DNA of 64,000 nt, from positions 62,001 to 126,000 of the forward strand of contig JAQYWR010000011.1 of NCBI GenBank assembly GCA_029379225.1, given 5' to 3'. A program made the translations under genes and the position numbers. Under the pieces are notes generated by a model. It worked only from the letters and a program-made list of their open reading frames with translations. It was not told the origin of the DNA and did not search any database. This stretch comes from Nostoc sp. S4 (GTDB lineage Bacteria; Cyanobacteriota; Cyanobacteriia; Cyanobacteriales; Nostocaceae). Shown in pieces: positions 1-64,000 of this stretch (position 1 is the stretch's first letter; every line of letters begins with the position of its first letter).

Positions 1-1863
1 CCAATTATAAAATTTCGCTTCTACTTCTTCTGGACGTGGAGAAGCAGAAGTTTTTGGTGGTGGAGAAACTTGCTGACGAGAAGACTCTGCTTTTGTCTGG
101 GTATTTTTAGCAGTATTTTCCTTGGTTTGGGGAGAATCTTTAACTTTCTCTGGTTGTGGGGAATATCGATTATTGATAGTTTTAGATTTGGGAATTTGTT
201 GATAAGGTTGATAACTTACAGGAATTTTTACCTTTTCTAACTCTTGTAGTAAATCATTAAAAGTATTTTGTAAATGTTCTAACTCTTCACGTTTATTAGT
301 AATTTCTAACGGTTCTTGGCTGACTTCCAAGTAAATTACTTTTTCAGCTTTTTGCTCGTATGCAGCCAAAATTGCTAATCCTTGACTACTAAAACGAGAC
401 AAATAATCTTCTGTTGCAGCTATACAAAGTTTAGCAACTTGCTGATGATAAGATTCATTGGCTGATTTTTCTTCTTGTTCTTGAATATTTTTATTTAATA
501 AATAAGAAATACTACCAACGACAGCAGCACCCACAGGCCCCCCCAACAACCAACCAATACCACCACCAACTGCGATAGAACCAGGTTCACTCAAATCATT
601 AATATTAGTTGGCTTGGGAGGTAATGTGATTTGGGGTTCGCTAGGAAAGGGAATGAATAAATCTTCTGGTCTTTCTGCTTGAAAAAAATCGTAAGCTTGA
701 TCAAGCCATTTTCCTGTAGCTAGTTGTAGTTGATTCAGGTCTTTTTTAAGAGTGTTTTCCCAGGATTTAAAGTTATTTTCTGCGAGTGCAATTGCACCAT
801 CAGCTTGATATTTTCTCAGCAGATTGGTTAAGGTTAACCAATCACGTAATTCAGAAATACTAGTAGCAAAGCCTTGTTTAATCAAATTAACAGCTTTTTC
901 TTTGATTTCAATTTTGGTATTTTGTTTATCAACAAATGATTTTACTTCATTAGCGAGTGGGTCAATTTTTGCTTTTAATAATAGTTGAATTTGAATAGCG
1001 ATCGCCTCTACTCTTGGCAAACGTACAATACCACGATTTTGTTGTAAAATCCCTACAATATTTTGTAAAGCCGTTTCAAAAGCCACCAAACCGCTACTAT
1101 TAGCTTCTGCGACATCGGCTTTTAATCTAGCTCGTAAGGCAGGTAAAGCATCAACACGATATAAATTACTAAAACCTGGAGGTAATTCGGCTCGAAAACT
1201 TTCTGCAACAAACAGCAAGCGGTTTTGTACTTGTTTTTGTTCTTCAAGTTCGAGTAAATTCATAAAATTGGCAACAAAAATAACTGTTTTAATCCCTCGG
1301 TCTAATAGCCAATCTCGTAAATTTTCCCGTTCACCCAAAGTCATTAACTTGCGTGCATCCAATAATTGTATAACTAAATCTGCATTTAAAAGTTGTTCTC
1401 GTACTAAATTATCTTGTTCTTCTCTATCATTAGTTCCCGGTAAATCTATAAATTCTACACCCGTTTCCAAAAAAGGATGGGGACAAAAAACTTCTATAGA
1501 TGCTACATCTTTTCGCATCTGTCTATTACCATCCAAAATAGCAAATTGCTGTAAAACTTCCGTCCCACTGCGGTAGATTTCTGTACCATCTACCAATACA
1601 ATACGAGTCTGCACATCAGTACCATATTTAACAGTAATCGCCGCGCCTGTAGTAGGAATTAAATCAATCGGTAACGTGCGATTCCCCAATATAGCATTTA
1701 ATAAAGTAGATTTACCATGATTAAAAGGGCCAAATACTGCAATCCGAAAACTAGGATTAATTAAATAGTTGCAGATAGAAATTACATTTTGATGCAGTTG
1801 TGATTTCTGTTCTAGATTTAGTAATGCGGATGCTTTTTTTAGCCACTCTGCTACTCGTTCATA
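1..1863 (-). CDS. Second dynamin-like GTPase (3' end beyond window)
   Basis: The reading frame is open from an ATG at 1863-1861 to base 1; an in-frame TAG at 1869-1867 fixes this as the earliest start. The N-terminal GTPase domain shows P-loop GPFNHGKST (residues 45-53), a Thr-rich switch I region (DLIPTTGAA) and the G3 motif DLPGTND. A helical region follows, then a Gly/Ala-rich hydrophobic segment at about residues 423-455 that could be a membrane paddle, more helices, and a Pro/Lys/Ser-rich tail running off the window. Bacterial dynamins are membrane-remodelling GTPases that often occur as unlike tandem pairs. This gene lies 301 bp downstream of the full-length dynamin on the same strand, so it is probably its partner. 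The missing C-terminus prevents a length comparison. Confidence 0.9.
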
Positions 1864-1924
1864 CTCTAGTTGCATATTTTATAAATTCAGGTTTAATTTC
1901 AAAATGAATTTTTTACAAAATACT

Positions 1925-1955
1925 CTTCTCTGCGCTCTTTGCGCCTCTGCGTGAA
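1925..1955. repeat. Dispersed 'ctctgcgcctctgcgtga' repeat
   Basis: A degenerate direct repeat of the unit ctctgcgc occurs between the two dynamin genes, ending in gcctctgcgtgaa. A closely matching copy lies at 51525-51553 between two glycosyltransferase genes. From memory this motif is scattered through Nostoc-type genomes; its function is unknown. Confidence 0.6.
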
Positions 1956-2071
1956 ATTATTTTATATTCATAACTTCAATAAGATAAATTGACAATATTA
2001 GTAACCACAAAATCAGTATTTATCTTTGGTTTGATTCTTTATTTTCTGAGTTTCTTAAAAAAACATGAAAA

Positions 2072-2159
2072 AGCAATCTTATCTAAATTGTGAAAATTTA
2101 TTTAACGAGCAGCAAAGCGCAGAAAAAATAAATATTTTCACAAATAATCAAAGATTGCT
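2072..2159. terminator. Long imperfect hairpin downstream of BDLP
   Basis: The arm agcaatctt at 2072-2080 pairs with aagattgct at 2151-2159, and further in gtgaaaattta pairs with ataaatattttcac around a loop near 2104-2123. It starts 5 bp after the dynamin stop codon. It could terminate or stabilise the dynamin mRNA, or be a small MITE-like element. No classical U tract follows, so terminator is only the leading guess. Confidence 0.5.
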
Positions 2160-2164
2160 CTAAT

Positions 2165-4246
2165 TTAGCTATAGTAAGCTAATAAATTGCTATAAGCTGC
2201 CTCAATTTTTTGCAACTGAGCTATTACATCTTCTTGTAAACTTTTTAACCTTTTCAACTCACTCTCCCGATTAATTTCCCGGGTTTCTTTCTGCTTAACT
2301 AAATTATCCAATTCCGATTTCCGAGAAACAATATCATCGTTAATCCGTTTACTCACCTCTCTTTCGTAAGAGTCAAAACACTCTTTTACCGCATTGTATA
2401 CAACTTGAGATTGCTCGTGCGCTACTTGAGGTAGATATTTAACTAACTCTTTTTTAGCCGTTTTCACTAACTCTTTACGCGCTTGATCTGCTTGCAAAAA
2501 CCCTACGCCCAAACCTAGCAGCGCAAACCCAATAGGCCCGAGAAAAACACCTGTCACCGCCGTAATTATCCCACCAATACCAATTACAGTGAAGTAATTT
2601 AACAAAATATTTTTCCAATCAAATCCACTTCCAGCTAGTGCGACACCAGCAAGATTTCCTTTAGACAGTGATAACAATCCCATTGCCCATTTTGCCCAAG
2701 CGGGTGAGTTATCATCTTCAGTAGTGGTAGTGGGATTGACTTTGATATTTTGTCCCGTAATTTTTTCTGTGATTTTGTCTGTTACTTGACTGTAAGATGC
2801 GCCATATTGTGCAGCACTCTGAGAAAGTTCTTTAAAAGCTGCATTGATATCTTTTTGGGCGGTTAATGTCCAAGCAGCAGATTTATCAGTGATATATTGC
2901 TCAAAAGCTTTTTGCAATGCAGCATTAAAAGCTTCGCGTTTACCACTACTGAGAAAATCAAACAAATTTAATTCTGGTTGATAGCGTAAAAAATCATTTT
3001 CAAAAGTATTACCTAAGTTTAAAACGTAACTGCGGAAGGATTCAGAAATAGTTCTTGCTTGAGTATCTCTGGTATTGAGAATTTCTTTTTGAAATTGATC
3101 CCGAATATTTGTAAGTTTATTAAACTCTGGTTCTACTGAATCAATTCGTTTTTTTAATTCATTTACATTTTGGTCGAGTAATGGTATTCTTCTGGCAACA
3201 GCTTCGCGGGTGTGATTAACAGCTTGTCTAGCTAAGGTTCTGATTTGACGAAGTTCTGCGATCGCTCTTTCTCTGGTAAGAAAAGTATTCAGCGCTCCCA
3301 TAAACTTCGGAAAGCCAGTCCCCTCTAAATCAGCTTGGGGATTCTTCAGCCGTCGTCTAAGTGCTTGAATCGATGAAAGCTCAAATACCCGCTCGTCATA
3401 AATATTCTGACCATCTACAGAACAATATTCTGCTAAATTCGCTTTAAATACCTGCCGTAATCTATCTTCAGATGCTTTTAACTCCTCTACATCGTCAGGA
3501 TCGATTAATGATTCCTTCACTTGATCCCAAGCATTAATTAAGAAGAAAACTGTCAATCCTCGACCTTTGATATAATTTTCTAAATATCGACGTTCGCCCA
3601 AGGTGCAAGGTTGAGAAGCTCTCATCACAAACAAAATTGCATGGCAATTATTCACATAGCCCAATGACAACTCGTTTCGCGCTTCTGTATCATTCAATCC
3701 TGGACTATCAACAATTTCAATTCCCTTTTCTAGTAATATTAAGGGATATTCGACTACTGCATAATCAACATTAGGAAATGCTTGCTTTTTCTCCTGTTCT
3801 AGTTTTTTGGCTTCAGCCGGGTCGATGGTATATTTATATTTAAAATTTTGAAAATCTAATTGTTCTGGACTTTTGCCATCATTAAAATGAATCGTAACTT
3901 TCTTTTCCAGTCCATAGCGTAAAACTGTTAAGACTGCCGTACAAGGGTTAACGTCACTTGGCAATAAGTTTTCTCCAATCAAGGCATTGAGAAACGTGCT
4001 TTTTCCCCGTTTCATATCGCCCAACACTAAAAGGCGGAATACACCTTGGCGGAGGTTTTTACTAGCTACTGTAATATCATCAATATCTCGTTCCAAACTG
4101 AGTTTTCCTGATGAAGAATCCCCAGCTAACTCAGCTTTATCAATTATTTCAGCAAGTTGACTCAAACATACAGAAATTTCCGATCGCACTTGAGCTACAC
4201 GCTCTAAATCTTTGATAAATCTGTCAGTTGCTACCTGCTCGCTCAT
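2165..4246 (-). CDS. Bacterial dynamin-like protein (BDLP)
   Basis: This 693-residue membrane-remodelling GTPase has P-loop GDMKRGKST (76-84, catalytic-loop Lys82), switch I Thr in NPCTAVLTV, G3 motif DSPGLND and a G4-like NAWDQ. Long helices follow, with a hydrophobic paddle around residues 570-606 (IGIGGIITAVTGVFLGPIG) and a helical C-terminus that would complete the neck and trunk. Length and sequence agree closely with the Nostoc punctiforme BDLP of known structure, which tubulates lipid on GTP binding; that match is from memory, not a search. The ATG is 5 bp after the stop of a small membrane-protein gene, so the two are probably co-transcribed and translationally coupled. A second dynamin follows downstream. 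Confidence 0.95.
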   Translation of the reverse strand: MSEQVATDRFIKDLERVAQVRSEISVCLSQLAEIIDKAELAGDSSSGKLSLERDIDDITVASKNLRQGVFRLLVLGDMKRGKSTFLNALIGENLLPSDVNPCTAVLTVLRYGLEKKVTIHFNDGKSPEQLDFQNFKYKYTIDPAEAKKLEQEKKQAFPNVDYAVVEYPLILLEKGIEIVDSPGLNDTEARNELSLGYVNNCHAILFVMRASQPCTLGERRYLENYIKGRGLTVFFLINAWDQVKESLIDPDDVEELKASEDRLRQVFKANLAEYCSVDGQNIYDERVFELSSIQALRRRLKNPQADLEGTGFPKFMGALNTFLTRERAIAELRQIRTLARQAVNHTREAVARRIPLLDQNVNELKKRIDSVEPEFNKLTNIRDQFQKEILNTRDTQARTISESFRSYVLNLGNTFENDFLRYQPELNLFDFLSSGKREAFNAALQKAFEQYITDKSAAWTLTAQKDINAAFKELSQSAAQYGASYSQVTDKITEKITGQNIKVNPTTTTEDDNSPAWAKWAMGLLSLSKGNLAGVALAGSGFDWKNILLNYFTVIGIGGIITAVTGVFLGPIGFALLGLGVGFLQADQARKELVKTAKKELVKYLPQVAHEQSQVVYNAVKECFDSYEREVSKRINDDIVSRKSELDNLVKQKETREINRESELKRLKSLQEDVIAQLQKIEAAYSNLLAYYS

Positions 4247-4251
4247 AATAG

Positions 4252-4605
4252 TTACACCTGGATTAAGGATTGATTTTTTTTGGATTCAAAAAATAACTTA
4301 TAAGACATCCACCCTAGTGCAGTAACAATAATAAACCTAGCTAATACTAAGGCTATCCTGACTGCAACTAACGCTACCATACCAACAGCAAACAACTTCC
4401 CACCAAGAATTAGTTTTTTCATCCAAGGTTTGTGGGAATTTTCTGGCTGATGCTTAACAGTTTGATAAAAAGGCGAATCAGCAGTATAAATTTTAGCTTC
4501 CATTTCTCGAAGTCGCAATTCAACTTCTCGTTCTCGTAATATACGTTCTCCTAGTTCGAGTTCTTTTTGGCGATTGTCTTCAGATGTCATCCCTGTCCAC
4601 CCCAT
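4252..4605 (-). CDS. Small coiled-coil membrane protein, BDLP operon
   Basis: This 117-residue protein has a charged, heptad-like helix at residues 12-39 (rich in RE/EL pairs), a linker, and one long or two short membrane helices at about 68-104, ending in a short basic tail. I recognise no named family. The gene is first in the dynamin operon and ends 5 bp before the BDLP start, so it may be a membrane anchor or recruitment partner for BDLP; that role is inferred from position only. Met6 is an alternative start. The 223 bp upstream, shared with the divergent Uma2 gene, is AT-rich and should contain both promoters. Confidence 0.75.
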   Translation of the reverse strand: MGWTGMTSEDNRQKELELGERILREREVELRLREMEAKIYTADSPFYQTVKHQPENSHKPWMKKLILGGKLFAVGMVALVAVRIALVLARFIIVTALGWMSYKLFFESKKNQSLIQV

Positions 4606-4861
4606 CTCAAATAATTAAATAATGCCAGCATTTATCAGATATTTTATATATATTAAAATACTTTTAAATTATTTTATTAAGTAAAATTACTAATTATATC
4701 TTTGTTGTGTGCTAAATTTAAGCTGGAGTTAGCTCCCACAAAATGCACTTGCTTTCCGGAAATTTTCACGACAAATTTCCATCTCACTAAAACAATAACT
4801 TGCGTGAAAATAAGAAATATTAAGTCAGTTGGGTAGACAGCAAAACCTGGAGGAAACTATT

Positions 4862-5443
4862 GTGCTTTCATCCCCTTTAGTTGTACAATTTCCCGCTTCA
4901 ATGCAAATGACAGACGAGCAGTTTTTTGAGTTTTGTCAGGTGAATCGTGACTTACGCATTGAGCGGAATCAATTTGGAGAAATATCAATTATGTCGCCCA
5001 CTGGTTCACAGACAGGTAACCGAGATGCGAGGATAACTCAGCAGTTGATGAACTGGGCTGATGAAGACCAAACTGGCATTGCTTTTTCTTCCAGCACCGG
5101 ATTTAAACTATCAACGGGTGCAGAGCGTTCGCCGGATGCTTCTTGGATTCAACTCTCACGGTGGAATGCTCTTTCCCCAGAACAACAGCAAAGGTTTGCC
5201 CCCATCTGTCCAGATTTTGTAGTTGAACTGAGGTCGCCTTCTGATAAGCTCCAACCCTTGAAGGAGAAAATGGAGGAATATATGAGGGAGCCAGGAATAC
5301 AATTAGCCTTGTTAATTGACCGCAAGCAGCGCCGAGTTTATATTTATCGTCCTGGTGTTGCAGAAGAATGTCTAGAAAATCCCGCGACTGTCAGTGGCGA
5401 ATTGGTATTGCCTGGGTTTATTTTAAATATGAGTAAAATTTAG
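4862..5443 (+). CDS. Uma2 family (DUF820) putative endonuclease
   Basis: The 193-residue product belongs to the Uma2 family of PD-(D/E)XK-fold proteins, greatly expanded in cyanobacteria and of largely unknown function. Family landmarks are MTDEQFFEFCQVNRDLRIER near the N-terminus, SPTGSQTGNRD, SPDASWI, the strand FVVELRSPSD, and LLIDRKQRRVYIYRP near the end. An earlier in-frame TTG at 4829 exists, but GGAGG at 4849-4853 sits 8 bases before the GTG at 4862, so I chose the GTG. The HicB-like gene starts 9 bp after the stop and is probably co-transcribed. Confidence 0.85.
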   Translation: MLSSPLVVQFPASMQMTDEQFFEFCQVNRDLRIERNQFGEISIMSPTGSQTGNRDARITQQLMNWADEDQTGIAFSSSTGFKLSTGAERSPDASWIQLSRWNALSPEQQQRFAPICPDFVVELRSPSDKLQPLKEKMEEYMREPGIQLALLIDRKQRRVYIYRPGVAEECLENPATVSGELVLPGFILNMSKI

Positions 5444-5452
5444 TAGCAGCAA

Positions 5453-5653
5453 ATGAAGTGGCTTGTAATTCTTGAACCAGATTCAGAAACAAGTGACTGG
5501 GCTGTTTGGTGTCCAGAGTTACCTGATTGTGTTTGTGCAGGAGAAACAGAGCAAGAGGCCTTAGAAAATATTCGTGAAGCGATCGCACTTTATTTTAAGC
5601 GTATATTATTTAACACAAAAACTAAGTATAAAAACATATTATTAGAAACCTAA
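5453..5653 (+). CDS. HicB-like antitoxin, atypical C-terminus
   Basis: The first 45 residues match the HicB antitoxin fold, with WAVWCPELPDCVCAGET and EALENIREAIALYF. In the usual small cyanobacterial HicB proteins the strand after this helix is followed by a short acidic or proline-containing tail. Here it is replaced by a Lys/Asn/Thr-rich stretch, suggesting a frameshifted or replaced end. No HicA toxin (about 60-80 residues, dsRBD-like) lies on either side, so the gene looks like an orphan. It follows the Uma2 gene after 9 bp. Confidence 0.7.
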   Translation: MKWLVILEPDSETSDWAVWCPELPDCVCAGETEQEALENIREAIALYFKRILFNTKTKYKNILLET

Positions 5654-5845
5654 TGAACTTCTCTCTTCAGAGTGACAAAACAGGGATTAGACATCCGTCA
5701 ATACTTTAGAGTGAAATAGAAATAGGCAATGCTTTTAGTAACCTTTTCGGTGTACAGCATCATCGAATTTTAAGTAAATCAGCTGTCAATCATCCCACCG
5801 CTATAAGCCAAAATTTTTATATGAGAAAACAAAGGTACAGTCAAA

Positions 5846-6820
5846 ATGGATATCAAAAATGGCTTTGTCGGCGCTGTTGGCAACACACCTCTGATTCGCT
5901 TAAATAGCTTCAGTGAAGAAACAGGGTGCGAAATTCTTGGTAAAGCAGAATTTCTCAATCCTGGTGGTTCCGTCAAAGACCGCGCTGCACTTTACATCAT
6001 CGAAGACGCAGAAGAAAAAGGTTTACTCAAACCCGGTGGTACTGTTGTTGAAGGAACTGCTGGTAATACTGGCATTGGACTAGCACATATTTGCAATGCC
6101 AAAGGATACAAATGTCTAATTATTATCCCGGATACTCAATCACAAGAAAAAATAGACGCACTCACAGCCTTGGGAGCAGAAGTTCGTCCCGTTCCCGCTG
6201 TACCCTATAAAGACCCAAATAACTACGTCAAGCTATCCGGTAGAGTAGCCGCCGAATTAGAAAACGCCATTTGGGCAAATCAGTTTGATAATTTAGCCAA
6301 CCGCCATGCCCACTACCAAACCACAGGGCCAGAAATTTGGGCGCAGACAGATGGTAAAATAGATGCATGGACAGCTGCAACTGGTACTGGTGGTACTTTT
6401 GCTGGTGTGGCGTTGTACTTAAAAGAACAAAATCCAGCAATTAAATGTGTTGTTGCTGACCCTTTGGGTAGTGGACTTTATAGCTATGTCAAAACTGGCG
6501 AAATCAAAATAGAAGGAAATTCCATCACTGAAGGCATCGGTAATGGTCGTGTCACAGCCAATATGGAAGGCGCACCCGCAGATGATGCCATCCAAATCGA
6601 TGACAAAGAAGCTTTGCGGGTAGTTTACCAACTGCTGAGGAAGGATGGCTTGTTAATGGGTGGTTCAACGGGTATTAATGTTGGCGCAGCTGTCGCCATA
6701 GCTAAGGAGTTAGGCCCAGGACATACCATCGTCACTATTTTATGTGATAGCGGTTCCCGATATCAGTCGCGGATATTCAACCCCGAATGGTTAGCCTCAA
6801 AAGGACTTTCAATAGATTAG
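5846..6820 (+). CDS. cysK: Cysteine synthase A (O-acetylserine sulfhydrylase)
   Basis: This 324-residue PLP enzyme makes L-cysteine from O-acetylserine and sulfide in the cytoplasm. Visible motifs are GNTPLIRL, the PLP-binding lysine in NPGGSVKDRA (Lys44), the substrate loop EGTAGNTG, the phosphate-binding loop GTGGTF, and the C-terminal serine motif LCDSGSRY. It is of the longer type with the insert GSGLYSYVKTGEI, found in several cyanobacterial and proteobacterial cysteine synthases. Cyanobacteria usually have more than one such gene, so the exact paralogue is uncertain. The next gene downstream is a small 2Fe-2S protein on the same strand, separated by a repeat-bearing spacer of 111 bp. 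Confidence 0.92.
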   Translation: MDIKNGFVGAVGNTPLIRLNSFSEETGCEILGKAEFLNPGGSVKDRAALYIIEDAEEKGLLKPGGTVVEGTAGNTGIGLAHICNAKGYKCLIIIPDTQSQEKIDALTALGAEVRPVPAVPYKDPNNYVKLSGRVAAELENAIWANQFDNLANRHAHYQTTGPEIWAQTDGKIDAWTAATGTGGTFAGVALYLKEQNPAIKCVVADPLGSGLYSYVKTGEIKIEGNSITEGIGNGRVTANMEGAPADDAIQIDDKEALRVVYQLLRKDGLLMGGSTGINVGAAVAIAKELGPGHTIVTILCDSGSRYQSRIFNPEWLASKGLSID

Positions 6821-6888
6821 TCATTAGTCATTAGCTTCTGGCTTTTGAGAAACGACAAAGAACAACTGACCAATGACCAAGAACAAAT

Positions 6889-6930
6889 GACCAATACTTC
6901 GGCTTGGCTCAGTACAAGTGATTAAGGACA
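6889..6930. repeat. Short form of modular 'ccaatactt...cagtacaagtga' repeat
   Basis: The spacer downstream of cysK carries tgaccaatacttc, a 9-bp core (ggcttggct), then cagtacaagtga, flanked by heptamer-like (c)aatgac repeats. The same outer modules surround longer and different inner blocks at 23227-23320, 32154-32248 and 35180-35290. This looks like the minimal member of that repeat family. Confidence 0.6.
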
Positions 6931-6931
6931 A

Positions 6932-7255
6932 ATGACAAACATTACTCAATCATCAAATTCCACAATAGACCAACCCTCTTCTCCTAGATGCGTGCGGGTT
7001 TGTCAAAATCGCACTTGTAAAAAGCAAGGCGCTGCTAAAGTCTTAGCAGCTTTCACGGCTTTGTCAATTCCTGGGGTAACAATAACAGGTAGTAGCTGTT
7101 TGGGACAATGTGGTAATGGACCGATGGTGCTGGTATTACCCGATATGGTCTGGTATAGTGGCGTTCAGCCCGATGAAGTATCTCTACTGGTAGAACAGCA
7201 TTTGTTAAGTGGTCAAAGAGTCGAACAGATGCTCTATTATCGATTTCATTCCTAA
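6932..7255 (+). CDS. Thioredoxin-like [2Fe-2S] ferredoxin domain protein
   Basis: The 107-residue product carries the cluster ligands of thioredoxin-like 2Fe-2S proteins: CQNRTC (Cys24, Cys29) and SCLGQCGNGP (Cys56, Cys60), followed by the strand MVLVLPDMVWYSGV and a helix with the Asp-Glu pair typical of the fold. Such single-domain proteins resemble the NuoE or hydrogenase-associated ferredoxin domain but are free-standing in cyanobacteria, probably acting in cytoplasmic electron transfer. The partner is unknown. The first 18 residues are Ser/Thr/Asn-rich and probably disordered. Confidence 0.85.
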   Translation: MTNITQSSNSTIDQPSSPRCVRVCQNRTCKKQGAAKVLAAFTALSIPGVTITGSSCLGQCGNGPMVLVLPDMVWYSGVQPDEVSLLVEQHLLSGQRVEQMLYYRFHS

Positions 7256-7432
7256 AAATCAAGTCTGCACTCTTATTGAGTGTCAATTTGAGATTTTAGA
7301 TTGCCGATAATTTAGCGTTAGCGAGTCATCAAGTGTCTTTTAGTCCTCCTGCTGTATCTATTTCTCGGTGGGATGAATCGAAAATCTAAAATCCTTTTAT
7401 CCAAAATTGTTTGACCTAAGTGAGGCAATTCG

Positions 7433-8326
7433 ATGAATATCCAGGAACTGCGTCAATCCTTAAAACACAAGTGGCTAAGTTACTACGAGCAAAATATTTC
7501 CTGGCTGGTTAAAATCCGAATTTGGGCTACTTACAATGGTTTGCGGCGTCCTTCGTCTGGTTTTATTTTGGCAACGCTGTCTGTTTTGGAACCGCAGTTT
7601 GATGAGATACTTACTTTTATGATGGATTTAAGTAATAATCCTGATAAAATAGTTGCAGCTTTAGGCCTCAACTTTAATCCCGATCAAGAGTTACGTTTAA
7701 TCAAATCAGAAAACCAAGTTGAAAGTGAGTCGTTAGAGGATGAATCCCCCGATCGCCAAGCTGTACCATTGATTTTAAATACTACCAAGATTGTGTCTGA
7801 TTCTCCTGTGAAGACACTACACTCAGATTTACCACGCTTACAGCAACCTGTAACATCATTTACAGATAGCACCGAAATAGCTCCTACACCCAAACCTGGG
7901 ACATTAGTTGCAGTTATTACTAAGGTTACTTCCAATAGTTCTCTAAAAGCGTTAGATTCAGTTCAGTCAGACTCCGGCTTACTCTGGGAAGATAAACCAC
8001 TACAATTACCCCTTGAACAGTTAGCTTCTGGAGGAACGCTAACAATTACATCCCAGGTAAACAGCAAAGCCAAAACCATGCCATCTGTGGCATTGGCGAC
8101 AAAATCTAGTAATAGCAGACCAGTGCGATCGCTGGCAATTACTACAGAGATTTCTAATAATGGTAAACCAGTGCGATCGCTGGCAATTACTACTGAAGTT
8201 TCCAAAACTACCAAGCATTTTAATACACCATTACAAGAGATTAAAAGCAAAGTGAATGTATTACCAAGCACCAATGCTCGGAGTGTAGCTTCTTGGGTAG
8301 ATGAGTTTTGTCAAGGTAAGAGATGA
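7433..8326 (+). CDS. DUF5331-type cyanobacterial protein
   Basis: The N-terminal 90 residues (LRQSLKHKWLSYYEQNISWL, then GLRRPSSGFILATLSVLEPQ and ALGLNFNPDQEL) match my memory of the cyanobacterial DUF5331 family, whose function is unknown. The rest is a low-complexity Ser/Thr/Pro-rich linker ending in the short conserved-looking motif SVASWVDEFCQG. A 48-bp unit is duplicated at 8120 and 8168, giving two copies of PVRSLAITTE, and each copy contains a HIP1 octamer. There is no signal peptide or membrane helix. It follows a 177-bp spacer and is probably monocistronic. Confidence 0.7.
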   Translation: MNIQELRQSLKHKWLSYYEQNISWLVKIRIWATYNGLRRPSSGFILATLSVLEPQFDEILTFMMDLSNNPDKIVAALGLNFNPDQELRLIKSENQVESESLEDESPDRQAVPLILNTTKIVSDSPVKTLHSDLPRLQQPVTSFTDSTEIAPTPKPGTLVAVITKVTSNSSLKALDSVQSDSGLLWEDKPLQLPLEQLASGGTLTITSQVNSKAKTMPSVALATKSSNSRPVRSLAITTEISNNGKPVRSLAITTEVSKTTKHFNTPLQEIKSKVNVLPSTNARSVASWVDEFCQGKR

Positions 8327-8364
8327 GATTGATAAGTAGGTCGGCGTAAATATTTATCATTAAT

Positions 8365-8536
8365 AGGACTTAGGCAAGCACTCCCAATGTCATTGCGACC
8401 GGAACGTAGTGTAGGGAAGCAATCCCAGAGTTTTTGGCAAGATTACTTCGCAACTCTTAGAGACGCTCTTGCTAGCTTGCTTAAGAGCAGGGGTACGCTT
8501 GTAATGACGTAAAATCGTAGTCAGTGCGTAAGTCCT
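8365..8536. mobile_element. MITE-like element with inverted ends
   Basis: The ends aggacttaggca (8365-8376) and tgcgtaagtcct (8525-8536) are imperfect inverted repeats, flanked by AT-rich attaat/ttaatta. The 172-bp interior has no reading frame of note and includes cattgcgacc...gaagcaatccc and gacgctcttgctagcttgct, the latter shared with the repeat at 35180-35290. It lies between convergent genes and a transposase is absent, so it would be non-autonomous. A partial second element (taagtaggtcggcgtaaat, 8333-8351) abuts the left end. Confidence 0.6.
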
Positions 8537-8545
8537 GTTAATTAA

Positions 8546-9277
8546 TCAGCCTAAATAAGCCTTTTTAACTCGCTCATCGCTAATTAATTCTGATGCTGCA
8601 CCTGTCAAAGTGATAGAACCAGCTTCTAGAACATATCCGCGATCGGCAATTTGTAAAGCCAGATTGGCGTTTTGTTCGACTAATAAAATAGTCACGCCAG
8701 TAGCCCGCAAATTTTCAATAATCGAGAAAATTTCTCGGACGATCGCCGGTGCTAAACCTAAGCTAGGTTCATCTAAAAGTAATAGTTTTGGTTTACTCAT
8801 TAAAGCGCGAGCGATCGCTAACATTTGTTGTTCGCCACCGCTCAAGGTTCCTGCTAGTTGATTGCGTCTTTGTGACAATCGAGGAAATTGCTCAAATTGC
8901 CGCCCAATATCTGCTTTAATCTCTGCTTGATTGGAGCGAATATAAGCACCTAAAAGTAAGTTATCAAATACTGTTTGCCGCGCTAATACTCTGCGTCCTT
9001 CTGGACAATGAGCAATACCAAGTTGTACAACTTCATGAGCTTGGCGGCGGGTAATATTTCGTCCATCATAGATAATTACACCGCTTTTAGGATTAACAAT
9101 TTTAGATATAGCCCGGAGTGTAGTAGTTTTCCCAGCACCATTAGCACCAATTAAACTAACTACCTCTCCTTTTTTAATACTTAAATTAATTTTCTTCAGA
9201 GCTTGAATACCGCCATAATTTACATCAAGTTCTTGAAGTTCTAAAATCGTATAATTTGGTAAATTATCGCTGTTCAT
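8546..9277 (-). CDS. LivF/NatE-type amino acid ABC transporter ATPase
   Basis: This 243-residue ATPase of the branched-chain or neutral amino acid (HAAT) class has Walker A GANGAGKTT, signature LSGGEQQ, Walker B LLLLDEPSLGL and the switch His replaced by the class-typical LLVEQN. The RRVLARQTVFDNL segment is typical of LivF. In Nostoc-type genomes the subunits of the N-I neutral amino acid permease are scattered, and an isolated LivF-like gene is often NatE. No permease or binding protein is in this window, so I leave the symbol blank. The urea transporter UrtE is a related alternative but is normally in an urt operon. It is separated by 40 bp from the downstream end of comM and may be co-transcribed with it. 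Confidence 0.88.
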   Translation of the reverse strand: MNSDNLPNYTILELQELDVNYGGIQALKKINLSIKKGEVVSLIGANGAGKTTTLRAISKIVNPKSGVIIYDGRNITRRQAHEVVQLGIAHCPEGRRVLARQTVFDNLLLGAYIRSNQAEIKADIGRQFEQFPRLSQRRNQLAGTLSGGEQQMLAIARALMSKPKLLLLDEPSLGLAPAIVREIFSIIENLRATGVTILLVEQNANLALQIADRGYVLEAGSITLTGAASELISDERVKKAYLG

Positions 9278-9317
9278 CGGCGGTTTCTATCTATAAATAT
9301 GTTAATTCAAAACCTAA

Positions 9318-10847
9318 TTATTGCATTCTATCAATCGTGCGATATTGAATTGCTTCCGCCACATGATTGGCTTTGAGCTTTTCCTCTGCTGCCAAATCTG
9401 CAATCGTCCGTGCTACTTTGAGAATGCGATCGCTTGCTCTGGCCGATAAACCTAATTTTCTAATTGCTGCTTCTAATAAATTACGACTTCCATCATCTAG
9501 CTTGCACCATTTTTGCAGATGACTACTCTGCATTTGGGCATTGCAACGCAGATTTGCTTCTGTTTGAAAACGGGTATTTGCACGATCGCGTGCTTGTTCT
9601 ACTCGTTGGCGCACCGATGTTGATGCTTCTCCCGTTGGTTGCTGGGTAATTTCTTCTGGTTTTAAGCGATTCACCGCCACTTGTAAATCAATCCGATCCA
9701 TCAACGGCCCAGAAAGTTTTGCCCAATATTGCTCGCGTTGCCGGGGAGAACAAGTACACTGTTGAATAGTATCGCCATAGTAACCGCAAGGACAGGGATT
9801 GGTACTCGCCACCAAAGTAAACTGCGCCGGAAACATTACCGATAATTTGGTGCGGGAAATCGTCACATAACCATCTTCCAAAGGTTGACGCAGAAATTCT
9901 AAAACATCACGTTTAAATTCTGTTAATTCATCTAAGAATAATATGCCATTGTGAGATAGAGAAATTTCACCGGGACGAGGAAAGCTACCACCGCCTACTA
10001 GAGAAGGGCCGGATGCTGAGTGGTGCGGACTGCGAAAAGGGCGATCGCGTACTAAGGAACCGCGATTTTTCAATAAACCAGCCACCGAGTGAATGCGAGT
10101 CACTTCCAATGATTCGGCAAAACTCAGGGGCGGCAAAATTCCCGGTAACCTTCGTGCTAGCATGGTTTTGCCACTACCAGGCGGACCGACAAAAATTAAA
10201 TTATGTCCGCCAGCAGCAGCAATTTCTAAAGCACGACGCGCGTGAGTCTGTCCTTTAACATCTTGTAAATCTGCGCTAGGGTTAGCTGCTGTTGCCATTT
10301 CCTTTGTACCATCCAGCTGCACGGGTTGATAACGCCCCGGATTATTTAAAAAATTCACTACATCAGATAGGTGTTGGCAGCCATAAACAGCCAAACCTTG
10401 AACCACTGCCGCTTCTTGAGCATTATCGCCAGGGAGAACTAAACCTGTAATTCCCATCTTTTCGGCAGCAGCAGCGATCGGCAATACACCAGCCACCGCA
10501 CGCAAAGTTCCATCAAGAGAGACTTCCCCTAAGAATAAATAATCCCCAAATAAATCAGCGCTAACTTGTTCAGAAGCCGCCAAAATTCCCATGCTAATAG
10601 GTAAATCGAAACAAGGGCCTTCCTTGCGTAAATCTGCTGGAGTTAAATTAATCACAATTTTTCGCATGGGAAAAGCAAAACCTGCATTCTTCAGCGTTGC
10701 TTTAACTCTCTCTTTTGATTCCTGGATCGCCGAATCAGGAAGTCCCAAGACAACAATTCCTGGTAATCCTCCTGACACATCGACTTCCACCCCTACTTTA
10801 ACAGCATCGATACCAACAATTGATGCACTCCAGACTCTAGCAAGCAT
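9318..10847 (-). CDS. comM: YifB/ComM family Mg-chelatase-like AAA+ ATPase
   Basis: This 509-residue protein has the three-part YifB/ComM layout. An N-terminal Lon-protease-like fold (GLPGIVVLGLPDSAIQES, PADLRKEGPCFDLP) comes first. The AAA+ core has Walker A GPPGSGKTM and Walker B ILFLDELTE, with a Cys cluster NPCPCGYYG near residue 350. The C-terminal Mg-chelatase domain contains LSARASDRILKVARTIADL. ComM is a hexameric helicase promoting branch migration during natural transformation in proteobacteria. The cyanobacterial orthologue is presumed to act in recombination, but I know of no direct proof. It lies upstream of the LivF-type gene on the same strand. Confidence 0.93.
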   Translation of the reverse strand: MLARVWSASIVGIDAVKVGVEVDVSGGLPGIVVLGLPDSAIQESKERVKATLKNAGFAFPMRKIVINLTPADLRKEGPCFDLPISMGILAASEQVSADLFGDYLFLGEVSLDGTLRAVAGVLPIAAAAEKMGITGLVLPGDNAQEAAVVQGLAVYGCQHLSDVVNFLNNPGRYQPVQLDGTKEMATAANPSADLQDVKGQTHARRALEIAAAGGHNLIFVGPPGSGKTMLARRLPGILPPLSFAESLEVTRIHSVAGLLKNRGSLVRDRPFRSPHHSASGPSLVGGGSFPRPGEISLSHNGILFLDELTEFKRDVLEFLRQPLEDGYVTISRTKLSVMFPAQFTLVASTNPCPCGYYGDTIQQCTCSPRQREQYWAKLSGPLMDRIDLQVAVNRLKPEEITQQPTGEASTSVRQRVEQARDRANTRFQTEANLRCNAQMQSSHLQKWCKLDDGSRNLLEAAIRKLGLSARASDRILKVARTIADLAAEEKLKANHVAEAIQYRTIDRMQ

Positions 10848-10956
10848 TTGTTATATAACAGTAAACCTTTAGCATCTCTAGCAGATGAGTTGGGAGATTC
10901 GCATGGGTGAAACCACAGAGATGATTTTCAGAGGGCAAAATTAGTATCAGCGAGTC

Positions 10957-10978
10957 AGGTGGGTGAGAGTGCCCACCT
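10957..10978 (-). terminator. Hairpin after rpmA
   Basis: The seven-base GC-rich stem aggtggg/cccacct (10957-10963 and 10972-10978) begins 8 bp beyond the rpmA stop. There is no T tract, so termination efficiency is uncertain. Confidence 0.45.
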
Positions 10979-10986
10979 TCATCACT

Positions 10987-11268
10987 CTAACTTGCTACTG
11001 GTTCAGCAGCGGTTGCAACTGAGTAAACACTAACTTTTTTCCGGGTTTTGCCCTTTCTTTCAAACGTTACTACACCGTCGATTAAAGCAAACAGAGTGTC
11101 ATCGCTACCAATACCGACGTTGTTACCAGGGTGAAATTTGGTGCCGCGTTGACGCACGAGAATATTTCCTGCACGTACAGTCTGACCGCCGTAACGCTTG
11201 ACACCTAAACGTTGAGCGTTAGAATCACGACCGTTGCGTGTACTACCTGTTCCTTTCTTATGAGCCAT
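10987..11268 (-). CDS. rpmA: 50S ribosomal protein L27
   Basis: The 93-residue protein begins [20 protein letters not shown] and contains [19 protein letters not shown], both diagnostic of L27. Its N-terminus reaches toward the peptidyl-transferase centre. The N-terminus starts directly with the mature form, without the cleavable extension seen in Firmicutes. The gene is 30 bp downstream of rplU in the usual rplU-rpmA operon. The Ala/Val-rich C-terminal tail is slightly extended. Confidence 0.97.
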
Positions 11269-11298
11269 GATTTCCTTTTGTGTATCTACTTCTATTTA

Positions 11299-11703
11299 TT
11301 ATTCTGCAACGGTTTCAGCTTCTTCGGCAGGAGTTTCATCTACAACAGGACTTTCATCCGTAGCTGCTTCGGCAGCAAACACCGTACCGTTAAGAGTAAT
11401 GGAGTCAATGAAAAGTCTAGTAATTTCTTGGCGATGTCCGCGCTTTTTGCGGGTTTTCTTTTTCGGTTTCATTTTGTATACCAGGACTTTACGACCTCTG
11501 AGATGTCGCAGTACAGTCCCTTCTACAGTTGCACCTGACACTAACGGCTGGCCAATGGTGACTTCCCCATCGTGCTGCACGAATAATACTGATTCTATTG
11601 TCACTTTTTCATCTGGTTGGGCTGTGAGCAGCTCAATATCATAAAACCGCCCTGGCTCAACTCGTACTTGTTTGCCGCCAGTTTCAATAATTGCGTAGGT
11701 CAT
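11299..11703 (-). CDS. rplU: 50S ribosomal protein L21
   Basis: The 134-residue L21 has MTYAIIETGGKQVRVEPGRF at the start and the rRNA-binding RGRKVLVYKMKPKKKTRKKR near residue 75, followed by GHRQEITRLFIDSI. A 30-residue acidic tail (rich in Glu, Ala and Thr) extends beyond the core fold, as in other cyanobacterial L21 proteins. It is first in the rplU-rpmA operon; a structured leader may precede it. Confidence 0.96.
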   Translation of the reverse strand: MTYAIIETGGKQVRVEPGRFYDIELLTAQPDEKVTIESVLFVQHDGEVTIGQPLVSGATVEGTVLRHLRGRKVLVYKMKPKKKTRKKRGHRQEITRLFIDSITLNGTVFAAEAATDESPVVDETPAEEAETVAE

Positions 11704-11725
11704 GAAATTGTCCTTGAAGTTGCCG

Positions 11726-11790
11726 TACAGGTAGCTGGTTTCAATCTTGTTAATAGACGCTTTTGCCAGCCTTTGTAATGTGTCTACCTG
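11726..11790 (-). promoter_or_regulatory. Possible structured leader of rplU
   Basis: Directly upstream of rplU the plus-strand text caggtagctgg (11728-11738) can pair with ccagc (11766-11770) and ctacctg (11784-11790). In the mRNA this gives a stem interrupted by a 13-base bulge ending about 25 bases before the start codon. Ribosomal operons are often autoregulated through such leaders. This example rests on base pairing alone. Confidence 0.35.
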
Positions 11791-11941
11791 TTCCGAGCAG
11801 GAATTAGACAGACAATCTATAATCTTATTTCATTAAAAGGTTTTAAGTCAAGCTATTTATAGTTGTGAATAGGCAATAGACAACAGGCAAACAAAGTTTC
11901 TTGGTATCGCGGTTTGACGAACAGGTTATATCCTAAATTAA

Positions 11942-12067
11942 TCTGAGTTCGAGTTAAAATATGCAGTCAATCGTGTTGAAGGTGCGCGTTATCTTGTTCA
12001 AGAAATACGTGAATCAGCTAGTGGGGGGTTTTACTATGGCTACGGTAATATTCAAAAATTAATTTAG
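11942..12067 (+). pseudogene. Fragment of an unrecognised protein gene
   Basis: Between rplU and the zinc-ribbon gene an in-frame stretch reads ...LKYAVNRVEGARYLVQEIRE and ends GFYYGYGNIQKLI-stop at 12065-12067. Amino acid composition and codon use look coding. There is no start codon, and a TAA lies directly upstream at 11939-11941. It may be the last 40 codons of a deleted gene. I do not recognise the family. Confidence 0.35.
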
Positions 12068-12129
12068 CTAAATAAGCACGATGGCTACGGCGGGCGGCCA
12101 TCGCACTCACAAATTTTAGAGTTAAGTTT

Positions 12130-12342
12130 ATGAACAACCTAGCACAAAAAAATCCCACGCCAGAAGAAACACCATGCCCTATCTGCGGTTCAGAGAAATT
12201 TATTTGGGGTCGTACCGTTGGAGAATCAGTAAGTCAGTGGTTATATTTCCGTGCTGATGGGGCTGGGTGGGGGGAAGGTGAAAAGCTGCGGACGCGTAAA
12301 TGCCTTGATTGTAGAAATGTTCAGTTATTTACTTATGATTGA
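12130..12342 (+). CDS. Small zinc-ribbon protein
   Basis: The 70-residue product has two CxxC pairs, CPICG (Cys16, Cys19) and CLDCR near residue 59, separated by about 40 residues with a Gly-rich loop (ADGAGWGEGEK), as in a treble-clef or zinc-ribbon fold. The start ATG follows taagttt with no strong Shine-Dalgarno. I do not recognise a named family; small proteins like this are common and uncharacterised in cyanobacteria. It stands alone between minus-strand genes. Confidence 0.65.
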   Translation: MNNLAQKNPTPEETPCPICGSEKFIWGRTVGESVSQWLYFRADGAGWGEGEKLRTRKCLDCRNVQLFTYD

Positions 12343-12666
12343 CTTATGAGTAGCTATTAAGTGAGTGAATTGTAGTCAAATATTCTATAAGCTCTTAAAT
12401 CAGGGCGACTTATACCAATTCTCTAAAATGAGGCAACACATTCCAACCCTGAAAGCCATGCCATATCTGACTTTCTTAATTACAAATTGGTATTAGTCAA
12501 AAAAGAAAAATTTCTATATTTAATTTTCTAGTTGTGTACCTCATTTATTTGCAAACTGCTGTAAGTAAGTCGGCATAATAAACCCTCTTCCCTCCTGCTT
12601 CCTGCTATAATTGACAAAAAAAGTGACTCTAACAGAGCCACTTTCAAATTTATAATTTAAGACTCT
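12343..12666. other. Intergenic spacer with repeat remnants
   Basis: The spacer lies between the convergent zinc-ribbon and gnd genes. It holds inverted ends tataccaatt (12411-12420) and aattggtatta (12485-12495) that could bound an 85-bp MITE-like element. It also has a copy of taagtaagtcggcataat (12562-12579), related to the ends of the element at 24202-24325, and the gnd terminator. I see no gene. Confidence 0.5.
12612..12645 (-). terminator. Rho-independent terminator of gnd
   Basis: Read on the minus strand, aagtggctct-gtt-agagtcactt (one mismatch) forms a 10-bp stem with a 3-base loop at 12621-12643, followed by TTTTTT. It starts about 23 bp past the gnd stop codon. Confidence 0.85.
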
Positions 12667-14151
12667 CTAATTTGTAGGTGTAGTTGGTTCTGAAGTTTGC
12701 AGCTCTCTTGGTGTGGAGGTTTGCACTGATGCTTCAGAAATCGGTGTCCATTCGGTGTGGAAGACTCCGGGCTTATCAAGTCGCTCGTAGGTGTGCGCCC
12801 CGAAGTAGTCGCGTTGGGCTTGAGTGAGGTTTTGGGGCAAGCGATCGCGTCGATAGCTGTCAAAATAATCTAATGAGGCACTGAATGCTGGCACTGGAAT
12901 TCCCAATTTTGCTGATGCGATCAACACTTCGCGCCAAGCTGTTTGTCTATCGAGAATCGTCTGCTTGAATTCCGGAGCTAATAGCAGGTTAGGTGGCGCT
13001 GGATTTTCGTTGAATGCGTTCTTAATCTTATTCAAAAATCCAGCACGAATAATACAGCCACCCTTCCAAATCCGCGCCAATTCACCTAAATGCAAGTTAT
13101 AGTTGTAGGTTTTTGAAGCTGTAGCTAATAGTGCCATGCCCTGAGCGTAAGAACAGATTTTCGAGCAATATAGGGCATCCCGCACCATGTTGATAAAGGC
13201 TTTGGTATCTCCCTCATACTTGCCAGAAGGGCCTGTAAGTATCTTGGATGCTGCTACCCGCTCTTTTTTGAAAGAAGACATGATCCGGGCGTTCACTGCT
13301 GCAATCATTGTTGGTACAGCAACTCCCAAATCCATTGCAGTTTGCACTGTCCAGCGTCCAGTTCCCTTCTGCCCTGCGGCGTCAACAATCAAATCGACTA
13401 AGGGTAAATTTGTTTCTGGGTCAATGTAGGGGAAAATCTTTGCTGTAATTTCAATCAAAAACGAATTGAGTTCGTCAGTGGTATTCCATTGGGCAAAAAC
13501 TTCGTGTAGCTGATTATGGTCTAGTCCGCCAGCATTTTTCAGCAAGTCGTAGGCTTCTGCAATCAGCTGCATGTCGCCGTACTCAATGCCGTTATGTACC
13601 ATTTTGACGTAGTGACCAGCACCGCCAGGGCCGCAATAGGTTACGCAAGGGCCATCATCAACTTGGGCAGCAATTTTATTAAAAATTGGTGACAGATACT
13701 CGTAGGAGCTTTCTGTACCTCCTGGCATCAGTGAGGGGCCATTGAGCGCCCCTTCTTCACCACCACTTACACCCATACCGATAAACCGAAGCCCAGCCGG
13801 TTCTAATTCTTGAGTGCGTCGTTCTGTATCTTCAAACCAAGAGTTGCCACCGTCGATAATGATATCGCCTTCGTCTAGCAAAGGTCGCAGTTGAGAAATC
13901 ACCGCATCTACTGGCTTACCAGCTTGCACCATCACTAAGATTTTGCGAGGACGTTCCAATGCAGCAACAAATTCTTCTAGGGTAAAGGCGGCTTTGACGT
14001 TCCGTCCTGGCGCACGCTCTGCCATGAATTTGTCGGTTTTATCGCGCGAGCGGTTGTATACTGCGATTGGAAAGCCATTACGTTCGACGTTTAGAGCGAT
14101 GTTCTCACCCATAACGGCTAATCCAATCACACCAAAGCTTTGTAGTGTCAT
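12667..14151 (-). CDS. gnd: 6-phosphogluconate dehydrogenase, decarboxylating
   Basis: This enzyme oxidises 6-phosphogluconate to ribulose 5-phosphate with NADP+, in the oxidative pentose phosphate pathway that feeds reductant in the dark and in heterocysts. Motifs include the Rossmann loop GLAVMGENIALN, the NADP-phosphate contacts NRSRDKTD, DGGNSWF, GVSGGEEGA, and the catalytic KMVHNGIEYGDMQ. I chose the ATG at 14151 (MTLQSFGVIG) because family members begin there; an in-frame ATG 12 codons upstream adds a non-conserved basic stretch. The last 20 residues (Thr/Ser/Pro/Glu-rich) extend past the usual end. A good terminator follows. Confidence 0.95.
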   Translation of the reverse strand: MTLQSFGVIGLAVMGENIALNVERNGFPIAVYNRSRDKTDKFMAERAPGRNVKAAFTLEEFVAALERPRKILVMVQAGKPVDAVISQLRPLLDEGDIIIDGGNSWFEDTERRTQELEPAGLRFIGMGVSGGEEGALNGPSLMPGGTESSYEYLSPIFNKIAAQVDDGPCVTYCGPGGAGHYVKMVHNGIEYGDMQLIAEAYDLLKNAGGLDHNQLHEVFAQWNTTDELNSFLIEITAKIFPYIDPETNLPLVDLIVDAAGQKGTGRWTVQTAMDLGVAVPTMIAAVNARIMSSFKKERVAASKILTGPSGKYEGDTKAFINMVRDALYCSKICSYAQGMALLATASKTYNYNLHLGELARIWKGGCIIRAGFLNKIKNAFNENPAPPNLLLAPEFKQTILDRQTAWREVLIASAKLGIPVPAFSASLDYFDSYRRDRLPQNLTQAQRDYFGAHTYERLDKPGVFHTEWTPISEASVQTSTPRELQTSEPTTPTN

Positions 14152-14315
14152 AAAAAATTTCTGGCTAACTCTTGCAGATCCTTTCATCTTTTAGGGTAGT
14201 CCGAGATTTTCGCCGATCTCCTAAAGAAGACCTTAAGAGTTAATCTCAACAACAAAAATCCACAACTAACACAGATAATTAATTTTAAGTTGTATCTAAA
14301 TCAACAATTGAGATA

Positions 14316-14470
14316 GGGGACTGGGGAGATGAGGGAGTGTGGGGAGAGAGGGGGGATGGGGGAGTGTGGGGAGTGTGGGGAGAGAGGGGGGAAAGGTTTC
14401 TTCCCCATCCTCCCACACCTCCTTTACCTCCCACACTTCCCACACCTCCTTTACCTCCCACACTTCCTAT
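14316..14470. repeat. G-rich/C-rich low-complexity inverted repeat
   Basis: Direct repeats of gggagtgtgggga on the left arm face cctcccacacttcccac repeats on the right arm around a short gtttctt centre, 56 bp upstream of ycf66. It could fold into a large hairpin or G-quadruplexes. Related repeats occur near 17035-17110, 42491-42533 and 43958-43997. Frames through it are not conserved, so it is non-coding. Confidence 0.7.
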
Positions 14471-14525
14471 TTGCCCAATGCCCCATGCCCCATACCCAAT
14501 CCCTAGTCAAAGGAGTAACCCAATA

Positions 14526-15266
14526 ATGCTGGCATATGTCCTAGCTTTGGTGGTCGGTCTTGGTAGTTTAGCCATCTATATAGCAGCTTTCTTTTTTCCA
14601 GAAATCCATCGTAAGAATGATTTTATTTGGAGTGGTGTCGGGTTGTTCTACGCCTTAGTCTTATGGGTGTTTGCACGACGTATCTCTGGAGGTTTATTGC
14701 TGGGTCATGTGGCTAGCGTCGCTCTTTTGGTCTGGTTTGGCTGGCAAACTCTTTCGTTACGTCGGCAACTAACACCACAGGCACAACAAACCCAAGTACC
14801 TAGTCCTGAGACAGTGAAAACTAACATTCAGGAACAGGTGAATAAATTGTCCTTTCAGGAACGGCTAGCTCAGTTGCAACAGGATATTGGTAGCACCTTG
14901 AGTGGCGTGAAAAACAAGGTGCAACAGAGTGTGAGTTCAAAGCCATCCACAAAGACTAAACCTGAAGATATTACCTCTGTACTAAGCGAGCAACCTGCTG
15001 TTGAGATTATCGACAATACTACTGCCATACCAGAACAACCAGCACAGAATACTCTCGCTACTACCGACACCCAAGCAAAAACCGAGATACCAGAAGCGAT
15101 TCCACCAAATCCCCCATCCTGGGAAGTGGTGGAACCAGTGGAAGCAGATACCCAAAATGAGAACCAAGAACAGATTGTTCCTCAGCAAATTGCTCCAGAT
15201 GCACCGCTAGCTTCGCCACCCGAAACGCCACCGGATGCAACACCACCAAATAATCAGGCTAGTTAA
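14526..15266 (+). CDS. ycf66: Ycf66 family protein
   Basis: The 246-residue protein begins MLAYVLALVVGLGSLAIYIA and continues AFFFPEIHRKNDFIWSGVG, the hallmark of Ycf66, a thylakoid or plastid-type membrane protein of unknown function found in cyanobacteria and some plastids. Three hydrophobic helices span about residues 2-21, 33-49 and 55-73. A cytoplasmic or lumenal region rich in Gln, Ser, Thr and Pro follows, with acidic repeats toward the end. The start is set by aaggag seven to eight bases before the ATG; the longer frame upstream runs through G-rich repeat DNA and is not real. A 14-bp hairpin follows the stop. Confidence 0.9.
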   Translation: MLAYVLALVVGLGSLAIYIAAFFFPEIHRKNDFIWSGVGLFYALVLWVFARRISGGLLLGHVASVALLVWFGWQTLSLRRQLTPQAQQTQVPSPETVKTNIQEQVNKLSFQERLAQLQQDIGSTLSGVKNKVQQSVSSKPSTKTKPEDITSVLSEQPAVEIIDNTTAIPEQPAQNTLATTDTQAKTEIPEAIPPNPPSWEVVEPVEADTQNENQEQIVPQQIAPDAPLASPPETPPDATPPNNQAS

Positions 15267-15273
15267 ATTAAAT

Positions 15274-15310
15274 GAAACCCAGCATTAACTTAAACGTAAT
15301 GTTGGGTTTC
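15274..15310 (+). terminator. Hairpin after ycf66
   Basis: gaaacccagcatta (15274-15287) pairs with taatgttgggtttc (15297-15310) with one G-U type mismatch, beginning 8 bp after the ycf66 stop. The following sequence cactaaag lacks a clear T tract, so it may act mainly as an mRNA 3' stabiliser. Confidence 0.6.
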
Positions 15311-15548
15311 ACTAAAGATATTACTAAGGTGTCAGAATAAGTGCGTAAGCGAGCTGACCAAAGATATTAATAATCTTAAATCTTTCAATGTGACTGATGA
15401 CTGATGACCGTTGACTGATGAGTGTCAATAGTGGGATATTTTTTATTTGTCAGTCTCTTACAAAGCAGAAGCAGAAAGGCATTCAGCATTTACAACAGAT
15501 GTAATTAGGATAGAAAAATCAATATAACTCGAAGTATCAACTGCAAAA

Positions 15549-16490
15549 TTAAATGCGATTTCTACCTGCTAGTAAATTAGCGATCGCCCTACTAATCTCC
15601 TGACCTGTAAACTGTTGGTAATAAGTAAACCCAGGCGAAGGATTAACTTCAAAACAATACCATTCACCTTCTGGTGTCCGGCGCAAATCAATGCCGCAAA
15701 GAGGTAAATTTATTGCTTTTGCCAATCCTCTACACTGCTGTTCTACTTCTTGGGGCAGATGACAAGCACGAATTTCTGTAGATTCGTCCTCCTGTGTAGC
15801 GTAACGATAATCATCAGCTTGAGAAATTACCTCGCTGGCAAAAATCTCTGCACCTACGACATGGACGCGATAATCTCTACCAGCTATGTACTGTTGAAAC
15901 TGAGTCGGACACCAAGATACATTTTCCAGTCGCTCTAAATGCTCAACTCCCAAGCGCGAGACTTGACTACGAATACCACTAATTGATTTATAAATGACAT
16001 TGCCGTGACGTTGCCAAAAAGCTCGCACAGCTTCGGGGTCTGTGGTCACAAGGGTTTCGGGAACTTTAAAGCCGAGCGATCGAATTTGTTCTAGTTGGTA
16101 AGGTTTGCAACCATTAGCAGCCATTGCTGACGGACGGTTAATCACAAATGCAGGTGTAATTTCTGACCAACACATTAGAGCATCATCAACTGCGATCGCA
16201 TGTTGCCAAGCTGGACTATTTACACCAGCTTGGGCTATTTGGGGAAGGCGACGGGAGTCATAAGGACGCAAGTAGGCGGCGGTAATTTCATTCAAGCTTA
16301 CTTTTTGATACCAAGTACGAACTTGTCCTTGAACTGGTAATTCTGAGACATTGCCTAGAGAAAGTTCAAGTTCAGTATCTAAAATATCTCGTTGGTCGAG
16401 GAATACTGTAGGTATGTTCAGCCGAGTCAGTTCTGAGTGGACTGCCGCCAAGGGAGATTCTTCAGAAATACCCCATAATAAAACTAGCAT
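15549..16490 (-). CDS. RimK-like ATP-grasp ligase
   Basis: The 313-residue protein has a pre-ATP-grasp N-terminal domain (to about residue 120) and an ATP-grasp core. Visible elements are the nucleotide lysine in NVIYKSISG, a second-lobe strand QFQQYIAGRDYRVHVVG, GIDLRRTPEGEW, and the metal-binding FEVNPSPGF. RimK-type ligases join amino or peptide carboxylates to amines using ATP; relatives include the ligases of graspetide peptides and glutamate-adding enzymes. No substrate can be named. Its start overlaps the end of the upstream gene by 7 bp, indicating tight co-translation. Together with the next two genes it forms a compact operon of unknown purpose. Confidence 0.85.
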   Translation of the reverse strand: MLVLLWGISEESPLAAVHSELTRLNIPTVFLDQRDILDTELELSLGNVSELPVQGQVRTWYQKVSLNEITAAYLRPYDSRRLPQIAQAGVNSPAWQHAIAVDDALMCWSEITPAFVINRPSAMAANGCKPYQLEQIRSLGFKVPETLVTTDPEAVRAFWQRHGNVIYKSISGIRSQVSRLGVEHLERLENVSWCPTQFQQYIAGRDYRVHVVGAEIFASEVISQADDYRYATQEDESTEIRACHLPQEVEQQCRGLAKAINLPLCGIDLRRTPEGEWYCFEVNPSPGFTYYQQFTGQEISRAIANLLAGRNRI

Positions 16491-17233
16491 TTGGCATCAC
16501 CTCCACTCAAATATTCAAGTATGGCATCGGCTACATCTGGTGCAGATATATCAGCCCACAAGTCCGCACCCAAAAACTCTGCTGAGGATTCGCTGCTGCT
16601 AAAATGAACAGTCAGCAAATCAACTTGAGCAGCATCAGCAACGCGTCTGGCGTGAGATGCGAGGGTTTTTTCAACTTCACCCAAACAGCGCGTACCCACC
16701 ACCGTCACTTTTACCCCAGGTTTTTCCATCGCCTGAGGACGCACACTAGCCAACAGTGAGCTTTGCCGTCGCACCGGACGTACTCGAATACCGAGTTGAG
16801 CAGCCGCATAAACCCACTGTTCTGGTCGCCAAGCAGGCCCTAACAAATATGTTGGCGTTGGTCTGTTCAAGACTGGACATTTTAAACTCGATAACCAGGA
16901 AATTAAAAATGCATTCATTTCCGCAGCTACATATACTCGGTCTTCAGGGATGATGTGCAGAAGTTCCTGTTCAAAAATGGAAGGTAGGCGAGTCAAGACG
17001 CCAGTAATTTGCTCAAGAGCAATCATAACTCCACCTACCACTGCTGAGGAGGATGAGGAGGATAAGGTAGTATTTTCTCCCTCATCTCCCCCATCTCCCT
17101 CACCCCTCACGTAGTGTCGCCATCCAGCCACAGACAAATCTTCAGGTGTCAGGAGGCTGGCACCATAAGCCGACCAATTAGCAACCAGCGCCTCAGCGGC
17201 TTTGTCATGGCGACTGGCGACAACAACCAACAC
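16484..17233 (-). CDS. Degenerate ATP-grasp-like partner protein
   Basis: The 249-residue protein matches no named family. Parts align by eye with its ATP-grasp neighbour: LNRPTPTYLLGPAWRPEQW with the neighbour's INRPSAMAANGCKPYQLEQ, VTVVGTRCLG with YRVHVVGAEIFA, and RRVADAAQVDLLTVHF with KAINLPLCGIDLR, ending in a similar ADAILEYLSG helix. The nucleotide lysine and the metal-binding Glu-Asn pair are missing, so it is probably inactive and structural or substrate-binding. Residues about 42-66 (Gly/Asp/Glu then poly-Ser) are encoded by G-rich repeat DNA inside the gene. Spacing to the upstream gene is 6 bp and it overlaps the downstream gene by 7 bp. Confidence 0.65.
   Translation of the reverse strand: MLVVVASRHDKAAEALVANWSAYGASLLTPEDLSVAGWRHYVRGEGDGGDEGENTTLSSSSSSAVVGGVMIALEQITGVLTRLPSIFEQELLHIIPEDRVYVAAEMNAFLISWLSSLKCPVLNRPTPTYLLGPAWRPEQWVYAAAQLGIRVRPVRRQSSLLASVRPQAMEKPGVKVTVVGTRCLGEVEKTLASHARRVADAAQVDLLTVHFSSSESSAEFLGADLWADISAPDVADAILEYLSGGDAKC
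17035..17110. repeat. G-rich inverted repeat inside a coding sequence
   Basis: Plus-strand gaggaggatgaggaggat faces tctccctcatctcccccatc around a short AT centre. The same kind of repeat is intergenic elsewhere in this window (14316-14470, 42491-42533), but here it is translated in frame as Gly/Asp/Glu-rich and poly-Ser sequence without breaking the gene. Confidence 0.7.
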
Positions 17234-17239
17234 GCTTGC

Positions 17240-18124
17240 TTAATTCCTTGGTTGATTAACTACTTGTTGACCAACACTTGGGCGTTCTTTGGCTTGGATG
17301 AAAGACTGCCCATTTTGCCCATTTGCTGTGCGCTGTTCTATTTGATCGAGACGTTGAGCCATCAGACCGATTAGCCGTTGTAAGTCATTTGCAGCCTCTA
17401 CTGAAGTAGGATTTGCCAGTTGGTCTGTTTCAGGAAGCTTCTCAGCCTGAACTTTCTCGAAGTCTTTATCTTTTTGAACTTTCTCGAATTCTTTGACTTC
17501 TATCTTCAGTTCCTTGCTATCTTTGAACACTGGGCCTGAAAGCTTAAACAGGCTCCCACCAGTAGATGTGGGTAAAGAATACGCTAACTGATCGAAGTCA
17601 GGATTAGGAGCGTCTAAATTCTGAGGCAGGAATGTGCCTCTATGTTCAGGCGTCAACAGTAGATTAACTGGGGTAGCCGCAGAAGGAGAATTTACAAAGA
17701 TTTCTACATATCCGCGAATCTCTAACTTTGCTGCTTTAATAATCTCTATGTTGGTGACATCGGGCAGTAAGGTAATCAAAGCCGTGTCATTAGCTCCAAT
17801 GCCCACACTGAAGGTAAATCTGCTAGGGTCGCCGGGAACAGGAATTAAATCGCTAAAGTCATTAGTTCCTTGGACATCACTGATTGTCACAGTGTCGATT
17901 ACATTTAATTCAGGTGTAGTTGCAGTAAATCGCAACGTCAGTTTGACATCAAGGCTGCTAGTATTCGCGATAGTCAAAAAGTAACCTTGGATAACTGTGC
18001 GAGCAACAGCTTCAGTCCCAGGAGCGGTAGCGGGTGTAATTGGTTTGACTAGGAGTTCAAAGGTTGAGACCAAAGTTGGTTGGGATTTTGTGATAATTTT
18101 ATTTCCGTTCGATATGTCTGTCAT
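17240..18124 (-). CDS. Unknown beta-rich protein of ATP-grasp operon
   Basis: I do not recognise this 294-residue family. Residues 15-165 alternate short hydrophobic strands and Thr/Asn/Asp turns, consistent with a beta-sandwich. Residues 200-230 are Lys/Glu-rich with a repeated element, EFEKVQ (212-217) and DFEKVQ (221-226). A helix at 243-265 (NDLQRLIGLMAQRLDQIEQ) could form a coiled coil, and the C-terminal 25 residues are Gln/Asn-rich. There is no signal peptide or membrane helix. The gene ends 6 bp before the degenerate ATP-grasp gene. Its position as first gene in the operon suggests it is the substrate or scaffold of the ligase, an inference only. Confidence 0.7.
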   Translation of the reverse strand: MTDISNGNKIITKSQPTLVSTFELLVKPITPATAPGTEAVARTVIQGYFLTIANTSSLDVKLTLRFTATTPELNVIDTVTISDVQGTNDFSDLIPVPGDPSRFTFSVGIGANDTALITLLPDVTNIEIIKAAKLEIRGYVEIFVNSPSAATPVNLLLTPEHRGTFLPQNLDAPNPDFDQLAYSLPTSTGGSLFKLSGPVFKDSKELKIEVKEFEKVQKDKDFEKVQAEKLPETDQLANPTSVEAANDLQRLIGLMAQRLDQIEQRTANGQNGQSFIQAKERPSVGQQVVNQPRN

Positions 18125-18183
18125 ATGTTTGATTACATATAAACTACATCTCTAATCTAATTGCCTCAACCTAGTGACGAATA

Positions 18184-18207
18184 GTACCCCTGAGGGTACT
18201 TTTTTTC
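18184..18207 (+). terminator. Plus-strand intrinsic terminator without an upstream gene
   Basis: agtaccc-ctga-gggtact is followed by a run of seven T on the plus strand. Genes on both sides are on the minus strand, so it would stop antisense transcription entering acsF, or terminate an unannotated plus-strand RNA. Confidence 0.65.
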
Positions 18208-18210
18208 ATA

Positions 18211-18242
18211 AAAAAGTGGTTCCGCAATCAACAGAACCACTA
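18211..18242 (-). terminator. Rho-independent terminator of acsF
   Basis: On the minus strand agtggttc, an 11-base loop and gaaccact (18235-18242 and 18216-18223) are followed by TTTTTT. It starts about 25 bp after the acsF stop, separating acsF from the ATP-grasp operon. Confidence 0.88.
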
Positions 18243-18266
18243 AAGCTTTTGCAAACCTATTATTAT

Positions 18267-19343
18267 TTAGCGAGCTGCGCCTTGAGCAGAAGCAGCATCA
18301 ATCGGTTTCATCAAGTACAGCCGCAATAATTGCCAGCCATTGGAGATGTAAAGTGGCAGTTTTTGGAAGAATTGGAGGAATTTGGGAGTGTTAGAGTTGG
18401 CGATCGCACCCAGCTTCTCATTATTGCTGATACAAGTGTCCAACCGTCCATAAAACTCTGGATTTTCCACATCCAGCATCAACGGGAAGACTCTACCTGC
18501 GGTTTCATTGGTCTTTTTAATTACATGTATGTCGTATTCTCGCGCATCCAGCCCAAGGGTGGCATAAAAGTCCTTACGTTGAATGTCATTAAGATACATT
18601 GTTACAAACACCGACAACAGGAAGAACCGACTCCATAGCCGTGCTTTCCAATCATTCAGCATTTGCGGTTGGGATTTCATCACCGCATCGAAGAAATCAC
18701 CGTGACGGTTTTCATCTTGACACCAGTTTTCAAAGAACCGGAAAATCGGATAAATCCGGTCTTCGGGATGTGCTTCTAAATGGCGATAAATGGTGATATA
18801 ACGCCAATAACCAATCTTTTCAGAAAGATAGGTGGCGTAAAAGATAAATTTCGGCTTAAAGAAGGTATAATTGCGGCTCTTAGTCAAAAACCCTAAATCT
18901 AGGGACAGATTAAAGTCAGACATAGCTTTATTTAAAAAGCCAGCGTGACGTGCTTCATCCCGTGACATCAGATTAAAGCATTCTGCCAAGACGGGGCTTT
19001 TATCTTTCAAGCGACGGCCGAGTTCTTTGTAGAGCAAAAATCCGGAAAACTCTGCCGTACACGAACGTTCTAAAAATTCAACAAACAATCGGCGAGTTTC
19101 TCCATCAATATGATCCCAGGATTGTTCAAACTCGGCATCCCGAACAAAGTGATGGCGGTTGTAGTCAGCGCGAAACTCTTGGAGAATGGCTCTTAACTCC
19201 TCTTCGTTGACGGAAATATCCATCCGCGCCATTTCATCAAAATCGGTAGTATAAAACCGAGGTGTTAACAGGGTTTCTTTTGCCGGGACTTTAATTCCTG
19301 GCCGTATTTCTTCAAAGCCTGGTTTTTTGAGGGAATCTACCAT
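18267..19343 (-). CDS. acsF: Mg-protoporphyrin IX monomethyl ester oxidative cyclase
   Basis: AcsF is the aerobic diiron oxygenase that forms ring E of chlorophyll, converting Mg-protoporphyrin monomethyl ester to protochlorophyllide at the membrane. The 358-residue protein shows the diiron ligand motifs [22 protein letters not shown] and [11 protein letters not shown] chose the ATG at 19343 ([16 protein letters not shown]) because AcsF proteins of this group start there; the open frame runs 25 codons further upstream without conserved sequence. A strong terminator follows and an 864-bp spacer precedes it, so it is probably monocistronic. It is the oxygen-dependent type, as expected for a cyanobacterium. 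Confidence 0.97.
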
Positions 19344-20207
19344 GTCTTGATTGTAATGAGTGTCTTTATTATCTTGAGTACACCAGAAAGCCAAAGATAA
19401 CGGTCTGGCAAAACTCAACAGCCGACATAATTGATTTGTATAAAGTTCAGTCTACCAAGGTACGGGTAAGAAACTAGTAAGTAAAACATTAAGAGTTGCA
19501 ACAATAATTCAACGTTTTGCGGAATCGACAATGGGCAATTAGTAGTCAAATGAACATAGACAAACCGAGATATTACACCTAGTCCCAACGATTAGAAATC
19601 GCGATCGATGTTGCACACAAACTCTTTTTAGCTCTGCGGACTCAAGGAATTTGAAACCCAAGCAGGTGAGTAAAGTCTCGTGTAGCTGTGACTTACATTC
19701 GCCTGATACTACTGTGTAGCTTCCAGTCGCTTAGTACTATTACAGTAATTTTCTGTGGTTCTTACTACAATAAATAAAATGGTCTTATCAATTAAATCAC
19801 TCATTTTAAAATTAACAATCCATGACTGGCACGATTACTAAATACTTCTAATCACTCTACTCTAGAGCTTGCACCATTATTAACAGTTATCTGTTATTTA
19901 GTTATCAGTTTTGTCCCTTGGGTTCAAGTCCCCCAAAAAATTGGTGGTAAACGTTGGTGTGGCATAACATCACACCATACGCCTGATAACTGTTCGCTGT
20001 TCGCTGATTTAATAACCGTAGAAAAGGCACTTTCTACAACAGAAAAATCAGGGTTTGAGCAAGTACTCAGTAGTGCCCAGACTATAAATATTGTCATCAA
20101 ACAACTGGTGCAAGATGTGAGCCTAGCTATTCATACTAGTCTCAGATAAAACAGTATGGCAAAACCATCTTAGATAACAACAGCAAATCCAAAGGGTTGA
20201 CAACAAG
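19344..20207. other. Long spacer upstream of acsF and the TM2 gene
   Basis: This divergent region of 864 bp should hold the acsF promoter and the TM2-gene promoter. It includes a hairpin ttggg...cccaa around 19920-19936 that looks superficially like a tRNA T-arm, direct repeats of the type tgttcgctg, and a decayed coding fragment ending at 20149. No complete gene is visible. Confidence 0.5.
19967..20149 (+). pseudogene. Fragment of an unrecognised protein gene
   Basis: An open stretch of 60 codons, with stop upstream and TAA at 20147-20149, reads coding-like near its end (LITVEKALSTTEKSGFEQVL, then INIVIKQLVQDVSLAIHTSL). It has no good start codon or ribosome binding site. It lies 58 bp upstream of the TM2 gene on the same strand. 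It may be the tail of a deleted gene or a short peptide gene with an unusual start. Family unknown. Confidence 0.3.
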
Positions 20208-20702
20208 ATGAATCTTGAAAACAATCAAAATAAAGACCGAGTTCTTGTCTCTTACATCTTGTGTGGAGTCGGATTTTTTGGCTTGGGGGGGTTACATCGC
20301 CTATACAACGGTAAAATCGGCACAGGATTGTTATGGCTGTGTACTTTTGGTTTATTTTACGTAGGGCAGGCTGTGGATTTGCTTCTCATTCCCGGTATGG
20401 TTGATGAATACGAGACCAACCTGAGACTAAAAGCAGGTGTATCTCCCTTCGGAGTACCAGTCAATCAACCAGTAATCGCCTCTCAAGTTCACCACCCAAG
20501 TGGTAATCAATTGATGATTAAACTAATTGATGCCGCTGAAAGTAGGGGTGGTACTCTCACTGTTACTCAAGGGGTGAAGGCTACGGGAGCCAGCTTTGCT
20601 GAAGTAGAGAATACTCTTAAAGAAATGTATAAATCAGGTTATGTAAAAATTGATAACGACCCCAATACTGGAGCCGTTACCTATCATTTCCACGAACTTT
20701 AA
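20208..20702 (+). CDS. TM2-domain protein with C-terminal winged-helix-like domain
   Basis: The N-terminal half (residues 10-65) is a TM2 domain: two membrane helices joined by a short turn, with GLGGLHRLYNGKIGTG as its signature. Residues 95-164 form a soluble domain that looks like a small winged helix (KLIDAAESRGGTLTVTQGV, then FAEVENTLKEMYKSGYVKI and a strand). This second part resembles domains that read out a membrane signal, but no function is known. ATG start after caagatg with weak ribosome-binding sequence. It is followed by a 13-bp perfect inverted repeat shared with the convergent DUF2996 gene. Confidence 0.8.
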   Translation: MNLENNQNKDRVLVSYILCGVGFFGLGGLHRLYNGKIGTGLLWLCTFGLFYVGQAVDLLLIPGMVDEYETNLRLKAGVSPFGVPVNQPVIASQVHHPSGNQLMIKLIDAAESRGGTLTVTQGVKATGASFAEVENTLKEMYKSGYVKIDNDPNTGAVTYHFHEL

Positions 20703-20711
20703 TTGTTCTTT

Positions 20712-20750
20712 GTCATTAGTCATTTATCCTTTGTCTGAATGACTAATGAC
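20712..20750. terminator. Palindrome between convergent genes
   Basis: gtcattagtcatt (20712-20724) and aatgactaatgac (20738-20750) are perfect 13-bp inverted repeats with a 13-base loop, built from the heptamer-like aatgact repeat. It lies between convergent genes and could serve both as a terminator, though no T tract is present. Confidence 0.5.
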
Positions 20751-20763
20751 CAATGGCCAATGA

Positions 20764-21447
20764 CTAATTAATACCTAGCCACTTTTGACCATCTAAACGC
20801 TGCACTAGACCATATACCAATAGGTCTAGTGTAACTTTACGTTCATCAATTAAAAATGACTCAAGAGTGCTGGGTTTTTTTCCTTCATTACAAGAAAAAC
20901 CCTTTTTCCCTTGAATATCTTCTTCGGGAAAATACAAATTAAAATTGTACAGGCCGTTTTGCAAACTGCCGATAATTTGCCAGGATTCTTCAGCAGATTC
21001 AAAGCCTTTTATTGGCACTTTTTGCTTGGCAAGAGCCACTTTTAAATCTTTTACACCTTGTTGAGCGATCGCTTTTTGTAAAGCTGGCAAGTAGTATTGC
21101 TCAATGAACTCTACAAATGGTTTATCTTCAACAGCTGGGGCTTTTTCTTTTTTGGCGGCTTTAGCTGCGGGTTTTTCTTCTGCTGTTGCATCGGCAGGGG
21201 GGTTTTCTTCTGTTTTAGCTGCGGCAGCTGGTTTTTCTCGCTTGCCTGAGGCCGCAGCTGGTTTAGCAGCATTGGGGTTATCTTCGGGGTTTGCGGCTTT
21301 AGGATCTGGTGTGTTGGCAGTAGGGATGTCTGTCGCTTCGGGTGAGTCTGTACTAGGAGCATTTTCTTCGGCGACACTGGGAGCCTGCTTGTCAACAGTG
21401 CTGGGAGCTACCTCTCCCGCTTCATTGTGATTCGGTTCTTCTGCCAT
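20764..21447 (-). CDS. DUF2996 family protein
   Basis: The C-terminal 115 residues match the cyanobacterial and plastid DUF2996 family: KPFVEFIEQYYLPALQKAIA, then SWQIIGSLQNGLYNFNLYFP, PSTLESFLIDERKVTLDLLV and RLDGQKWL. Function is unknown. The first 105 residues are an Ala/Pro/Glu/Lys-rich linker with repeated EEKPA/KAAKK elements and are probably disordered. No signal peptide is apparent. HIP1 (gcgatcgc) occurs in and just upstream of the gene. It converges on the TM2 gene. Confidence 0.85.
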   Translation of the reverse strand: MAEEPNHNEAGEVAPSTVDKQAPSVAEENAPSTDSPEATDIPTANTPDPKAANPEDNPNAAKPAAASGKREKPAAAAKTEENPPADATAEEKPAAKAAKKEKAPAVEDKPFVEFIEQYYLPALQKAIAQQGVKDLKVALAKQKVPIKGFESAEESWQIIGSLQNGLYNFNLYFPEEDIQGKKGFSCNEGKKPSTLESFLIDERKVTLDLLVYGLVQRLDGQKWLGIN

Positions 21448-21707
21448 TACTCAGGTCAATCCTTAAATCTTGCTTGATTGAGCGATCGCTCACCTGGAGA
21501 TATCGGGTATTTTCATTTTGACATAACTAGTGCAACTGTGAAGCGTGGGCAGTGGAACAGATGAGGGGATTTATTTTTTGGAGTTCCCTAAATAGCTGCG
21601 ATCGCTCCTGTAATTTCCCAAGGATCTACGCATAGGCTCAATAACCAAATCGATAAAGCTAGAGTTAGTCTGATTCCAAGATTCAATATTTTTCAGCTTT
21701 AATTTTT

Positions 21708-22748
21708 CTATCCGATTGCATTTTTAATATTATCAATCAATTCATCAATCCTTGATTTAGTTGTATTCCAAGAACACACAAAACGTACTCCTCCCACACC
21801 AATAAATGTATAAAATTGCCAGTTATTTGCTTTTAAGCTCTGAATCACTTGTTCTGGTAATTTAACGAATACAGCGTTAGCTTCTCTAGGAAGCATCAAG
21901 TCAACGCCTTCTATATTTAATAGCTGATTTTCTAAATATTCAGCACATTGATTGGCATGTCTAGCATTTTTTAGCCAAGCACCAGTTTCCAATAAACCCA
22001 ACCAGGGAGCAGAAATAAACCGCATTTTTGAAGCTAATTGACCAGCTTGCTTACATCGGTAATCAAAATCTTCTGCTAGCGCTTTGTTGAAGAAAATAAT
22101 TGCTTCACCTAATGCCATTCCATTCTTAGTTCCACAAAAACACAATACATCCACACCAGATTTCCAAGAAATTTCAGCAGGACTTTTATTCATGGCGGCA
22201 ACTGCATTGGCAAACCGAGCGCCATCCATGTGAATTTTTAAGTTATACTTTTTTGCAACTTCTCTAATTTGTAGAAGTTCTTCAATAGAATATAAAGTTC
22301 CTAATTCAGTTGATTGTGTGATGCTAATAACTTTAGGTTTGGGATAATGAATATCATTACGCTTAGTGACAATTGCTTCTATCGCCTGTGATGTTAACTT
22401 GCCATTTTTTCCTTGAGCAAGTAGCAGTTTAGAGCCATTAGAAGCAAATTCTGGTGCGCCACATTCATCTGTTTCAATGTGAGATGTTTCATGACAAATG
22501 ACGCTGTGATATGACTGACAAAGTGCAGCTAAAGATAAAGAATTTGCTGCTGTACCGTTAAAGGCAAAAAATACTTCACAGTCAATTTCAAAGAGTTCGC
22601 GAAAATAATCTGCGGCTTTTTGAGTCCATTCGTCATTTCCATAAGCAGGAACGCTACCTTGATTTGCCGTAATCATATATTCCAAGGCTTCCGGACAAAT
22701 ACCAGAGGAATTATCACTTGCAAACTGCTCTAAATGGCTAGTCATCAT
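21708..22748 (-). CDS. ltaE: Low-specificity L-threonine aldolase
   Basis: The 346-residue PLP enzyme of the beta-eliminating lyase family cleaves threonine or allo-threonine to glycine and acetaldehyde. Landmarks are FASDNSSGICPEALEYM, AYGNDEWTQKAADYF, FNGTAANSLSL, HMDGARFANAV (Asp contacting the PLP nitrogen) and CGTKNGMALG (PLP lysine). The sequence lines up with the bacterial short type. A second Met adjacent to the first is an alternative start. No operon partner is evident. The enzyme could serve glycine supply. Confidence 0.92.
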   Translation of the reverse strand: MMTSHLEQFASDNSSGICPEALEYMITANQGSVPAYGNDEWTQKAADYFRELFEIDCEVFFAFNGTAANSLSLAALCQSYHSVICHETSHIETDECGAPEFASNGSKLLLAQGKNGKLTSQAIEAIVTKRNDIHYPKPKVISITQSTELGTLYSIEELLQIREVAKKYNLKIHMDGARFANAVAAMNKSPAEISWKSGVDVLCFCGTKNGMALGEAIIFFNKALAEDFDYRCKQAGQLASKMRFISAPWLGLLETGAWLKNARHANQCAEYLENQLLNIEGVDLMLPREANAVFVKLPEQVIQSLKANNWQFYTFIGVGGVRFVCSWNTTKSRIDELIDNIKNAIG

Positions 22749-23337
22749 TTGTAAATTAATTTATATCAGTATTTTTTCTCATGTTAGTGAATAATTTTGC
22801 CACCTGCCAACTCAATATTTGGACTATCAAGCGTACTGTTAGTTTTCTTCTCTACGAGAGGCTATGCCAACGAGGTGTTTAGTCCATGCTTGATAATGCG
22901 GCTGAATTATTGCTTTTGTGATGTCCAAAGAAAACTTGAGTCGGAGTTTGTGGTTACTGATACATTAAATTACTTTCAGACGTTCAATTACTGCGATCGC
23001 TTCGTCAAGTTGATGTTGAGGTATTTTGCGACGTTAAAGCTTTTAACTGAATATTATGCTAAAAAAATAAAGTTTGCTAATTAAAATGCTAATCATATAC
23101 TTATAATGTACTACACAATGCCCTACGAATAACTATGACATCACTATTAGGTATATTTGTCCTTTGTCATTTGTTATTTGTTCTTTGTCTTTGAAGTTAA
23201 AAACGCCGGAAGTCAGTGCTGATTAATGACCAATACTTCTCTACGAGAGGCTGCGCCAACGGCTTACCTCGGCTTTGCTTGGCATAAGTCGCTCAGTACA
23301 AGTGACCAATGACTAATGACTAGTAATTAATTAACTA
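22749..23337. other. Spacer with repeats and decayed sequence
   Basis: This 589-bp region contains ttctctacgagaggctatgc near 22851, one block of the modular repeat whose full copy is at 23227-23320. On the minus strand around 22965-23035 a short coding-like stretch (QLDEAIAVIERLKVI then TAA) has a stop directly upstream, so it may be a gene remnant. No intact gene is supported. Confidence 0.45.
23227..23320. repeat. Modular intergenic repeat, full copy
   Basis: The order is (c)aatgac heptamers, accaatactt, the palindromic block ctctacgagag, gctgcgccaacggcttacc, tcggctttgct, aagtcgctcagtacaagtga, then heptamers again. It is nearly identical to 32154-32248, and its outer parts are shared with 6889-6930 and 35180-35290. 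It lies 17 bp upstream of mlaF. Confidence 0.75.
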
Positions 23338-24120
23338 ATGACTGAACCATTAATTGAACTCAAAAGTATTTCTAAGTCCTTTGGTAGCCACAAAGTTCTA
23401 GATAATGTAGATTTGACAATTTACCGGGAAGAAGCATTAGGAATTATTGGCCCATCGGGGACTGGTAAATCAACGATTTTACGCGTGATAGCGGGGTTAC
23501 TGGCTCCTGATGAAGGAGAAATTTATATTCAAGGAGTGCGACGAGAGGGTTTGATTGAGGATAGTGGCCAGTCGCTTGGTATTGGTATGGTGTTTCAACA
23601 AGCAGCATTATTTGATTCGCTGACGGTAGAGGAGAATGTAGGATTTTTACTTTATCAAAATTCAAAACTACCGCGATCGCGCATTCGAGATCTAGTAAAA
23701 GAAAAATTGGAAATGGTAGGCTTGCCAGGAATAGGTGACCTTTACCCAGCAGAACTTTCCGGGGGAATGCGAAAACGAGTTAGTTTTGCGCGTGCGATTA
23801 TGTCTAACCCCGATAATCCTAAAGAAGGTGCAGAAGTTTTACTGTACGATGAACCAACAGCCGGACTCGATCCAATTGCTTCAACAGTAATAGAAGATTT
23901 AATCCGCTGTTTGCAAAGTACACATGCAGTCTGTAGTACCTATGCTGTCGTTACCCATCAAGACAGTACTATACGCCGTACAACTGATAAACTTATATTT
24001 TTGTATGAAGGTAAAGTACAGTGGCAGGGAACAGTTGATGAAATATACACTACAGAAAATCCTTCGATCAAACAATTTATTAGTGGAAGTGTCCAAGGAC
24101 CGATTCAGGTTCTTGGTTAG
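23338..24120 (+). CDS. mlaF: MlaF-type lipid transport ABC ATPase
   Basis: The 260-residue ATPase has Walker A GPSGTGKST, signature LSGGMRKRVSFARA and Walker B LLYDEPTAGLDP, all in the form typical of MlaF/TGD3 ATPases that drive MCE-protein lipid transport between membranes. The C-terminal part (QFISGSVQGPI) also fits MlaF. A MlaD-like gene lies 299 bp downstream on the same strand with a repeat in between. The permease MlaE is not in the window and is probably encoded elsewhere. In cyanobacteria the machinery is thought to move lipid between cell envelope layers, as the related TGD system does in plastids. Confidence 0.9.
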   Translation: MTEPLIELKSISKSFGSHKVLDNVDLTIYREEALGIIGPSGTGKSTILRVIAGLLAPDEGEIYIQGVRREGLIEDSGQSLGIGMVFQQAALFDSLTVEENVGFLLYQNSKLPRSRIRDLVKEKLEMVGLPGIGDLYPAELSGGMRKRVSFARAIMSNPDNPKEGAEVLLYDEPTAGLDPIASTVIEDLIRCLQSTHAVCSTYAVVTHQDSTIRRTTDKLIFLYEGKVQWQGTVDEIYTTENPSIKQFISGSVQGPIQVLG

Positions 24121-24201
24121 AAAGTTAGGAGTGAAAAATTAAGAGTTAGGAGTTAAAACTTAAGAGTGAAATTTCACTCATAACTCTTAACCTCTAGCTC
24201 A

Positions 24202-24325
24202 TAAGTAGGTTGGCGTAAATAATTATTGTTGGGATAAGGCAGTTCTTGCAGGGAGCAGGGGGGAAGAGTTTGAGCCTTATTTACTTTTCTTCACACAGTT
24301 TGGTTTTATTGCACCGACTTACTTA
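24202..24325. mobile_element. MITE-like element between mlaF and mlaD
   Basis: taagtaggttggcgtaaat (24202-24220) and attgcaccgacttactta (24308-24325) are imperfect inverted repeats bounding about 124 bp with no gene. A single end of the same type occurs at 8333-8351 and 12562-12579. Further inverted aagagttaggag repeats flank it. It splits an otherwise compact mlaF-mlaD unit. Confidence 0.5.
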
Positions 24326-24419
24326 ACTACTACCGAAGCAACAAAAACGTCTTTGGCTTTACTTATAACTCCTAATTCTTAACTCTTAATGATAATTAAT
24401 TATTGGTTGGAAGGAAAAA

Positions 24420-25895
24420 ATGCGAGAAATCACAAGCCGCTTCACGTCTGGGCGAACACTTAGAGAAGGTTCTGTAGGATTGTTACTCCTAGCAGGACTA
24501 GGGGTATTTGGAATAATCTTTTTGTGGTTAAGTAAATTCACTATTGCTCGCGGTTCATACAAAGCTATTGTCGAATTTGCTAATGCTGGAGGAATGCAAA
24601 AGGGAACGCCAGTTCGCTATCGTGGCTTTAAGGTAGGAAGTATTTCTCAGATCAGGCCAGGAGCAAATGCCATTGATGTAGAGATTGAAATTCTCCAAAA
24701 AAACCTGATTATTCCTCGTAATGTAGTGATAGAAGCTAATCAAAGCGGACTAATTAGCGAAAGTGTTATTGATATCACACCAAAAGCAACGCTTCCCACT
24801 GAGGTGGCGATCGCTAAACCTCTAGACAAAAATTGTGATTCGAGCCTGATAGTTTGTAATGGCTCTCGATTAAAAGGTCAGCTCGGTATCAGTGTTGATG
24901 AACTAATTCGCAGTTCAACTGAACTAACTAATGTATACAAAGATCCAAAATTTTCTAAAAATGTTAATGGAGTTTTGGAAGCCACTACAGTCGCCGCAAA
25001 TAGTTTTACAGATTTGAGTCAGGATTTAAAAGGTTTGAGTAAAAGTTTGCAACAACAGTTAAATACATTTTCAGCCACTGCTAATTCAGTGCAGCGAGCG
25101 ACTAATCAACTTAATGTATCTGCAACTGAAACAGTAAATAAATTCGGTACGACTGCAACTCAAGCAAATCGATTGCTGAACAATTTAGATAACTTGTTGA
25201 CAACAAATCGTTCTTCACTGGTTAGTGCGCTGAACAATATTACCGAAACCAGCAACCAATTACGCGTTACAGTTAGTAGCTTATCACCAACTGTCAATCG
25301 CTTTACTAAAGGAGAATTACTAAATAATTTAGAAGCCCTCTCGAACAATGCGGCACAAGCTTCAGCTAATTTACGCGATGCTTCCAAAACTTTAAGCGAT
25401 CCAAAGAATATCGTAGTATTGCAACAAACTTTAGATTCAGCACGGGTAACATTTGAAAATACTCAAAAAATTACATCTGATTTAGATGAATTGACGGGCG
25501 ATCCTACTTTCCGGCAAAATCTGCGGCAACTTGTAAATGGTCTAAGTAGTTTAGTATCTTCTACACAACAGATGCAGCAACAAATACAGGTTGCTACTAC
25601 TCTAGATTCCGTCAAAACTGCTGTAAGCAAACCAAATAAAATAATTCCTACCCCAGCCTTAATTCCAGAGAAGATATCTGATAAAAAACTGCTTTTGAAA
25701 TTGCGATCGCCAATCAGCGAATCTCAGAAAAATCCTGATGTTTATGCAATTAATTCACCTCATGCTTTTGAGAGTACTATCACTAGCCCTCAACTAATCC
25801 CTACTCAACCTATCCCTAACTCATCCCAAGAAAACCTTCTCAAACAGCTGCGGGAATATGGCAAGCAACGAGAGCAACTGAAGACAGAAAAATAG
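24420..25895 (+). CDS. mlaD: MlaD/MCE family lipid-transfer protein
   Basis: The 491-residue protein has a short cytoplasmic start, one membrane helix at about residues 17-38 (GLLLLAGLGVFGIIFLWLS), an MCE domain at about 46-125 (GTPVRYRGFKVGSISQI, LISESVIDI), and a long periplasmic helical region at 165-400 rich in Ser/Thr/Asn/Gln with repeated TxxQL units. A Pro-rich segment and a short charged helix end the protein. Length is typical of the long cyanobacterial MlaD proteins, whose helical part probably forms a conduit. ATG follows ggaaggaaaaa, a usable ribosome site. It acts with the MlaF ATPase upstream. Confidence 0.9.
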   Translation: MREITSRFTSGRTLREGSVGLLLLAGLGVFGIIFLWLSKFTIARGSYKAIVEFANAGGMQKGTPVRYRGFKVGSISQIRPGANAIDVEIEILQKNLIIPRNVVIEANQSGLISESVIDITPKATLPTEVAIAKPLDKNCDSSLIVCNGSRLKGQLGISVDELIRSSTELTNVYKDPKFSKNVNGVLEATTVAANSFTDLSQDLKGLSKSLQQQLNTFSATANSVQRATNQLNVSATETVNKFGTTATQANRLLNNLDNLLTTNRSSLVSALNNITETSNQLRVTVSSLSPTVNRFTKGELLNNLEALSNNAAQASANLRDASKTLSDPKNIVVLQQTLDSARVTFENTQKITSDLDELTGDPTFRQNLRQLVNGLSSLVSSTQQMQQQIQVATTLDSVKTAVSKPNKIIPTPALIPEKISDKKLLLKLRSPISESQKNPDVYAINSPHAFESTITSPQLIPTQPIPNSSQENLLKQLREYGKQREQLKTEK

Positions 25896-26024
25896 ACAAA
25901 TCTCGCATTAGTCTTTGGCCAGTTTCTAAATAAAGAGAGTGAAAAATGTCAAGTAATGCCATCAAAAACCGCTGAAATACCTGACAAATTTTTAGGGCGA
26001 TCGCTGCTCAAATGTTTTCAGGTT

Positions 26025-26606
26025 TTAATGTGAGTCGTATTGACTTTCTTTTGCTACTACTACGGTTGAATTCATCTCTGAATTTTTCTTGACTATAAAC
26101 GGATAAATGAACAAATAAACACCGCTGACTGCCAATGTTGACATAAAAAACAAAAATGACATTTCAATCAAATTATGAATCCAGGGGGCAAACCATCCTA
26201 ACAATCCTCGATACTCTAAGAAATCGGTAGCATTAAAACCATACTTCAACAACTTACCGTTGTGAGCATCAAGATACCACTCAAACAAACGTTTTTGATT
26301 TTCAAATCGATAAATGCTTAGAGATGGTAAATAGGCAATTTCATCAATGTCCTCTAAAGTGTTAATTCCCTTTGGATGCTGCGAGATAAATGCTTGTGAA
26401 GCCTGTTCTAAAGAGAGCAACGACTTGGTACTTTCTGCAACAGTTTGTGTTGGTGCTTTCCCATCAATCGTGGGTAAACCAGAACTGAAAGCGGGTGGAA
26501 GGGCAATTATTTCCATCAGGTAAATCCCAATGACCACAGCAAAGTAAAGACCAACCCATCGATGAATTGTCCTCGACCATCTTGATAGAAACTGTTTAAT
26601 TTTCAT
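26025..26606 (-). CDS. PepSY-type membrane protein
   Basis: The protein of about 193 residues has a membrane helix near the N-terminus in the context SRWSRTIHRWVGLYFAVVIG (the RxxHRWxG motif of PepSY_TM proteins), a periplasmic domain of about 90 residues, a second pair HNLIEMSFLFFMSTLAVSGVYLF as membrane segment, and a short Lys/Asn tail. Such short PepSY proteins often accompany TonB-dependent receptors and are related to iron-siderophore reductases, but this one is shorter than the full four-helix type. I chose the second of two adjacent ATGs because AGGAGG lies 4 bases before it. It overlaps the upstream methyltransferase by 11 bp. Confidence 0.75.
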   Translation of the reverse strand: MKIKQFLSRWSRTIHRWVGLYFAVVIGIYLMEIIALPPAFSSGLPTIDGKAPTQTVAESTKSLLSLEQASQAFISQHPKGINTLEDIDEIAYLPSLSIYRFENQKRLFEWYLDAHNGKLLKYGFNATDFLEYRGLLGWFAPWIHNLIEMSFLFFMSTLAVSGVYLFIYPFIVKKNSEMNSTVVVAKESQYDSH

Positions 26607-27303
26607 CATCCCTCCTGACCTTAACTGAAAATTCTGTTCCACCCTTCATTTTTAAAGTTGATGATTGATAACCATTAACAGGGTTTTGTAAAAACTCAAC
26701 ATAATCTTTGAGCGGTTCCTTAAAGGTTTTGACATTATCAGAGATAACTATTCCACCTAGTCGGATTGATGGATCTAGAATTTTTAATACATCTAATGCT
26801 AAGTGTATCCAGCCATCAATCAATACTAAATCGATAGTTTGATTAAAGGTTTTTAGTGTTTTTAAACCATCACCTTCTCGAATATCCACATAGGTTTCTA
26901 GTCCGGCTTCGGCAATATTTTTTCTGGCTTGCACGACTTTATCATGCACAATTTCTGTACCAATAACAATGCCGCCACCATTGTCCCTCACAGCAGTCGC
27001 TAGATAAATTGTAGAAATTCCAAATGAAGTACCAAACTCAACAATAGTTTTGGCATTAATTGCACGGGCTATTAAATACAGGAATTCTCCTTGGTCTGGT
27101 TCAATAGGAATGTATTTATTGTTATAATATTCAGTTTTTGTGCTATCCCACTGAATGCCCTTACCTAAAAGTAAGCCAGGAAGCTTTGGCAAGTAGTGGA
27201 GAATTAATCCAGGTAATTGCTTATTAGCTTCTGCGTGCAGTTGCGCTAAAACAGTTTCAACTCTTGCATCGTTGAGTCCGCTTTTTTTAGATAATTTGCT
27301 CAT
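26596..27303 (-). CDS. SAM-dependent O-methyltransferase
   Basis: The 235-residue protein has a class I methyltransferase fold of the O-methyltransferase type. SAM-binding motif I is TIVEFGTSFGISTIYLA (about residues 88-104), the acidic motif II is IGTEI, and LVLIDGWIHLAL and LGGIVISDN complete the core. It carries an N-terminal extension PGLILHYLPKLPGL. The acceptor is unknown. It lies between a lipoprotein gene (16 bp upstream) and a PepSY membrane gene (11-bp overlap), so these three are almost certainly one operon. Confidence 0.85.
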   Translation of the reverse strand: MSKLSKKSGLNDARVETVLAQLHAEANKQLPGLILHYLPKLPGLLLGKGIQWDSTKTEYYNNKYIPIEPDQGEFLYLIARAINAKTIVEFGTSFGISTIYLATAVRDNGGGIVIGTEIVHDKVVQARKNIAEAGLETYVDIREGDGLKTLKTFNQTIDLVLIDGWIHLALDVLKILDPSIRLGGIVISDNVKTFKEPLKDYVEFLQNPVNGYQSSTLKMKGGTEFSVKVRRDDEN

Positions 27304-27319
27304 AGTAATTACTACTTTC

Positions 27320-28063
27320 TTATATTATTTCAAGGTAAATACTCCGTACTCTTTGGTATACTTTGCCTGGTTTAAGCTTGTCTACGCCCTCAACAATCGC
27401 AATTAAATCACCGCTAGCAGTTAAAATGTGAAAGTTTCCTTTTACAGTCTTAAACTTGTATTGTTGTGGTTGCCCTGCCAAGGTAATTGCATCCTTAGAT
27501 TTAGTAAAATTTTGAATTCGAGCATAATCCGCATCTCCTTTACCAACATAAAATGGTTCAGCTTTCGGGTTAGCAACAGTGATGAAGCTACCCAGGAGAA
27601 ATTCATTCTTTGAACCTTTGGTTGCAATTAAAGTATCGACCTCACCAACGCCCAAAGTTTTCGGACGTATGGGAAACGAACCCTTCTTATCGGATACAAT
27701 TTCAAAGTTCACGCTAGTCAGGGCAGGAGATTGACCAAAGCCAGTCACTGTATCATTGCCACTAGTGCCTGTGAAGTATCCTTCAATCGCTTCTCCTTGG
27801 GGATTTTTGCCAGACTTCCCTACTTTTTCATAGCGATCTAAGGCAGATTTGAATTTTCCTGCTTGAATTAATTTGGCAACATCGGGATTTGCCAGCAGAT
27901 AAATTTCTGAGTTGAAACCAGCTTTTTCCTGATTCTCTATCTCAGTTACGGAGATTTGACTTGCAGTAGATTGATTCGCTACGGGTGGTTGAGGTGTTGA
28001 TTGACAAGCAACGGCGATCGCACTACTGGTAATTAACAAAGCACTGAATAAAAATCGTTTCAT
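27320..28063 (-). CDS. Lipoprotein with YLLANPDV-type repeat
   Basis: The 247-residue product has an N-terminal lipoprotein signal with the lipobox AVAC (Cys20). Residues 50-85 contain EIYLLANPDVAKLIQAGKFK followed by ALDRYEKVGKSGKNP, a motif usually repeated in large exported cyanobacterial proteins. Next to it is GTSGNDTVTGFG, which resembles one RTX-like calcium-binding nonapeptide. The remainder is beta-rich (FITVANPKAEPFYVGKGDAD, NFTKSKDAITLAG) and resembles the tail of RTX-associated repeats. It is probably anchored in the outer or inner membrane. The function is unknown; the neighbours suggest a link to TonB-dependent uptake. Confidence 0.7.
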   Translation of the reverse strand: MKRFLFSALLITSSAIAVACQSTPQPPVANQSTASQISVTEIENQEKAGFNSEIYLLANPDVAKLIQAGKFKSALDRYEKVGKSGKNPQGEAIEGYFTGTSGNDTVTGFGQSPALTSVNFEIVSDKKGSFPIRPKTLGVGEVDTLIATKGSKNEFLLGSFITVANPKAEPFYVGKGDADYARIQNFTKSKDAITLAGQPQQYKFKTVKGNFHILTASGDLIAIVEGVDKLKPGKVYQRVRSIYLEII

Positions 28064-28141
28064 TGTAATTATCTGGTTAATGATTAACAGCTAATAGAAT
28101 GTTTGAGCAGCATCAATGATGGTGAAGGATTTACATACACA

Positions 28142-28972
28142 TCAGCCTGATGACAGGGGTAAAACTTTGGTTTCAATAATCAAACTGGCATTGCGAAAGT
28201 AGGGCAGTTTGGCAATCCAGGGAATCCATCGCAGGGCATTAAGTCGATGGGGATAACGATAATTTTCCTGCACTAACGAAAGCACCTGGGCGATCGCTAA
28301 TCCCATTCCATTGAGATCGCGTTCATTTTTGACAAACCACTGCATCGGCGCACCTAGTTGTGCCAACCATTTAGCGACTTTGCCTTTACTCGCACCTCCC
28401 ACAACATCAAACATGAACGTGGCATTGGCAAACCGCTGACGCAATTGATTAATTAATTGCTGCACTTGCTCAACAGTAAAGTACATGAGCAATCCTTCAG
28501 CAATAATTAATAGATGCTCGGATGGGCAATTTGGTAACTCGTCCATCCAGCCAAAATCTAAGGCAGAACGACTGATGAAACGATGTTGTTGTGTTTCACT
28601 ATCCAACTGACGACGCAGATTTGTCACTTCAGGCAAATCTAAATCGAGCCAGCATTTGCAGCCTTGCCCAACTCGGTAATAACGGGTGGATAATCCCGCA
28701 CCGAGTTCGATTACAACGGCATCAGGATGACTGGCAATGTGTTGTCGAGCAACTCGATCGAACGCATTTGCCCGCACTGCCCAACTGAGTTGAGAAAGCG
28801 GTTGATAAAAGCGATCGAGATCGGTGTCCCAGGCGATCGCTTGCCACCATTCAAATATTTCGGGATCGCGAAATAACGCATCAGTCTGGCGTTGATGTTC
28901 ATCCACTCGGGCGCGGGTAGTCATCAGCATAGTACGCGGAACGCCTGTGAGTTTTGTCGGAAATTGAGTCAT
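28142..28972 (-). CDS. LCM/Ppm-type SAM-dependent methyltransferase
   Basis: The 276-residue protein belongs to the leucine carboxyl methyltransferase-like family, with SAM motif VIELGAGLSTRYYRV at about residue 85, the acidic WLDLDLPEV, and LLIIAEGLLMYF. Bacterial members methylate diverse small molecules, including polyketides and tetracenomycin-type substrates; the substrate here is unknown. The gene sits between the TonB-dependent receptor gene (150 bp upstream) and the lipoprotein gene (78 bp downstream), all on the minus strand, which suggests a role in handling the receptor's ligand. Confidence 0.85.
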   Translation of the reverse strand: MTQFPTKLTGVPRTMLMTTRARVDEHQRQTDALFRDPEIFEWWQAIAWDTDLDRFYQPLSQLSWAVRANAFDRVARQHIASHPDAVVIELGAGLSTRYYRVGQGCKCWLDLDLPEVTNLRRQLDSETQQHRFISRSALDFGWMDELPNCPSEHLLIIAEGLLMYFTVEQVQQLINQLRQRFANATFMFDVVGGASKGKVAKWLAQLGAPMQWFVKNERDLNGMGLAIAQVLSLVQENYRYPHRLNALRWIPWIAKLPYFRNASLIIETKVLPLSSG

Positions 28973-29122
28973 TTTATAAATTAGCCTTAGAAAATAGCAG
29001 TTATAGCCGATGGTGAACTATCTTGAAATTTCCTCTAACTACCCCCTCAATCCCCTTGATGGATTGGTAGGAAGAAATCTGGCTGCTTCCCTCCCCAAGA
29101 CATCGTTAAGGGTTCCGTGGGG

Positions 29123-31774
29123 TTAAAACTGCACCGAAACCGAGCCAATCACCGTGAATGGTTCGCCAAAATTGTTGCCTCCGCTTCGCAGATTCGATAC
29201 ACTTTCGATGTAATTGACATCAGTAAGATTTTTGAAGTTAAGGCCAAATCGCCAATTATTACGCCGATAAAAAACTGCTGCATTTGTAATAAAATAACCA
29301 TCTGCCTGATAGCTATTAGCTAAATCCCCCTGTCTTTCATCAACATAATTAAATCCAACTCCCACCCCTAAACCCTGCAAATTACCGCGCTGAATTTCAT
29401 AAGTTGTCCACAGACTGGCACTATGTTCGGGAACACCATATAACCTATTGCCAACCAATTCGGGATTGGTATCAGCAGTGACTTCACCATCAATGTAGGC
29501 GTAGTTAGCGACGATCTTCCATCCCGGCAATATTTCTCCGGCGACATCAAATTCAACCCCACGACTGCGCTGTTCTCCAGATGCAATAGATGCAAGGGGG
29601 AAGTTGGGATCGGTGACTGCTACATTTTGTTTGGTAATGTCAAAATATGCCAACGTAGCAAACAGTTTACCGTCTAGAAACTCCGTTTTGACACCAAACT
29701 CATATCCCTTACCCCGTTGCGGTTCCAAGGGTTCACCCGTTGCTGTATTTGTCGTATTGGGAGTGAAGGATTCTGAGTAACTGGCGTACAAAGATACAGC
29801 TTTGCTCGGTTGGTAAAGAATCCCCACACGCGGAGTAAAAGCATCATCATTTTGAGTCGTCTCACCCGGTTGTGTCACCTGCCCCGGCACGTTGACTGTT
29901 TTTGATTCTATGGTGTCGTAGCGGATGCCTGCTAACAGCTTCAAATTCTCGAACAATGAAATCTGATCTTGCAGATAGAATCCCCAGCGATTGGATGTTT
30001 CATCAGTGCCGCCATAGGGCGGTAATGTATCCTCGCTGGGTTTAGCCACTCCGTAAACCGGATTGAAAAGATTCAACGGTATAGGAGTAGTAAAATCAAA
30101 CACTGTGAAAAAGTTTGTTGCACTATGAATGTAGTCTGCACCGAATAAAAGAGTGTGATTTATAGAACCCGTAGCAAACTCACCTATAACGTTGGCTTGC
30201 AAACTATAATTCTCATCGTGTCCTTCTTGGGAGGCGAAGAAGCGATTCACCGTACCTGTTGCCTCGTCAAAAGAAAGGTTAAGGGCAACGACGTTGAAAT
30301 CGTAGTCATAGGAGGAATAGCGAAAGGCATTGCGTAATTTCCAATTCCGACTGAACCGATGTTCCAAGTTATAACCAACATTTAGATATTCATTTGTCAC
30401 CGTGTCACTGGGTTCAGTGGCAATGCGATCGCGTGGAACATCAGCAACCCTGTTGCCACTAGCTGGGATACCAAAATCAGCCGGACGATTATTGTCGAGA
30501 TATTCCAGCGAAATACCTAAATCGGTGCGATCGTCTATTTTCCAGGTAAGTGTAGGCGCAATGAAGATTCGCTGGTCTTCTTGGTCAAAGTTGCGAAAGC
30601 TGTCCAATCTCTGGTACAACCCATTCAGACGGTAGAGTACTTTCCCATCGGCGCTTAAGGGGCCAGAAATGTCAAAGCGGGGTCGGACAATACCCTGGCT
30701 TCCCACTTGTAATTCTGTTTCATAAAACGACTGGGACAAGGGCTGCTTGGACACAGCATTAATCAATCCTCCGGGTTCAATCGCACCATACAAGATAGAT
30801 GCTGGTCCCTTAAGAACTTCAATCCGCTCCAAATTCGCTACTTCTAAAGGCGCTTGAACAACGCCATACCGTCTAAATCCATCGCGCAAAATCGGGGCAT
30901 CAGTAAACCCTCGGATGGTGAAATTTGCACCACTCCTGTTGCTTGCACTTCCCTGGTAAGTGATACCACTGACATTGCGGAGCGCTTCTTCTGTGCGTGT
31001 GACTTGCTGATCTCGAATTATCTCTTGAGGAACTACCTGAATTGAGAATGGAATGTCCCGGATAGGGGTATCAGTTCCAGTGGCAGTGGAGGCATTTGGT
31101 ACACGATACTCGTCTTGCTCTCCCGTCACCAACAATTCAATCGGTTCATTAGTTTGTGAGTTAGGTGGTTGCTCTGGCTTGGTTTGAGTTCCCGGCTGTT
31201 GTGTTGGCGGTTGCTGTGGCGTCTGTACTGAAGATGTAACTGGTGTCAACCCGAAAATTAGACCTTCATCGCTATCAAACAACTCAACAGTAGGTAAACC
31301 CGCTTCACCCGTTACTGTTACTCTGATAGTATTGGTATCGAGATTTATTACCGTTATCTCACTAAGACCCGTAATTGGCTTATCCGAACGGAATGTGAAT
31401 GCTTCGCCTGACGGTAGGCGCAGTTGAGCATTGGGGATGTCAGTGATAAAGCTATTGCCAGCACTGCGGTTTATTATTTGTAACTGTTGACCTTTCGAGG
31501 TCTGTAAAATTACCTCTACACCTTTGTCGGTATCATTTGCCTTGACTCCTATCACTTGCACAACTTCTGAAGTCAGTGCTGTTGCTAAAGTGCTGGAAAA
31601 TCCTACTTCACCCAGTCTTGGAATCTCTCTAATTGTTCTGGAACTGAGTAGTGCTGAAACAACAGATTTACACTGTGCTTGTTTGTTGACTTCAGTAGCT
31701 CTTACGCTTATTGCAACACACAACCAAATAGAACTTGTGACCAAAACAATCTTTAATATTTGCTTCAATACCAT
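29123..31774 (-). CDS. TonB-dependent siderophore receptor with AMIN domain
   Basis: The 883-residue outer-membrane protein has a signal peptide, an AMIN-like domain at about residues 55-185 (peptidoglycan binding), a Pro/Gln-rich linker, a plug domain (IPFSIQVVPQEIIRDQ, LRNVSGITYQG, IEVLKGPASILYGAIEPGGL) and a beta-barrel ending in SVSVQF with terminal Phe. It resembles ferrichrome/schizokinen-type receptors of cyanobacteria, which import ferric siderophores using TonB-ExbBD. I chose the ATG at 31774 because AGGGG lies 6 bases upstream; a GTG five codons earlier is possible. Iron control by FurA is likely from the family but not demonstrated here. Confidence 0.92.
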   Translation of the reverse strand: MVLKQILKIVLVTSSIWLCVAISVRATEVNKQAQCKSVVSALLSSRTIREIPRLGEVGFSSTLATALTSEVVQVIGVKANDTDKGVEVILQTSKGQQLQIINRSAGNSFITDIPNAQLRLPSGEAFTFRSDKPITGLSEITVINLDTNTIRVTVTGEAGLPTVELFDSDEGLIFGLTPVTSSVQTPQQPPTQQPGTQTKPEQPPNSQTNEPIELLVTGEQDEYRVPNASTATGTDTPIRDIPFSIQVVPQEIIRDQQVTRTEEALRNVSGITYQGSASNRSGANFTIRGFTDAPILRDGFRRYGVVQAPLEVANLERIEVLKGPASILYGAIEPGGLINAVSKQPLSQSFYETELQVGSQGIVRPRFDISGPLSADGKVLYRLNGLYQRLDSFRNFDQEDQRIFIAPTLTWKIDDRTDLGISLEYLDNNRPADFGIPASGNRVADVPRDRIATEPSDTVTNEYLNVGYNLEHRFSRNWKLRNAFRYSSYDYDFNVVALNLSFDEATGTVNRFFASQEGHDENYSLQANVIGEFATGSINHTLLFGADYIHSATNFFTVFDFTTPIPLNLFNPVYGVAKPSEDTLPPYGGTDETSNRWGFYLQDQISLFENLKLLAGIRYDTIESKTVNVPGQVTQPGETTQNDDAFTPRVGILYQPSKAVSLYASYSESFTPNTTNTATGEPLEPQRGKGYEFGVKTEFLDGKLFATLAYFDITKQNVAVTDPNFPLASIASGEQRSRGVEFDVAGEILPGWKIVANYAYIDGEVTADTNPELVGNRLYGVPEHSASLWTTYEIQRGNLQGLGVGVGFNYVDERQGDLANSYQADGYFITNAAVFYRRNNWRFGLNFKNLTDVNYIESVSNLRSGGNNFGEPFTVIGSVSVQF

Positions 31775-31864
31775 TTTCCACCCCTGCACCTGCTCTCCAG
31801 CTACTACTTACTCTCAATCAAGCAGCGAATAGCTCTTATTTCCTGAAATTTAGCAATCAGCTAG

Positions 31865-31915
31865 TTGAGAATAAATATTACAGGAGATTATTAGATAATT
31901 GCAAACTATTCTCAA
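31865..31915 (-). promoter_or_regulatory. Candidate Fur-like inverted sites
   Basis: ttgagaata (31865-31873) and tattctcaa (31907-31915) are a perfect 9-bp inverted pair about 90-140 bp upstream of the receptor start. Each resembles half of a Fur box (tgataat-type) but neither is a full 19-bp box. Position suits iron regulation; support is weak. Confidence 0.3.
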
Positions 31916-32153
31916 TTTACTTGACAAACAAAAATAACGAACAGCAAAATTTTGCTTTGATTGCTGTGATTTAAGTTACATTTTTATTTAAGTTAATTGA
32001 AAACTATCCTAGAAGTAGAAACTTATTAATGATATTTATTTGGAATTTGCTAAATTAATTCCGATAATCACACTGGCAGTAAGGGAGTTCTAAATAAAAA
32101 ATATCCATCGTGGGAGCAGGGGAGTCTCTTGAGGCAAGGGGAAAAATAACCAA

Positions 32154-32248
32154 TGACCAATACTTCTCTACGAGAGGCTGCGCCAACGGCTTACCTCGGC
32201 TTTGCTCGGCACAAGTCGCTCAGTACAAGTGACAAATGACGAATGACA
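32154..32248. repeat. Modular intergenic repeat, full copy
   Basis: Nearly identical to the copy at 23227-23320 over accaatacttctctacgag, ctgcgccaacggcttacctc and gtcgctcagtacaagtgac, with few point changes. It abuts the stop codon of the AI-2E permease gene. Confidence 0.75.
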
Positions 32249-32249
32249 A

Positions 32250-33350
32250 TCATTGCGATATTGATTCCTCTGGCAACAATTCTGATGCTGCTTCAGGTCC
32301 AACTACATTCTCAAAATCACTAACTTTAGAAAAACCTTCTGCTGCATCTTTAATAAAACCAGCCACAGGTACAGCGATTACCAAACCTAAGACTCCACCA
32401 ATATTAGTGCCAATAAGCAAAGCAATTAATACCCATATTGGTCGAATGCCAGTAAATTTACCCAAAAGCCGGGGTGCGATCGCCTGATCGATTAACTGGT
32501 CAATTACAAAAGCCATCACAAAAACTTTCACTGCTAGCCAAAAGTTATGTGAGGCGATGATTAAAGTGATTACAACAAGACTGATGGCATCACCAAAGGG
32601 AATTAGGCTCAAAAGCCCAACCCCCAAACCAAATAACAAAGCAAACTGGACTTGAAAAACTAAAAACACCAATGTTTCTGAAACTCCCATCAGCAAACCC
32701 AAAGTTCCCTGACCAATTAAATAATTTTGAAAATTTTGCTGAATCGACTCGCTGACTTTTTGAGCAAAAGTTCCAGGAAATTTATTAAATAATTCTGACC
32801 AAATTCTCGGCCCATCTAACAATAGGTAAAAAGCCAGCACTACTATAATTAGTGCCTCAGATATATTATCAACTGTATCAATAATAATACTTAAAAGTTT
32901 ATCAGAAATAAACTCTAATTCATGGGGCAATTGGTTAGTAACTTGTGTTAATAATTGTCTGAGATTTACATTTAATTTATGATTAAAAAACCACTCATTT
33001 AAAATTTCTAGTTTTTCTTCGCTAGAATCAATCCATTGAGGAAGGACTTTAGCCATTTCATTAAATTGTTCTAATACAATAGGTAATAAAATAATACCCA
33101 AAGCTATAAAAATTAACGATGCTAAGATAAAAACTAAGGCTACTGCATAGCTGCGTTTAACTCCTCGCCTTTGGAGAATTGAAACAGGGTAGTTTAAAAG
33201 GAATGCCAGCAAAGTAGCCAATAAAAGAATTGTCACCACAGGCTGCAAATTTTGAAAAAGCCAGAATACTAACCAAGCATTCAGAAAAATTAAAGGAAAT
33301 AATAGTGTCAAAATTAACCATTTAAGTAGTTGATTTAGCGAAAAATTCAT
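32250..33350 (-). CDS. AI-2E family transporter
   Basis: The 366-residue membrane protein has the usual AI-2E/PerM arrangement: two helices near the N-terminus (about residues 10-50), a third to residue 90, a soluble middle region (WIDSSEEKLEILNEWFF to ELEFISDK), and four to five helices in the second half with SLIPFGDAISLVV and GTNIGGVLGLVIAVPVAGF. The family includes autoinducer-2 exporters and sodium-proton antiporters; substrate is unknown. I chose Met at 33350 because the 22 residues before it are encoded by an intergenic ggagtggggagtaggg repeat. The 5' end follows the PyrF-PyrE gene closely on the same strand. Confidence 0.88.
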   Translation of the reverse strand: MNFSLNQLLKWLILTLLFPLIFLNAWLVFWLFQNLQPVVTILLLATLLAFLLNYPVSILQRRGVKRSYAVALVFILASLIFIALGIILLPIVLEQFNEMAKVLPQWIDSSEEKLEILNEWFFNHKLNVNLRQLLTQVTNQLPHELEFISDKLLSIIIDTVDNISEALIIVVLAFYLLLDGPRIWSELFNKFPGTFAQKVSESIQQNFQNYLIGQGTLGLLMGVSETLVFLVFQVQFALLFGLGVGLLSLIPFGDAISLVVITLIIASHNFWLAVKVFVMAFVIDQLIDQAIAPRLLGKFTGIRPIWVLIALLIGTNIGGVLGLVIAVPVAGFIKDAAEGFSKVSDFENVVGPEAASELLPEESISQ

Positions 33351-33426
33351 ATTTAATAAATTTGGTAAAACGACAAAATATTTCCCTACTCCCCACTCCT
33401 TACTTTCCTCAGCCATTAGTCGAGTC

Positions 33427-34860
33427 CTAATTTTCAGTAAAAGCTAAAAATTGCTCGTCATTTATCCTTCCTGCTTGATATAGAGTATTAGTAATTTCCG
33501 AAAGAGTTAAAACCGCATGACCGCGATAACCATTTTGCTGTAATCTATCTTTTACACCTTGTTCGTGGTCAATAAATACCACAATGTCATTAACATTTAA
33601 TCCTGCTGATTCTAACTTTTCTGCTCCTTCCATCACACTTTTGCCGCTGATCAAAATATCATCAATAACGACAACTGTTTCACCAGGATGAAAATTACCC
33701 TCAATTACTTTTCGAGTTCCGTGGGCTTTTACCTCTTTTCGAGGAAAAACCATCGGACAATTAAGGCGCAAGGCTAAACCAGTAGCAGTAGGTAAAGAAC
33801 CATAAGGAATACCTGCTAACCTATCAAAATAGAGATTCTTCAAAATCTCCTCATAAGCAGTCAGAACTTGATTAAAAACTTGGGGATTGGAAATAATTTT
33901 GCGTAAGTCAATGTAATAAGGAAATACAGATCCTGATGCTTGGACAAAGTTGCCAAACATAATGCAATCAATGTCATAAAGTTGTAAAATCAAATCCTGT
34001 TGCGGATGCTGATTTAGCAAACAAACATCGGGGAACCACACAGAACAAGTAGAATTTTCGTGAATAATTTCAGTTTTGATTTGATTAATTTCTGCGCGTA
34101 AAGACTGAATTTCTTGAGCCAATTGTAGGCTAGCCAACATATCTTGAGGAACAGGAATCAGCAAACCATCACCGTTAGTATTCAAGCCTGCTTCTAAAAT
34201 TGGCTTTAAGTTTGGCTCCTCTGACCAGATGCTACGTGCCATAATAATTCTTTCAGGAGCAACTGCACGAATTAAAGCCAAAACTTCAGAATTTGTAGTT
34301 CCTACTTCCAAACCCAATTGCTCTGGAGTCCCCCAGGTTTTTGATTCTTTTACTACCTGCAAATAAAGAGGTGATTCGTCTGTTGGATATTGCTGTAAAC
34401 TTTCTGCTCCTGGATTAGAAGTACAGCATAAAATAAACACAGCTTTATCAGGATAAACCAAAAAAGGTACTACATGATCTTGTCCTATATAGGGACTAAG
34501 AGTGATTGCATCCACCTGCCATTTTGTAAACACAGTACGAGCAAAGATGTTACTTGTATTTAAGTCACTGTGTTTGGCATCCAAAATAATTGGGATGTGG
34601 GCTGGAATAGCTGCTAAAGTTTTCTCTAATAGTTCTAAACCTGGAATACCCAGTGCTTCGTAAAAGCCAAGTGTTGGTTTATAAGCACAAACAAAATCGG
34701 AGGTTTCAGAAATAATAAATTGTAACCACTCCCACAAACCAGCAATGATATCTTCAGATTCATAATGACTAGGCATCATCTCTGGATTAGGATCGAGTCC
34801 TACAAATAGTAAGCTTTGATTTTGTAAAATCTTTTGATTTAATTTATCAAAAAAGTTCAT
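33427..34860 (-). CDS. pyrF-pyrE: PyrF-PyrE fusion: OMP decarboxylase / orotate phosphoribosyltransferase
   Basis: The 477-residue protein would catalyse the last two steps of UMP synthesis. Residues 1-265 are a type 2 OMP decarboxylase (LLFVGLDPNPEMMP, catalytic LDAKHSDLNTS, FVCAYKPTLGFYEALG). Residues 290-477 are orotate phosphoribosyltransferase with the PRPP-binding loop VVVIDDILISGKS and catalytic Lys-rich FPRKEVKAHGTRK. The domain order is the reverse of animal UMPS (PyrE-PyrF); the F-E order occurs in cyanobacteria and some protists. The permease gene starts 76 bp downstream. Confidence 0.93.
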   Translation of the reverse strand: MNFFDKLNQKILQNQSLLFVGLDPNPEMMPSHYESEDIIAGLWEWLQFIISETSDFVCAYKPTLGFYEALGIPGLELLEKTLAAIPAHIPIILDAKHSDLNTSNIFARTVFTKWQVDAITLSPYIGQDHVVPFLVYPDKAVFILCCTSNPGAESLQQYPTDESPLYLQVVKESKTWGTPEQLGLEVGTTNSEVLALIRAVAPERIIMARSIWSEEPNLKPILEAGLNTNGDGLLIPVPQDMLASLQLAQEIQSLRAEINQIKTEIIHENSTCSVWFPDVCLLNQHPQQDLILQLYDIDCIMFGNFVQASGSVFPYYIDLRKIISNPQVFNQVLTAYEEILKNLYFDRLAGIPYGSLPTATGLALRLNCPMVFPRKEVKAHGTRKVIEGNFHPGETVVVIDDILISGKSVMEGAEKLESAGLNVNDIVVFIDHEQGVKDRLQQNGYRGHAVLTLSEITNTLYQAGRINDEQFLAFTEN

Positions 34861-35468
34861 ATTTTTTGGTTTTAAATAATGATATATCTCAATTATAAAT
34901 TTAGCTTTTACCTCTTACATAAATTTTGGCGATTAATATTTGTCATGCATGAGGTAACAGATACACAAAGAGGAAATAGATGCTTATATATTTGGCAATT
35001 AATAAATTTATTTATTCTCAAACTTTAACTCATAACTCCTATACAGACAAGGGTTAATCGCATCTACTCCTAACAATCTAGATTCCTGCAAACCATTCAT
35101 AACCCAGATCCTCTCAATAGCCTTTAAAAGGAGATAAATAACTAGTCAATGTAATTTTTGTCATTTTGCAAATGACTAATGAACAATACTTCGACTCCCT
35201 TCCCTATGGGACGCTCTTGCTAGCTTGCTTAAGAGCAGGGCTACGACTACGCTCAGGGCAAGTCGCTCAGTACAAGTGACCAATGACAATCTTGACAGAA
35301 AATATTGCAATAACTCAGTGCATAGCTTGTACTGAATTTTAGCCTGATTTGGTACTAGTTTTTTACAAAGTTCTAATACAAGGAGTGAGGGGAAGAGTTG
35401 CTGCAACTTCCCGTATATTCTCCTTAAAACGAGGATTCGAGTATTCAATATGACTTTTACAATATCCT
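34861..35468. other. Repeat-bearing spacer
   Basis: The 608-bp spacer precedes pyrF-pyrE and faces the end of the FtsK-fusion gene. It has tacagacaagggttaatcgc (35042-35061), whose inverse complement recurs near 43915-43934, and a variant of the modular repeat at 35180-35290. Short frames here are not gene-like. Confidence 0.5.
35180..35290. repeat. Modular intergenic repeat, variant inner block
   Basis: The outer parts match the family (gaacaatacttc at the left, aagtcgctcagtacaagtga at the right). The inner block is different: tatgggacgctcttgctagc and ttgcttaagagcagggctac, shared with the MITE-like element at 8365-8536. Confidence 0.7.
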
Positions 35469-38045
35469 CTATGCTGATGGCAATTGAATATTTTTAATAA
35501 ATAAGCTTTGTAAGCGGTGCATTTGAGACCCTATTTGGTGTAGTAAATCGCCTTTGCCTAGTAGATAAGCTGCTGCTGTATGTTTTCCGCCCAAAACAAT
35601 AGCTGAGTCTGCTTCACTCGCGGTACGTAGAGCAACTCGTCCTGGTAGATTTGAGCGGATTATCGGTGTAACAACTTTTGCTTCTGGGCGTTGAGTGGCG
35701 ATAATTAGATGAATTCCAGCGGCTCGTGCCATTGCTCCGAGTCGTTTAATACTTTGTTCTAGTGATGTGCGGGCTTCTTTTTCTGCCATAAAGTCGGCAT
35801 ATTCATCAAAAATGCAGACAATGCGAGGTAAAAGCTGAGTGGAGCGTTGATTGTAAGTATTTAAATCGGCACACGCAGCTTTTTCAAAGTGATGGTAACG
35901 CGATTCCATCTCTGCGACCAATTCTTCCATAAGTTTAATGGCGCGATCGCTATCTTTAACAACTGGCGAATACAACCAGGGCATTTTTTCAAACTCTGGA
36001 AATGTGACTCGCTTGGGGTCAACTAGAGCGATTTTCAGATGTTGCGGAGAATGGCGATATAGTAAGCTCAGGAGGAGCGATCGTAAAAATTCACTCTTAC
36101 CGCTACCAGTTGTACCACCAACTAAAAAATGACAAGTATTCGCATCAGATAAATCAGCTTCTACCAATTCTCCTTCAATACTCACCCCAATCGCAATTTT
36201 TATAGGTACTGCTGGAGGTAAAAATTGCGGCTGAATATACTTTTCAAAATTCGCAATTTGCCTATCTGGACGCGGCAAATCAATGCTGACATAACCAGCT
36301 TGCGGTGCAATTAACGGCGGATTTGCTAACCCCATCTGCACTTGTAAATCTGCTGACAATTTTAATAGGGCATTAATTTTCACACCTAAATGAGGTTTGA
36401 GTTTCACCCGAATAAAAGCCGGTCCAACAGCAGCACCATGATAGTCTACACTAATGCCAAACGATTGCAAAGTCGTAACCAAATCTTCACCAATAGCATC
36501 AGCATCAACAGAATTTATTTTTGTGGAGTCGGCATCTTGCCTGCCATTATTCTCATCTTTAAATGGTAAATTAGATGCTGAAATCACAACAGTTGAAGGA
36601 AAAAAAGTCTGACATTTTTGCTGTTGTGGACAAATTTTACATAGATAAGGCTGAGTTGTTGGCGGTGGTGAATTGGGATAAGGTGATTCCCAAGTCAGCC
36701 ATTGTTGCATCTGGTGTAATTTATAGGGAATCAACTGATGCACTGTATTTTCTAGCTGTTCCCAAGAATATTGATACTCTTTAAACTCTGGCAAAACACA
36801 ATAAACTGCCGAGTCAACTGCTACCTTTTTTTGATGCCAAAGCATATAACTATAAAGAGCAACTTGAGCCAATTGTGCTGATGGATCTACTGGCTGATAA
36901 GTTTTAAATTCAAGTACACACAAACGTTTAACTTCACAATTATAAACCAAACAATCAAATTCACCTCCTACCCTTTGTTGTGTGCCATCAGGTAGCTGAA
37001 AATAATGCTCAAGCTTACGTTCTTGAGAAACAAAAGTATTGCGAATAACTACTTCTGCACTACAATAACGTCGATTGACAACAAGTAATTCTGCAAAGCG
37101 TCTGATTAATCCTTGTAATCCTTGCCAAACTTTGTATAATGGTTGCGCTGTACTTGGATTTTGTTCAACAGTTTTTTCTAGATAAGTAGAAAATTTAATT
37201 TCATAAAAAAGCTGTTGAAGATGAGATGCAATCTCATTAATATTTAATTGAGATGTACTATTTGTGAATACTTCTTGGAATCTGGACTCACTAATAGCTA
37301 ACTTAATAAAACTATCCGCTAATTGATGAAAGCTATTACCAATACCAATTTGATTATCTGGTGGTATGAATAAAGTATTACCACCAAATTTTTGATGTAA
37401 ATAAAACAACCGGGGACATTCAAAAGCGACTCTGACTTTAGTAGCTGTTAAAGATGTATTTTTTGAATCATCAGGCATAATATTAAAAATATTAGTTACA
37501 AAATTAGGATTATAAATTTTTAATAAACGGCGATGAACAGCAGCCAAATAGACTGTATCCATAGCCGCATAATGTAGCTGCTTGTCACTCAGAGGACGCT
37601 TTCCCCAGTCACTTCTACCTTCTTCTGTATCTACATCGGAAAATTGGCAAAGTTCTGTTGCTAGAGTTTTTAGTTTTAAATTAGATGTTTGTAATGTTTT
37701 AAGGCTAATTTTTCTTGCTAGCTTGAGGGTACAGGTAATATTTTGTGCAGACTTGTCACCCAAGTATTTTAAATCAAAACTTGCATTGTGAAATACTTTC
37801 TCAATTTGAGAATTAACCATAATTTGGTGAATAAAGAATGCAATCAAATCAGGTCGATCCAACACATCGAGAATATAAGCAAATTTTCCTGTAGAATCTG
37901 TAGGTTCTGCTAATATTTGAATTAATGATAGTTTGGGATATGGAGTATTCCAATTAGCTACTTCTGTATCTAGCCATAGCACTTTAGCCAAGGCGAATTT
38001 TGTAATTTGGTTCTGTATTTCAGCAAATTCTTTCAAGTAGTGCAT
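35469..38045 (-). CDS. DEDDy exonuclease / PD-(D/E)XK nuclease / FtsK motor fusion
   Basis: This 858-residue protein joins three parts. Residues 1-180 are an RNase D-like 3'-5' exonuclease (LDTE, Asp26/Glu28; NASFD, Asp91; Y159-x3-D163). Residues 200-485 look like a Cas4/AddB-type PD-(D/E)XK nuclease (Asp364, LEFK with Glu379/Lys381) with Cys210, Cys469, Cys472 and Cys478 placed to hold an iron-sulfur cluster. Residues 520-858 carry the FtsK alpha domain and RecA-like motor (GGTTGSGKS 643-651, IVCIFDEYAD, IIATQRPEA). FtsK membrane and gamma parts are absent. It probably moves along DNA and degrades it. It starts 21 bp after the ATPase gene, as third gene of an operon. Confidence 0.85.
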   Translation of the reverse strand: MHYLKEFAEIQNQITKFALAKVLWLDTEVANWNTPYPKLSLIQILAEPTDSTGKFAYILDVLDRPDLIAFFIHQIMVNSQIEKVFHNASFDLKYLGDKSAQNITCTLKLARKISLKTLQTSNLKLKTLATELCQFSDVDTEEGRSDWGKRPLSDKQLHYAAMDTVYLAAVHRRLLKIYNPNFVTNIFNIMPDDSKNTSLTATKVRVAFECPRLFYLHQKFGGNTLFIPPDNQIGIGNSFHQLADSFIKLAISESRFQEVFTNSTSQLNINEIASHLQQLFYEIKFSTYLEKTVEQNPSTAQPLYKVWQGLQGLIRRFAELLVVNRRYCSAEVVIRNTFVSQERKLEHYFQLPDGTQQRVGGEFDCLVYNCEVKRLCVLEFKTYQPVDPSAQLAQVALYSYMLWHQKKVAVDSAVYCVLPEFKEYQYSWEQLENTVHQLIPYKLHQMQQWLTWESPYPNSPPPTTQPYLCKICPQQQKCQTFFPSTVVISASNLPFKDENNGRQDADSTKINSVDADAIGEDLVTTLQSFGISVDYHGAAVGPAFIRVKLKPHLGVKINALLKLSADLQVQMGLANPPLIAPQAGYVSIDLPRPDRQIANFEKYIQPQFLPPAVPIKIAIGVSIEGELVEADLSDANTCHFLVGGTTGSGKSEFLRSLLLSLLYRHSPQHLKIALVDPKRVTFPEFEKMPWLYSPVVKDSDRAIKLMEELVAEMESRYHHFEKAACADLNTYNQRSTQLLPRIVCIFDEYADFMAEKEARTSLEQSIKRLGAMARAAGIHLIIATQRPEAKVVTPIIRSNLPGRVALRTASEADSAIVLGGKHTAAAYLLGKGDLLHQIGSQMHRLQSLFIKNIQLPSA

Positions 38046-38066
38046 TGGCTAAAATTTTATCAACAG

Positions 38067-40091
38067 TTATCTATGAGCCACTAAACAAATTAATTGGTCT
38101 TGCAGTTTAGCTTGCGTGTCAATAATTTTCACTTTTCTTTCCTGACATAATAGATTAATTAAATGCTGAGTATCAGTTTCATTTACAGAAGGAAATTGAC
38201 TACCAGCCTCCTTAATTAAAGTTGGTACTCCCATAAATATTTGGGTTTTTACTAAATTTAATAAAAAATCTTTTACTGGTCGCAAATCTATAATTCTCGG
38301 ATCTGGATCGGGTTTTTGCTTAGTAACAATTCTTAAATCTTGTAATAAAGTACATTGTTCCAAAATTTTTGACTCACGGATTAAAGATTTTAGTGCAAGT
38401 AAAGTAATAGTTTTACCAGCAATAACTAATTCCTGAGCAAGTGCAGAATTAACCAAGCTATGGTATGTCGCTAAGTAGTGAACTGAAGCAAGATTTGGTT
38501 TAATGTGAATATGCTTAGTGCCAGTGAAAATCTGACTATAGATTTTATATCCAGCGAGTTTTGCATTTCCTACACTTCCAATTCTAATTAGATATAGCCT
38601 TTGACAAACATTTTGTTGAATAGTTTTTTGACAAGCGTTCATCACATTAAAAAAACTTCTCATATTACCATCTTCTGTCCAGACTATTCCTACATTTTCT
38701 TGTTTAGATGGCAGTTGATAACTTAGTGAATAGCTTGCATAAGCTCCAGTGATGAGTTTAGGTTTAATTGCCTGTACTTGTAATGCTTCTAAAGCTTCTT
38801 GCACCATCCTGATGAGATCGGGTGCTGCTAGAAGAGAGATTTTATCTATCTTAGTCTGAACTTTTTTATACTCTTGCTGCCATAGCAATTGAAATTCAGC
38901 TTGTTCTCTTTCTTGTTCAGTAAGTTGACGCTTTTTACCAAGTGTGTTAGGCTCATCAATCAATGAAAGTTTATATTCCTGATACTCTAATCTGCCAAGA
39001 ACAAACGCATTTCTTGGCATAGTTTTACTACCAGGAAAATTTTCATCTAATAATTGTCTCTTCAAAGGAAAAATAGGTGAATCAGGTTTAGGATTTGCTT
39101 CTTGATGTAGAGGTTGTAATCTGTAAGCCCAAAGTGCTTCTGCTTGAGTAAAATCAATGGATTTTAGTGATATCAATCGCTCTATTCTGGCTTTGTCTGA
39201 CTGTTGAATGTAACGATAACTTTGCTTCCAGCCGTTGGTAACTATACTGATGATAATGAGAAAATTTTTCAGATTTTCACTGTGAATAGTAGTATTTATA
39301 TTAAATAAAGCTTGAGGATTAGAAGGCCAACTTGGCAGTGTTTCAACTTGGTCAAAGCATAAAACAATCGGTTGAGTCGCAGTAGAAATTTTACCAAAAT
39401 TAGCCAAAATATTCTTTGCTGCGTCTTCTACATCAATGCAGTGTTTAAGTCTCAAAGCTTGCATTGATTCTTCGCTTAAATTATCTCCTCTTAACCATTC
39501 ACAGGCTAAAGGGTACAGTTCTGGATCAGTCAGATCGTGTAATACTCCAAAAAAAATATCAGGATTATAGATACCTGTTTTTAAATAGGTCTTTTTAAGA
39601 TGGTTAATAAACTTTTGGCGATCGCCTAATAATAATTGCCAAAAGCTATCATTAAAAAGCTGCTTTTTTAGATTAGTTTTTGTGAACACAGATAAATTTT
39701 TCAGCCACAGTATTAACTGAGAGTCCTCCTGTCCTTCTGGTACTTGAATTAAACTATCAACTGTATTCCTTAGCACATGACGCCACATATAATCGTTATC
39801 AACCCAAGGCCCTATATAAGCAAAGAAAGCTTTTGAGTTAAAGGTGCGTTTTAACCTACCTAAAAGATAGCTTTTGCCAGAACCAGAATCACCTACAAGT
39901 AAAACAGTACGACTACCATTATCTGTAGTTACTAAATTGAGAAATCCTTCAATTTCTGTGATTGCCTCTTGATGAATTGACTCAACTATAGACTCTAATT
40001 CATGATTTTGACCCCAAAAATTACCCGTCCTCAAATTTACTAGGTCAAACGGGTTAACCTCGCGTTTAATAATATCGTTGATAGATGCCAT
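38067..40091 (-). CDS. Large P-loop ATPase of FtsK-nuclease operon
   Basis: The 674-residue protein has Walker A GDSGSGKS (67-74) and Walker B IVLCFDQVE (242-250) in an Orc/STAND-like AAA ATPase domain. An arginine-finger-like segment follows (KARIERLISLKSID), then FPGSKTMPRNAFVLGR. A charged helical region at 385-440 leads to an alpha/beta domain (430-590) I cannot name. The last 65 residues look like a winged helix (LLNLVKTQIFMGVPTLIKEA). Such ATPases load or gate DNA-processing partners; no family name is certain. The gene lies 55 bp after the winged-helix gene and 21 bp before the FtsK-fusion gene. Confidence 0.75.
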   Translation of the reverse strand: MASINDIIKREVNPFDLVNLRTGNFWGQNHELESIVESIHQEAITEIEGFLNLVTTDNGSRTVLLVGDSGSGKSYLLGRLKRTFNSKAFFAYIGPWVDNDYMWRHVLRNTVDSLIQVPEGQEDSQLILWLKNLSVFTKTNLKKQLFNDSFWQLLLGDRQKFINHLKKTYLKTGIYNPDIFFGVLHDLTDPELYPLACEWLRGDNLSEESMQALRLKHCIDVEDAAKNILANFGKISTATQPIVLCFDQVETLPSWPSNPQALFNINTTIHSENLKNFLIIISIVTNGWKQSYRYIQQSDKARIERLISLKSIDFTQAEALWAYRLQPLHQEANPKPDSPIFPLKRQLLDENFPGSKTMPRNAFVLGRLEYQEYKLSLIDEPNTLGKKRQLTEQEREQAEFQLLWQQEYKKVQTKIDKISLLAAPDLIRMVQEALEALQVQAIKPKLITGAYASYSLSYQLPSKQENVGIVWTEDGNMRSFFNVMNACQKTIQQNVCQRLYLIRIGSVGNAKLAGYKIYSQIFTGTKHIHIKPNLASVHYLATYHSLVNSALAQELVIAGKTITLLALKSLIRESKILEQCTLLQDLRIVTKQKPDPDPRIIDLRPVKDFLLNLVKTQIFMGVPTLIKEAGSQFPSVNETDTQHLINLLCQERKVKIIDTQAKLQDQLICLVAHR

Positions 40092-40146
40092 AATTAATTA
40101 AAATGATTGAGCAAACTTAATTTGGATGAAAAAAGTGTGTGTATTG

Positions 40147-40980
40147 TTAGTTCATAGTGATAAAGAACAACGAACCACCCACCTTTTGTAAAATTCCAGC
40201 ATCAATTTGTTCTGTATTGTAGGGTGTCGGGTCTAATAGAGAACTCAAATCAATTTGATCGCTCGCTTGCAAACGATATAAAGCCTTATCTAATTCATCT
40301 CGTGAGAATGGCGGTTGTAATTTTTCCCGCAGATGGAAAATGGGCAAATAATTGTCAGTACCCAATTCTTGGTCTAATTTCTCAATAATTTGTAAAATTT
40401 CTTCATCACTGATTTGTTTATCAGGGATATTGACGGTAGGTAGCGCAGTAGAAACTTCCTCTGGCTTCACCCGCACAGCTTTTCGTAAAAAGCGTAGGTA
40501 ATTACCCAGCAATTCCAAGCTGATGGCGGGTTGAACACCTTTGTTAGGGCTGTAATCATCCCGTAAATACTCAATTCCTCGTTGAGTTAGCCAAACTTCA
40601 GGTTGTATCCTTTTAATTCCTCGTTCAGCTTCAATCAAACCCCGATCGCTCAACACCTCCAATATCGCATCTCGTTCCGCAGCTTTTGGTGAAGTAATTT
40701 TGCTGGGAGCGATTTTACCCGAAGCTTTACCGATTTTCTCTAATACCTTGAGTTCTTTATCTGCGATGGGTACTTCGCCGGGATTTTTGAGTACGGCTTG
40801 ACCAGGCGGTAAAATTTTAACTGTGGTAACCTCGCGGGTATAGTCTACCAGTTCGCGATCGCCCAATTCTTTACAAATTTTATTTTTCTCAGTTTTAAAA
40901 CTATCAAAGGCATTAAGCCCTGCTCGATAATCGGTAAATCCCAATAACTTTAAGAGAAACTTTAACTCTTTAGTATCCAT
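40147..40980 (-). CDS. Tandem winged-helix protein, first gene of FtsK-nuclease operon
   Basis: The product of about 277 residues is rich in helix-turn-helix-like segments: LKFLLKLLGFTDYRAG, then ADKELKVLEKIGKASGKI with ILEVLSDRGLIEAERG, and near the end FHLREKLQPPFSRDELDKAL with YRLQASDQIDLSSL. This suggests at least two or three winged-helix domains, as in DNA-binding or kleisin-associated (kite-like) proteins. I recognise no named family. I favour the ATG at 40980 (MDTKELKFLLKLLGF); an ATG at 41043 would add 21 residues. No Shine-Dalgarno decides. It is followed by the ATPase gene after 55 bp. Confidence 0.65.
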   Translation of the reverse strand: MDTKELKFLLKLLGFTDYRAGLNAFDSFKTEKNKICKELGDRELVDYTREVTTVKILPPGQAVLKNPGEVPIADKELKVLEKIGKASGKIAPSKITSPKAAERDAILEVLSDRGLIEAERGIKRIQPEVWLTQRGIEYLRDDYSPNKGVQPAISLELLGNYLRFLRKAVRVKPEEVSTALPTVNIPDKQISDEEILQIIEKLDQELGTDNYLPIFHLREKLQPPFSRDELDKALYRLQASDQIDLSSLLDPTPYNTEQIDAGILQKVGGSLFFITMN

Positions 40981-41151
40981 GCCAGTAGTTTTACCTGTAT
41001 GTGAATCAGCAATACTGTAGCTTGAAGATAAAAATTTACACATCTTTTATCGTAGCTATAATTAGTGCGAATGACTACAGGTTGTTAAGCAATATATTAC
41101 AAGCAGCATCTAGCTGAATATTGATACTTTTAAAACTTGATACTTTGCAGA

Positions 41152-41421
41152 CTAGACAAGTGGATAGAATTTTCTCAATGCTTGGACGAACTTTGCTTCA
41201 ACAGCTTCCAACTCCTGTTGAGGTATAGCATCCAAGTGTTCAGAAGTTTCCCAACGAATGATAAAAATAACTTCTCAAGGGTCGTTGGGGTTGAGCCAAA
41301 CCTCTTTACCAAGAAATCCAGGATACTTAGCCATTGCTGTTGTCCAAATTTCTGCATCTTTGTGGATAAAATTTTCCTGTAAATCAGAGGCAACTTTAAA
41401 CTTGAGGAGTTCTATAAACAC
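41152..41421 (-). pseudogene. TIGR03792-like protein, interrupted by TGA
   Basis: Read from a GTG at 41421, the frame gives FIELLKFKVASDLQENFIHK, then MAKYPGFLGKEVWLNPNDP, a TGA at 41275-41277, and EVIFIIRWETSEHLDAIPQQ to the stop TAG at 41152. Apart from the TGA the 89-codon frame is intact. The conserved pattern agrees with the small cyanobacterial TIGR03792 family, related in fold to antibiotic-biosynthesis monooxygenases. A nonsense mutation is the simplest reading. A sequencing error is possible; selenocysteine is unlikely since no SECIS-like stem is visible and family members have ordinary residues there. Confidence 0.75.
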
Positions 41422-41555
41422 ATCCTTTGATGCCTGTGTTCACGAATTTGCCAAAATAGAGCTGTAGGCTAGAATAACTAGGCTCTCAGCATAGCTCGAT
41501 CGCCTAACTCAGGAGTAAGGGTCGGTTGGTTTGAAATAAGTAAGAGGAAGGGAGT

Positions 41556-41879
41556 ATGGACAGCAACAACTGGTTGCAACAATTAATGATGGTGGGTCTT
41601 GGTACAACGTCTTTAGTAGCAGAAAAACTGCGGCAAGTCAGCGATGATTTAGTTAAAGACGGTAAGCTTAATCCCGAACAAGCCAAGGCTGTTATAGATG
41701 ATATTGCCCAGCAGTTAAAGTCGGAGCAAGGAAACTGGGATGCTCAAATGCAACGCCAAATGCGAAATATGATGCAGGATTTTGGGGTGGCTCGGCAGTC
41801 GGAAGTGGACGAACTTCGGGGTAGAATTGACCGTTTAGAGCGTCAAGTGCGCGATTTAGAAAATAAGCTTTGGCGTTAA
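41556..41879 (+). CDS. Phasin-like coiled-coil protein
   Basis: The 107-residue protein resembles the small phasin-like or polyhydroxyalkanoate-granule family proteins common in cyanobacteria. It has an N-terminal hydrophobic stretch (LQQLMMVGLGTTSLVAEKLR), a middle helix with DGKLNPEQAKAVIDDIAQQL, and a C-terminal heptad coiled coil (SEVDELRGRIDRLERQVRDL). The true role in granules is unproven; many such proteins occur in strains without PHA. A purine-rich aggaagggagt precedes the ATG. The FKBP gene starts 78 bp downstream on the same strand. Confidence 0.8.
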   Translation: MDSNNWLQQLMMVGLGTTSLVAEKLRQVSDDLVKDGKLNPEQAKAVIDDIAQQLKSEQGNWDAQMQRQMRNMMQDFGVARQSEVDELRGRIDRLERQVRDLENKLWR

Positions 41880-41957
41880 GTTGTCCTTTCTGATTTAAAC
41901 TAAATGTGTCCTGTTGGTAATGTTTTGACCAGGCTACCTAAGTAGGGAGAACTGATT

Positions 41958-42479
41958 TTGAAAGCAATTTTCCTGAGTGTGGCGTTCATACTGATGTGTG
42001 TTGTGCTTTTGGTTGTGGGGCAAGTAGGCAGTAAACAGAATACTGCCATTGCTGACCAGTTAACCTCAACACCGCCAGCGCCCACAATTCTAACTGAAAA
42101 CAATATCTTAATTGCGAGTGATACTATGTCTGATGCCAATGCCGTCACTACCCCCTCTGGATTGAAGTACGTCGAGTTAAAAGAGGGCACTGGAGCGACT
42201 CCGGAACGCGGACAAACGGTAGAGGTTCACTACATCGGCACTTTAGAAGATGGTACTAAGTTTGATAGCTCACGCGATCGCGGTCAACCTTTCAAATTTA
42301 AAATCGGCGTCGGACAAGTAATCAAAGGTTGGGACGAAGGACTTAGCACGATGAAAGTCGGCGGTCGTCGTAAGTTAATCATCCCGTCAGAGTTAGGTTA
42401 TGGTTCTCGTGGTGCTGGTGGCGTAATTCCACCCAACGCTACCCTGCTTTTTGATGTGGAATTGCTAGGAGTTAAGTAG
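41958..42479 (+). CDS. FKBP-type peptidyl-prolyl isomerase
   Basis: The 173-residue protein has an N-terminal hydrophobic helix ([19 protein letters not shown]) serving as signal peptide or anchor, then a linker. One FKBP domain spans residues 60-173, including [60 protein letters not shown] and FDVELL. It would isomerise prolyl bonds in the periplasm or thylakoid lumen, like the lumenal FKBPs of plants. The start is a TTG at 41958 with agggaga 8 bases before it; an internal ATG would lose the signal. It converges on dnaB across an 11-bp inverted repeat. Confidence 0.9.
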
Positions 42480-42490
42480 GGATTGGGTAT

Positions 42491-42533
42491 GGGGAGATGG
42501 GGAGATGGGGTGAAATTCTCTTCCCATCTCCCC
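42491..42533. terminator. G-rich hairpin between convergent FKBP and dnaB genes
   Basis: ggggagatggg (42499-42509) pairs perfectly with cccatctcccc (42523-42533); an additional ggggagat unit precedes it. It lies within 60 bp of both stop codons and can serve either gene. It is the same repeat type as 43958-43997 and 14316-14470. Confidence 0.6.
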
Positions 42534-42536
42534 AGT

Positions 42537-43880
42537 TCAAAGTTTGAGATTTTGAAACTTGGTAAACTGTGGATTGAATAAAAGTTTCACAGTACCTGTA
42601 GGCCCGTTACGGTGTTTAGCTATTATCGCTTCTGCAATACCGCGATCGGGAGTATCCGGAGAGTAATATTCATCGCGGTATAACATGATTACTAAATCCG
42701 CGTCTTGTTCGATCGAACCTGATTCTCTCAAATCTGACAACATCGGGCGTTTATTAGTACGTGCTTCCACTCCTCGACTCAACTGAGATAAAGCAATAAC
42801 TGGTACAGATAATTCACGCGCTAAACCTTTGAGTTGACGCGTAATTTTTGACAATTCTTGGACGCGATTATCGCCTGCTCCTTCCATTAATTGCAAGTAA
42901 TCTATTACAACTAATCCTAATTCTGTTCCTTGTTCTGCTTGCAGTCGCCTTGCTTGACTACGCATTTGTGTAACAGTAATATTGGGCGTATCGTCAATAT
43001 AAATCGGCATTTCTGAAAGGATACCAATAGCACGGCTTAGAGGTTCCCATTGTGTTTGGCTAAGACGTCCACTTCGTAGATAACCACTTTCAATTTGCGC
43101 CTCGCTAGCTAATAAACGTTGTGTCAGCTGTTCTTTAGACATTTCCAAACTAAAAACAGCAACTGGTAATTTATAAGCAGCAGCGATATTATGAGCAAGG
43201 TTCAAGCAAAAGGCCGTTTTCCCCATAGATGGTCTGCCAGCGACAATAATCAAATCCGAACGCTGAAAGCCGCTGGTCATGGCATCTAAATCGTAAAATC
43301 CGCAGGGAATTCCAGGTAAAGCGATGCCTTGATTTCTATCTTCAATATCCTGGAAATTATTAATTAGCGTATCAGAAATGTGAACTAAACCTGATTGGGG
43401 ACGCTCTTGAGTAACGCTGAAAACTTTCTGTTCTGCTTGGTCTAAAACAATTGGTAATTCGGTTTCTGTTTCGTAACCGAGATGCACTATTTCATTGCCA
43501 GCTTTAATTAATTGTCGCCGCAGGTATTTTTCCATTACTAACCCTGCTAAGGCGTCAATGTTTACAGCTGACACTGTGCGGTCTACCAAAGTTGCTAATT
43601 TATTTCTGCCACCAATGCGAGCAAGTATTTCATGGTCAGTCAGCCAGCTTGTAACTGAGAGCAAGTCTGTAGGTTTACCTTGTGCGTGTAGCCTGACAGC
43701 AGCCTGATAAATATCTTTGTGAGCGCTAATATAAAAGGCTTCGGGAACAAGGCGATCGCTAACTCGACTAATCGCTTCTGGATCTAGCAAAATACCTCCC
43801 AAAATTGCTTCTTCTGCCTCGATATTTTGGGGTGGTAAGCGATCGCTACCAGACGAGTGAAAACTCAGTTCTTCAGCCAT
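42537..43880 (-). CDS. dnaB: Replicative DNA helicase DnaB
   Basis: The 447-residue DnaB has the N-terminal helical hairpin domain (PPQNIEAEEAILGGILLDPE) and the RecA-like motor with Walker A GRPSMGKTAF, FSLEMSKEQL, Walker B LVVIDYLQLM, the DnaB-typical SQLSRGVEAR and SDLRESGSIEQDADLV. No intein is present, although many cyanobacterial dnaB genes have one. It unwinds DNA at the replication fork and binds primase DnaG. It lies downstream of rplI on the same strand, the conserved rplI-dnaB pairing, with a 124-bp spacer of atctcccc repeats. Confidence 0.97.
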   Translation of the reverse strand: MAEELSFHSSGSDRLPPQNIEAEEAILGGILLDPEAISRVSDRLVPEAFYISAHKDIYQAAVRLHAQGKPTDLLSVTSWLTDHEILARIGGRNKLATLVDRTVSAVNIDALAGLVMEKYLRRQLIKAGNEIVHLGYETETELPIVLDQAEQKVFSVTQERPQSGLVHISDTLINNFQDIEDRNQGIALPGIPCGFYDLDAMTSGFQRSDLIIVAGRPSMGKTAFCLNLAHNIAAAYKLPVAVFSLEMSKEQLTQRLLASEAQIESGYLRSGRLSQTQWEPLSRAIGILSEMPIYIDDTPNITVTQMRSQARRLQAEQGTELGLVVIDYLQLMEGAGDNRVQELSKITRQLKGLARELSVPVIALSQLSRGVEARTNKRPMLSDLRESGSIEQDADLVIMLYRDEYYSPDTPDRGIAEAIIAKHRNGPTGTVKLLFNPQFTKFQNLKL

Positions 43881-44004
43881 AAAACGATTTTAGTTTTGAG
43901 ATTTTGCTAGAGACGCGATTAACCCTTGTCTGTACGGGAGTTAGGAATTAGGAGCTATTTTCCCCATCTCCCTATCTCCCCATCTCGCCATCTCGCAGCG
44001 TAAA

Positions 44005-44463
44005 TTAACTAGCCACTACTTGAATATCAATTTGCGCTGTTACTTCTGAGAACAACTTGATTTCAGCTTGATAAGTACCAAGATGGTTAATATCGGGAAT
44101 GGTAATGCCACGGCGATCTACTTCTTGACCGGTGGCTGCCTTAATTGCATCTGCAACATCTTGAGTCGTAACTGTACCGAAAATAGCTTCGTTTTCACCA
44201 ACTTGCTTGGGAATTGTCAAGCTGACAACTTTTTCTAAAGTTGCTTTTTGCTCAACAGCTTGTTGCTTAAGTTCTAATTGCCGTTGACGTTCTTGCTCGC
44301 GACGGCGTTCTACTTGCTTGAGAATACCAGGAGTAGCATGGATTGCTAATTTCTGGGGAATCAGATAATTACGAGCATAGCCAGGAGCTACTTCCACTAA
44401 GTCGCCAGATTTTCCCAGCTTACTGATATCCTGATTTAAAACTAACTGCACGCGTTTCGCCAT
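44005..44463 (-). CDS. rplI: 50S ribosomal protein L9
   Basis: The 152-residue L9 begins [20 protein letters not shown] and shows the N-domain motif [18 protein letters not shown], the long connecting helix rich in Arg/Gln/Glu (residues 45-75), and the C-domain with [18 protein letters not shown] and [15 protein letters not shown]. It binds 23S rRNA near the L1 stalk. It is followed by dnaB, a common bacterial pairing. Confidence 0.97.
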
Positions 44464-44722
44464 CGTTTTTTGTTTTTCCTGTAAGATATTGATTAATTTG
44501 GGTTTTGCCAGAATAGCTTACAACGTCACTGCTATATTCCCAGCGGCTTTGCCTATACCTAAAGCTTACAGATCCTAGCGAAAGGCAGGGGGCGATCGCA
44601 ACTATTCGCGCCAGAAAGTTGAAGAGAATGGGAACCGGGGCAAAGGGGCAGGGGTGCAGGGGAGAAAATCTTCCCCTCTACTCCCTGCTCAAGAGCCTCT
44701 TCCAATGCCTAATGCTGAATAA

Positions 44723-45496
44723 TTAAAAGTTATCTCTCATTTCCCGAATCCGCGCAAAAGTTTGCACGGGCTCGCTCCTGTTTACAGCTGATTGTAATGA
44801 TGGGCGATCCCAACGTAAAAAGGGATTGGTGCGCTTCTCTACTCCCAGCAGTGAGGGTATGGTGGCTTCTCCTCGATGCCGATAAGCTTGGACTTCACCG
44901 AAGTACTTTTGTAAGTCGGTGTTGTCGCCATCTAGACTTAAGGCAAATTTGAGATTTTTTAAAGTGTATTCGTGGGCGCACCAGACGCGCGTATCATCAG
45001 GTAACGAGCGAATTTTGCTTAAAGAGTCTACCATTTGTGTCGGCGTTCCTTCAAACAAGCGACCGCAACCTCCAGAAAACAAGGTATCGCCACAAAATAA
45101 TTCGCCCGTCTCACCAGGTTTTTCGGGGGGAAAGTAGTAGACGATGTGAGCGCGAGTATGTCCGGGAACGAAGATAACTTCAGCTATGCGGTCTGCAAAC
45201 TGCACGCGATCGCCTTCTTGCAAAAACACCTGCTGTCCGGGAATTCTACCACGATCCTCGGCTCCCCCATAAACTATCAATTGCGGGAATTGTTCCATCA
45301 ACCGCTTGTTACCACCCACATGATCGTTATGGTGGTGCGTATTAAAAATCGCTACCAACTGAGCTTTTAGTTCTGCCAGTTTCTTTAATACTGGTTGAGC
45401 CTCCGCCGGATCGACAACAGCGGCGATGTTTTGTTTGGAGTCATATAACAAAAATATGTAGTTGTCTGAGAGCGCTTCCAGACGGATTACCTGCAT
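44723..45496 (-). CDS. gloB: Hydroxyacylglutathione hydrolase (glyoxalase II)
   Basis: The 257-residue metallo-beta-lactamase-fold enzyme splits S-lactoylglutathione to lactate and glutathione, the second step of methylglyoxal detoxification. The binuclear metal motif [10 protein letters not shown], the second His in [13 protein letters not shown], the [18 protein letters not shown] loop and [14 protein letters not shown] are visible, as is the C-terminal glutathione-binding Arg/Lys set ([12 protein letters not shown]). A G-rich hairpin lies in the 259-bp spacer toward rplI. No operon partner is evident. Confidence 0.94.
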
Positions 45497-45897
45497 TACC
45501 TCTGTCTCCCTTACAACATAGATTAGTATTGAGTAGCAATCCTACATTCAACTAAGTAATAGTGCTACCTACACAAGCTACTTCGAGTATTTATACTTGA
45601 TTCATTATAGCTCTAGTGCAATATTAACTATGATAATATACAACCGGGCTTTTCCGGTAATTATACTTAAAAAAAGTCAACTTCAGATGAATTTATCAGT
45701 GAATTTTCTCTGGGAAAAGCTACAAATATAAAGTTAAAGTTAATTTATTATTTTTTTGTGATTAAAAACAATAAATTCTGAGAATTATCTTTGATTAAAT
45801 TTATTCTATTATATTTAAATATAATGAGACTTAGAGTAAATTTTTCTAAATTTTAATCTGTTACTTCAAGCAAAATTCAAAAGTATTAATTAATTTT
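45497..45897. other. AT-rich spacer before the glycosyltransferase operon
   Basis: The 401-bp divergent region between gloB and the first glycosyltransferase gene is strongly AT-rich, with a short ccgggcttttccgg hairpin near 45645-45660. It should contain promoters for both directions. No conserved operator was recognised and no gene is visible. Confidence 0.5.
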
Positions 45898-46740
45898 ATG
45901 CAACGACAAACTAGAGGATTTATTACTATTTTGACTGGACTTTATTCTTTTCAAGATTGTATTCATTTCTTAGCAGCGATTAGAAAGTTTCATCAAGAAC
46001 CAATAATTATTTTAATAGATAGAGTTCCCATAGTTCTCTATCCTTTATTAAAAGCTTTCAAAAATGTAATTTTAAAACCTGCTCCAGCTAATGAAAATAC
46101 TGTTTTAGCATCACGAGAAGCAAAACTGTCTTTATATGCAGCCTCGGAGTTTGATAAAACTATTTATCTAGATTCAGATATTTGCTTGCTTTCTGATATC
46201 AATGATGTATTTGAGTATTTGGATAAATATGATTTGCTATTGACTGAAGATGTGCAGCCTTTGATTATAAAAGCTACAAATTTATTACGTGGTAAGCAAG
46301 AAGAACTTTCACCACATGTCTTATCAATTCTGCAATCTTTAGGGTTTCCTTTACAAGCAGATAGCGTGCAATATAATAGCGGTTTTCTGGCTTTTCGGAA
46401 AACAGAAATAAACAAGCAAGTTTTTGAGGAATTTCAACGTTATTTTGAGATTGTCAAAAATAACCAAGATAAATTGCTTTTAAAAGACCAAGGCGCTTTT
46501 GCTTCGGCGATCGTATCTGTACGCCCTGATATGAAAATACTACCACCTACTTATAATTATCTCAGTAAATGGCAGGAAGCTTATAATGTTGAGGATCGAA
46601 TAAAAGTTCTTCACTGTACCTATCCTTATCGACCTCAGTATGCTAAAAATATTACTCGTTCCTTGTACACCAGAATTTTTGATAGATTGGCTAAAGTCTT
46701 TTTACCAAATCAAGTTACAAATCCCTGGCGCACTAAATAA
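45898..46740 (+). CDS. GT-A-fold glycosyltransferase
   Basis: The 280-residue protein looks like a nucleotide-diphospho-sugar transferase of the GT8-like type: an N-terminal fold with LTGLYSFQDCIHFLAAIRKF, the metal-binding DxD in TIYLDSDICLLSD (about residue 90), a mid-region YNSGFLAFRKTEIN as in GT8 donor or acceptor loops, and KDQGAFASAI. The donor sugar is unknown. It heads a plus-strand operon that continues with a GT4 gene 16 bp on. AT content is high, as is the preceding spacer. Confidence 0.78.
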   Translation: MQRQTRGFITILTGLYSFQDCIHFLAAIRKFHQEPIIILIDRVPIVLYPLLKAFKNVILKPAPANENTVLASREAKLSLYAASEFDKTIYLDSDICLLSDINDVFEYLDKYDLLLTEDVQPLIIKATNLLRGKQEELSPHVLSILQSLGFPLQADSVQYNSGFLAFRKTEINKQVFEEFQRYFEIVKNNQDKLLLKDQGAFASAIVSVRPDMKILPPTYNYLSKWQEAYNVEDRIKVLHCTYPYRPQYAKNITRSLYTRIFDRLAKVFLPNQVTNPWRTK

Positions 46741-46756
46741 GAATCAGTAAAAAATA

Positions 46757-47920
46757 GTGAAAAATTTTTCAAAAATCTCCCTGTTGGTTTCAGATTTATC
46801 GAGTGCAGCTATTTTACGGGCATACTTGATAGCAACAGCCCTAATTAATTTAGGATATGAAGTTGAAATTATGGGGTTTTTATTTGGAAATAACTTATAT
46901 CGAAATTTACCACCAGAGTTAAACGTTTCTAATTTACCGGGTAAAAACTTTCCGGAGTTTTTTGGACAAATCCGCAAATTTTTACCCCAAATAAGCGGAG
47001 ATATAATTTATGCTATCAAACCCCAAATAGCGAGTTTTGGAGTTGCCCTAATCAAAAAAATATTCAGCAAAAAGCCATTAATTTTAGATATAGATGATTG
47101 GGAACTGAGTTGGCACGGTGGCGATAATTGGCGTTATCATTCTGCACCCAAACAATTAGTGAGAGACTTATTGAAACCAGACGGCGCACTTAGAAATCCT
47201 CATCATCCTTTGTATGTAAAATGGATGGAAGGTTTAATAAGTCAAGCTGATGCTGTGACGGTGCATACTAAATTTTTGCAGCAGCGTTTTGGCGGTACAT
47301 TTGTTCCTAATGGGAAAGATACTTCTTTATTCGACCCGGTTCGACATGATGCTGAATCAAGTAGAAGCCGTTATGGTTTATCTGAATATCGCATTTTAAT
47401 GTTTCCTGGTGCGCCAAGACCTTATAAAGGATTAGAAGATGTTCTTATTGCCCTCGATAAAATTAATCAGCCAGACTTGAAATTAGTAATTGTGGGTGGT
47501 AGTCCTTACGATGATTACGATCGCCAACTTCAACAACAATGGGGACGTTGGATTATCAAACTACCAAAGTATCCAGCTGATGTGATGCCTGATTTAGTAG
47601 CAGCCGCTCATATTGTAGTTGTTCCCCAACGAGATACCCCAGAAACTCGCGCACAATTTCCTCTGAAGTTGACAGATGGCATGGCAATGGCTAAACCTGT
47701 ATTATCAACACGCATTGGAGATATTCCCCAAATTTTAGGTAATACTGGTTATCTAGTTGAGCCTGCTTGTCCCGAACAACTTGCTGAACAAATTCAATTT
47801 ATTTTTCACAATTTAGAATCAGCAAATCAGAAAGGGATTAAGGCAAGAGAAAGATGTGTAGAACACTATAGCATAGAGGCTATGGCTTCTACACTGAAGT
47901 CAGTAATTGCCCAGTTGTGA
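46757..47920 (+). CDS. GT4-family glycosyltransferase
   Basis: The 387-residue protein has the GT-B two-lobe fold of the GT4 family: an N-terminal Rossmann lobe with LILDIDDWELSWHGGDNW in the middle, the linker VPNGKDTSLFDP, and a C-lobe with LMFPGAPRPYKGLEDVLIAL, KLVIVGG and the E-x7-E-like ETRAQFPLKLTDGMAMAKPV. The donor is probably a nucleotide sugar and the product an exopolysaccharide chain. The start is a GTG 16 bp after the previous stop; no nearer ATG gives a full fold. The ABC exporter follows 22 bp downstream. Confidence 0.85.
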   Translation: MKNFSKISLLVSDLSSAAILRAYLIATALINLGYEVEIMGFLFGNNLYRNLPPELNVSNLPGKNFPEFFGQIRKFLPQISGDIIYAIKPQIASFGVALIKKIFSKKPLILDIDDWELSWHGGDNWRYHSAPKQLVRDLLKPDGALRNPHHPLYVKWMEGLISQADAVTVHTKFLQQRFGGTFVPNGKDTSLFDPVRHDAESSRSRYGLSEYRILMFPGAPRPYKGLEDVLIALDKINQPDLKLVIVGGSPYDDYDRQLQQQWGRWIIKLPKYPADVMPDLVAAAHIVVVPQRDTPETRAQFPLKLTDGMAMAKPVLSTRIGDIPQILGNTGYLVEPACPEQLAEQIQFIFHNLESANQKGIKARERCVEHYSIEAMASTLKSVIAQL

Positions 47921-47942
47921 ATCATATTAATAAAAATACCCC

Positions 47943-50291
47943 ATGTCTACCAGAAAACTACTACTAAGATTCGCAAAACCCTATCCAGGTTTGATTCTGC
48001 TAACAATATTGTTAGGATTTTCTGGAGCTTTATTTAATGGGATTAGCACAGCTTTAATTGTGCCAGTGGTTTTAAAAATTGTTGGGCAAGAAGTAGATTT
48101 AACTACTGCGCCTCCCATCCTTAAAAGGATGATATCTCCGTTTGAAAATACTCCAGAAACTTACCGGATAGCAGTAATGGCTGGGGCAATTATCTTAACA
48201 ATTTTTTTAAAAAACTTAGCTACTTATGCCAGCGCCTTAGCATCGAGTTCCCTAACTCGTAAGCTGACATCGGATATGCGAGAAACTGGATTAAAGCTAT
48301 TACTAGAAATTGATATAGATTATTATGCCAAAACCAAGGTTGGTGATTTAATCAACCGCTTGGGTGGAGAAATCGGACGTGCTGCCAGTGCTGTTGGGAG
48401 TACAGTCAAAATAGTTATTTTGGGAATCACAATTTTAGTTTTTGTCGGTTTATTACTGTCAATTTCTTGGCAGTTAACCGTTGCAGCTACGCTTTTGTTG
48501 TCGTTAGTGACATTAGTCAATCAATATGCTATTTCTCGTTCTAAAATTTATGGGAAGCAGCTTAGCGAGATGTCGAAAGCATATTCAATTTCTGTCTTGG
48601 AAACTTTAAACGGGATTCGGTTAGTCAAGGCGACAGGAAATGAAGAAAAAGAATACGAACGGATTAAAAAATTAATCCGCGATCGCGAATTAGCAGATTT
48701 CCGCTCTCAAATTAATTCTGAAGCAATCACACCCATCGGTGAGGTAATGGGTATTACAGCTTTGCTGATGATTGTACTTTTGAGTAAAACTTTCTTTGCT
48801 AATGAAGTTGCTTCGCTTTCTACCGTACTTCTAACATATTTATTAGTACTGTTGCGAGTGTTGCCATTAATTTCTCAGTTAAATACTATTCGCAGTAACT
48901 TTGCTAGTACTGCTGCCAGTGTGGATGTAGCGAACGAGTTTTTAAGCTTGGATAATAAACCATTCATGGGTAATGGTAAACTTCCCTATACAAAATTACA
49001 AGAGGGAGTATCTTTTAATTCTCTGTGCTTTGCTTACCCCGGTCATGAAAAGTTAGTCCTCAAAGATGTAAATTTATATTTACCGCGTGGTACGACTTTA
49101 GCATTAGTAGGCGGTTCTGGTGCCGGAAAATCGACTTTAGCAGACCTTTTACCAAGATTTTACGATCCGGTGGCTGGTGGAATTACTATCGACGACACCG
49201 ATTTACGGGAATTTGATGTGGTATCCCTGCGTAAGCGTATGGGAATTGTCAGTCAAGATACCTTTCTTTTTAATGATTCGGTAAAAAATAACATCGCCTA
49301 CGGATGCCCTGAGGCGACTGAAGATGAAATTATTACAGCAGCTAAACGGGCAAACGCTTATGAATTTATTAGTAAATTACCTCAGGGATTTGACACCTTA
49401 ATTGGCGATCGCGGCGTCATGCTATCTGGTGGACAAAGACAAAGACTAGCGATCGCCCGCGCATTAGTCCAAAATCCGGAAATTTTGATTTTAGATGAAG
49501 CCACCAGTGCTTTGGATACCGTTTCCGAACGCTTAGTCCAAGCTGCACTCGATGAACTCAGCCGCGATCGTACCACCCTCGTAATTGCTCACCGCCTTTC
49601 CACAGTCCAAAAAGCCGACCAAATTGCCGTATTAGATCAAGGACGAGTAGTAGAAGTGGGAACCCATGAAGAACTTTTACAAAAGGGTGGTTACTACTCA
49701 CGCTTGTACTCAATGCAATTTACCGTAGACGCCGAGCGGCTTGTCGTCAGACATGGGCCTAATAATAACTTGATTCAGACAAGAATCCTCAAGGCAATGC
49801 GCCAAAACTCAAAGAAATTCGCTGAACGTCCTGAAGCCATTACCAAACATAATCAAAGCTTGCTCCGCATCTCTCACGAAATTCGCACACAGTTGAACTC
49901 AATGATTGGGTTTCTGCACTTATTACTTGACGATCTCGAAGATGATTCCAAAGAACGGCACGAATTAATTGAAAACTCTTACAAATCAGCTTGGAGAATT
50001 CTCAATACCATTGATATTTTTGAGGATGTTATTAACTTGCAAATCCAGGGGCAACTCATATCCATTTCTGACCAAAATCAGAATATCATCAGCGATTATT
50101 ATCAAACCTTTAATTATATTTCCGTTGAGTTCCGGACTTCTCTTAACCTCATACTTAGTTCTCTCCGCTCTTTAGCCGATTCTTTGATAGATACTCCTCA
50201 AGAACAAAATGGATTAATTAGTGAAAGTTATGAATCTGCTATATATTTACTTGATAATTTAGAAAAATTTGAGGAGAGTATTAAAATCTAA
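47943..50291 (+). CDS. ABC exporter fused to tandem HisKA-like segments
   Basis: Residues 1-330 are six membrane helices of a type I exporter half-transporter; residues 345-590 the ATPase (GGSGAGKST, LSGGQRQRLA, ILDEATSAL, and the H-loop IAHRLS). This is the MsbA/HepA-like layout that flips lipids or glycans. Unusually, a 170-residue C-terminal extension follows. It contains RISHEIRTQLNSMIGFLHLL with His645 at the phospho-acceptor position of a histidine kinase dimerisation domain, and a second copy, YISVEFRTSLNLILSSL, where Val728 replaces His. No HATPase domain is present. The gene lies 22 bp after a GT4 gene and 4 bp before the next GT4 gene. Confidence 0.88.
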   Translation: MSTRKLLLRFAKPYPGLILLTILLGFSGALFNGISTALIVPVVLKIVGQEVDLTTAPPILKRMISPFENTPETYRIAVMAGAIILTIFLKNLATYASALASSSLTRKLTSDMRETGLKLLLEIDIDYYAKTKVGDLINRLGGEIGRAASAVGSTVKIVILGITILVFVGLLLSISWQLTVAATLLLSLVTLVNQYAISRSKIYGKQLSEMSKAYSISVLETLNGIRLVKATGNEEKEYERIKKLIRDRELADFRSQINSEAITPIGEVMGITALLMIVLLSKTFFANEVASLSTVLLTYLLVLLRVLPLISQLNTIRSNFASTAASVDVANEFLSLDNKPFMGNGKLPYTKLQEGVSFNSLCFAYPGHEKLVLKDVNLYLPRGTTLALVGGSGAGKSTLADLLPRFYDPVAGGITIDDTDLREFDVVSLRKRMGIVSQDTFLFNDSVKNNIAYGCPEATEDEIITAAKRANAYEFISKLPQGFDTLIGDRGVMLSGGQRQRLAIARALVQNPEILILDEATSALDTVSERLVQAALDELSRDRTTLVIAHRLSTVQKADQIAVLDQGRVVEVGTHEELLQKGGYYSRLYSMQFTVDAERLVVRHGPNNNLIQTRILKAMRQNSKKFAERPEAITKHNQSLLRISHEIRTQLNSMIGFLHLLLDDLEDDSKERHELIENSYKSAWRILNTIDIFEDVINLQIQGQLISISDQNQNIISDYYQTFNYISVEFRTSLNLILSSLRSLADSLIDTPQEQNGLISESYESAIYLLDNLEKFEESIKI

Positions 50292-50295
50292 CAAT

Positions 50296-51513
50296 ATGAA
50301 AAATCCTACCGCTCAAAAACACTATATTTATTTTATTGGTGAAGAATTGCCTCAGCCTGAGGCTCATTTAGTACAATCTACAAATGCTGCTAACGCCGTC
50401 GCCAACTTAGGTTACTCCACAGTTTTGGTATACCCTGATAAAAAAGTAAAAGTTACTAATCTAATTAATCTAGTACGTCCTTTTCAACCAAGAAAAACAC
50501 CAACAGAACTTATTAAATATTACAACCTGCATGACAAATTAAAAGTTGCTCCCTTACCGATGCCTTGGCCGATTGACCATCTATCCACGAAATTCACAGA
50601 TTCTAACACCATTGCCTGTAAATATTATTTACCCTTTCACATCTTTCCAACTACTAAACTTGTCCACAGTCGCAACTGGAATTTTGTCAAAGCTGCTATC
50701 AAAAATGGTGTTCCAGCAATTTATGAACATCATCATCACGAAGACAAACCATTTGAAGAAGAAATAGTTAATCATCCCCTGTTACAAATTGCCGTCACAG
50801 TTGTAGAAACTATCCGCGAAAGCATGATCAAAAATGGGATGCCACCAGAAAAAGTGATTAGGCTGCATAACGGTTTTAATCGCTTATTTATGGAAAGACA
50901 ACCAGAAAAAGCAGCAGAATGGCGTCAAAAACTATTGCCAAACGAAAGTCAAAAATTAGTCGTTTATGCGGGAGCTATACAGCAATTTAAAGGTATTGAT
51001 GTCCTAATTGATGTAGCTCAAAAAATGCCAAATGTACAATTCGTTTGTGCAGGGGGAAAATCAACAGAAGTCGAATCCTATCAGCAATTAGTCAAAGAAA
51101 AACAAATTCACAACATTAAATTTTTAGGCTATGTCTTGCATCATGAATTAGCATCTCTGCTACAAGCAGCCGATGTTTTAGCTCATCCTCATTGTTCGGG
51201 AAAAGCCGCAACTTTCACATCTCCCTTAAAACTATTTGACTACTTCGCCTCTGGAACTCCGATTGTCGCTACAGAAATTCCATCATTAATTGAATTTCAG
51301 AATACCCAAGCCATAGCTGCTTGGTGTGAACCAGATAACCCCAGCAAATTTGCTGAAAGTTTGCAGCGAGTCTTAGAAACTCATCCGCGAAAAATAGAAG
51401 GTTATCCAGATAGCATCGAATTTGTCAAACAATTCTCTTGGGAAAATCGAGCCACAAAAATCCTAACTTATGTTGATAAATCTCTACTTCCCCCACTAGA
51501 AAAAGCTACATAA
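50296..51513 (+). CDS. GT4-family glycosyltransferase
   Basis: This 405-residue GT-B enzyme (count from the ATG at 50296) has an N-lobe with SRNWNFVKAAIKNGVPAIYE and HHHHEDKPFEEE, followed by the C-lobe LVVYAGAIQQFKGIDVLID, VQFVCAGGKSTEV, and LAHPHCSGKAATFTSPLKLF as the donor-site Glu-containing region. An upstream GTG-like extension to 50269 would overlap the exporter gene; the ATG 4 bp after the exporter stop is more natural. The next gene is separated by a 68-bp spacer containing a ctctgcgc repeat. Donor and product unknown. Confidence 0.85.
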   Translation: MKNPTAQKHYIYFIGEELPQPEAHLVQSTNAANAVANLGYSTVLVYPDKKVKVTNLINLVRPFQPRKTPTELIKYYNLHDKLKVAPLPMPWPIDHLSTKFTDSNTIACKYYLPFHIFPTTKLVHSRNWNFVKAAIKNGVPAIYEHHHHEDKPFEEEIVNHPLLQIAVTVVETIRESMIKNGMPPEKVIRLHNGFNRLFMERQPEKAAEWRQKLLPNESQKLVVYAGAIQQFKGIDVLIDVAQKMPNVQFVCAGGKSTEVESYQQLVKEKQIHNIKFLGYVLHHELASLLQAADVLAHPHCSGKAATFTSPLKLFDYFASGTPIVATEIPSLIEFQNTQAIAAWCEPDNPSKFAESLQRVLETHPRKIEGYPDSIEFVKQFSWENRATKILTYVDKSLLPPLEKAT

Positions 51514-51524
51514 ACTCCTCATTA

Positions 51525-51553
51525 CTCTCTGCGCCTCTGCGCCTCTGCGTGAA
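51525..51553. repeat. Dispersed 'ctctgcgcctctgcgtga' repeat
   Basis: Four units of (g)cctctgc end in gtgaa, matching the copy at 1925-1955 between the dynamin genes. It interrupts the otherwise compact glycosyltransferase operon. Confidence 0.6.
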
Positions 51554-51581
51554 CTAATAAATCCTTATTTTCAAATTACAA

Positions 51582-52538
51582 ATGACCATCAAAACAGTAG
51601 GCATGATTAGCAGCTATCGAGGTTTAGAAACCAGAGCGGATTGGCTTTGGCAACAAACCCCGCATCAATTTGGGATTTGGGGCAATATACAAATGCAAGC
51701 ACTAGCAGCAAAACCTGATTTTCTGCTAATGTATCAATTTGATTTTCCCAAAGCAGCGCCACAACAATCCTGGTTCGATAGCTTACGCAAACGCCAGAAA
51801 AAATCAGTCGTCAATCTTGATTCTCTATTGCGTGATGTCAACAAAGAACGAATTATTTATTTATTGAGAGAACCACCTTTAGATGAAGTTTTAGAAATTA
51901 CTAATCATAATTATCAACAAGCCCAGAAGTATTGCCGCTACATTTCTGGTCCTGATGATTTTGCCCCGACTCCTGACTATATGCCTGCCATTTGGTATCA
52001 TTCAAATACATTTCAAGATTTGAATGAAATGCCACCACCCCAAAAAGTTGCCCCATGTAGTTGGATTACTTCAGGAATTAACCGTACAGTCAACCATCGC
52101 CAGCGTTTAGACTTTTTACAATCCCTACAATCTAGTGGCATGAAGTTTGATTTGTATGGGCGCAACTTACCAGAATGGACGAAAAAATCGGGAGAATTAG
52201 GTAATAAGTGGTATGGCATGGCATCATATTATTACAATTTAGCAATTGAAAACTATGCTGATAATAATTGGTATGTAAGTGAGAAACTTTGGGATAGTTT
52301 ACTTGCTTGGTGTCTGCCAATTTATTATGGTGGTCCGGCTGCTGATAAATTATTACCGCCCGGTAGTTTTTTAAGATTGCCCAGTTTAGATGAAAAAGGC
52401 ATTGCTTACATCCAAGAAGTGACAGCAACACCTGATGCTTGGTATCAAGCTAAAGATGCGATCGCCGAAGCACGGCAAATCATCTTACACAAATTAAATC
52501 TGCTTAATTGGTTATCAAATTTTGTTGCTCAATATTGA
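51582..52538 (+). CDS. GT10-like (fucosyltransferase family) protein
   Basis: The 318-residue protein has the C-terminal signature of alpha-1,3-fucosyltransferase-like GT10 enzymes: NLAIENYADNNWYVSEKLWD followed by SLLAWCLPIYYGGP and LLPPGSFLRL. The middle has WITSGINRTVNHRQRLDFL and KFDLYGRNLP typical of the nucleotide-binding lobe. The donor is likely GDP-fucose or a related sugar, not proven. ATG start; the next gene follows 6 bp after its stop, so it is part of the same operon as the three tandem GT-A paralogues. Confidence 0.78.
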   Translation: MTIKTVGMISSYRGLETRADWLWQQTPHQFGIWGNIQMQALAAKPDFLLMYQFDFPKAAPQQSWFDSLRKRQKKSVVNLDSLLRDVNKERIIYLLREPPLDEVLEITNHNYQQAQKYCRYISGPDDFAPTPDYMPAIWYHSNTFQDLNEMPPPQKVAPCSWITSGINRTVNHRQRLDFLQSLQSSGMKFDLYGRNLPEWTKKSGELGNKWYGMASYYYNLAIENYADNNWYVSEKLWDSLLAWCLPIYYGGPAADKLLPPGSFLRLPSLDEKGIAYIQEVTATPDAWYQAKDAIAEARQIILHKLNLLNWLSNFVAQY

Positions 52539-52544
52539 TAAATT

Positions 52545-53525
52545 ATGAATGGTATTTGTACCCTTGGTAATGATTATGTTTTCGACCAACTGGTGGCTTT
52601 GCTTAACAGTATCGAGCTGATATTAGGCAAAGAAACTCCAGTTTGTATCTATCCTTTTGACGACCAAACACAACGAATTGCTGAGGAAATAGCTCAGCGT
52701 CCTAATGTATTTATTTACGATAATCAAGAATCAATCAATCGCTGGGATCAATTTATGTTCTCAGCAGCCCCAGAACGATTGAATCGCAGCAAATTCCGTC
52801 TTTATGGCGCTCACCGTCGTTTTTGTGCTTTTGATGGTCCCTTTGATAAATTTATTTATTTAGATGCAGACACTTTGGTGATGAATTCACTAACATCGGT
52901 GTTTGAAAAGCTAGATACTCATGATTTTGTTGTTTACGATTTCCAATTTAAAGACGTTAGTAAAATCTATAATATTAATTCTCCAAAATTATTAGAAATT
53001 TTTGAGCAAAAGCGTATTGATTCCGAAATATTTTGTTCGGGTTTTTATGGTTCAAAACAAGGAATATTTAACTCAGAACAACGGGATTGGTTGATATCAA
53101 ATTTAAAAAACGGGGAAGGAGAAGTTTTATATGAAGGTGCTGGCGAACAACCGCTGATTAACTACATGGTCATGAGGTCTAATCTTCCTATTTATAACTT
53201 TGCTAGGGAACTACCAGATAATCTCAAAACCGGGTGTTCTGCGACATCAAGACACTTTCAAGAACAAGAACATATTTTATACGATAAAGGAAATCGTCTA
53301 ACTTACCTGCATTACATTGGTATTCCTCCCCATATCAATCAAGCAGTCTGTGCTGGAGAAAATATCGAGTTTCCCTATCGAGATTTATTTCTCTACTATC
53401 GTTATTTGCACGAACCAGAAAAGCGTCCAGTATTTATCAACCCTCCAAAGAATTATAATGATTCTCCCACACCAAATTTACTCACAAGAGCTTTGCGAAA
53501 ATTAAAGTTAATTAATCAAGGATAA
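52545..53525 (+). CDS. GT-A paralogue 1 (Npun_R2821/R2822-like)
   Basis: The 326-residue protein starts MNGICTLGNDYVFDQLVALLNS and carries a DxD motif in FIYLDADTLVMNSL, with NYMVMRSNLPIYNFA and a C-terminal LHYIGIPPHINQAV. From memory it belongs to a cyanobacterial family named after N. punctiforme Npun_R2821/R2822, with a GT-A fold. It is the first of three tandem paralogues spaced 6, 3 and 16 bp apart, so they are one transcript. Which sugar is moved is unknown. Confidence 0.78.
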   Translation: MNGICTLGNDYVFDQLVALLNSIELILGKETPVCIYPFDDQTQRIAEEIAQRPNVFIYDNQESINRWDQFMFSAAPERLNRSKFRLYGAHRRFCAFDGPFDKFIYLDADTLVMNSLTSVFEKLDTHDFVVYDFQFKDVSKIYNINSPKLLEIFEQKRIDSEIFCSGFYGSKQGIFNSEQRDWLISNLKNGEGEVLYEGAGEQPLINYMVMRSNLPIYNFARELPDNLKTGCSATSRHFQEQEHILYDKGNRLTYLHYIGIPPHINQAVCAGENIEFPYRDLFLYYRYLHEPEKRPVFINPPKNYNDSPTPNLLTRALRKLKLINQG

Positions 53526-53528
53526 TTT

Positions 53529-54419
53529 ATGAGCAGGGGAATTTATATTGTTGCTAATGACCGAGTGATCGATAATGCGATCGCCTTACTCAATAGTATT
53601 CGCTACTATGACTCAGAAGTAACCGTTTATCTCATACCATTTAATGAAAATTATCACAAGGTAGCAGAACAACTTGCTACCTTACACAATGTACAAATTT
53701 TTCCAGATTTAGAATTTATTGATAAATTTACCAAACGCATCGGTGAAATTTTTGATAGAGATTTCCTCGCCTTACCCAATAAAATGCGTAAACTAGTGGC
53801 GTGGTTTGGCCCTTTAGATGAGTTTATTTATATTGATACTGATATTGTCGTTTTTGAAAAAATTGCTGATAATTTAGACAAACTTGCAGAAGTTGATTTC
53901 TTCTGTTGTGATTATCATCATGCTAATGACAAGCTACGAAATATTTTTTCTCCGTTAATAAAAGAACAGCAAATATTTTCAGATGTACAGCTTGAAGATG
54001 TTTTCAACAGCGGTTTTTGGGCTTCCAAAAAAGGAACTATTACCGAACAACAGATGGATGAAACTTTGCGCGAATGTGCTGCTCATCGGGAATATTTTGA
54101 TTTTTCCGAAGGAGTAACAGATCAACCAATTCTCAATTATTTAGTTCTCAAACTGATTGCTAAACGCGCTAATCTCGTCAAAATCCCTGGAGGAGGACCT
54201 GGTAGTTGGGCGGGTTCGCGAAACTTCCAACAGCAAGACTACGCCTTATATGACCGAGGACAACGACTGAAATATCTCCATTGGGCTGGTACACGGATTA
54301 AAACTGGTAGCCCCTATTGGGAATTGTGGGAACACTATCGCTATCTTCATGAGGGTAAATTTGCCTTTATTCCCAAACTGACTCGGCGTTTATTTCCCTT
54401 TGTTGTTGCCCGCATTTAA
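53529..54419 (+). CDS. GT-A paralogue 2 (Npun_R2821/R2822-like)
   Basis: This 296-residue member starts MSRGIYIVANDRVIDNAIAL and has DxD in FIYIDTDIVVFEKI, then GFWASKKGTITEQQMDETLR, DQPILNYLVLKL and LKYLHWAGTR. It is the most divergent and the shortest of the three paralogues: the loop before the DxD and the C-terminal loop are shorter. It starts 3 bp after paralogue 1 and ends 16 bp before paralogue 3. Family assignment is by the shared layout, not by search. Confidence 0.78.
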   Translation: MSRGIYIVANDRVIDNAIALLNSIRYYDSEVTVYLIPFNENYHKVAEQLATLHNVQIFPDLEFIDKFTKRIGEIFDRDFLALPNKMRKLVAWFGPLDEFIYIDTDIVVFEKIADNLDKLAEVDFFCCDYHHANDKLRNIFSPLIKEQQIFSDVQLEDVFNSGFWASKKGTITEQQMDETLRECAAHREYFDFSEGVTDQPILNYLVLKLIAKRANLVKIPGGGPGSWAGSRNFQQQDYALYDRGQRLKYLHWAGTRIKTGSPYWELWEHYRYLHEGKFAFIPKLTRRLFPFVVARI

Positions 54420-54435
54420 TATTAGGAGTATTCCC

Positions 54436-55470
54436 ATGATTGATGGTATTTATATCCTGGCAAATGATGTTGTTTACGACCAATTAATTGCATTGCTTAA
54501 TAGCATAGAAGCTAATGCTGGTAGAAAAATTCCTATTTGTATCCTTCCATATAACGATCGCCTAGACAAGGTAAAAGCAGAAATAGCATCTAGAGATAAT
54601 CTCAGCTTATTTGAAGACTCTAATGCGATAGCTTATTGGGATAATTTTGCTACCCAGATATGGAAAAATTACCCCAGAGCGCAAAAAACTTGGCGAGAGT
54701 GGGGTTTTCCAGAACTCTATGAGTTACCCATGCACCGCAAATTTTGTGCTATTGATGGCCCCTTTGATAGATTCATTTATTTTGATGCCGATACCTTGTT
54801 AATGGGGCCAGTAGATTATGTATATGAAAAATTAGATACTTGTGATTGGGTCGTTAACGATTTTCAGTATAAATCAGAATTAAAATTTATTTTTGATGGC
54901 TCTCAAGAGCATATACAGCAAGTTTTCAATACAGACAATATCCAGTCTAAAATATTTTGTGCTGGTTGGTTTGCCACCAAGAAAAATGTTTTTTCCTCAG
55001 CTATCAGAGCCGACTTATTCGATAAATTAAAATCAGGTGAAGCCGATGTTATGGCTTTTTTAGCACCTGACCAATCTTTATTTAACTACATGGTATTGAG
55101 AAGCGGCATTTCATATTATAACTTTGCTTGTCATAACTGCGAACAGGCAACTGGTAATCACTGGAGTTCTCAATTTGATGTAGTGGATAATATTCTATAC
55201 GACCAAGGGCGCAGATTGACATACTTACATTATATGAGTATATCTTCATCAGCTTTTGTGCGGCTTTGTGGGGGTGAAGATGTTGATATTCCTTACCGCG
55301 ATGTTTTCTTACATTATCGCTACTTAAAATCGCCGGAAAAACGCCCCCAAACCTTTACACGCCCAAGCCAGTTAACACTTTTGCAAAAATCTACTAGCAA
55401 GTTTATTCAACAAAGAATCAACAATTTTAAGCTAAACTACCGCAATTTCAAAGATAAAATTACTCGGTAA
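54436..55470 (+). CDS. GT-A paralogue 3 (Npun_R2821/R2822-like)
   Basis: The 344-residue protein starts MIDGIYILANDVVYDQLIAL, very like paralogue 1, and has DxD in FIYFDADTLLMGPVDYVYEKL, MHRKFCAIDGPFDRF, and a C-terminal LTYLHYMSISSS loop. I chose the ATG at 54436 because taggag sits 6-9 bases before it; the longer frame from 54400 overlaps paralogue 2. It is probably the last gene of the operon, since the next gene is convergent. Confidence 0.8.
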   Translation: MIDGIYILANDVVYDQLIALLNSIEANAGRKIPICILPYNDRLDKVKAEIASRDNLSLFEDSNAIAYWDNFATQIWKNYPRAQKTWREWGFPELYELPMHRKFCAIDGPFDRFIYFDADTLLMGPVDYVYEKLDTCDWVVNDFQYKSELKFIFDGSQEHIQQVFNTDNIQSKIFCAGWFATKKNVFSSAIRADLFDKLKSGEADVMAFLAPDQSLFNYMVLRSGISYYNFACHNCEQATGNHWSSQFDVVDNILYDQGRRLTYLHYMSISSSAFVRLCGGEDVDIPYRDVFLHYRYLKSPEKRPQTFTRPSQLTLLQKSTSKFIQQRINNFKLNYRNFKDKITR

Positions 55471-55540
55471 AAGGGGTTGGAGATTGAGTACTGAGAAAAT
55501 ATTCCTAAATATTTATCTCCTAGTTCCCAGTCCCCACTCT

Positions 55541-56425
55541 TTATCTGTAATAAAAATCGAAATTACTCAAGGTTGCAAGTCTTAAGCGCAGCGAACGATA
55601 GTAATAGCCGATAGTTTTATCTAGTCTAGATGCTACCTTTTGGAAAATTGAACGCTTGGGGAATTCAATTGCTTCATGTTGTTGAAAATATATCAAACTT
55701 TCTTCTGGATTTGCTTGTCCTTTTTTAATTTTTTGTCGTTCCACCCAATCTTTAAAATAAACAATATCCTCCATAGCATCCCATCTAACTGCTAATCCTG
55801 CTTTAGCAGCAGCTAATCCTATTGCATAACCTATAGCACAAGTAAAACCGTTTAATTCACAATAATATGCAATGGTTTCCCAGTGCTTGAGAAATTCGAT
55901 TTCGCGCCCATCTTGCCTTGTAACTGCAAATAAAACTTCCATTACAAACTGGGTATTATTATCTTCTAAATTTAAATCCAGTTTTTGTGCTAGCTTGTTA
56001 ACAATTTCCAAGTCTCTAATTCTTTTTGGTTTATGCAAGTCATTGACTGAACCAATGTAAGCTTGATTATGTTTGACAATACTGGCACAACTTCTGGCTG
56101 TAATTCCAGGAAGAAATTTGAGATTTGGTGCTACTTTATCCAAGATTCGCATATCTACATCAACAAAAATGCCGGTATGAAATAGCGATAATGCTTTGGC
56201 AATCACAAATCTTTTATCGTGGTAACAACCAATGCTTTGTTGTTGATGTGGGAAGGCTAAAACATGAGAATATTTACTAAATTCCTGTGGCTTATCTGTT
56301 AAAATTACAAACTTGGTTCCAGGTGAATATTTTTCAATATCTTCAGCTAATAAAAAAGCATGAGAGCGATATCTCTCACCCAAGGCTAAGGTGCAAAAGC
56401 AGAAATCTTTTTCTTCTTGAGTCAT
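55541..56425 (-). CDS. Uncharacterised GT-A-like protein
   Basis: The 294-residue protein has a DxD-like motif in IFVDVDMRILDKVAP (about residue 90) and an N-terminal strand-helix order (CFCTLALGERYRSHAFLLAE, YSPGTKFVILTDKP) as in GT-A glycosyltransferases. I do not recognise a specific family. It is convergent with the glycosyltransferase operon and is followed by nothing on its own strand within 70 bp. A GCAAAT-type hairpin at 56590-56614 separates it from the next upstream gene. Confidence 0.65.
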   Translation of the reverse strand: MTQEEKDFCFCTLALGERYRSHAFLLAEDIEKYSPGTKFVILTDKPQEFSKYSHVLAFPHQQQSIGCYHDKRFVIAKALSLFHTGIFVDVDMRILDKVAPNLKFLPGITARSCASIVKHNQAYIGSVNDLHKPKRIRDLEIVNKLAQKLDLNLEDNNTQFVMEVLFAVTRQDGREIEFLKHWETIAYYCELNGFTCAIGYAIGLAAAKAGLAVRWDAMEDIVYFKDWVERQKIKKGQANPEESLIYFQQHEAIEFPKRSIFQKVASRLDKTIGYYYRSLRLRLATLSNFDFYYR

Positions 56426-56589
56426 AGTTTATGAAACTCCTTTGGAAAAAATAAAAATTTGCTCGAAAAATTGGTACAATCCTAAGTGTTCTGATTATCC
56501 GGACACCAGAGATACTAGAGTACTAGTACGTAATTGTAACGTAATCAAATCTGGAAATTTGTAAAATTTTAGTAAAAGCTAAGTATAAA

Positions 56590-56614
56590 CCGCCAGCAAA
56601 TAATTTGCTGACGG
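56590..56614 (-). terminator. Hairpin downstream of the membrane protein/UbiB pair
   Basis: ccgccagcaaat and atttgctgacgg form an 11-12 bp stem with one mismatch around a single A, about 45 bp after the membrane-protein stop. On the minus strand it is followed by tttatactt, a weak U-rich run. Confidence 0.6.
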
Positions 56615-56657
56615 TGAAGATTTAGGTTGATTTAAATATTACTGGAGTATCATACTT

Positions 56658-57032
56658 CTAAGAAAAAGAATCTAAATCTAAAGATTGCATTCCTTCGCGT
56701 TCGACAAACGTGAGCATACTTCCTAACTGCAACCATACTAATAAACAAGTCAGCAGACTTATTGGTAAACCAACTGCTAATGCTAGTAAAGAGGGAAAAC
56801 CAAATATTTCTAAGCCTGAAGACATAAATAAACAAATACCAGCAGTGATGCCAAGAAATGGCACAACTAATTGTTTCAATGGAGAAGGCGGTTTATTATT
56901 TTCTGTAGGCTCGCTCGACCATTTTTGTACAATTACTTTTAAAGTCCCAGATAAGGCAATACCAGACGTTAAGGCTGTGAGAAAGCCTACAAGTAACAGA
57001 AAATAAGGTGGTTGCAAGGGGAAATAGTACAT
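56658..57032 (-). CDS. Small conserved membrane protein next to UbiB-like kinase
   Basis: The 124-residue protein has three to four hydrophobic helices: about residues 8-30 (FLLLVGFLTALTSGIALSG), 51-70 (LVVPFLGITAGICLFMSSG) and 78-105 (LLALAVGLPISLLTCLLVWL). A basic/acidic loop with KWSSEPTENNK lies between the first two. I do not recognise the family; similar short membrane proteins occur in cyanobacteria. It starts 29 bp after the UbiB-like gene, so they are probably co-transcribed. Confidence 0.7.
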   Translation of the reverse strand: MYYFPLQPPYFLLLVGFLTALTSGIALSGTLKVIVQKWSSEPTENNKPPSPLKQLVVPFLGITAGICLFMSSGLEIFGFPSLLALAVGLPISLLTCLLVWLQLGSMLTFVEREGMQSLDLDSFS

Positions 57033-57061
57033 GGAAACTCGTGATTGATATTAAAGATTTT

Positions 57062-58783
57062 TTAGTTTTTATTTGCTGACTGCTTTGAAAAAGACCCAAG
57101 GAATGCAGCTTTTGGTAAAATCGCACCTGCGCCTTCTCTGGATAATTCTGTTAAAATACCGATCGCTACATTGAATAAACGATCCGGTTTTAAGTCATTT
57201 TTAACCAGGTTCCACAGGCGTTGGACTTCTTCGGTGTGCAACCGGTCGTCTTCTGTAAGAGCAAGCACGACTTGTCGCCGGAGAAACTTGCCTTCATCGG
57301 AGATTAAATATTGGAACCCCATTTGTGCTGTGGGTACAACATCAAAGTTCCCATCAGTACGAGCGATCGCAATTAAATTTTCTAACCGCTGCCACTGGAA
57401 TTTACCATCTTTAAATAGCACGTTCAATAATCGTCGCCGCAATTCGGGTGATTCTCCCGTCAGCAATCGCCGTGCTATATATGGATAACCTACCTCGACA
57501 ATTTTAAAATTCGGGTTGAGGCTCAGGGCAATACCTTCTTGAGTCACCAAGGAACGAATAATCAAAGCAAACTTCGACGGAACTCGGAAAGGATATTCAT
57601 ACATCAGTTCCGAAAATTCATCGGTGATAGTTTTGAAGTTAAAATCCCCGACGTTTTTACCGATGGCGTTTCCCAACACCGCTTCTAATGCGGGTACAAT
57701 TGGGCAAATATTTGTGTCTGGAGTCAGAAACCCCAATTTGACAAAGTCTTCGGCTAAATCGTTGTAGTCTTTATTCACCAAATGCACTAGTGCGTCTACT
57801 AGCGTTTCTTTGGTGGTTTGTTCTAACTGATCCATCATCCCAAAGTCTATGTAAGCCATGCGACCATCGGGCATAGCAAACAAGTTACCAGGATGGGGGT
57901 CTGCATGGAAGAAGCCGTGTTCTAACAACTGTTGCAAACCTGAAGTTACACCAATTTGGATGATGGCTTCTGGATCTAAACCTGCTTCCCGGATGCGTTG
58001 AGTGTCTGTGAGCTTGAAGCCGTTAATCCATTCCAAAGTTAAAACGTGGGTATTGGTATAACGCCAATAAATCCCTGGAACTTTTACTTGGGGGTCGTTG
58101 TGGAAGTTGCTAGCAAATTTTTCGGCGTTGCGGCCTTCATTAATATAGTCAATTTCTTCAAATAACTTGGTGCCAAACTCGTCCACAATTAAAGTCAGGT
58201 CGTGACCGAGATTCAGGGGTAACCAAGGAGCTAGCCAACTCGCCGCCCAGCGCATCAAATATAAGTCGCATGTCAGAATCGGGCGTAAGTTGGGGCGTTG
58301 TACCTTGACTGCGACTTCTTCCCCAGTGACTAAACGACCACGGTATACTTGACCCAAGCTAGCAGCAGCTACCGGATTGGGTGAGAGTTCGCTAAAACTG
58401 TCGTGAATCGGGCGGTCGAGTTCAGTTTCGATAATTCGGTAAGCGATCGCATTATCGAATGGTGGTAACTGGTCTTGCAACTTCACCAGTTCTTCTAAAA
58501 AATCTTTGCGTATCAGGTCTGGTCTGGTGGAGAGGGCTTGACCAACTTTAATAAAAGTAGGACCTAGACCTGTGAGCAGTTTTCGCAACTGGATGGCTCG
58601 TTTTAATTTGTTCTGCTCAACTTTATCTTGCCATTCATCCAACTTGATATTAAGTAGAAATCCTGCAAAAGACCAGATAATTCTCAGCAATCGTCCCCAG
58701 GCTACCCAAGGACGGTAACGATAGTAGCGAGCGATCGCCTCTGGATTGTAGCGTTTTAGTTGAGCAGGTTGATACTGACCCAC
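57062..58783 (-). CDS. AarF/UbiB/ABC1 family atypical kinase
   Basis: The 573-residue protein carries the ABC1/UbiB signature: FIKVGQALSTRPD (KxGQ), LPPFD, AAASLGQVYRG (Ala-rich loop in place of the usual Gly-rich loop), VKVQRPN (VAVK lysine), FHADPHPGN (catalytic) and YIDFGMMD (metal-binding DFG). Family members act in plastoquinone or tocopherol metabolism and in stabilising photosynthetic membranes. I chose GTG at 58783 (MGQYQPAQLKRYNPEAIARYY) because relatives begin there; a TTG at 58846 would add 21 residues. A small membrane protein follows 29 bp downstream. Confidence 0.9.
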   Translation of the reverse strand: MGQYQPAQLKRYNPEAIARYYRYRPWVAWGRLLRIIWSFAGFLLNIKLDEWQDKVEQNKLKRAIQLRKLLTGLGPTFIKVGQALSTRPDLIRKDFLEELVKLQDQLPPFDNAIAYRIIETELDRPIHDSFSELSPNPVAAASLGQVYRGRLVTGEEVAVKVQRPNLRPILTCDLYLMRWAASWLAPWLPLNLGHDLTLIVDEFGTKLFEEIDYINEGRNAEKFASNFHNDPQVKVPGIYWRYTNTHVLTLEWINGFKLTDTQRIREAGLDPEAIIQIGVTSGLQQLLEHGFFHADPHPGNLFAMPDGRMAYIDFGMMDQLEQTTKETLVDALVHLVNKDYNDLAEDFVKLGFLTPDTNICPIVPALEAVLGNAIGKNVGDFNFKTITDEFSELMYEYPFRVPSKFALIIRSLVTQEGIALSLNPNFKIVEVGYPYIARRLLTGESPELRRRLLNVLFKDGKFQWQRLENLIAIARTDGNFDVVPTAQMGFQYLISDEGKFLRRQVVLALTEDDRLHTEEVQRLWNLVKNDLKPDRLFNVAIGILTELSREGAGAILPKAAFLGSFSKQSANKN

Positions 58784-59312
58784 GCCTTTATTTGCCTCTT
58801 CAACTCGGAAATTTACACTTTTGTTGCTTTTTCTCCCGACCCACAAATTACTTGCATGTACAGGATAGCGGTAGTCTTCGATCTAAAACAATTAGAACTT
58901 TACCCTTTTGGGATATCGTTCGAGGCAAATTTAGCCTGTGTTACTGCTTAGATTTGTTTATCTTTTTCTTAATTATACTTTATAAAACTACAACTACTTG
59001 AGCAGCTCTTTGATAATTTTATCTTTTCTTAACTAATTTTTATATAATTCCATATAAAAAATTAAATAACAAAATTATAAACTTGTAACCATATATACTT
59101 TAATCAGCATATACTAACAGTACTATTACTGAAGATAATTCGTTCGCTAGTCATAATTTATCTTGGTTTAGCATAATTTCCAACCAGACAAAGTAAATCC
59201 AGAGTTTGATTTTTTTAGATTATGATACCAATTTACTTGTCAGTTGGATAATTTATTAATTCCTACTTCCCACTTCCCCAAACTGAAAGTTACAGTAAGA
59301 CGTGTAGAGATT
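58784..59312. other. AT-rich spacer upstream of the UbiB-like gene
   Basis: The 529-bp region contains the UbiB-like promoter area and faces the end of the flippase gene. It is highly AT-rich with no gene-like frame. A gataccaatt motif near 59221 resembles one end of the element noted at 12411. Confidence 0.45.
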
Positions 59313-60878
59313 TTAAAATTCAGACAGCCTCAGCCAAGCTTTTAGCTTTCCCTGAATACTTTTACGATGATGGTCTTGTAAAACACTCATCCACACTGAA
59401 GTTGATAAAACAGTGCCACAAATTACTGCACTAATGGCAATTACAGCCCATTCTGAAGTTATTCCTAGTAGAAACAGACTTTTCTTGGCTAACCAAGATA
59501 AGCTCAAACAGCAGACTAAGACGATAGCCCACAAACCGACTACCTGATGTAAATAGATGCCAAAGTTGAGGCGCAAACGTACTATTGGTCTGTAGACTGC
59601 ATACCAATTATTTGTTAGCATCTGTGCCAACATTGTTGCCATTGCTACCCCAACTAATCCCAGAGGTTTAATCAAAACCCATGTAAATACTAAATTCAGA
59701 ATACCTGAAGTTAAAGACCAAGGTGCATACTTTTCATCTTCCGTGGCTCGCGAACTTGTTGTCAGAATCACATGTTGTGTTTCTAGGGTGAGGATAATAC
59801 AAAAAATCAACAAGACATCAAAACCGACAAAGTTACCCTTACCCAACCACAATTTGATAAAATCTTCACCTGCCACAATTAAAAATGCAACTCCTGCTGC
59901 CACAATGGACAATCCTATGCGTGCATTACGTAAAGTCATTCGGTGAATTTCTGCTAAATTTCCAGCTTGCCATGCTTGACTAATAAAAACTGCTGAAGAA
60001 CCAGCAAAAGCAATAGCGGCTTGAGAAATATTAGCTATCAAATTATAAGTTGCTTGATAACTGGGAATATTGTGAGAACCCTTAAAAATAGCAATAAAAT
60101 AAGTATCAGTTCGTAAAATTAAAAACGTTCCTAAATCAGTTAACCACCAATATAATGAGGGTTTAAATAGTGCCTTAGCATATTGAATATTCCAATTACC
60201 CTGTAAAAGCAATAAATTAGGAAAACGCCAACGAATAATTGTGATAAATATTAGCCGCTGGATTAAACCAGCAAATACAGAAATTGTTGCCAATGCTAAT
60301 AATCCACCTCCCAACATGACTGCAATCATGTTGCTAAATATAATTAAAAAATAGGTTAATACTGCAATCAGACCATCCCAGCCAACATATCCCATACCCG
60401 CCAATAAGCAGTCAAAGTAAGATAACCAAACTGCGATCGCGTAACCAGCACACATCAATGTCCAAGCCCAAAGTACTTGCTCTTGAGACACTTCATGTAA
60501 CTCAAGTTGGCTGATTAAACCGTAACCAACGACCCACGCTATCAAGAAAACAGCCACAGCCAACCATTGTAAAATTAACCGACCTGTAACTACTAAATCT
60601 CCAATATGTTGCTGAGTCTCATCTGTTAATTCTACTTCTGGATCGAAGCCACTTTTTCCTTTTGCTAAAGCTATATGCCGCGTCAAAGTTGGGGTAATTC
60701 CTAAAGATAGCAACCAGAAAAAAGATTGGCTATTACCTAGTAAATACCATAATCCAAGTTCTTCTTTTCCCATAAACCGGAAAAGAGTAGGGGTTAAAAC
60801 TAAGCCTGAGAGAATTATCGACACTCGACTTAGCCAGGAAACACTCACTGCAAAAGCAATTCGTCGAGAAACTGACAT
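59313..60878 (-). CDS. Polysaccharide flippase (Wzx/MATE-like)
   Basis: The 521-residue protein has 12-14 hydrophobic helices from residue 10 to 500 and the general order of a Wzx-type oligosaccharide flippase: VSWLSRVSIILSGLVLTPTL at the start, FMGKEELGLWYLLGN, and a middle YQATYNLIANISQAAIAFAG. A soluble loop at about 75-90 is Asp/Glu-rich. It would flip lipid-linked sugars across the inner membrane. It is the last gene of a minus-strand group that contains GT2, GT4 and ligase-type genes, so it probably exports their product. Confidence 0.85.
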   Translation of the reverse strand: MSVSRRIAFAVSVSWLSRVSIILSGLVLTPTLFRFMGKEELGLWYLLGNSQSFFWLLSLGITPTLTRHIALAKGKSGFDPEVELTDETQQHIGDLVVTGRLILQWLAVAVFLIAWVVGYGLISQLELHEVSQEQVLWAWTLMCAGYAIAVWLSYFDCLLAGMGYVGWDGLIAVLTYFLIIFSNMIAVMLGGGLLALATISVFAGLIQRLIFITIIRWRFPNLLLLQGNWNIQYAKALFKPSLYWWLTDLGTFLILRTDTYFIAIFKGSHNIPSYQATYNLIANISQAAIAFAGSSAVFISQAWQAGNLAEIHRMTLRNARIGLSIVAAGVAFLIVAGEDFIKLWLGKGNFVGFDVLLIFCIILTLETQHVILTTSSRATEDEKYAPWSLTSGILNLVFTWVLIKPLGLVGVAMATMLAQMLTNNWYAVYRPIVRLRLNFGIYLHQVVGLWAIVLVCCLSLSWLAKKSLFLLGITSEWAVIAISAVICGTVLSTSVWMSVLQDHHRKSIQGKLKAWLRLSEF

Positions 60879-60946
60879 ATAATATAATTCTTGAGATTGA
60901 GATAATGAGAAAATTTGTTAAAGCTAAACTGTGGCAAAAAATAAGA

Positions 60947-61080
60947 TTAAGTAGGCAAAGCTAAAATCGGCGATCGCAATTTACAAGTCAGTCCTTGAAC
61001 TTGAATATAATCTTCGACTCCAAACCACCGGACAATCGTTATTGCTAAAGTTAAAGTTATTTGGTCATTGAGGAAAAATT
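60947..61080 (-). pseudogene. C-terminal remnant of a second GT2 gene
   Basis: Directly after the intact GT2 gene, in another frame, an open stretch reads NDQITLTLAITIVRWFGVED then YIQVQGLTCKLRSPILALPT and a TAA at 60947. It resembles the intact gene's end (LSIAIAIMQWLGFDGFSRVL). It therefore looks like the end of a tandem copy whose body has been deleted. There is no start. Confidence 0.55.
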
Positions 61081-62018
61081 GAGACAATACGACGACGGAA
61101 GGCGTAGATGATTACCAAAACTCTGCTAAAGCCGTCAAATCCCAACCATTGCATAATTGCGATCGCTATACTCAAACGAATGCACCAAGGCGAGTAACGT
61201 AGTTGAGGATAATAAGCGATCGCATTGTTGCGAAAATAAGTTGCGTGTTGGCGATCGCCATTATGTAACGCTTTCCAAGCTAAATAGATACTCGCATAAC
61301 CATAACTACGGTTTTTTAAATACAATAACTCTCTTTGAAGTGATTGGAATAAGTTTTCAATCGTTACTAAATCTTGTTCTAATATCTGCCAGTTTTTTGT
61401 CATATTATTGTTATGCTGTCGATAATAAACTAGAGGTTCTTTAATTACAGCTAAAGGATAATTAGTAGCAATCCGAATCCACATATCCCAATCTTCTGAA
61501 GAGCGTAAATTGCTATTAAATTTACCGACTTTCTGTAAGCAATAAGAACGAACTATTACTGAAGAAGTAACTATTGTATTTTTTTCTAATAATTTTTTTA
61601 GAGCATTACCCTCGGCATTGGATGTTATTATTCTTCCTAAGGAATTTCCTTGGAAATCAATTAACATCATACTTGTATGTAACAAGCCTACTTCTGGATG
61701 ATTTTTTAGATAATGTACTTGTTTTTCTAGTTTTGTTGGCTCCCATAGATCGTCAGCGTCTAAAAATGCGATGTACTTGCCTTTTGCACGCTCAATGCCT
61801 GTGTTGCGTGCTGTAGCTACACCCTGATTTTCTTGTACAATCAATCTCACTCGTGGGTCTGGTAGCTCGCTAGCCCATTGCACAATATTGTCTGTACTAC
61901 CATCATTAATAATTAATACTTCAAAATCAGTGAAAGTTTGAAATAAGATACTTTTTAGAGTTTCTGGTAGATAAGTCATGGCGTTGTAGGCGGGGATGAT
62001 GATAGAAACTTTTGGCAT
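61065..62018 (-). CDS. GT2-family glycosyltransferase
   Basis: The 317-residue enzyme starts MPKVSIIIPAYNAMTYLPET, the standard GT2 opening, and contains FEVLIINDGSTDNIVQW, RNTGIERAKGKYIAFLDADD (the DxD-type metal site) and SSEDWDMWIRIATNYPL. The C-terminal 90 residues are basic and amphipathic, probably membrane-associated. It would transfer a sugar to a lipid-linked acceptor in the glycan cluster. The GT4 gene lies 208 bp upstream. A remnant of a second GT2 copy follows its stop. Confidence 0.9.
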   Translation of the reverse strand: MPKVSIIIPAYNAMTYLPETLKSILFQTFTDFEVLIINDGSTDNIVQWASELPDPRVRLIVQENQGVATARNTGIERAKGKYIAFLDADDLWEPTKLEKQVHYLKNHPEVGLLHTSMMLIDFQGNSLGRIITSNAEGNALKKLLEKNTIVTSSVIVRSYCLQKVGKFNSNLRSSEDWDMWIRIATNYPLAVIKEPLVYYRQHNNNMTKNWQILEQDLVTIENLFQSLQRELLYLKNRSYGYASIYLAWKALHNGDRQHATYFRNNAIAYYPQLRYSPWCIRLSIAIAIMQWLGFDGFSRVLVIIYAFRRRIVSIFPQ

Positions 62019-62226
62019 AAATCATTGTTATAGCTATAATTTATAGTTTTAAATTCTAATTTTGATAATAATTTTACTGAAAATGCAGAGACATATCAAA
62101 GACAATTCAAATAACTATCTTGCATAAAAAATAATTAATTTTAAATAGTTAAAGAAGATTATTTGTACCTTTGTGACTCTGGATGAGCTTTTGATATCCC
62201 CGATGTTGAAGGTGGGATAAGAGTAT

Positions 62227-63411
62227 CTAGAGTCTGCTTTTTCTAGACTGAATAATTGTCTGTAAAATTACATCTCGATAGCGTAAGGCAACAGCATCCC
62301 AACCAAAACGTAAGGCACTATTTCTTGCTTTATCTTGCCAATCTCCACTCAGGACTTTGGCAATAGCAGCAGCATAGTTTTCTATATCAGTGACATCGCA
62401 TAAAATTCCGGCATCTGCGACCATATAGCGACGCATTTCATCGTCTGTAGTAACTACTGGTAAGCCACTAGCCATTGCTTCCAAATAAGAAAGGGCACAT
62501 GGTTCGTTAATGGAAGGCAATGTGAATGCATTTACACTTCGATAAACTTTTGGCATCCGATCGGCTGCAAAGGTTTTGATGGCAAAGCGATCGCCTCCCA
62601 ACAACTCATCGCCTAAAGATTGAAAGTATGCTCGGTCGGTACCATCCCCACAAATGAGAAGACTGACTTGTGGTAAGCAGGCTACAGCTTTGATTGCTAG
62701 TTCAACCCGCTTATGGCAGTCTCGGTTAAGAGACGCCACACACAAAACTACAGGGCTGTTTAAACCTAAAGCTATCTGTTCTCCTTGGGGTGTAAAGCGG
62801 TTAGTATCTACGCCGTTGGGAATGATGGTAATAGGTTGAGAAGGTCGTAAAATTCGGGCAAAATTAGCCATAGTTTCCGAAAAAACTACGAGACGATCCG
62901 GGCGAAATTGCAAGTTGCGTGCTAGCGGTCGCCCTTGGGCTAGCAATCCGGTGTGTTCGGTATAAATAATCGGCGTACCAATTAAGGCACGGACAAAGGC
63001 TGCCATTGCTAGGCCTCCGTAGTCATTGCAAGGAAAAATCAAGTCAGCAGGGCGTCTGAGCAGTCGTATAGCGCAAGGGAAAAAACTTGTCAGGTGTTCA
63101 ATAACGATGTCAGGATGGGTAGAAAAACGTTTCAGTAAGGAAGCGATCGCTGAAGAATTGAGAATTTGACGCGCCTTTGTACGGGAAATCCCACCGGCTG
63201 GATGATAAAACGAACTACAGCGATCGCCTGCTAATAATTCCACCTCAAAGTCAGTACTTAAATGACGAGCCAGTTCAATCGCAAATATTTCCGAGCCACC
63301 ACTCCAATTAACCCCTGCACTCGGATGCACTAAAACCACTCGATAGGCTCGTTGATGTCGTGCTGTCAGTTCGATATTATTACTACTAGAGTCAATAAAT
63401 TGCTGGCTCAT
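62227..63411 (-). CDS. GT4-family glycosyltransferase
   Basis: The 394-residue GT-B enzyme (from ATG at 63411) has VVLVHPSAGVNWSGGSEIFA with the ligand-binding Gly-rich turn, IEHLTSFFPCAIRLLRRPAD, TIIPNGVDTNRFTPQGE as hinge, VVLCVASLNRDCHKRVELAI and LPSINEPCALSYLEAMASGL, the donor-binding E-x7-E region. I chose the ATG at 63411 because it starts 7 bp after the ligase-like gene stops; a GTG/ATG at 63474 overlaps it. In-frame codons continue for 24 triplets after the TAG stop without another stop, which may be chance. Confidence 0.88.
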   Translation of the reverse strand: MSQQFIDSSSNNIELTARHQRAYRVVLVHPSAGVNWSGGSEIFAIELARHLSTDFEVELLAGDRCSSFYHPAGGISRTKARQILNSSAIASLLKRFSTHPDIVIEHLTSFFPCAIRLLRRPADLIFPCNDYGGLAMAAFVRALIGTPIIYTEHTGLLAQGRPLARNLQFRPDRLVVFSETMANFARILRPSQPITIIPNGVDTNRFTPQGEQIALGLNSPVVLCVASLNRDCHKRVELAIKAVACLPQVSLLICGDGTDRAYFQSLGDELLGGDRFAIKTFAADRMPKVYRSVNAFTLPSINEPCALSYLEAMASGLPVVTTDDEMRRYMVADAGILCDVTDIENYAAAIAKVLSGDWQDKARNSALRFGWDAVALRYRDVILQTIIQSRKSRL

Positions 63412-63418
63412 AAAAGGT

Positions 63419-64000
63419 TCATTTAGATACAGAGTTATCCACAGGTTTTGGCTGATTCCAGTTCCAAGCAGCAACCGAAAACAAAGTCCACCAATAGAAA
63501 AATAGAGTTGTGTGAGTCCAAATATTCTCAGTAATCATGCCGACAAGAATAGCTGCAAGAATAGCTAATAAGACTCGGCAAAAGTTTTGAGCGCTACTAC
63601 AAGAGGTGCGCCGGAGTAACTGAATCAGATGTATAGCTTGAGTACCAAGAAAGACTAGAAAAGTTAAAAATCCTAAAATTCCACCTTCTGTCAAAGCGCG
63701 GACATAATCGTTGTGAGCGTAGTTGTTGTAAATAGTTAAATAGCGACTAGTAGCCAGACCATAACCAAAAATAGGTGACTGTTCCCAAGCCTGTATTAGT
63801 AAAGTCCACTGAGCAAGCCGCCAGTTAAAACTATTGCCGTCTCCGTGTGAAAGGATAATTGCCCGCGATATATCTATATCTGGATTCAAAAGTGGCGTTT
63901 GAGCTAGAGAACTGAGGCGTTCTTGTCCAAACTCGGTACTAGCAAATAAAACTATGACTACTGCAAATAACAACACTCCACCAATCAGTTTAATTAAGCT
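63419..64000 (-). CDS. O-antigen ligase/polymerase-like protein (5' end beyond window)
   Basis: The reading frame is open to base 64000, so the N-terminal part is missing; the visible 193 residues are the C-terminal end. They contain the Wzy_C/WaaL hallmark loop HGDGNSFNWRLAQWTLLIQA, WEQSPIFGYGLATSRYL, and NNYAHNDYVRALTEGGILGF followed by two membrane helices, as in O-antigen ligases and polymerases. The protein would join or polymerise glycan chains on the outer side of the inner membrane. A GTG at 63976 is internal, not a true start. It lies 7 bp upstream of the GT4 gene and is probably in one operon with it. Confidence 0.88.
   Translation of the reverse strand, partial: SLIKLIGGVLLFAVVIVLFASTEFGQERLSSLAQTPLLNPDIDISRAIILSHGDGNSFNWRLAQWTLLIQAWEQSPIFGYGLATSRYLTIYNNYAHNDYVRALTEGGILGFLTFLVFLGTQAIHLIQLLRRTSCSSAQNFCRVLLAILAAILVGMITENIWTHTTLFFYWWTLFSVAAWNWNQPKPVDNSVSK

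What the first reader, a model, noticed from the sequence alone, without database searches (positions are those of the whole stretch)
35469..40980. Candidate undescribed DNA-processing operon: winged-helix + P-loop ATPase + nuclease-FtsK fusion
Three compact same-strand genes (gaps 55 and 21 bp) encode a multi-winged-helix protein, a 674-residue ATPase with intact Walker A and B, and a protein with two nuclease domains on an FtsK motor. It has the recogniser-loader-motor/nuclease logic of anti-invader or chromosome-processing systems. I cannot place it in BREX, DISARM, Wadjet, Gabija or HerA-NurA by domain content. Its location between repeat-rich spacers and a pseudogene fits an accessory region. 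Housekeeping roles such as recombination or segregation remain possible.
Basis: partly seen in the sequence, partly recalled or inferred. Interest (0 to 1): 0.85.

Follow-up and report, generated by a model that had tools for sequence, protein, structure and literature searches.

The report
Cyanobacterial ORC-FtsK-nuclease operon (capture type)
Three neighbouring genes of a cyanobacterium encode a DNA-binding protein, an origin-recognition-like ATPase and a DNA pump carrying two nucleases; the set is old and often lost, and fits a kind of predicted anti-invader machine that was described by computation in 2024 and, as far as was found here, not yet tested.

Summary
WH (40147-40980), ORC-like ATPase (38067-40091) and a DEDDy-exonuclease/PD-(D/E)XK/FtsK fusion (35469-38045) form a compact minus-strand operon; 63 of 78 named loci from one scan keep all three complete in order. 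Key catalytic residues of both nucleases and the motor are almost invariant. "Intact Walker B" is half right: the ATPase's catalytic glutamate is Q/N/H in 91 of 91 copies, with an acid two residues later in 90.

"Undescribed" does not hold: Rakesh, Aravind & Krishnan 2024 (PMC10853773; section 22 read) describe "HerA/FtsK capture" operons with this parts list as predicted anti-invader systems. PADLOC gives no convincing match for ATPase or WH.

Best reading: an FtsK motor, targeted by ORC/wHTH proteins, degrades intercepted foreign or segregating DNA. Against typical defence cargo: the fusion tree broadly follows taxonomy, the locus sits beside core genes, often ParA, and is repeatedly lost. 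Segregation or repair stays open. At E<=1e-15 this genome's only detected FtsK motor is this one; 13 of 29 genomes searched (window's included) have none.

The parts
40147..40980 (-). WH protein, 277 aa, three winged-helix-like units; predicted DNA-recognition subunit
   Evidence: start by alignment; AlphaFold2 model pLDDT 72, pTM 0.43; no PADLOC or NCBIfam hit, no Pfam hit above cut-off, one weak PHROG of unknown function (7.6e-4)
38067..40091 (-). ORC/Cdc6-like AAA+ ATPase, 674 aa, predicted loader/switch
   Evidence: model pLDDT 85.8, pTM 0.86; 14 of 16 Foldseek hits at E<=0.001 are from ORC/Cdc6-containing or MCM-loading entries, 2 are p97
39870..39893 (-). ATPase Walker A (GDSGSGKS, aa 67-74)
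   Evidence: G67, G72, K73 in 90 of 91 rows, the other row a gap
39342..39368 (-). ATPase Walker B (aa 242-250, IVLCFDQVE); catalytic Glu position is Gln
   Evidence: position 248 Q46/N43/H2 of 91; D247 in 88 of 91; acid at 250 in 90 of 91
38439..38825 (-). ATPase alpha/beta domain aa 423-551 with REase-like order of elements but no D..ExK: candidate inactive REase
   Evidence: secondary structure of model, residue conservation of 436-505; fold of the isolated domain not searched
38082..38282 (-). ATPase C-terminal winged-helix-like segment (aa 604-670)
   Evidence: secondary structure of model
35469..38045 (-). Exonuclease-nuclease-FtsK fusion, 858 aa
37518..38021 (-). RNase D-like DEDDy 3'-5' exonuclease domain (aa 9-176)
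   Evidence: PF01612 7e-25; D26 E28 D91 69/69 and Y159 D163 70/70 of rows with the region
36609..37451 (-). Cas4/AddB-like PD-(D/E)XK nuclease domain (aa 199-479) with four conserved cysteines
   Evidence: PF12705 1e-10; D364 E379 K381 C210 C469 C472 C478 71/71 in named loci; 30 of 31 for D364 and K381 in the unnamed set, the exception being L070
36273..36527 (-). FtsK alpha domain (aa 507-591)
   Evidence: PF17854 2.7e-9, above cut-off; only match in the genome
35496..36206 (-). FtsK/SpoIIIE motor (aa 614-850)
   Evidence: PF01580 9e-42 over 614-787, phmmer to solved FtsK-type translocases to residue 850; Walker A/B residues 66/66 of rows with the region

Best explanation
The operon encodes a nuclease-armed DNA translocase of the ORC/CDC6-coupled 'HerA/FtsK capture' kind. 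Inferred working: the WH protein and the ORC-like ATPase (its own C-terminal wHTH included) bind a particular DNA structure, site or protein on target DNA. The ATPase acts more as an ATP-gated clamp or switch than a fast hydrolase, because the Walker-B glutamate is Q/N/H. It places the FtsK ring on double-stranded DNA; the ring pumps DNA past the nucleases on its N-terminal side, where the PD-(D/E)XK domain cuts and the DEDDy exonuclease trims 3' ends. The likely targets are plasmid, conjugative or phage DNA while it is replicated, segregated or packaged. Shown here: gene set, order, domain content, near-invariant catalytic residues, ORC-like fold of the model, dispensability, repeated loss. 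Inferred: complex formation, DNA loading, degradation, target, defence function.
For: 63 of 78 named loci keep WH-ATPase-fusion complete. Catalytic residues are kept: of those tallied in 71 rows, H240 departs once and N87 twice. In the unnamed set one row of 31, L070, has lost H240, D364 and K381 of the PD-(D/E)XK part, but the same gene cluster has a stand-alone PD-(D/E)XK protein with H, D, (D)xK and all four cysteines (L070:4925-5788): the nuclease seems needed. The ATPase model gives mostly ORC/Cdc6 top hits; BrxC, TnsC and plant NLRs follow at E 0.0025-0.006. FtsK alpha and motor are present and no gamma domain is found, so DNA reading would have to come from partners. The WH model has three wHTH-like units. 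Rakesh et al. 2024 predict these parts together as anti-invader. Dispensable: fusion in 8 of 53 genus genomes, deletion scar in G233. A three-gene set whose fusion lacks the exonuclease domain is on a conjugative plasmid of Pseudanabaena PCC 7367. ATPase 58.6% and WH 65.1% mean pairwise identity against 81.8% for the motor in 59 intact loci.
Against: I found no experiment on any member. The fusion tree broadly follows cyanobacterial families and the locus is fixed beside core genes: ParA within about 5 kb in 41 of 67 loci with an FtsK match. Both are unlike typical defence cargo. WH diverges hardly faster than the nuclease domains (65.1% against 66.8% and 68.6%), so 'rapidly evolving recogniser' is not clearly shown. 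No modification gene is in the operon, so self/non-self discrimination is unexplained.
Confidence: 0.6

Rival explanations
1. A lineage-specific, non-essential chromosome- or replicon-maintenance machine: in a genome with no other FtsK motor detected, the ORC-loaded FtsK-nuclease helps clear or process unresolved DNA during segregation, together with the neighbouring ParA.
For: ParA within about 5 kb downstream of the fusion in 41 of 67 loci, 26 within 400 bp; HSDR_N-ParA-like matches in 7 of 67 loci and ParB_N-SAP genes near some; tree broadly follows taxonomy; the window's genome has no other FtsK motor at E<=1e-15 (69 of 85 first-look candidates scored).
Against: ParA is present in 53 of 53 genus genomes while the fusion is in 8, and in the window's genome ParA is on another contig (C90); 13 of 29 genomes show no FtsK motor at that threshold, so the function is not generally needed; two active nucleases are unusual for segregation (recalled).
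Confidence: 0.25
2. A DNA-end-processing or recombination/repair motor (RecBCD/AddAB- or HerA-NurA-like in role), using a Cas4/AddB-type nuclease plus 3'-5' exonuclease on a translocase.
For: PDDEXK_1 with four invariant cysteines (C...CxxC...C) and DEDDy exonuclease on one motor.
Against: Patchy and repeatedly lost; FtsK-type motor, HerA profile DUF87 below cut-off (18.9 against 23.2 bits); ORC/WH partners not known in end-resection systems (recalled).
Confidence: 0.1
3. A phosphorothioate-linked restriction module of SspFGH/DndFGH type.
For: PADLOC SspH model matches the FtsK part (3.3e-67).
Against: The match covers only the C-terminal FtsK region; no SspF/SspG model hits ATPase or WH; the ATPase is not SspF-like (hhalign prob 2.2 against one SspF, P-loop only). 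No ssp/dnd gene was noticed in the operon; the flanks were not scanned for them. A real SspFGH in G150 is recognised by the same library.
Confidence: 0.03

Closest known systems
ORC/CDC6-coupled HerA/FtsK capture systems (Rakesh, Aravind & Krishnan 2024, PMC10853773, section 22)
   Same: ORC/CDC6 ATPase with a further domain before a C-terminal wHTH, active REase, FtsK motor with FtsK-alpha, 2-4-wHTH protein, 3'-5' exonuclease fused to the motor
   Different: Its main text holds no word beginning 'cyanobacteri', 'cas4', 'recb', 'addb' or 'pddexk' (term searches), so this nuclease type is not named there; it calls the neighbourhoods mobile, whereas this one is mostly vertical; multi-wHTH protein and exonuclease are given as features of 'a subset' and 'others', here both occur. 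Figure 7 itself and supplement not seen
SspFGH / DndFGH
   Same: FtsK-type motor with nuclease and accessory ATPase/wHTH proteins
   Different: SspH of G150 is 1815 aa, its match to the fusion limited to the FtsK end; SspF and SspG not found here
Cellular FtsK/SpoIIIE
   Same: FtsK alpha and motor domains (Pfam; phmmer to FtsK 2iuu 3.6e-48)
   Different: no gamma-domain hit and no membrane-domain hit; two nucleases replace the N-terminus
Sister cyanobacterial operon WH + ORC-like ATPase + DUF1802/Mrr_cat nuclease
   Same: ATPase homologous over 547 columns (hhalign 99.4%, E 6e-22); same gene logic (Mrr_cat match weak, 16 against cut-off 21 bits)
   Different: no FtsK; FDE Walker B in 5 of 5 rows; nearly universal in the genus (48 of 53)

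Membership tests
ORC/CDC6-coupled HerA/FtsK capture system | ORC/CDC6-clade AAA+ ATPase | tested here: met
   Foldseek with model: 14 of 16 PDB hits at E<=0.001 are from ORC/Cdc6-containing or MCM-loading entries, 2 are p97; TM-scores are low (about 0.2-0.46)
ORC/CDC6-coupled HerA/FtsK capture system | inactive REase between AAA+ core and C-terminal wHTH | tested here: inconclusive
   alpha/beta domain 423-551 lacking D..ExK, then wHTH-like 604-670; isolated domain not searched by fold
ORC/CDC6-coupled HerA/FtsK capture system | active REase (PD-(D/E)XK) | tested here: met
   D364, E379, K381 in 71 of 71 rows; one degenerate fusion, L070, has a stand-alone nuclease with the motif beside it; which of the paper's two REase families is not known; no activity tested
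ORC/CDC6-coupled HerA/FtsK capture system | HerA/FtsK motor, one set with FtsK-alpha | tested here: met
   PF01580 and PF17854 above cut-off
ORC/CDC6-coupled HerA/FtsK capture system | protein with 2-4 wHTH units (subset) | tested here: met
   three units in model, modest confidence; kinship to DndG/SspB/FokI not shown: no PDB hit at E<=0.001
ORC/CDC6-coupled HerA/FtsK capture system | 3'-5' exonuclease fused to the motor (subset) | tested here: met
   PF01612 7e-25, DEDDy residues in all rows with the region
ORC/CDC6-coupled HerA/FtsK capture system | mobile gene neighbourhood | tested here: inconclusive
   one plasmid copy and repeated loss, but tree broadly follows taxonomy and the site is fixed
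ORC/CDC6-coupled HerA/FtsK capture system | anti-invader activity | not testable with these tools
   no experiment found for any member (paper searches)
SspFGH / DndFGH | SspF and SspG (or DndF/DndG) partners | tested here: not met
   no SspF/SspG/Dnd model among PADLOC hits of ATPase and WH; hhalign against one SspF 2.2%; profile-profile comparison with DndF/DndG not run
BREX / DISARM / Wadjet / Gabija / HerA-NurA | matches to PADLOC protein models | tested here: not met
   WH none; ATPase only weak (mad8 0.005, others weaker); fusion by its FtsK-, Cas4- and exonuclease-like parts (best HerA 2.8e-11, mad8 7e-29, BrxHI 2e-9). BrxC is among weak fold hits (0.0025)
Canonical FtsK/SpoIIIE | membrane domain and gamma domain | tested here: not met
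   neither among Pfam hits at E<=1

The most novel reading that the evidence does not exclude
An ancient cyanobacterial replicon-surveillance machine, often held beside ParA: an ORC-like ATPase naturally lacking the Walker-B glutamate acts as an ATP-locked clamp that hands segregating or incoming DNA to an FtsK pump armed with an Fe-S-type PD-(D/E)XK nuclease and a DEDDy exonuclease, removing plasmids or unresolved DNA. It would be inherited vertically, and its sister (WH-ORC-Mrr) is nearly core in the genus.
Probability: 0.25. Interest if true: 0.7.

Novelty: new member of a known kind. Interest (0 to 1): 0.45.

Why it matters
The kind has been predicted but, as far as my searches show, not tested. 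This operon is compact (three genes), has its catalytic residues intact, occurs in filamentous cyanobacteria some of which can be manipulated genetically (recalled), and has natural lost and broken alleles in close relatives. That makes the capture hypothesis, and the segregation alternative, directly testable. The family-wide loss of the ORC Walker-B glutamate is a concrete biochemical prediction.

Tried and rejected
Considered and rejected: SspFGH/DndFGH membership; BREX, Wadjet, Gabija, HerA-NurA; canonical FtsK; the lack of the operon in G233 as a naive empty site: G233 keeps the last 21 codons of the FtsK part, so it is a deletion. Fifteen fusion-less genus genomes have the c11 gene (window 41556-41879) and ParA as neighbours 1.2-1.8 kb apart, without operon remnant at tblastn E<=1e-3. 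Those 15 are of 45 fusion-less genomes, picked because searches put FKBP and ParA close on one contig; of the other 30 only G233 was examined. That c11-operon-ParA was the ancestral order, later emptied, is my inference; independent insertion at one site is not excluded by it.

Led nowhere: search of the PDB by sequence with the ATPase (0 hits); Foldseek with the WH model (nothing at E<=0.001); literature searches (0 papers). The genome-contig scan returned only the nearest 80 of 204 stretches, and all 78 loci are cyanobacterial by their titles or by the tree's labels, so it says nothing on other phyla. The rows 'next to fusion' hold some genomes twice, so its Walker counts (2 of 100 read FDE there, found by a text pattern without alignment) are replaced by the aligned, named set; the two FDE readings were not traced. 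A PADLOC scan of neighbours was prepared but not run, so enrichment of defence genes nearby was not tested.

Counting notes: of 78 named loci the 15 not complete are L088, L112, L118, L129 (FtsK lost or displaced), L095 (fusion gone), L146 (split), L137 (no exonuclease domain), L140 (no WH found), L149, L150, L152, L159 (no fusion), L115, L135, L142 (contig ends). L161 is counted as complete although its WH ORF is cut by the contig start. L116 and L117 are two contigs of one assembly with identical fusions. The 67 are loci with an FtsK match by tblastn. ORFs in the Python calls come from a simple caller of mine, not an annotation.
Full report
What is there. The window is G000:C43:62001-126000 of a 7.66 Mb genome; the named rows nearest to it in the fusion tree are Nostoc and Desmonostoc. 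On the minus strand three genes lie head to tail: WH (40147-40980 after start correction), ATPase (38067-40091) and fusion (35469-38045), with gaps of 55 and 21 bp. The fusion carries an RNase D-like exonuclease, a PD-(D/E)XK nuclease, FtsK-alpha and an FtsK motor.

Are the parts working? I aligned the window's fusion with 70 relatives from the named loci (ORFs over 400 aa with a PDDEXK match). D26, E28 and D91 are present in all 69 rows that reach that region, Y159 and D163 in all 70. D364, E379, K381 and the four cysteines C210, C469, C472, C478 are in 71 of 71; H240 is in 70 of 71 and N87 in 67 of 69. FtsK Walker A and B residues are in all 66 rows that have the motor. The same cluster there has a stand-alone PD-(D/E)XK protein upstream of WH (L070:4925-5788) with H, D, DxK in place of ExK and all four cysteines. 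That reads as a shift of the cutting job to a separate protein and suggests that the activity matters. The four cysteines resemble the Fe-S arrangement of Cas4/AddB (recalled; no cluster was tested).

The ATPase. The AlphaFold2 model (pLDDT 85.8, pTM 0.86) has an AAA+ core (about 1-376), an alpha/beta domain (423-551) and a C-terminal winged-helix-like segment (604-670). Of 16 Foldseek hits at E<=0.001, 14 are from ORC/Cdc6-containing or MCM-loading entries and 2 are p97; BrxC, TnsC and plant NLRs follow at 0.0025-0.006. TM-scores are low (about 0.2-0.46), so this says clade of fold, not close kinship. In Walker B the position after the aspartate is Q in 46, N in 43 and H in 2 of 91 rows, never E; D or E stands two residues later in 90 of 91. 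A cruder pattern count on an overlapping set gave 2 of 100 with FDE, not traced. The sister family has FDE in 5 of 5 rows. The later acid could take over, as in NACHT-type Walker B (recalled), so slow hydrolysis is a prediction only.

The WH protein. The model shows three wHTH-like units at modest confidence. No solved structure matches at E<=0.001.

Conservation of the set. A genome scan with the ATPase alignment gave 78 loci in named cyanobacteria (the best 80 of 204 stretches). 63 have WH, ATPase and complete fusion in order. A variant WH-ATPase-ATPase without the fusion occurs in L149, L150 and L152 and in L066 and L068; L137 and L144 carry both forms side by side. A conjugative plasmid of Pseudanabaena PCC 7367 carries the three genes, its fusion without the exonuclease domain.

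Dispensability and descent. In the genus the fusion (E<=1e-100) is in 8 of 53 genomes, one broken (G234, 496 residues then stop) and one without a match to the first 137 residues (G008). The orotate-pathway gene is in 51 and FKBP in 53 of 53. G233 lacks window 35527-41124 but keeps the gene's last 21 codons: a deletion. In 15 of 15 examined fusion-less genomes the c11 gene and ParA lie 1.2-1.8 kb apart with no remnant; these 15 were chosen for that closeness. In other genera the operon often lies directly before ParA: within about 5 kb in 41 of 67 loci, within 400 bp in 26. The fusion tree (67 rows; quick method, 31 of 63 inner branches starred, 16 open) groups broadly by family to the eye, with exceptions (Richelia with Plectonema, Calothrix brevissima with Nostoc carneum, Anabaena among Dolichospermum); it was not tested against a species tree. 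Together: old, mostly vertical, repeatedly lost. ParA itself is in 53 of 53 genus genomes, so it does not depend on the operon.

FtsK background. At E<=1e-15 the window's genome shows one FtsK motor, this one (69 of 85 first-look candidates scored); 13 of 29 searched genomes show none; several others have a different, weaker-scoring 725-743-residue one. FtsK-alpha in this genome is found only here.

What is known. PADLOC has no match for WH and only weak ones for the ATPase (best E 0.005); the fusion's best hit is SspH over the FtsK part only. True SspFGH in a relative is recognised by the same library, so the library works. Rakesh et al. 2024 (abstract, passages by term and section 22 with its figure legend read) describe neighbourhoods with ORC/CDC6 ATPase, an inactive REase before its wHTH, active REase, HerA/FtsK with FtsK-alpha in one set, a 2-4-wHTH protein in a subset and a 3'-5' exonuclease fused to the motor in others. 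They propose interception of invader DNA during segregation, transfer or packaging. The 2026 BREX paper (PMC12839542; passages only) repeats the idea. Neither main text holds a word beginning 'cyanobacteri'. I saw no experimental test of this kind in the listings; most subscription-journal papers and all bioRxiv preprints are outside that library.

Judgement. What it works like: a capture-type, nuclease-armed translocase (0.6). Membership: the tested protein-level features are met except the inactive REase, which is inconclusive; the 'mobile' feature is inconclusive, with evidence against it. Hence new member of a known kind. Results against defence (fixed site, broadly vertical tree, WH hardly faster than the nucleases) keep a segregation role alive at 0.25.

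Noticed in passing
L054-L058 (e.g. L055:8947-13158); G000:C89:58875-60707: Sister operon: WH + ORC-like ATPase (FDELD-type Walker B) + DUF1802/Mrr_cat-like nuclease, in 4 of 5 loci beside the same genes (mutM- and psaE-like by eye, mdh-like in 3); ATPase in 48 of 53 genus genomes including the window's.
   Followed up: partly
L070:4925-12873: G028: the fusion's PD-(D/E)XK part has lost catalytic residues while a stand-alone 287-residue PD-(D/E)XK protein with them lies upstream of WH.
   Followed up: partly
L152:10048-12281 and L149, L150, L157, L158: A ParA-type ATPase fused to a type I restriction HSDR_N-like domain (weak, 21.5 against a cut-off of 25 bits) next to a ParB_N-SAP protein, near the WH-ATPase operons; domains tested in L152, the others by eye.
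   Followed up: partly
L149, L150, L152, L066, L068, L137, L144: WH-ATPase-ATPase operons with two tandem ORC-like copies and no FtsK fusion directly behind; their output is unknown.
   Followed up: partly
window 41158-41454: ABM-family pseudogene with two in-frame stops; an open 113-aa version lies in L060.
   Followed up: yes
window 35081-35164: Remnant (last 28 codons) of a molybdopterin oxidoreductase gene that is whole in G233 between operon site and the orotate-pathway gene (Pfam of a relative).
   Followed up: yes
L080:7554-9953 and L081:7542-9947: Nostoc plasmid proteins annotated as exonucleases with a distant (22-23%) match to the window's ATPase; L081 lies near DUF262/DUF1524 genes.
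   Followed up: no
L053:1279-12460 and L052: L053 (G150): SspFGH with a DndA/SspA-type cysteine desulfurase (PADLOC). L052 (G041): similar-looking genes, its SspF-like part fused behind protein-kinase-like domains (by eye).
   Followed up: partly
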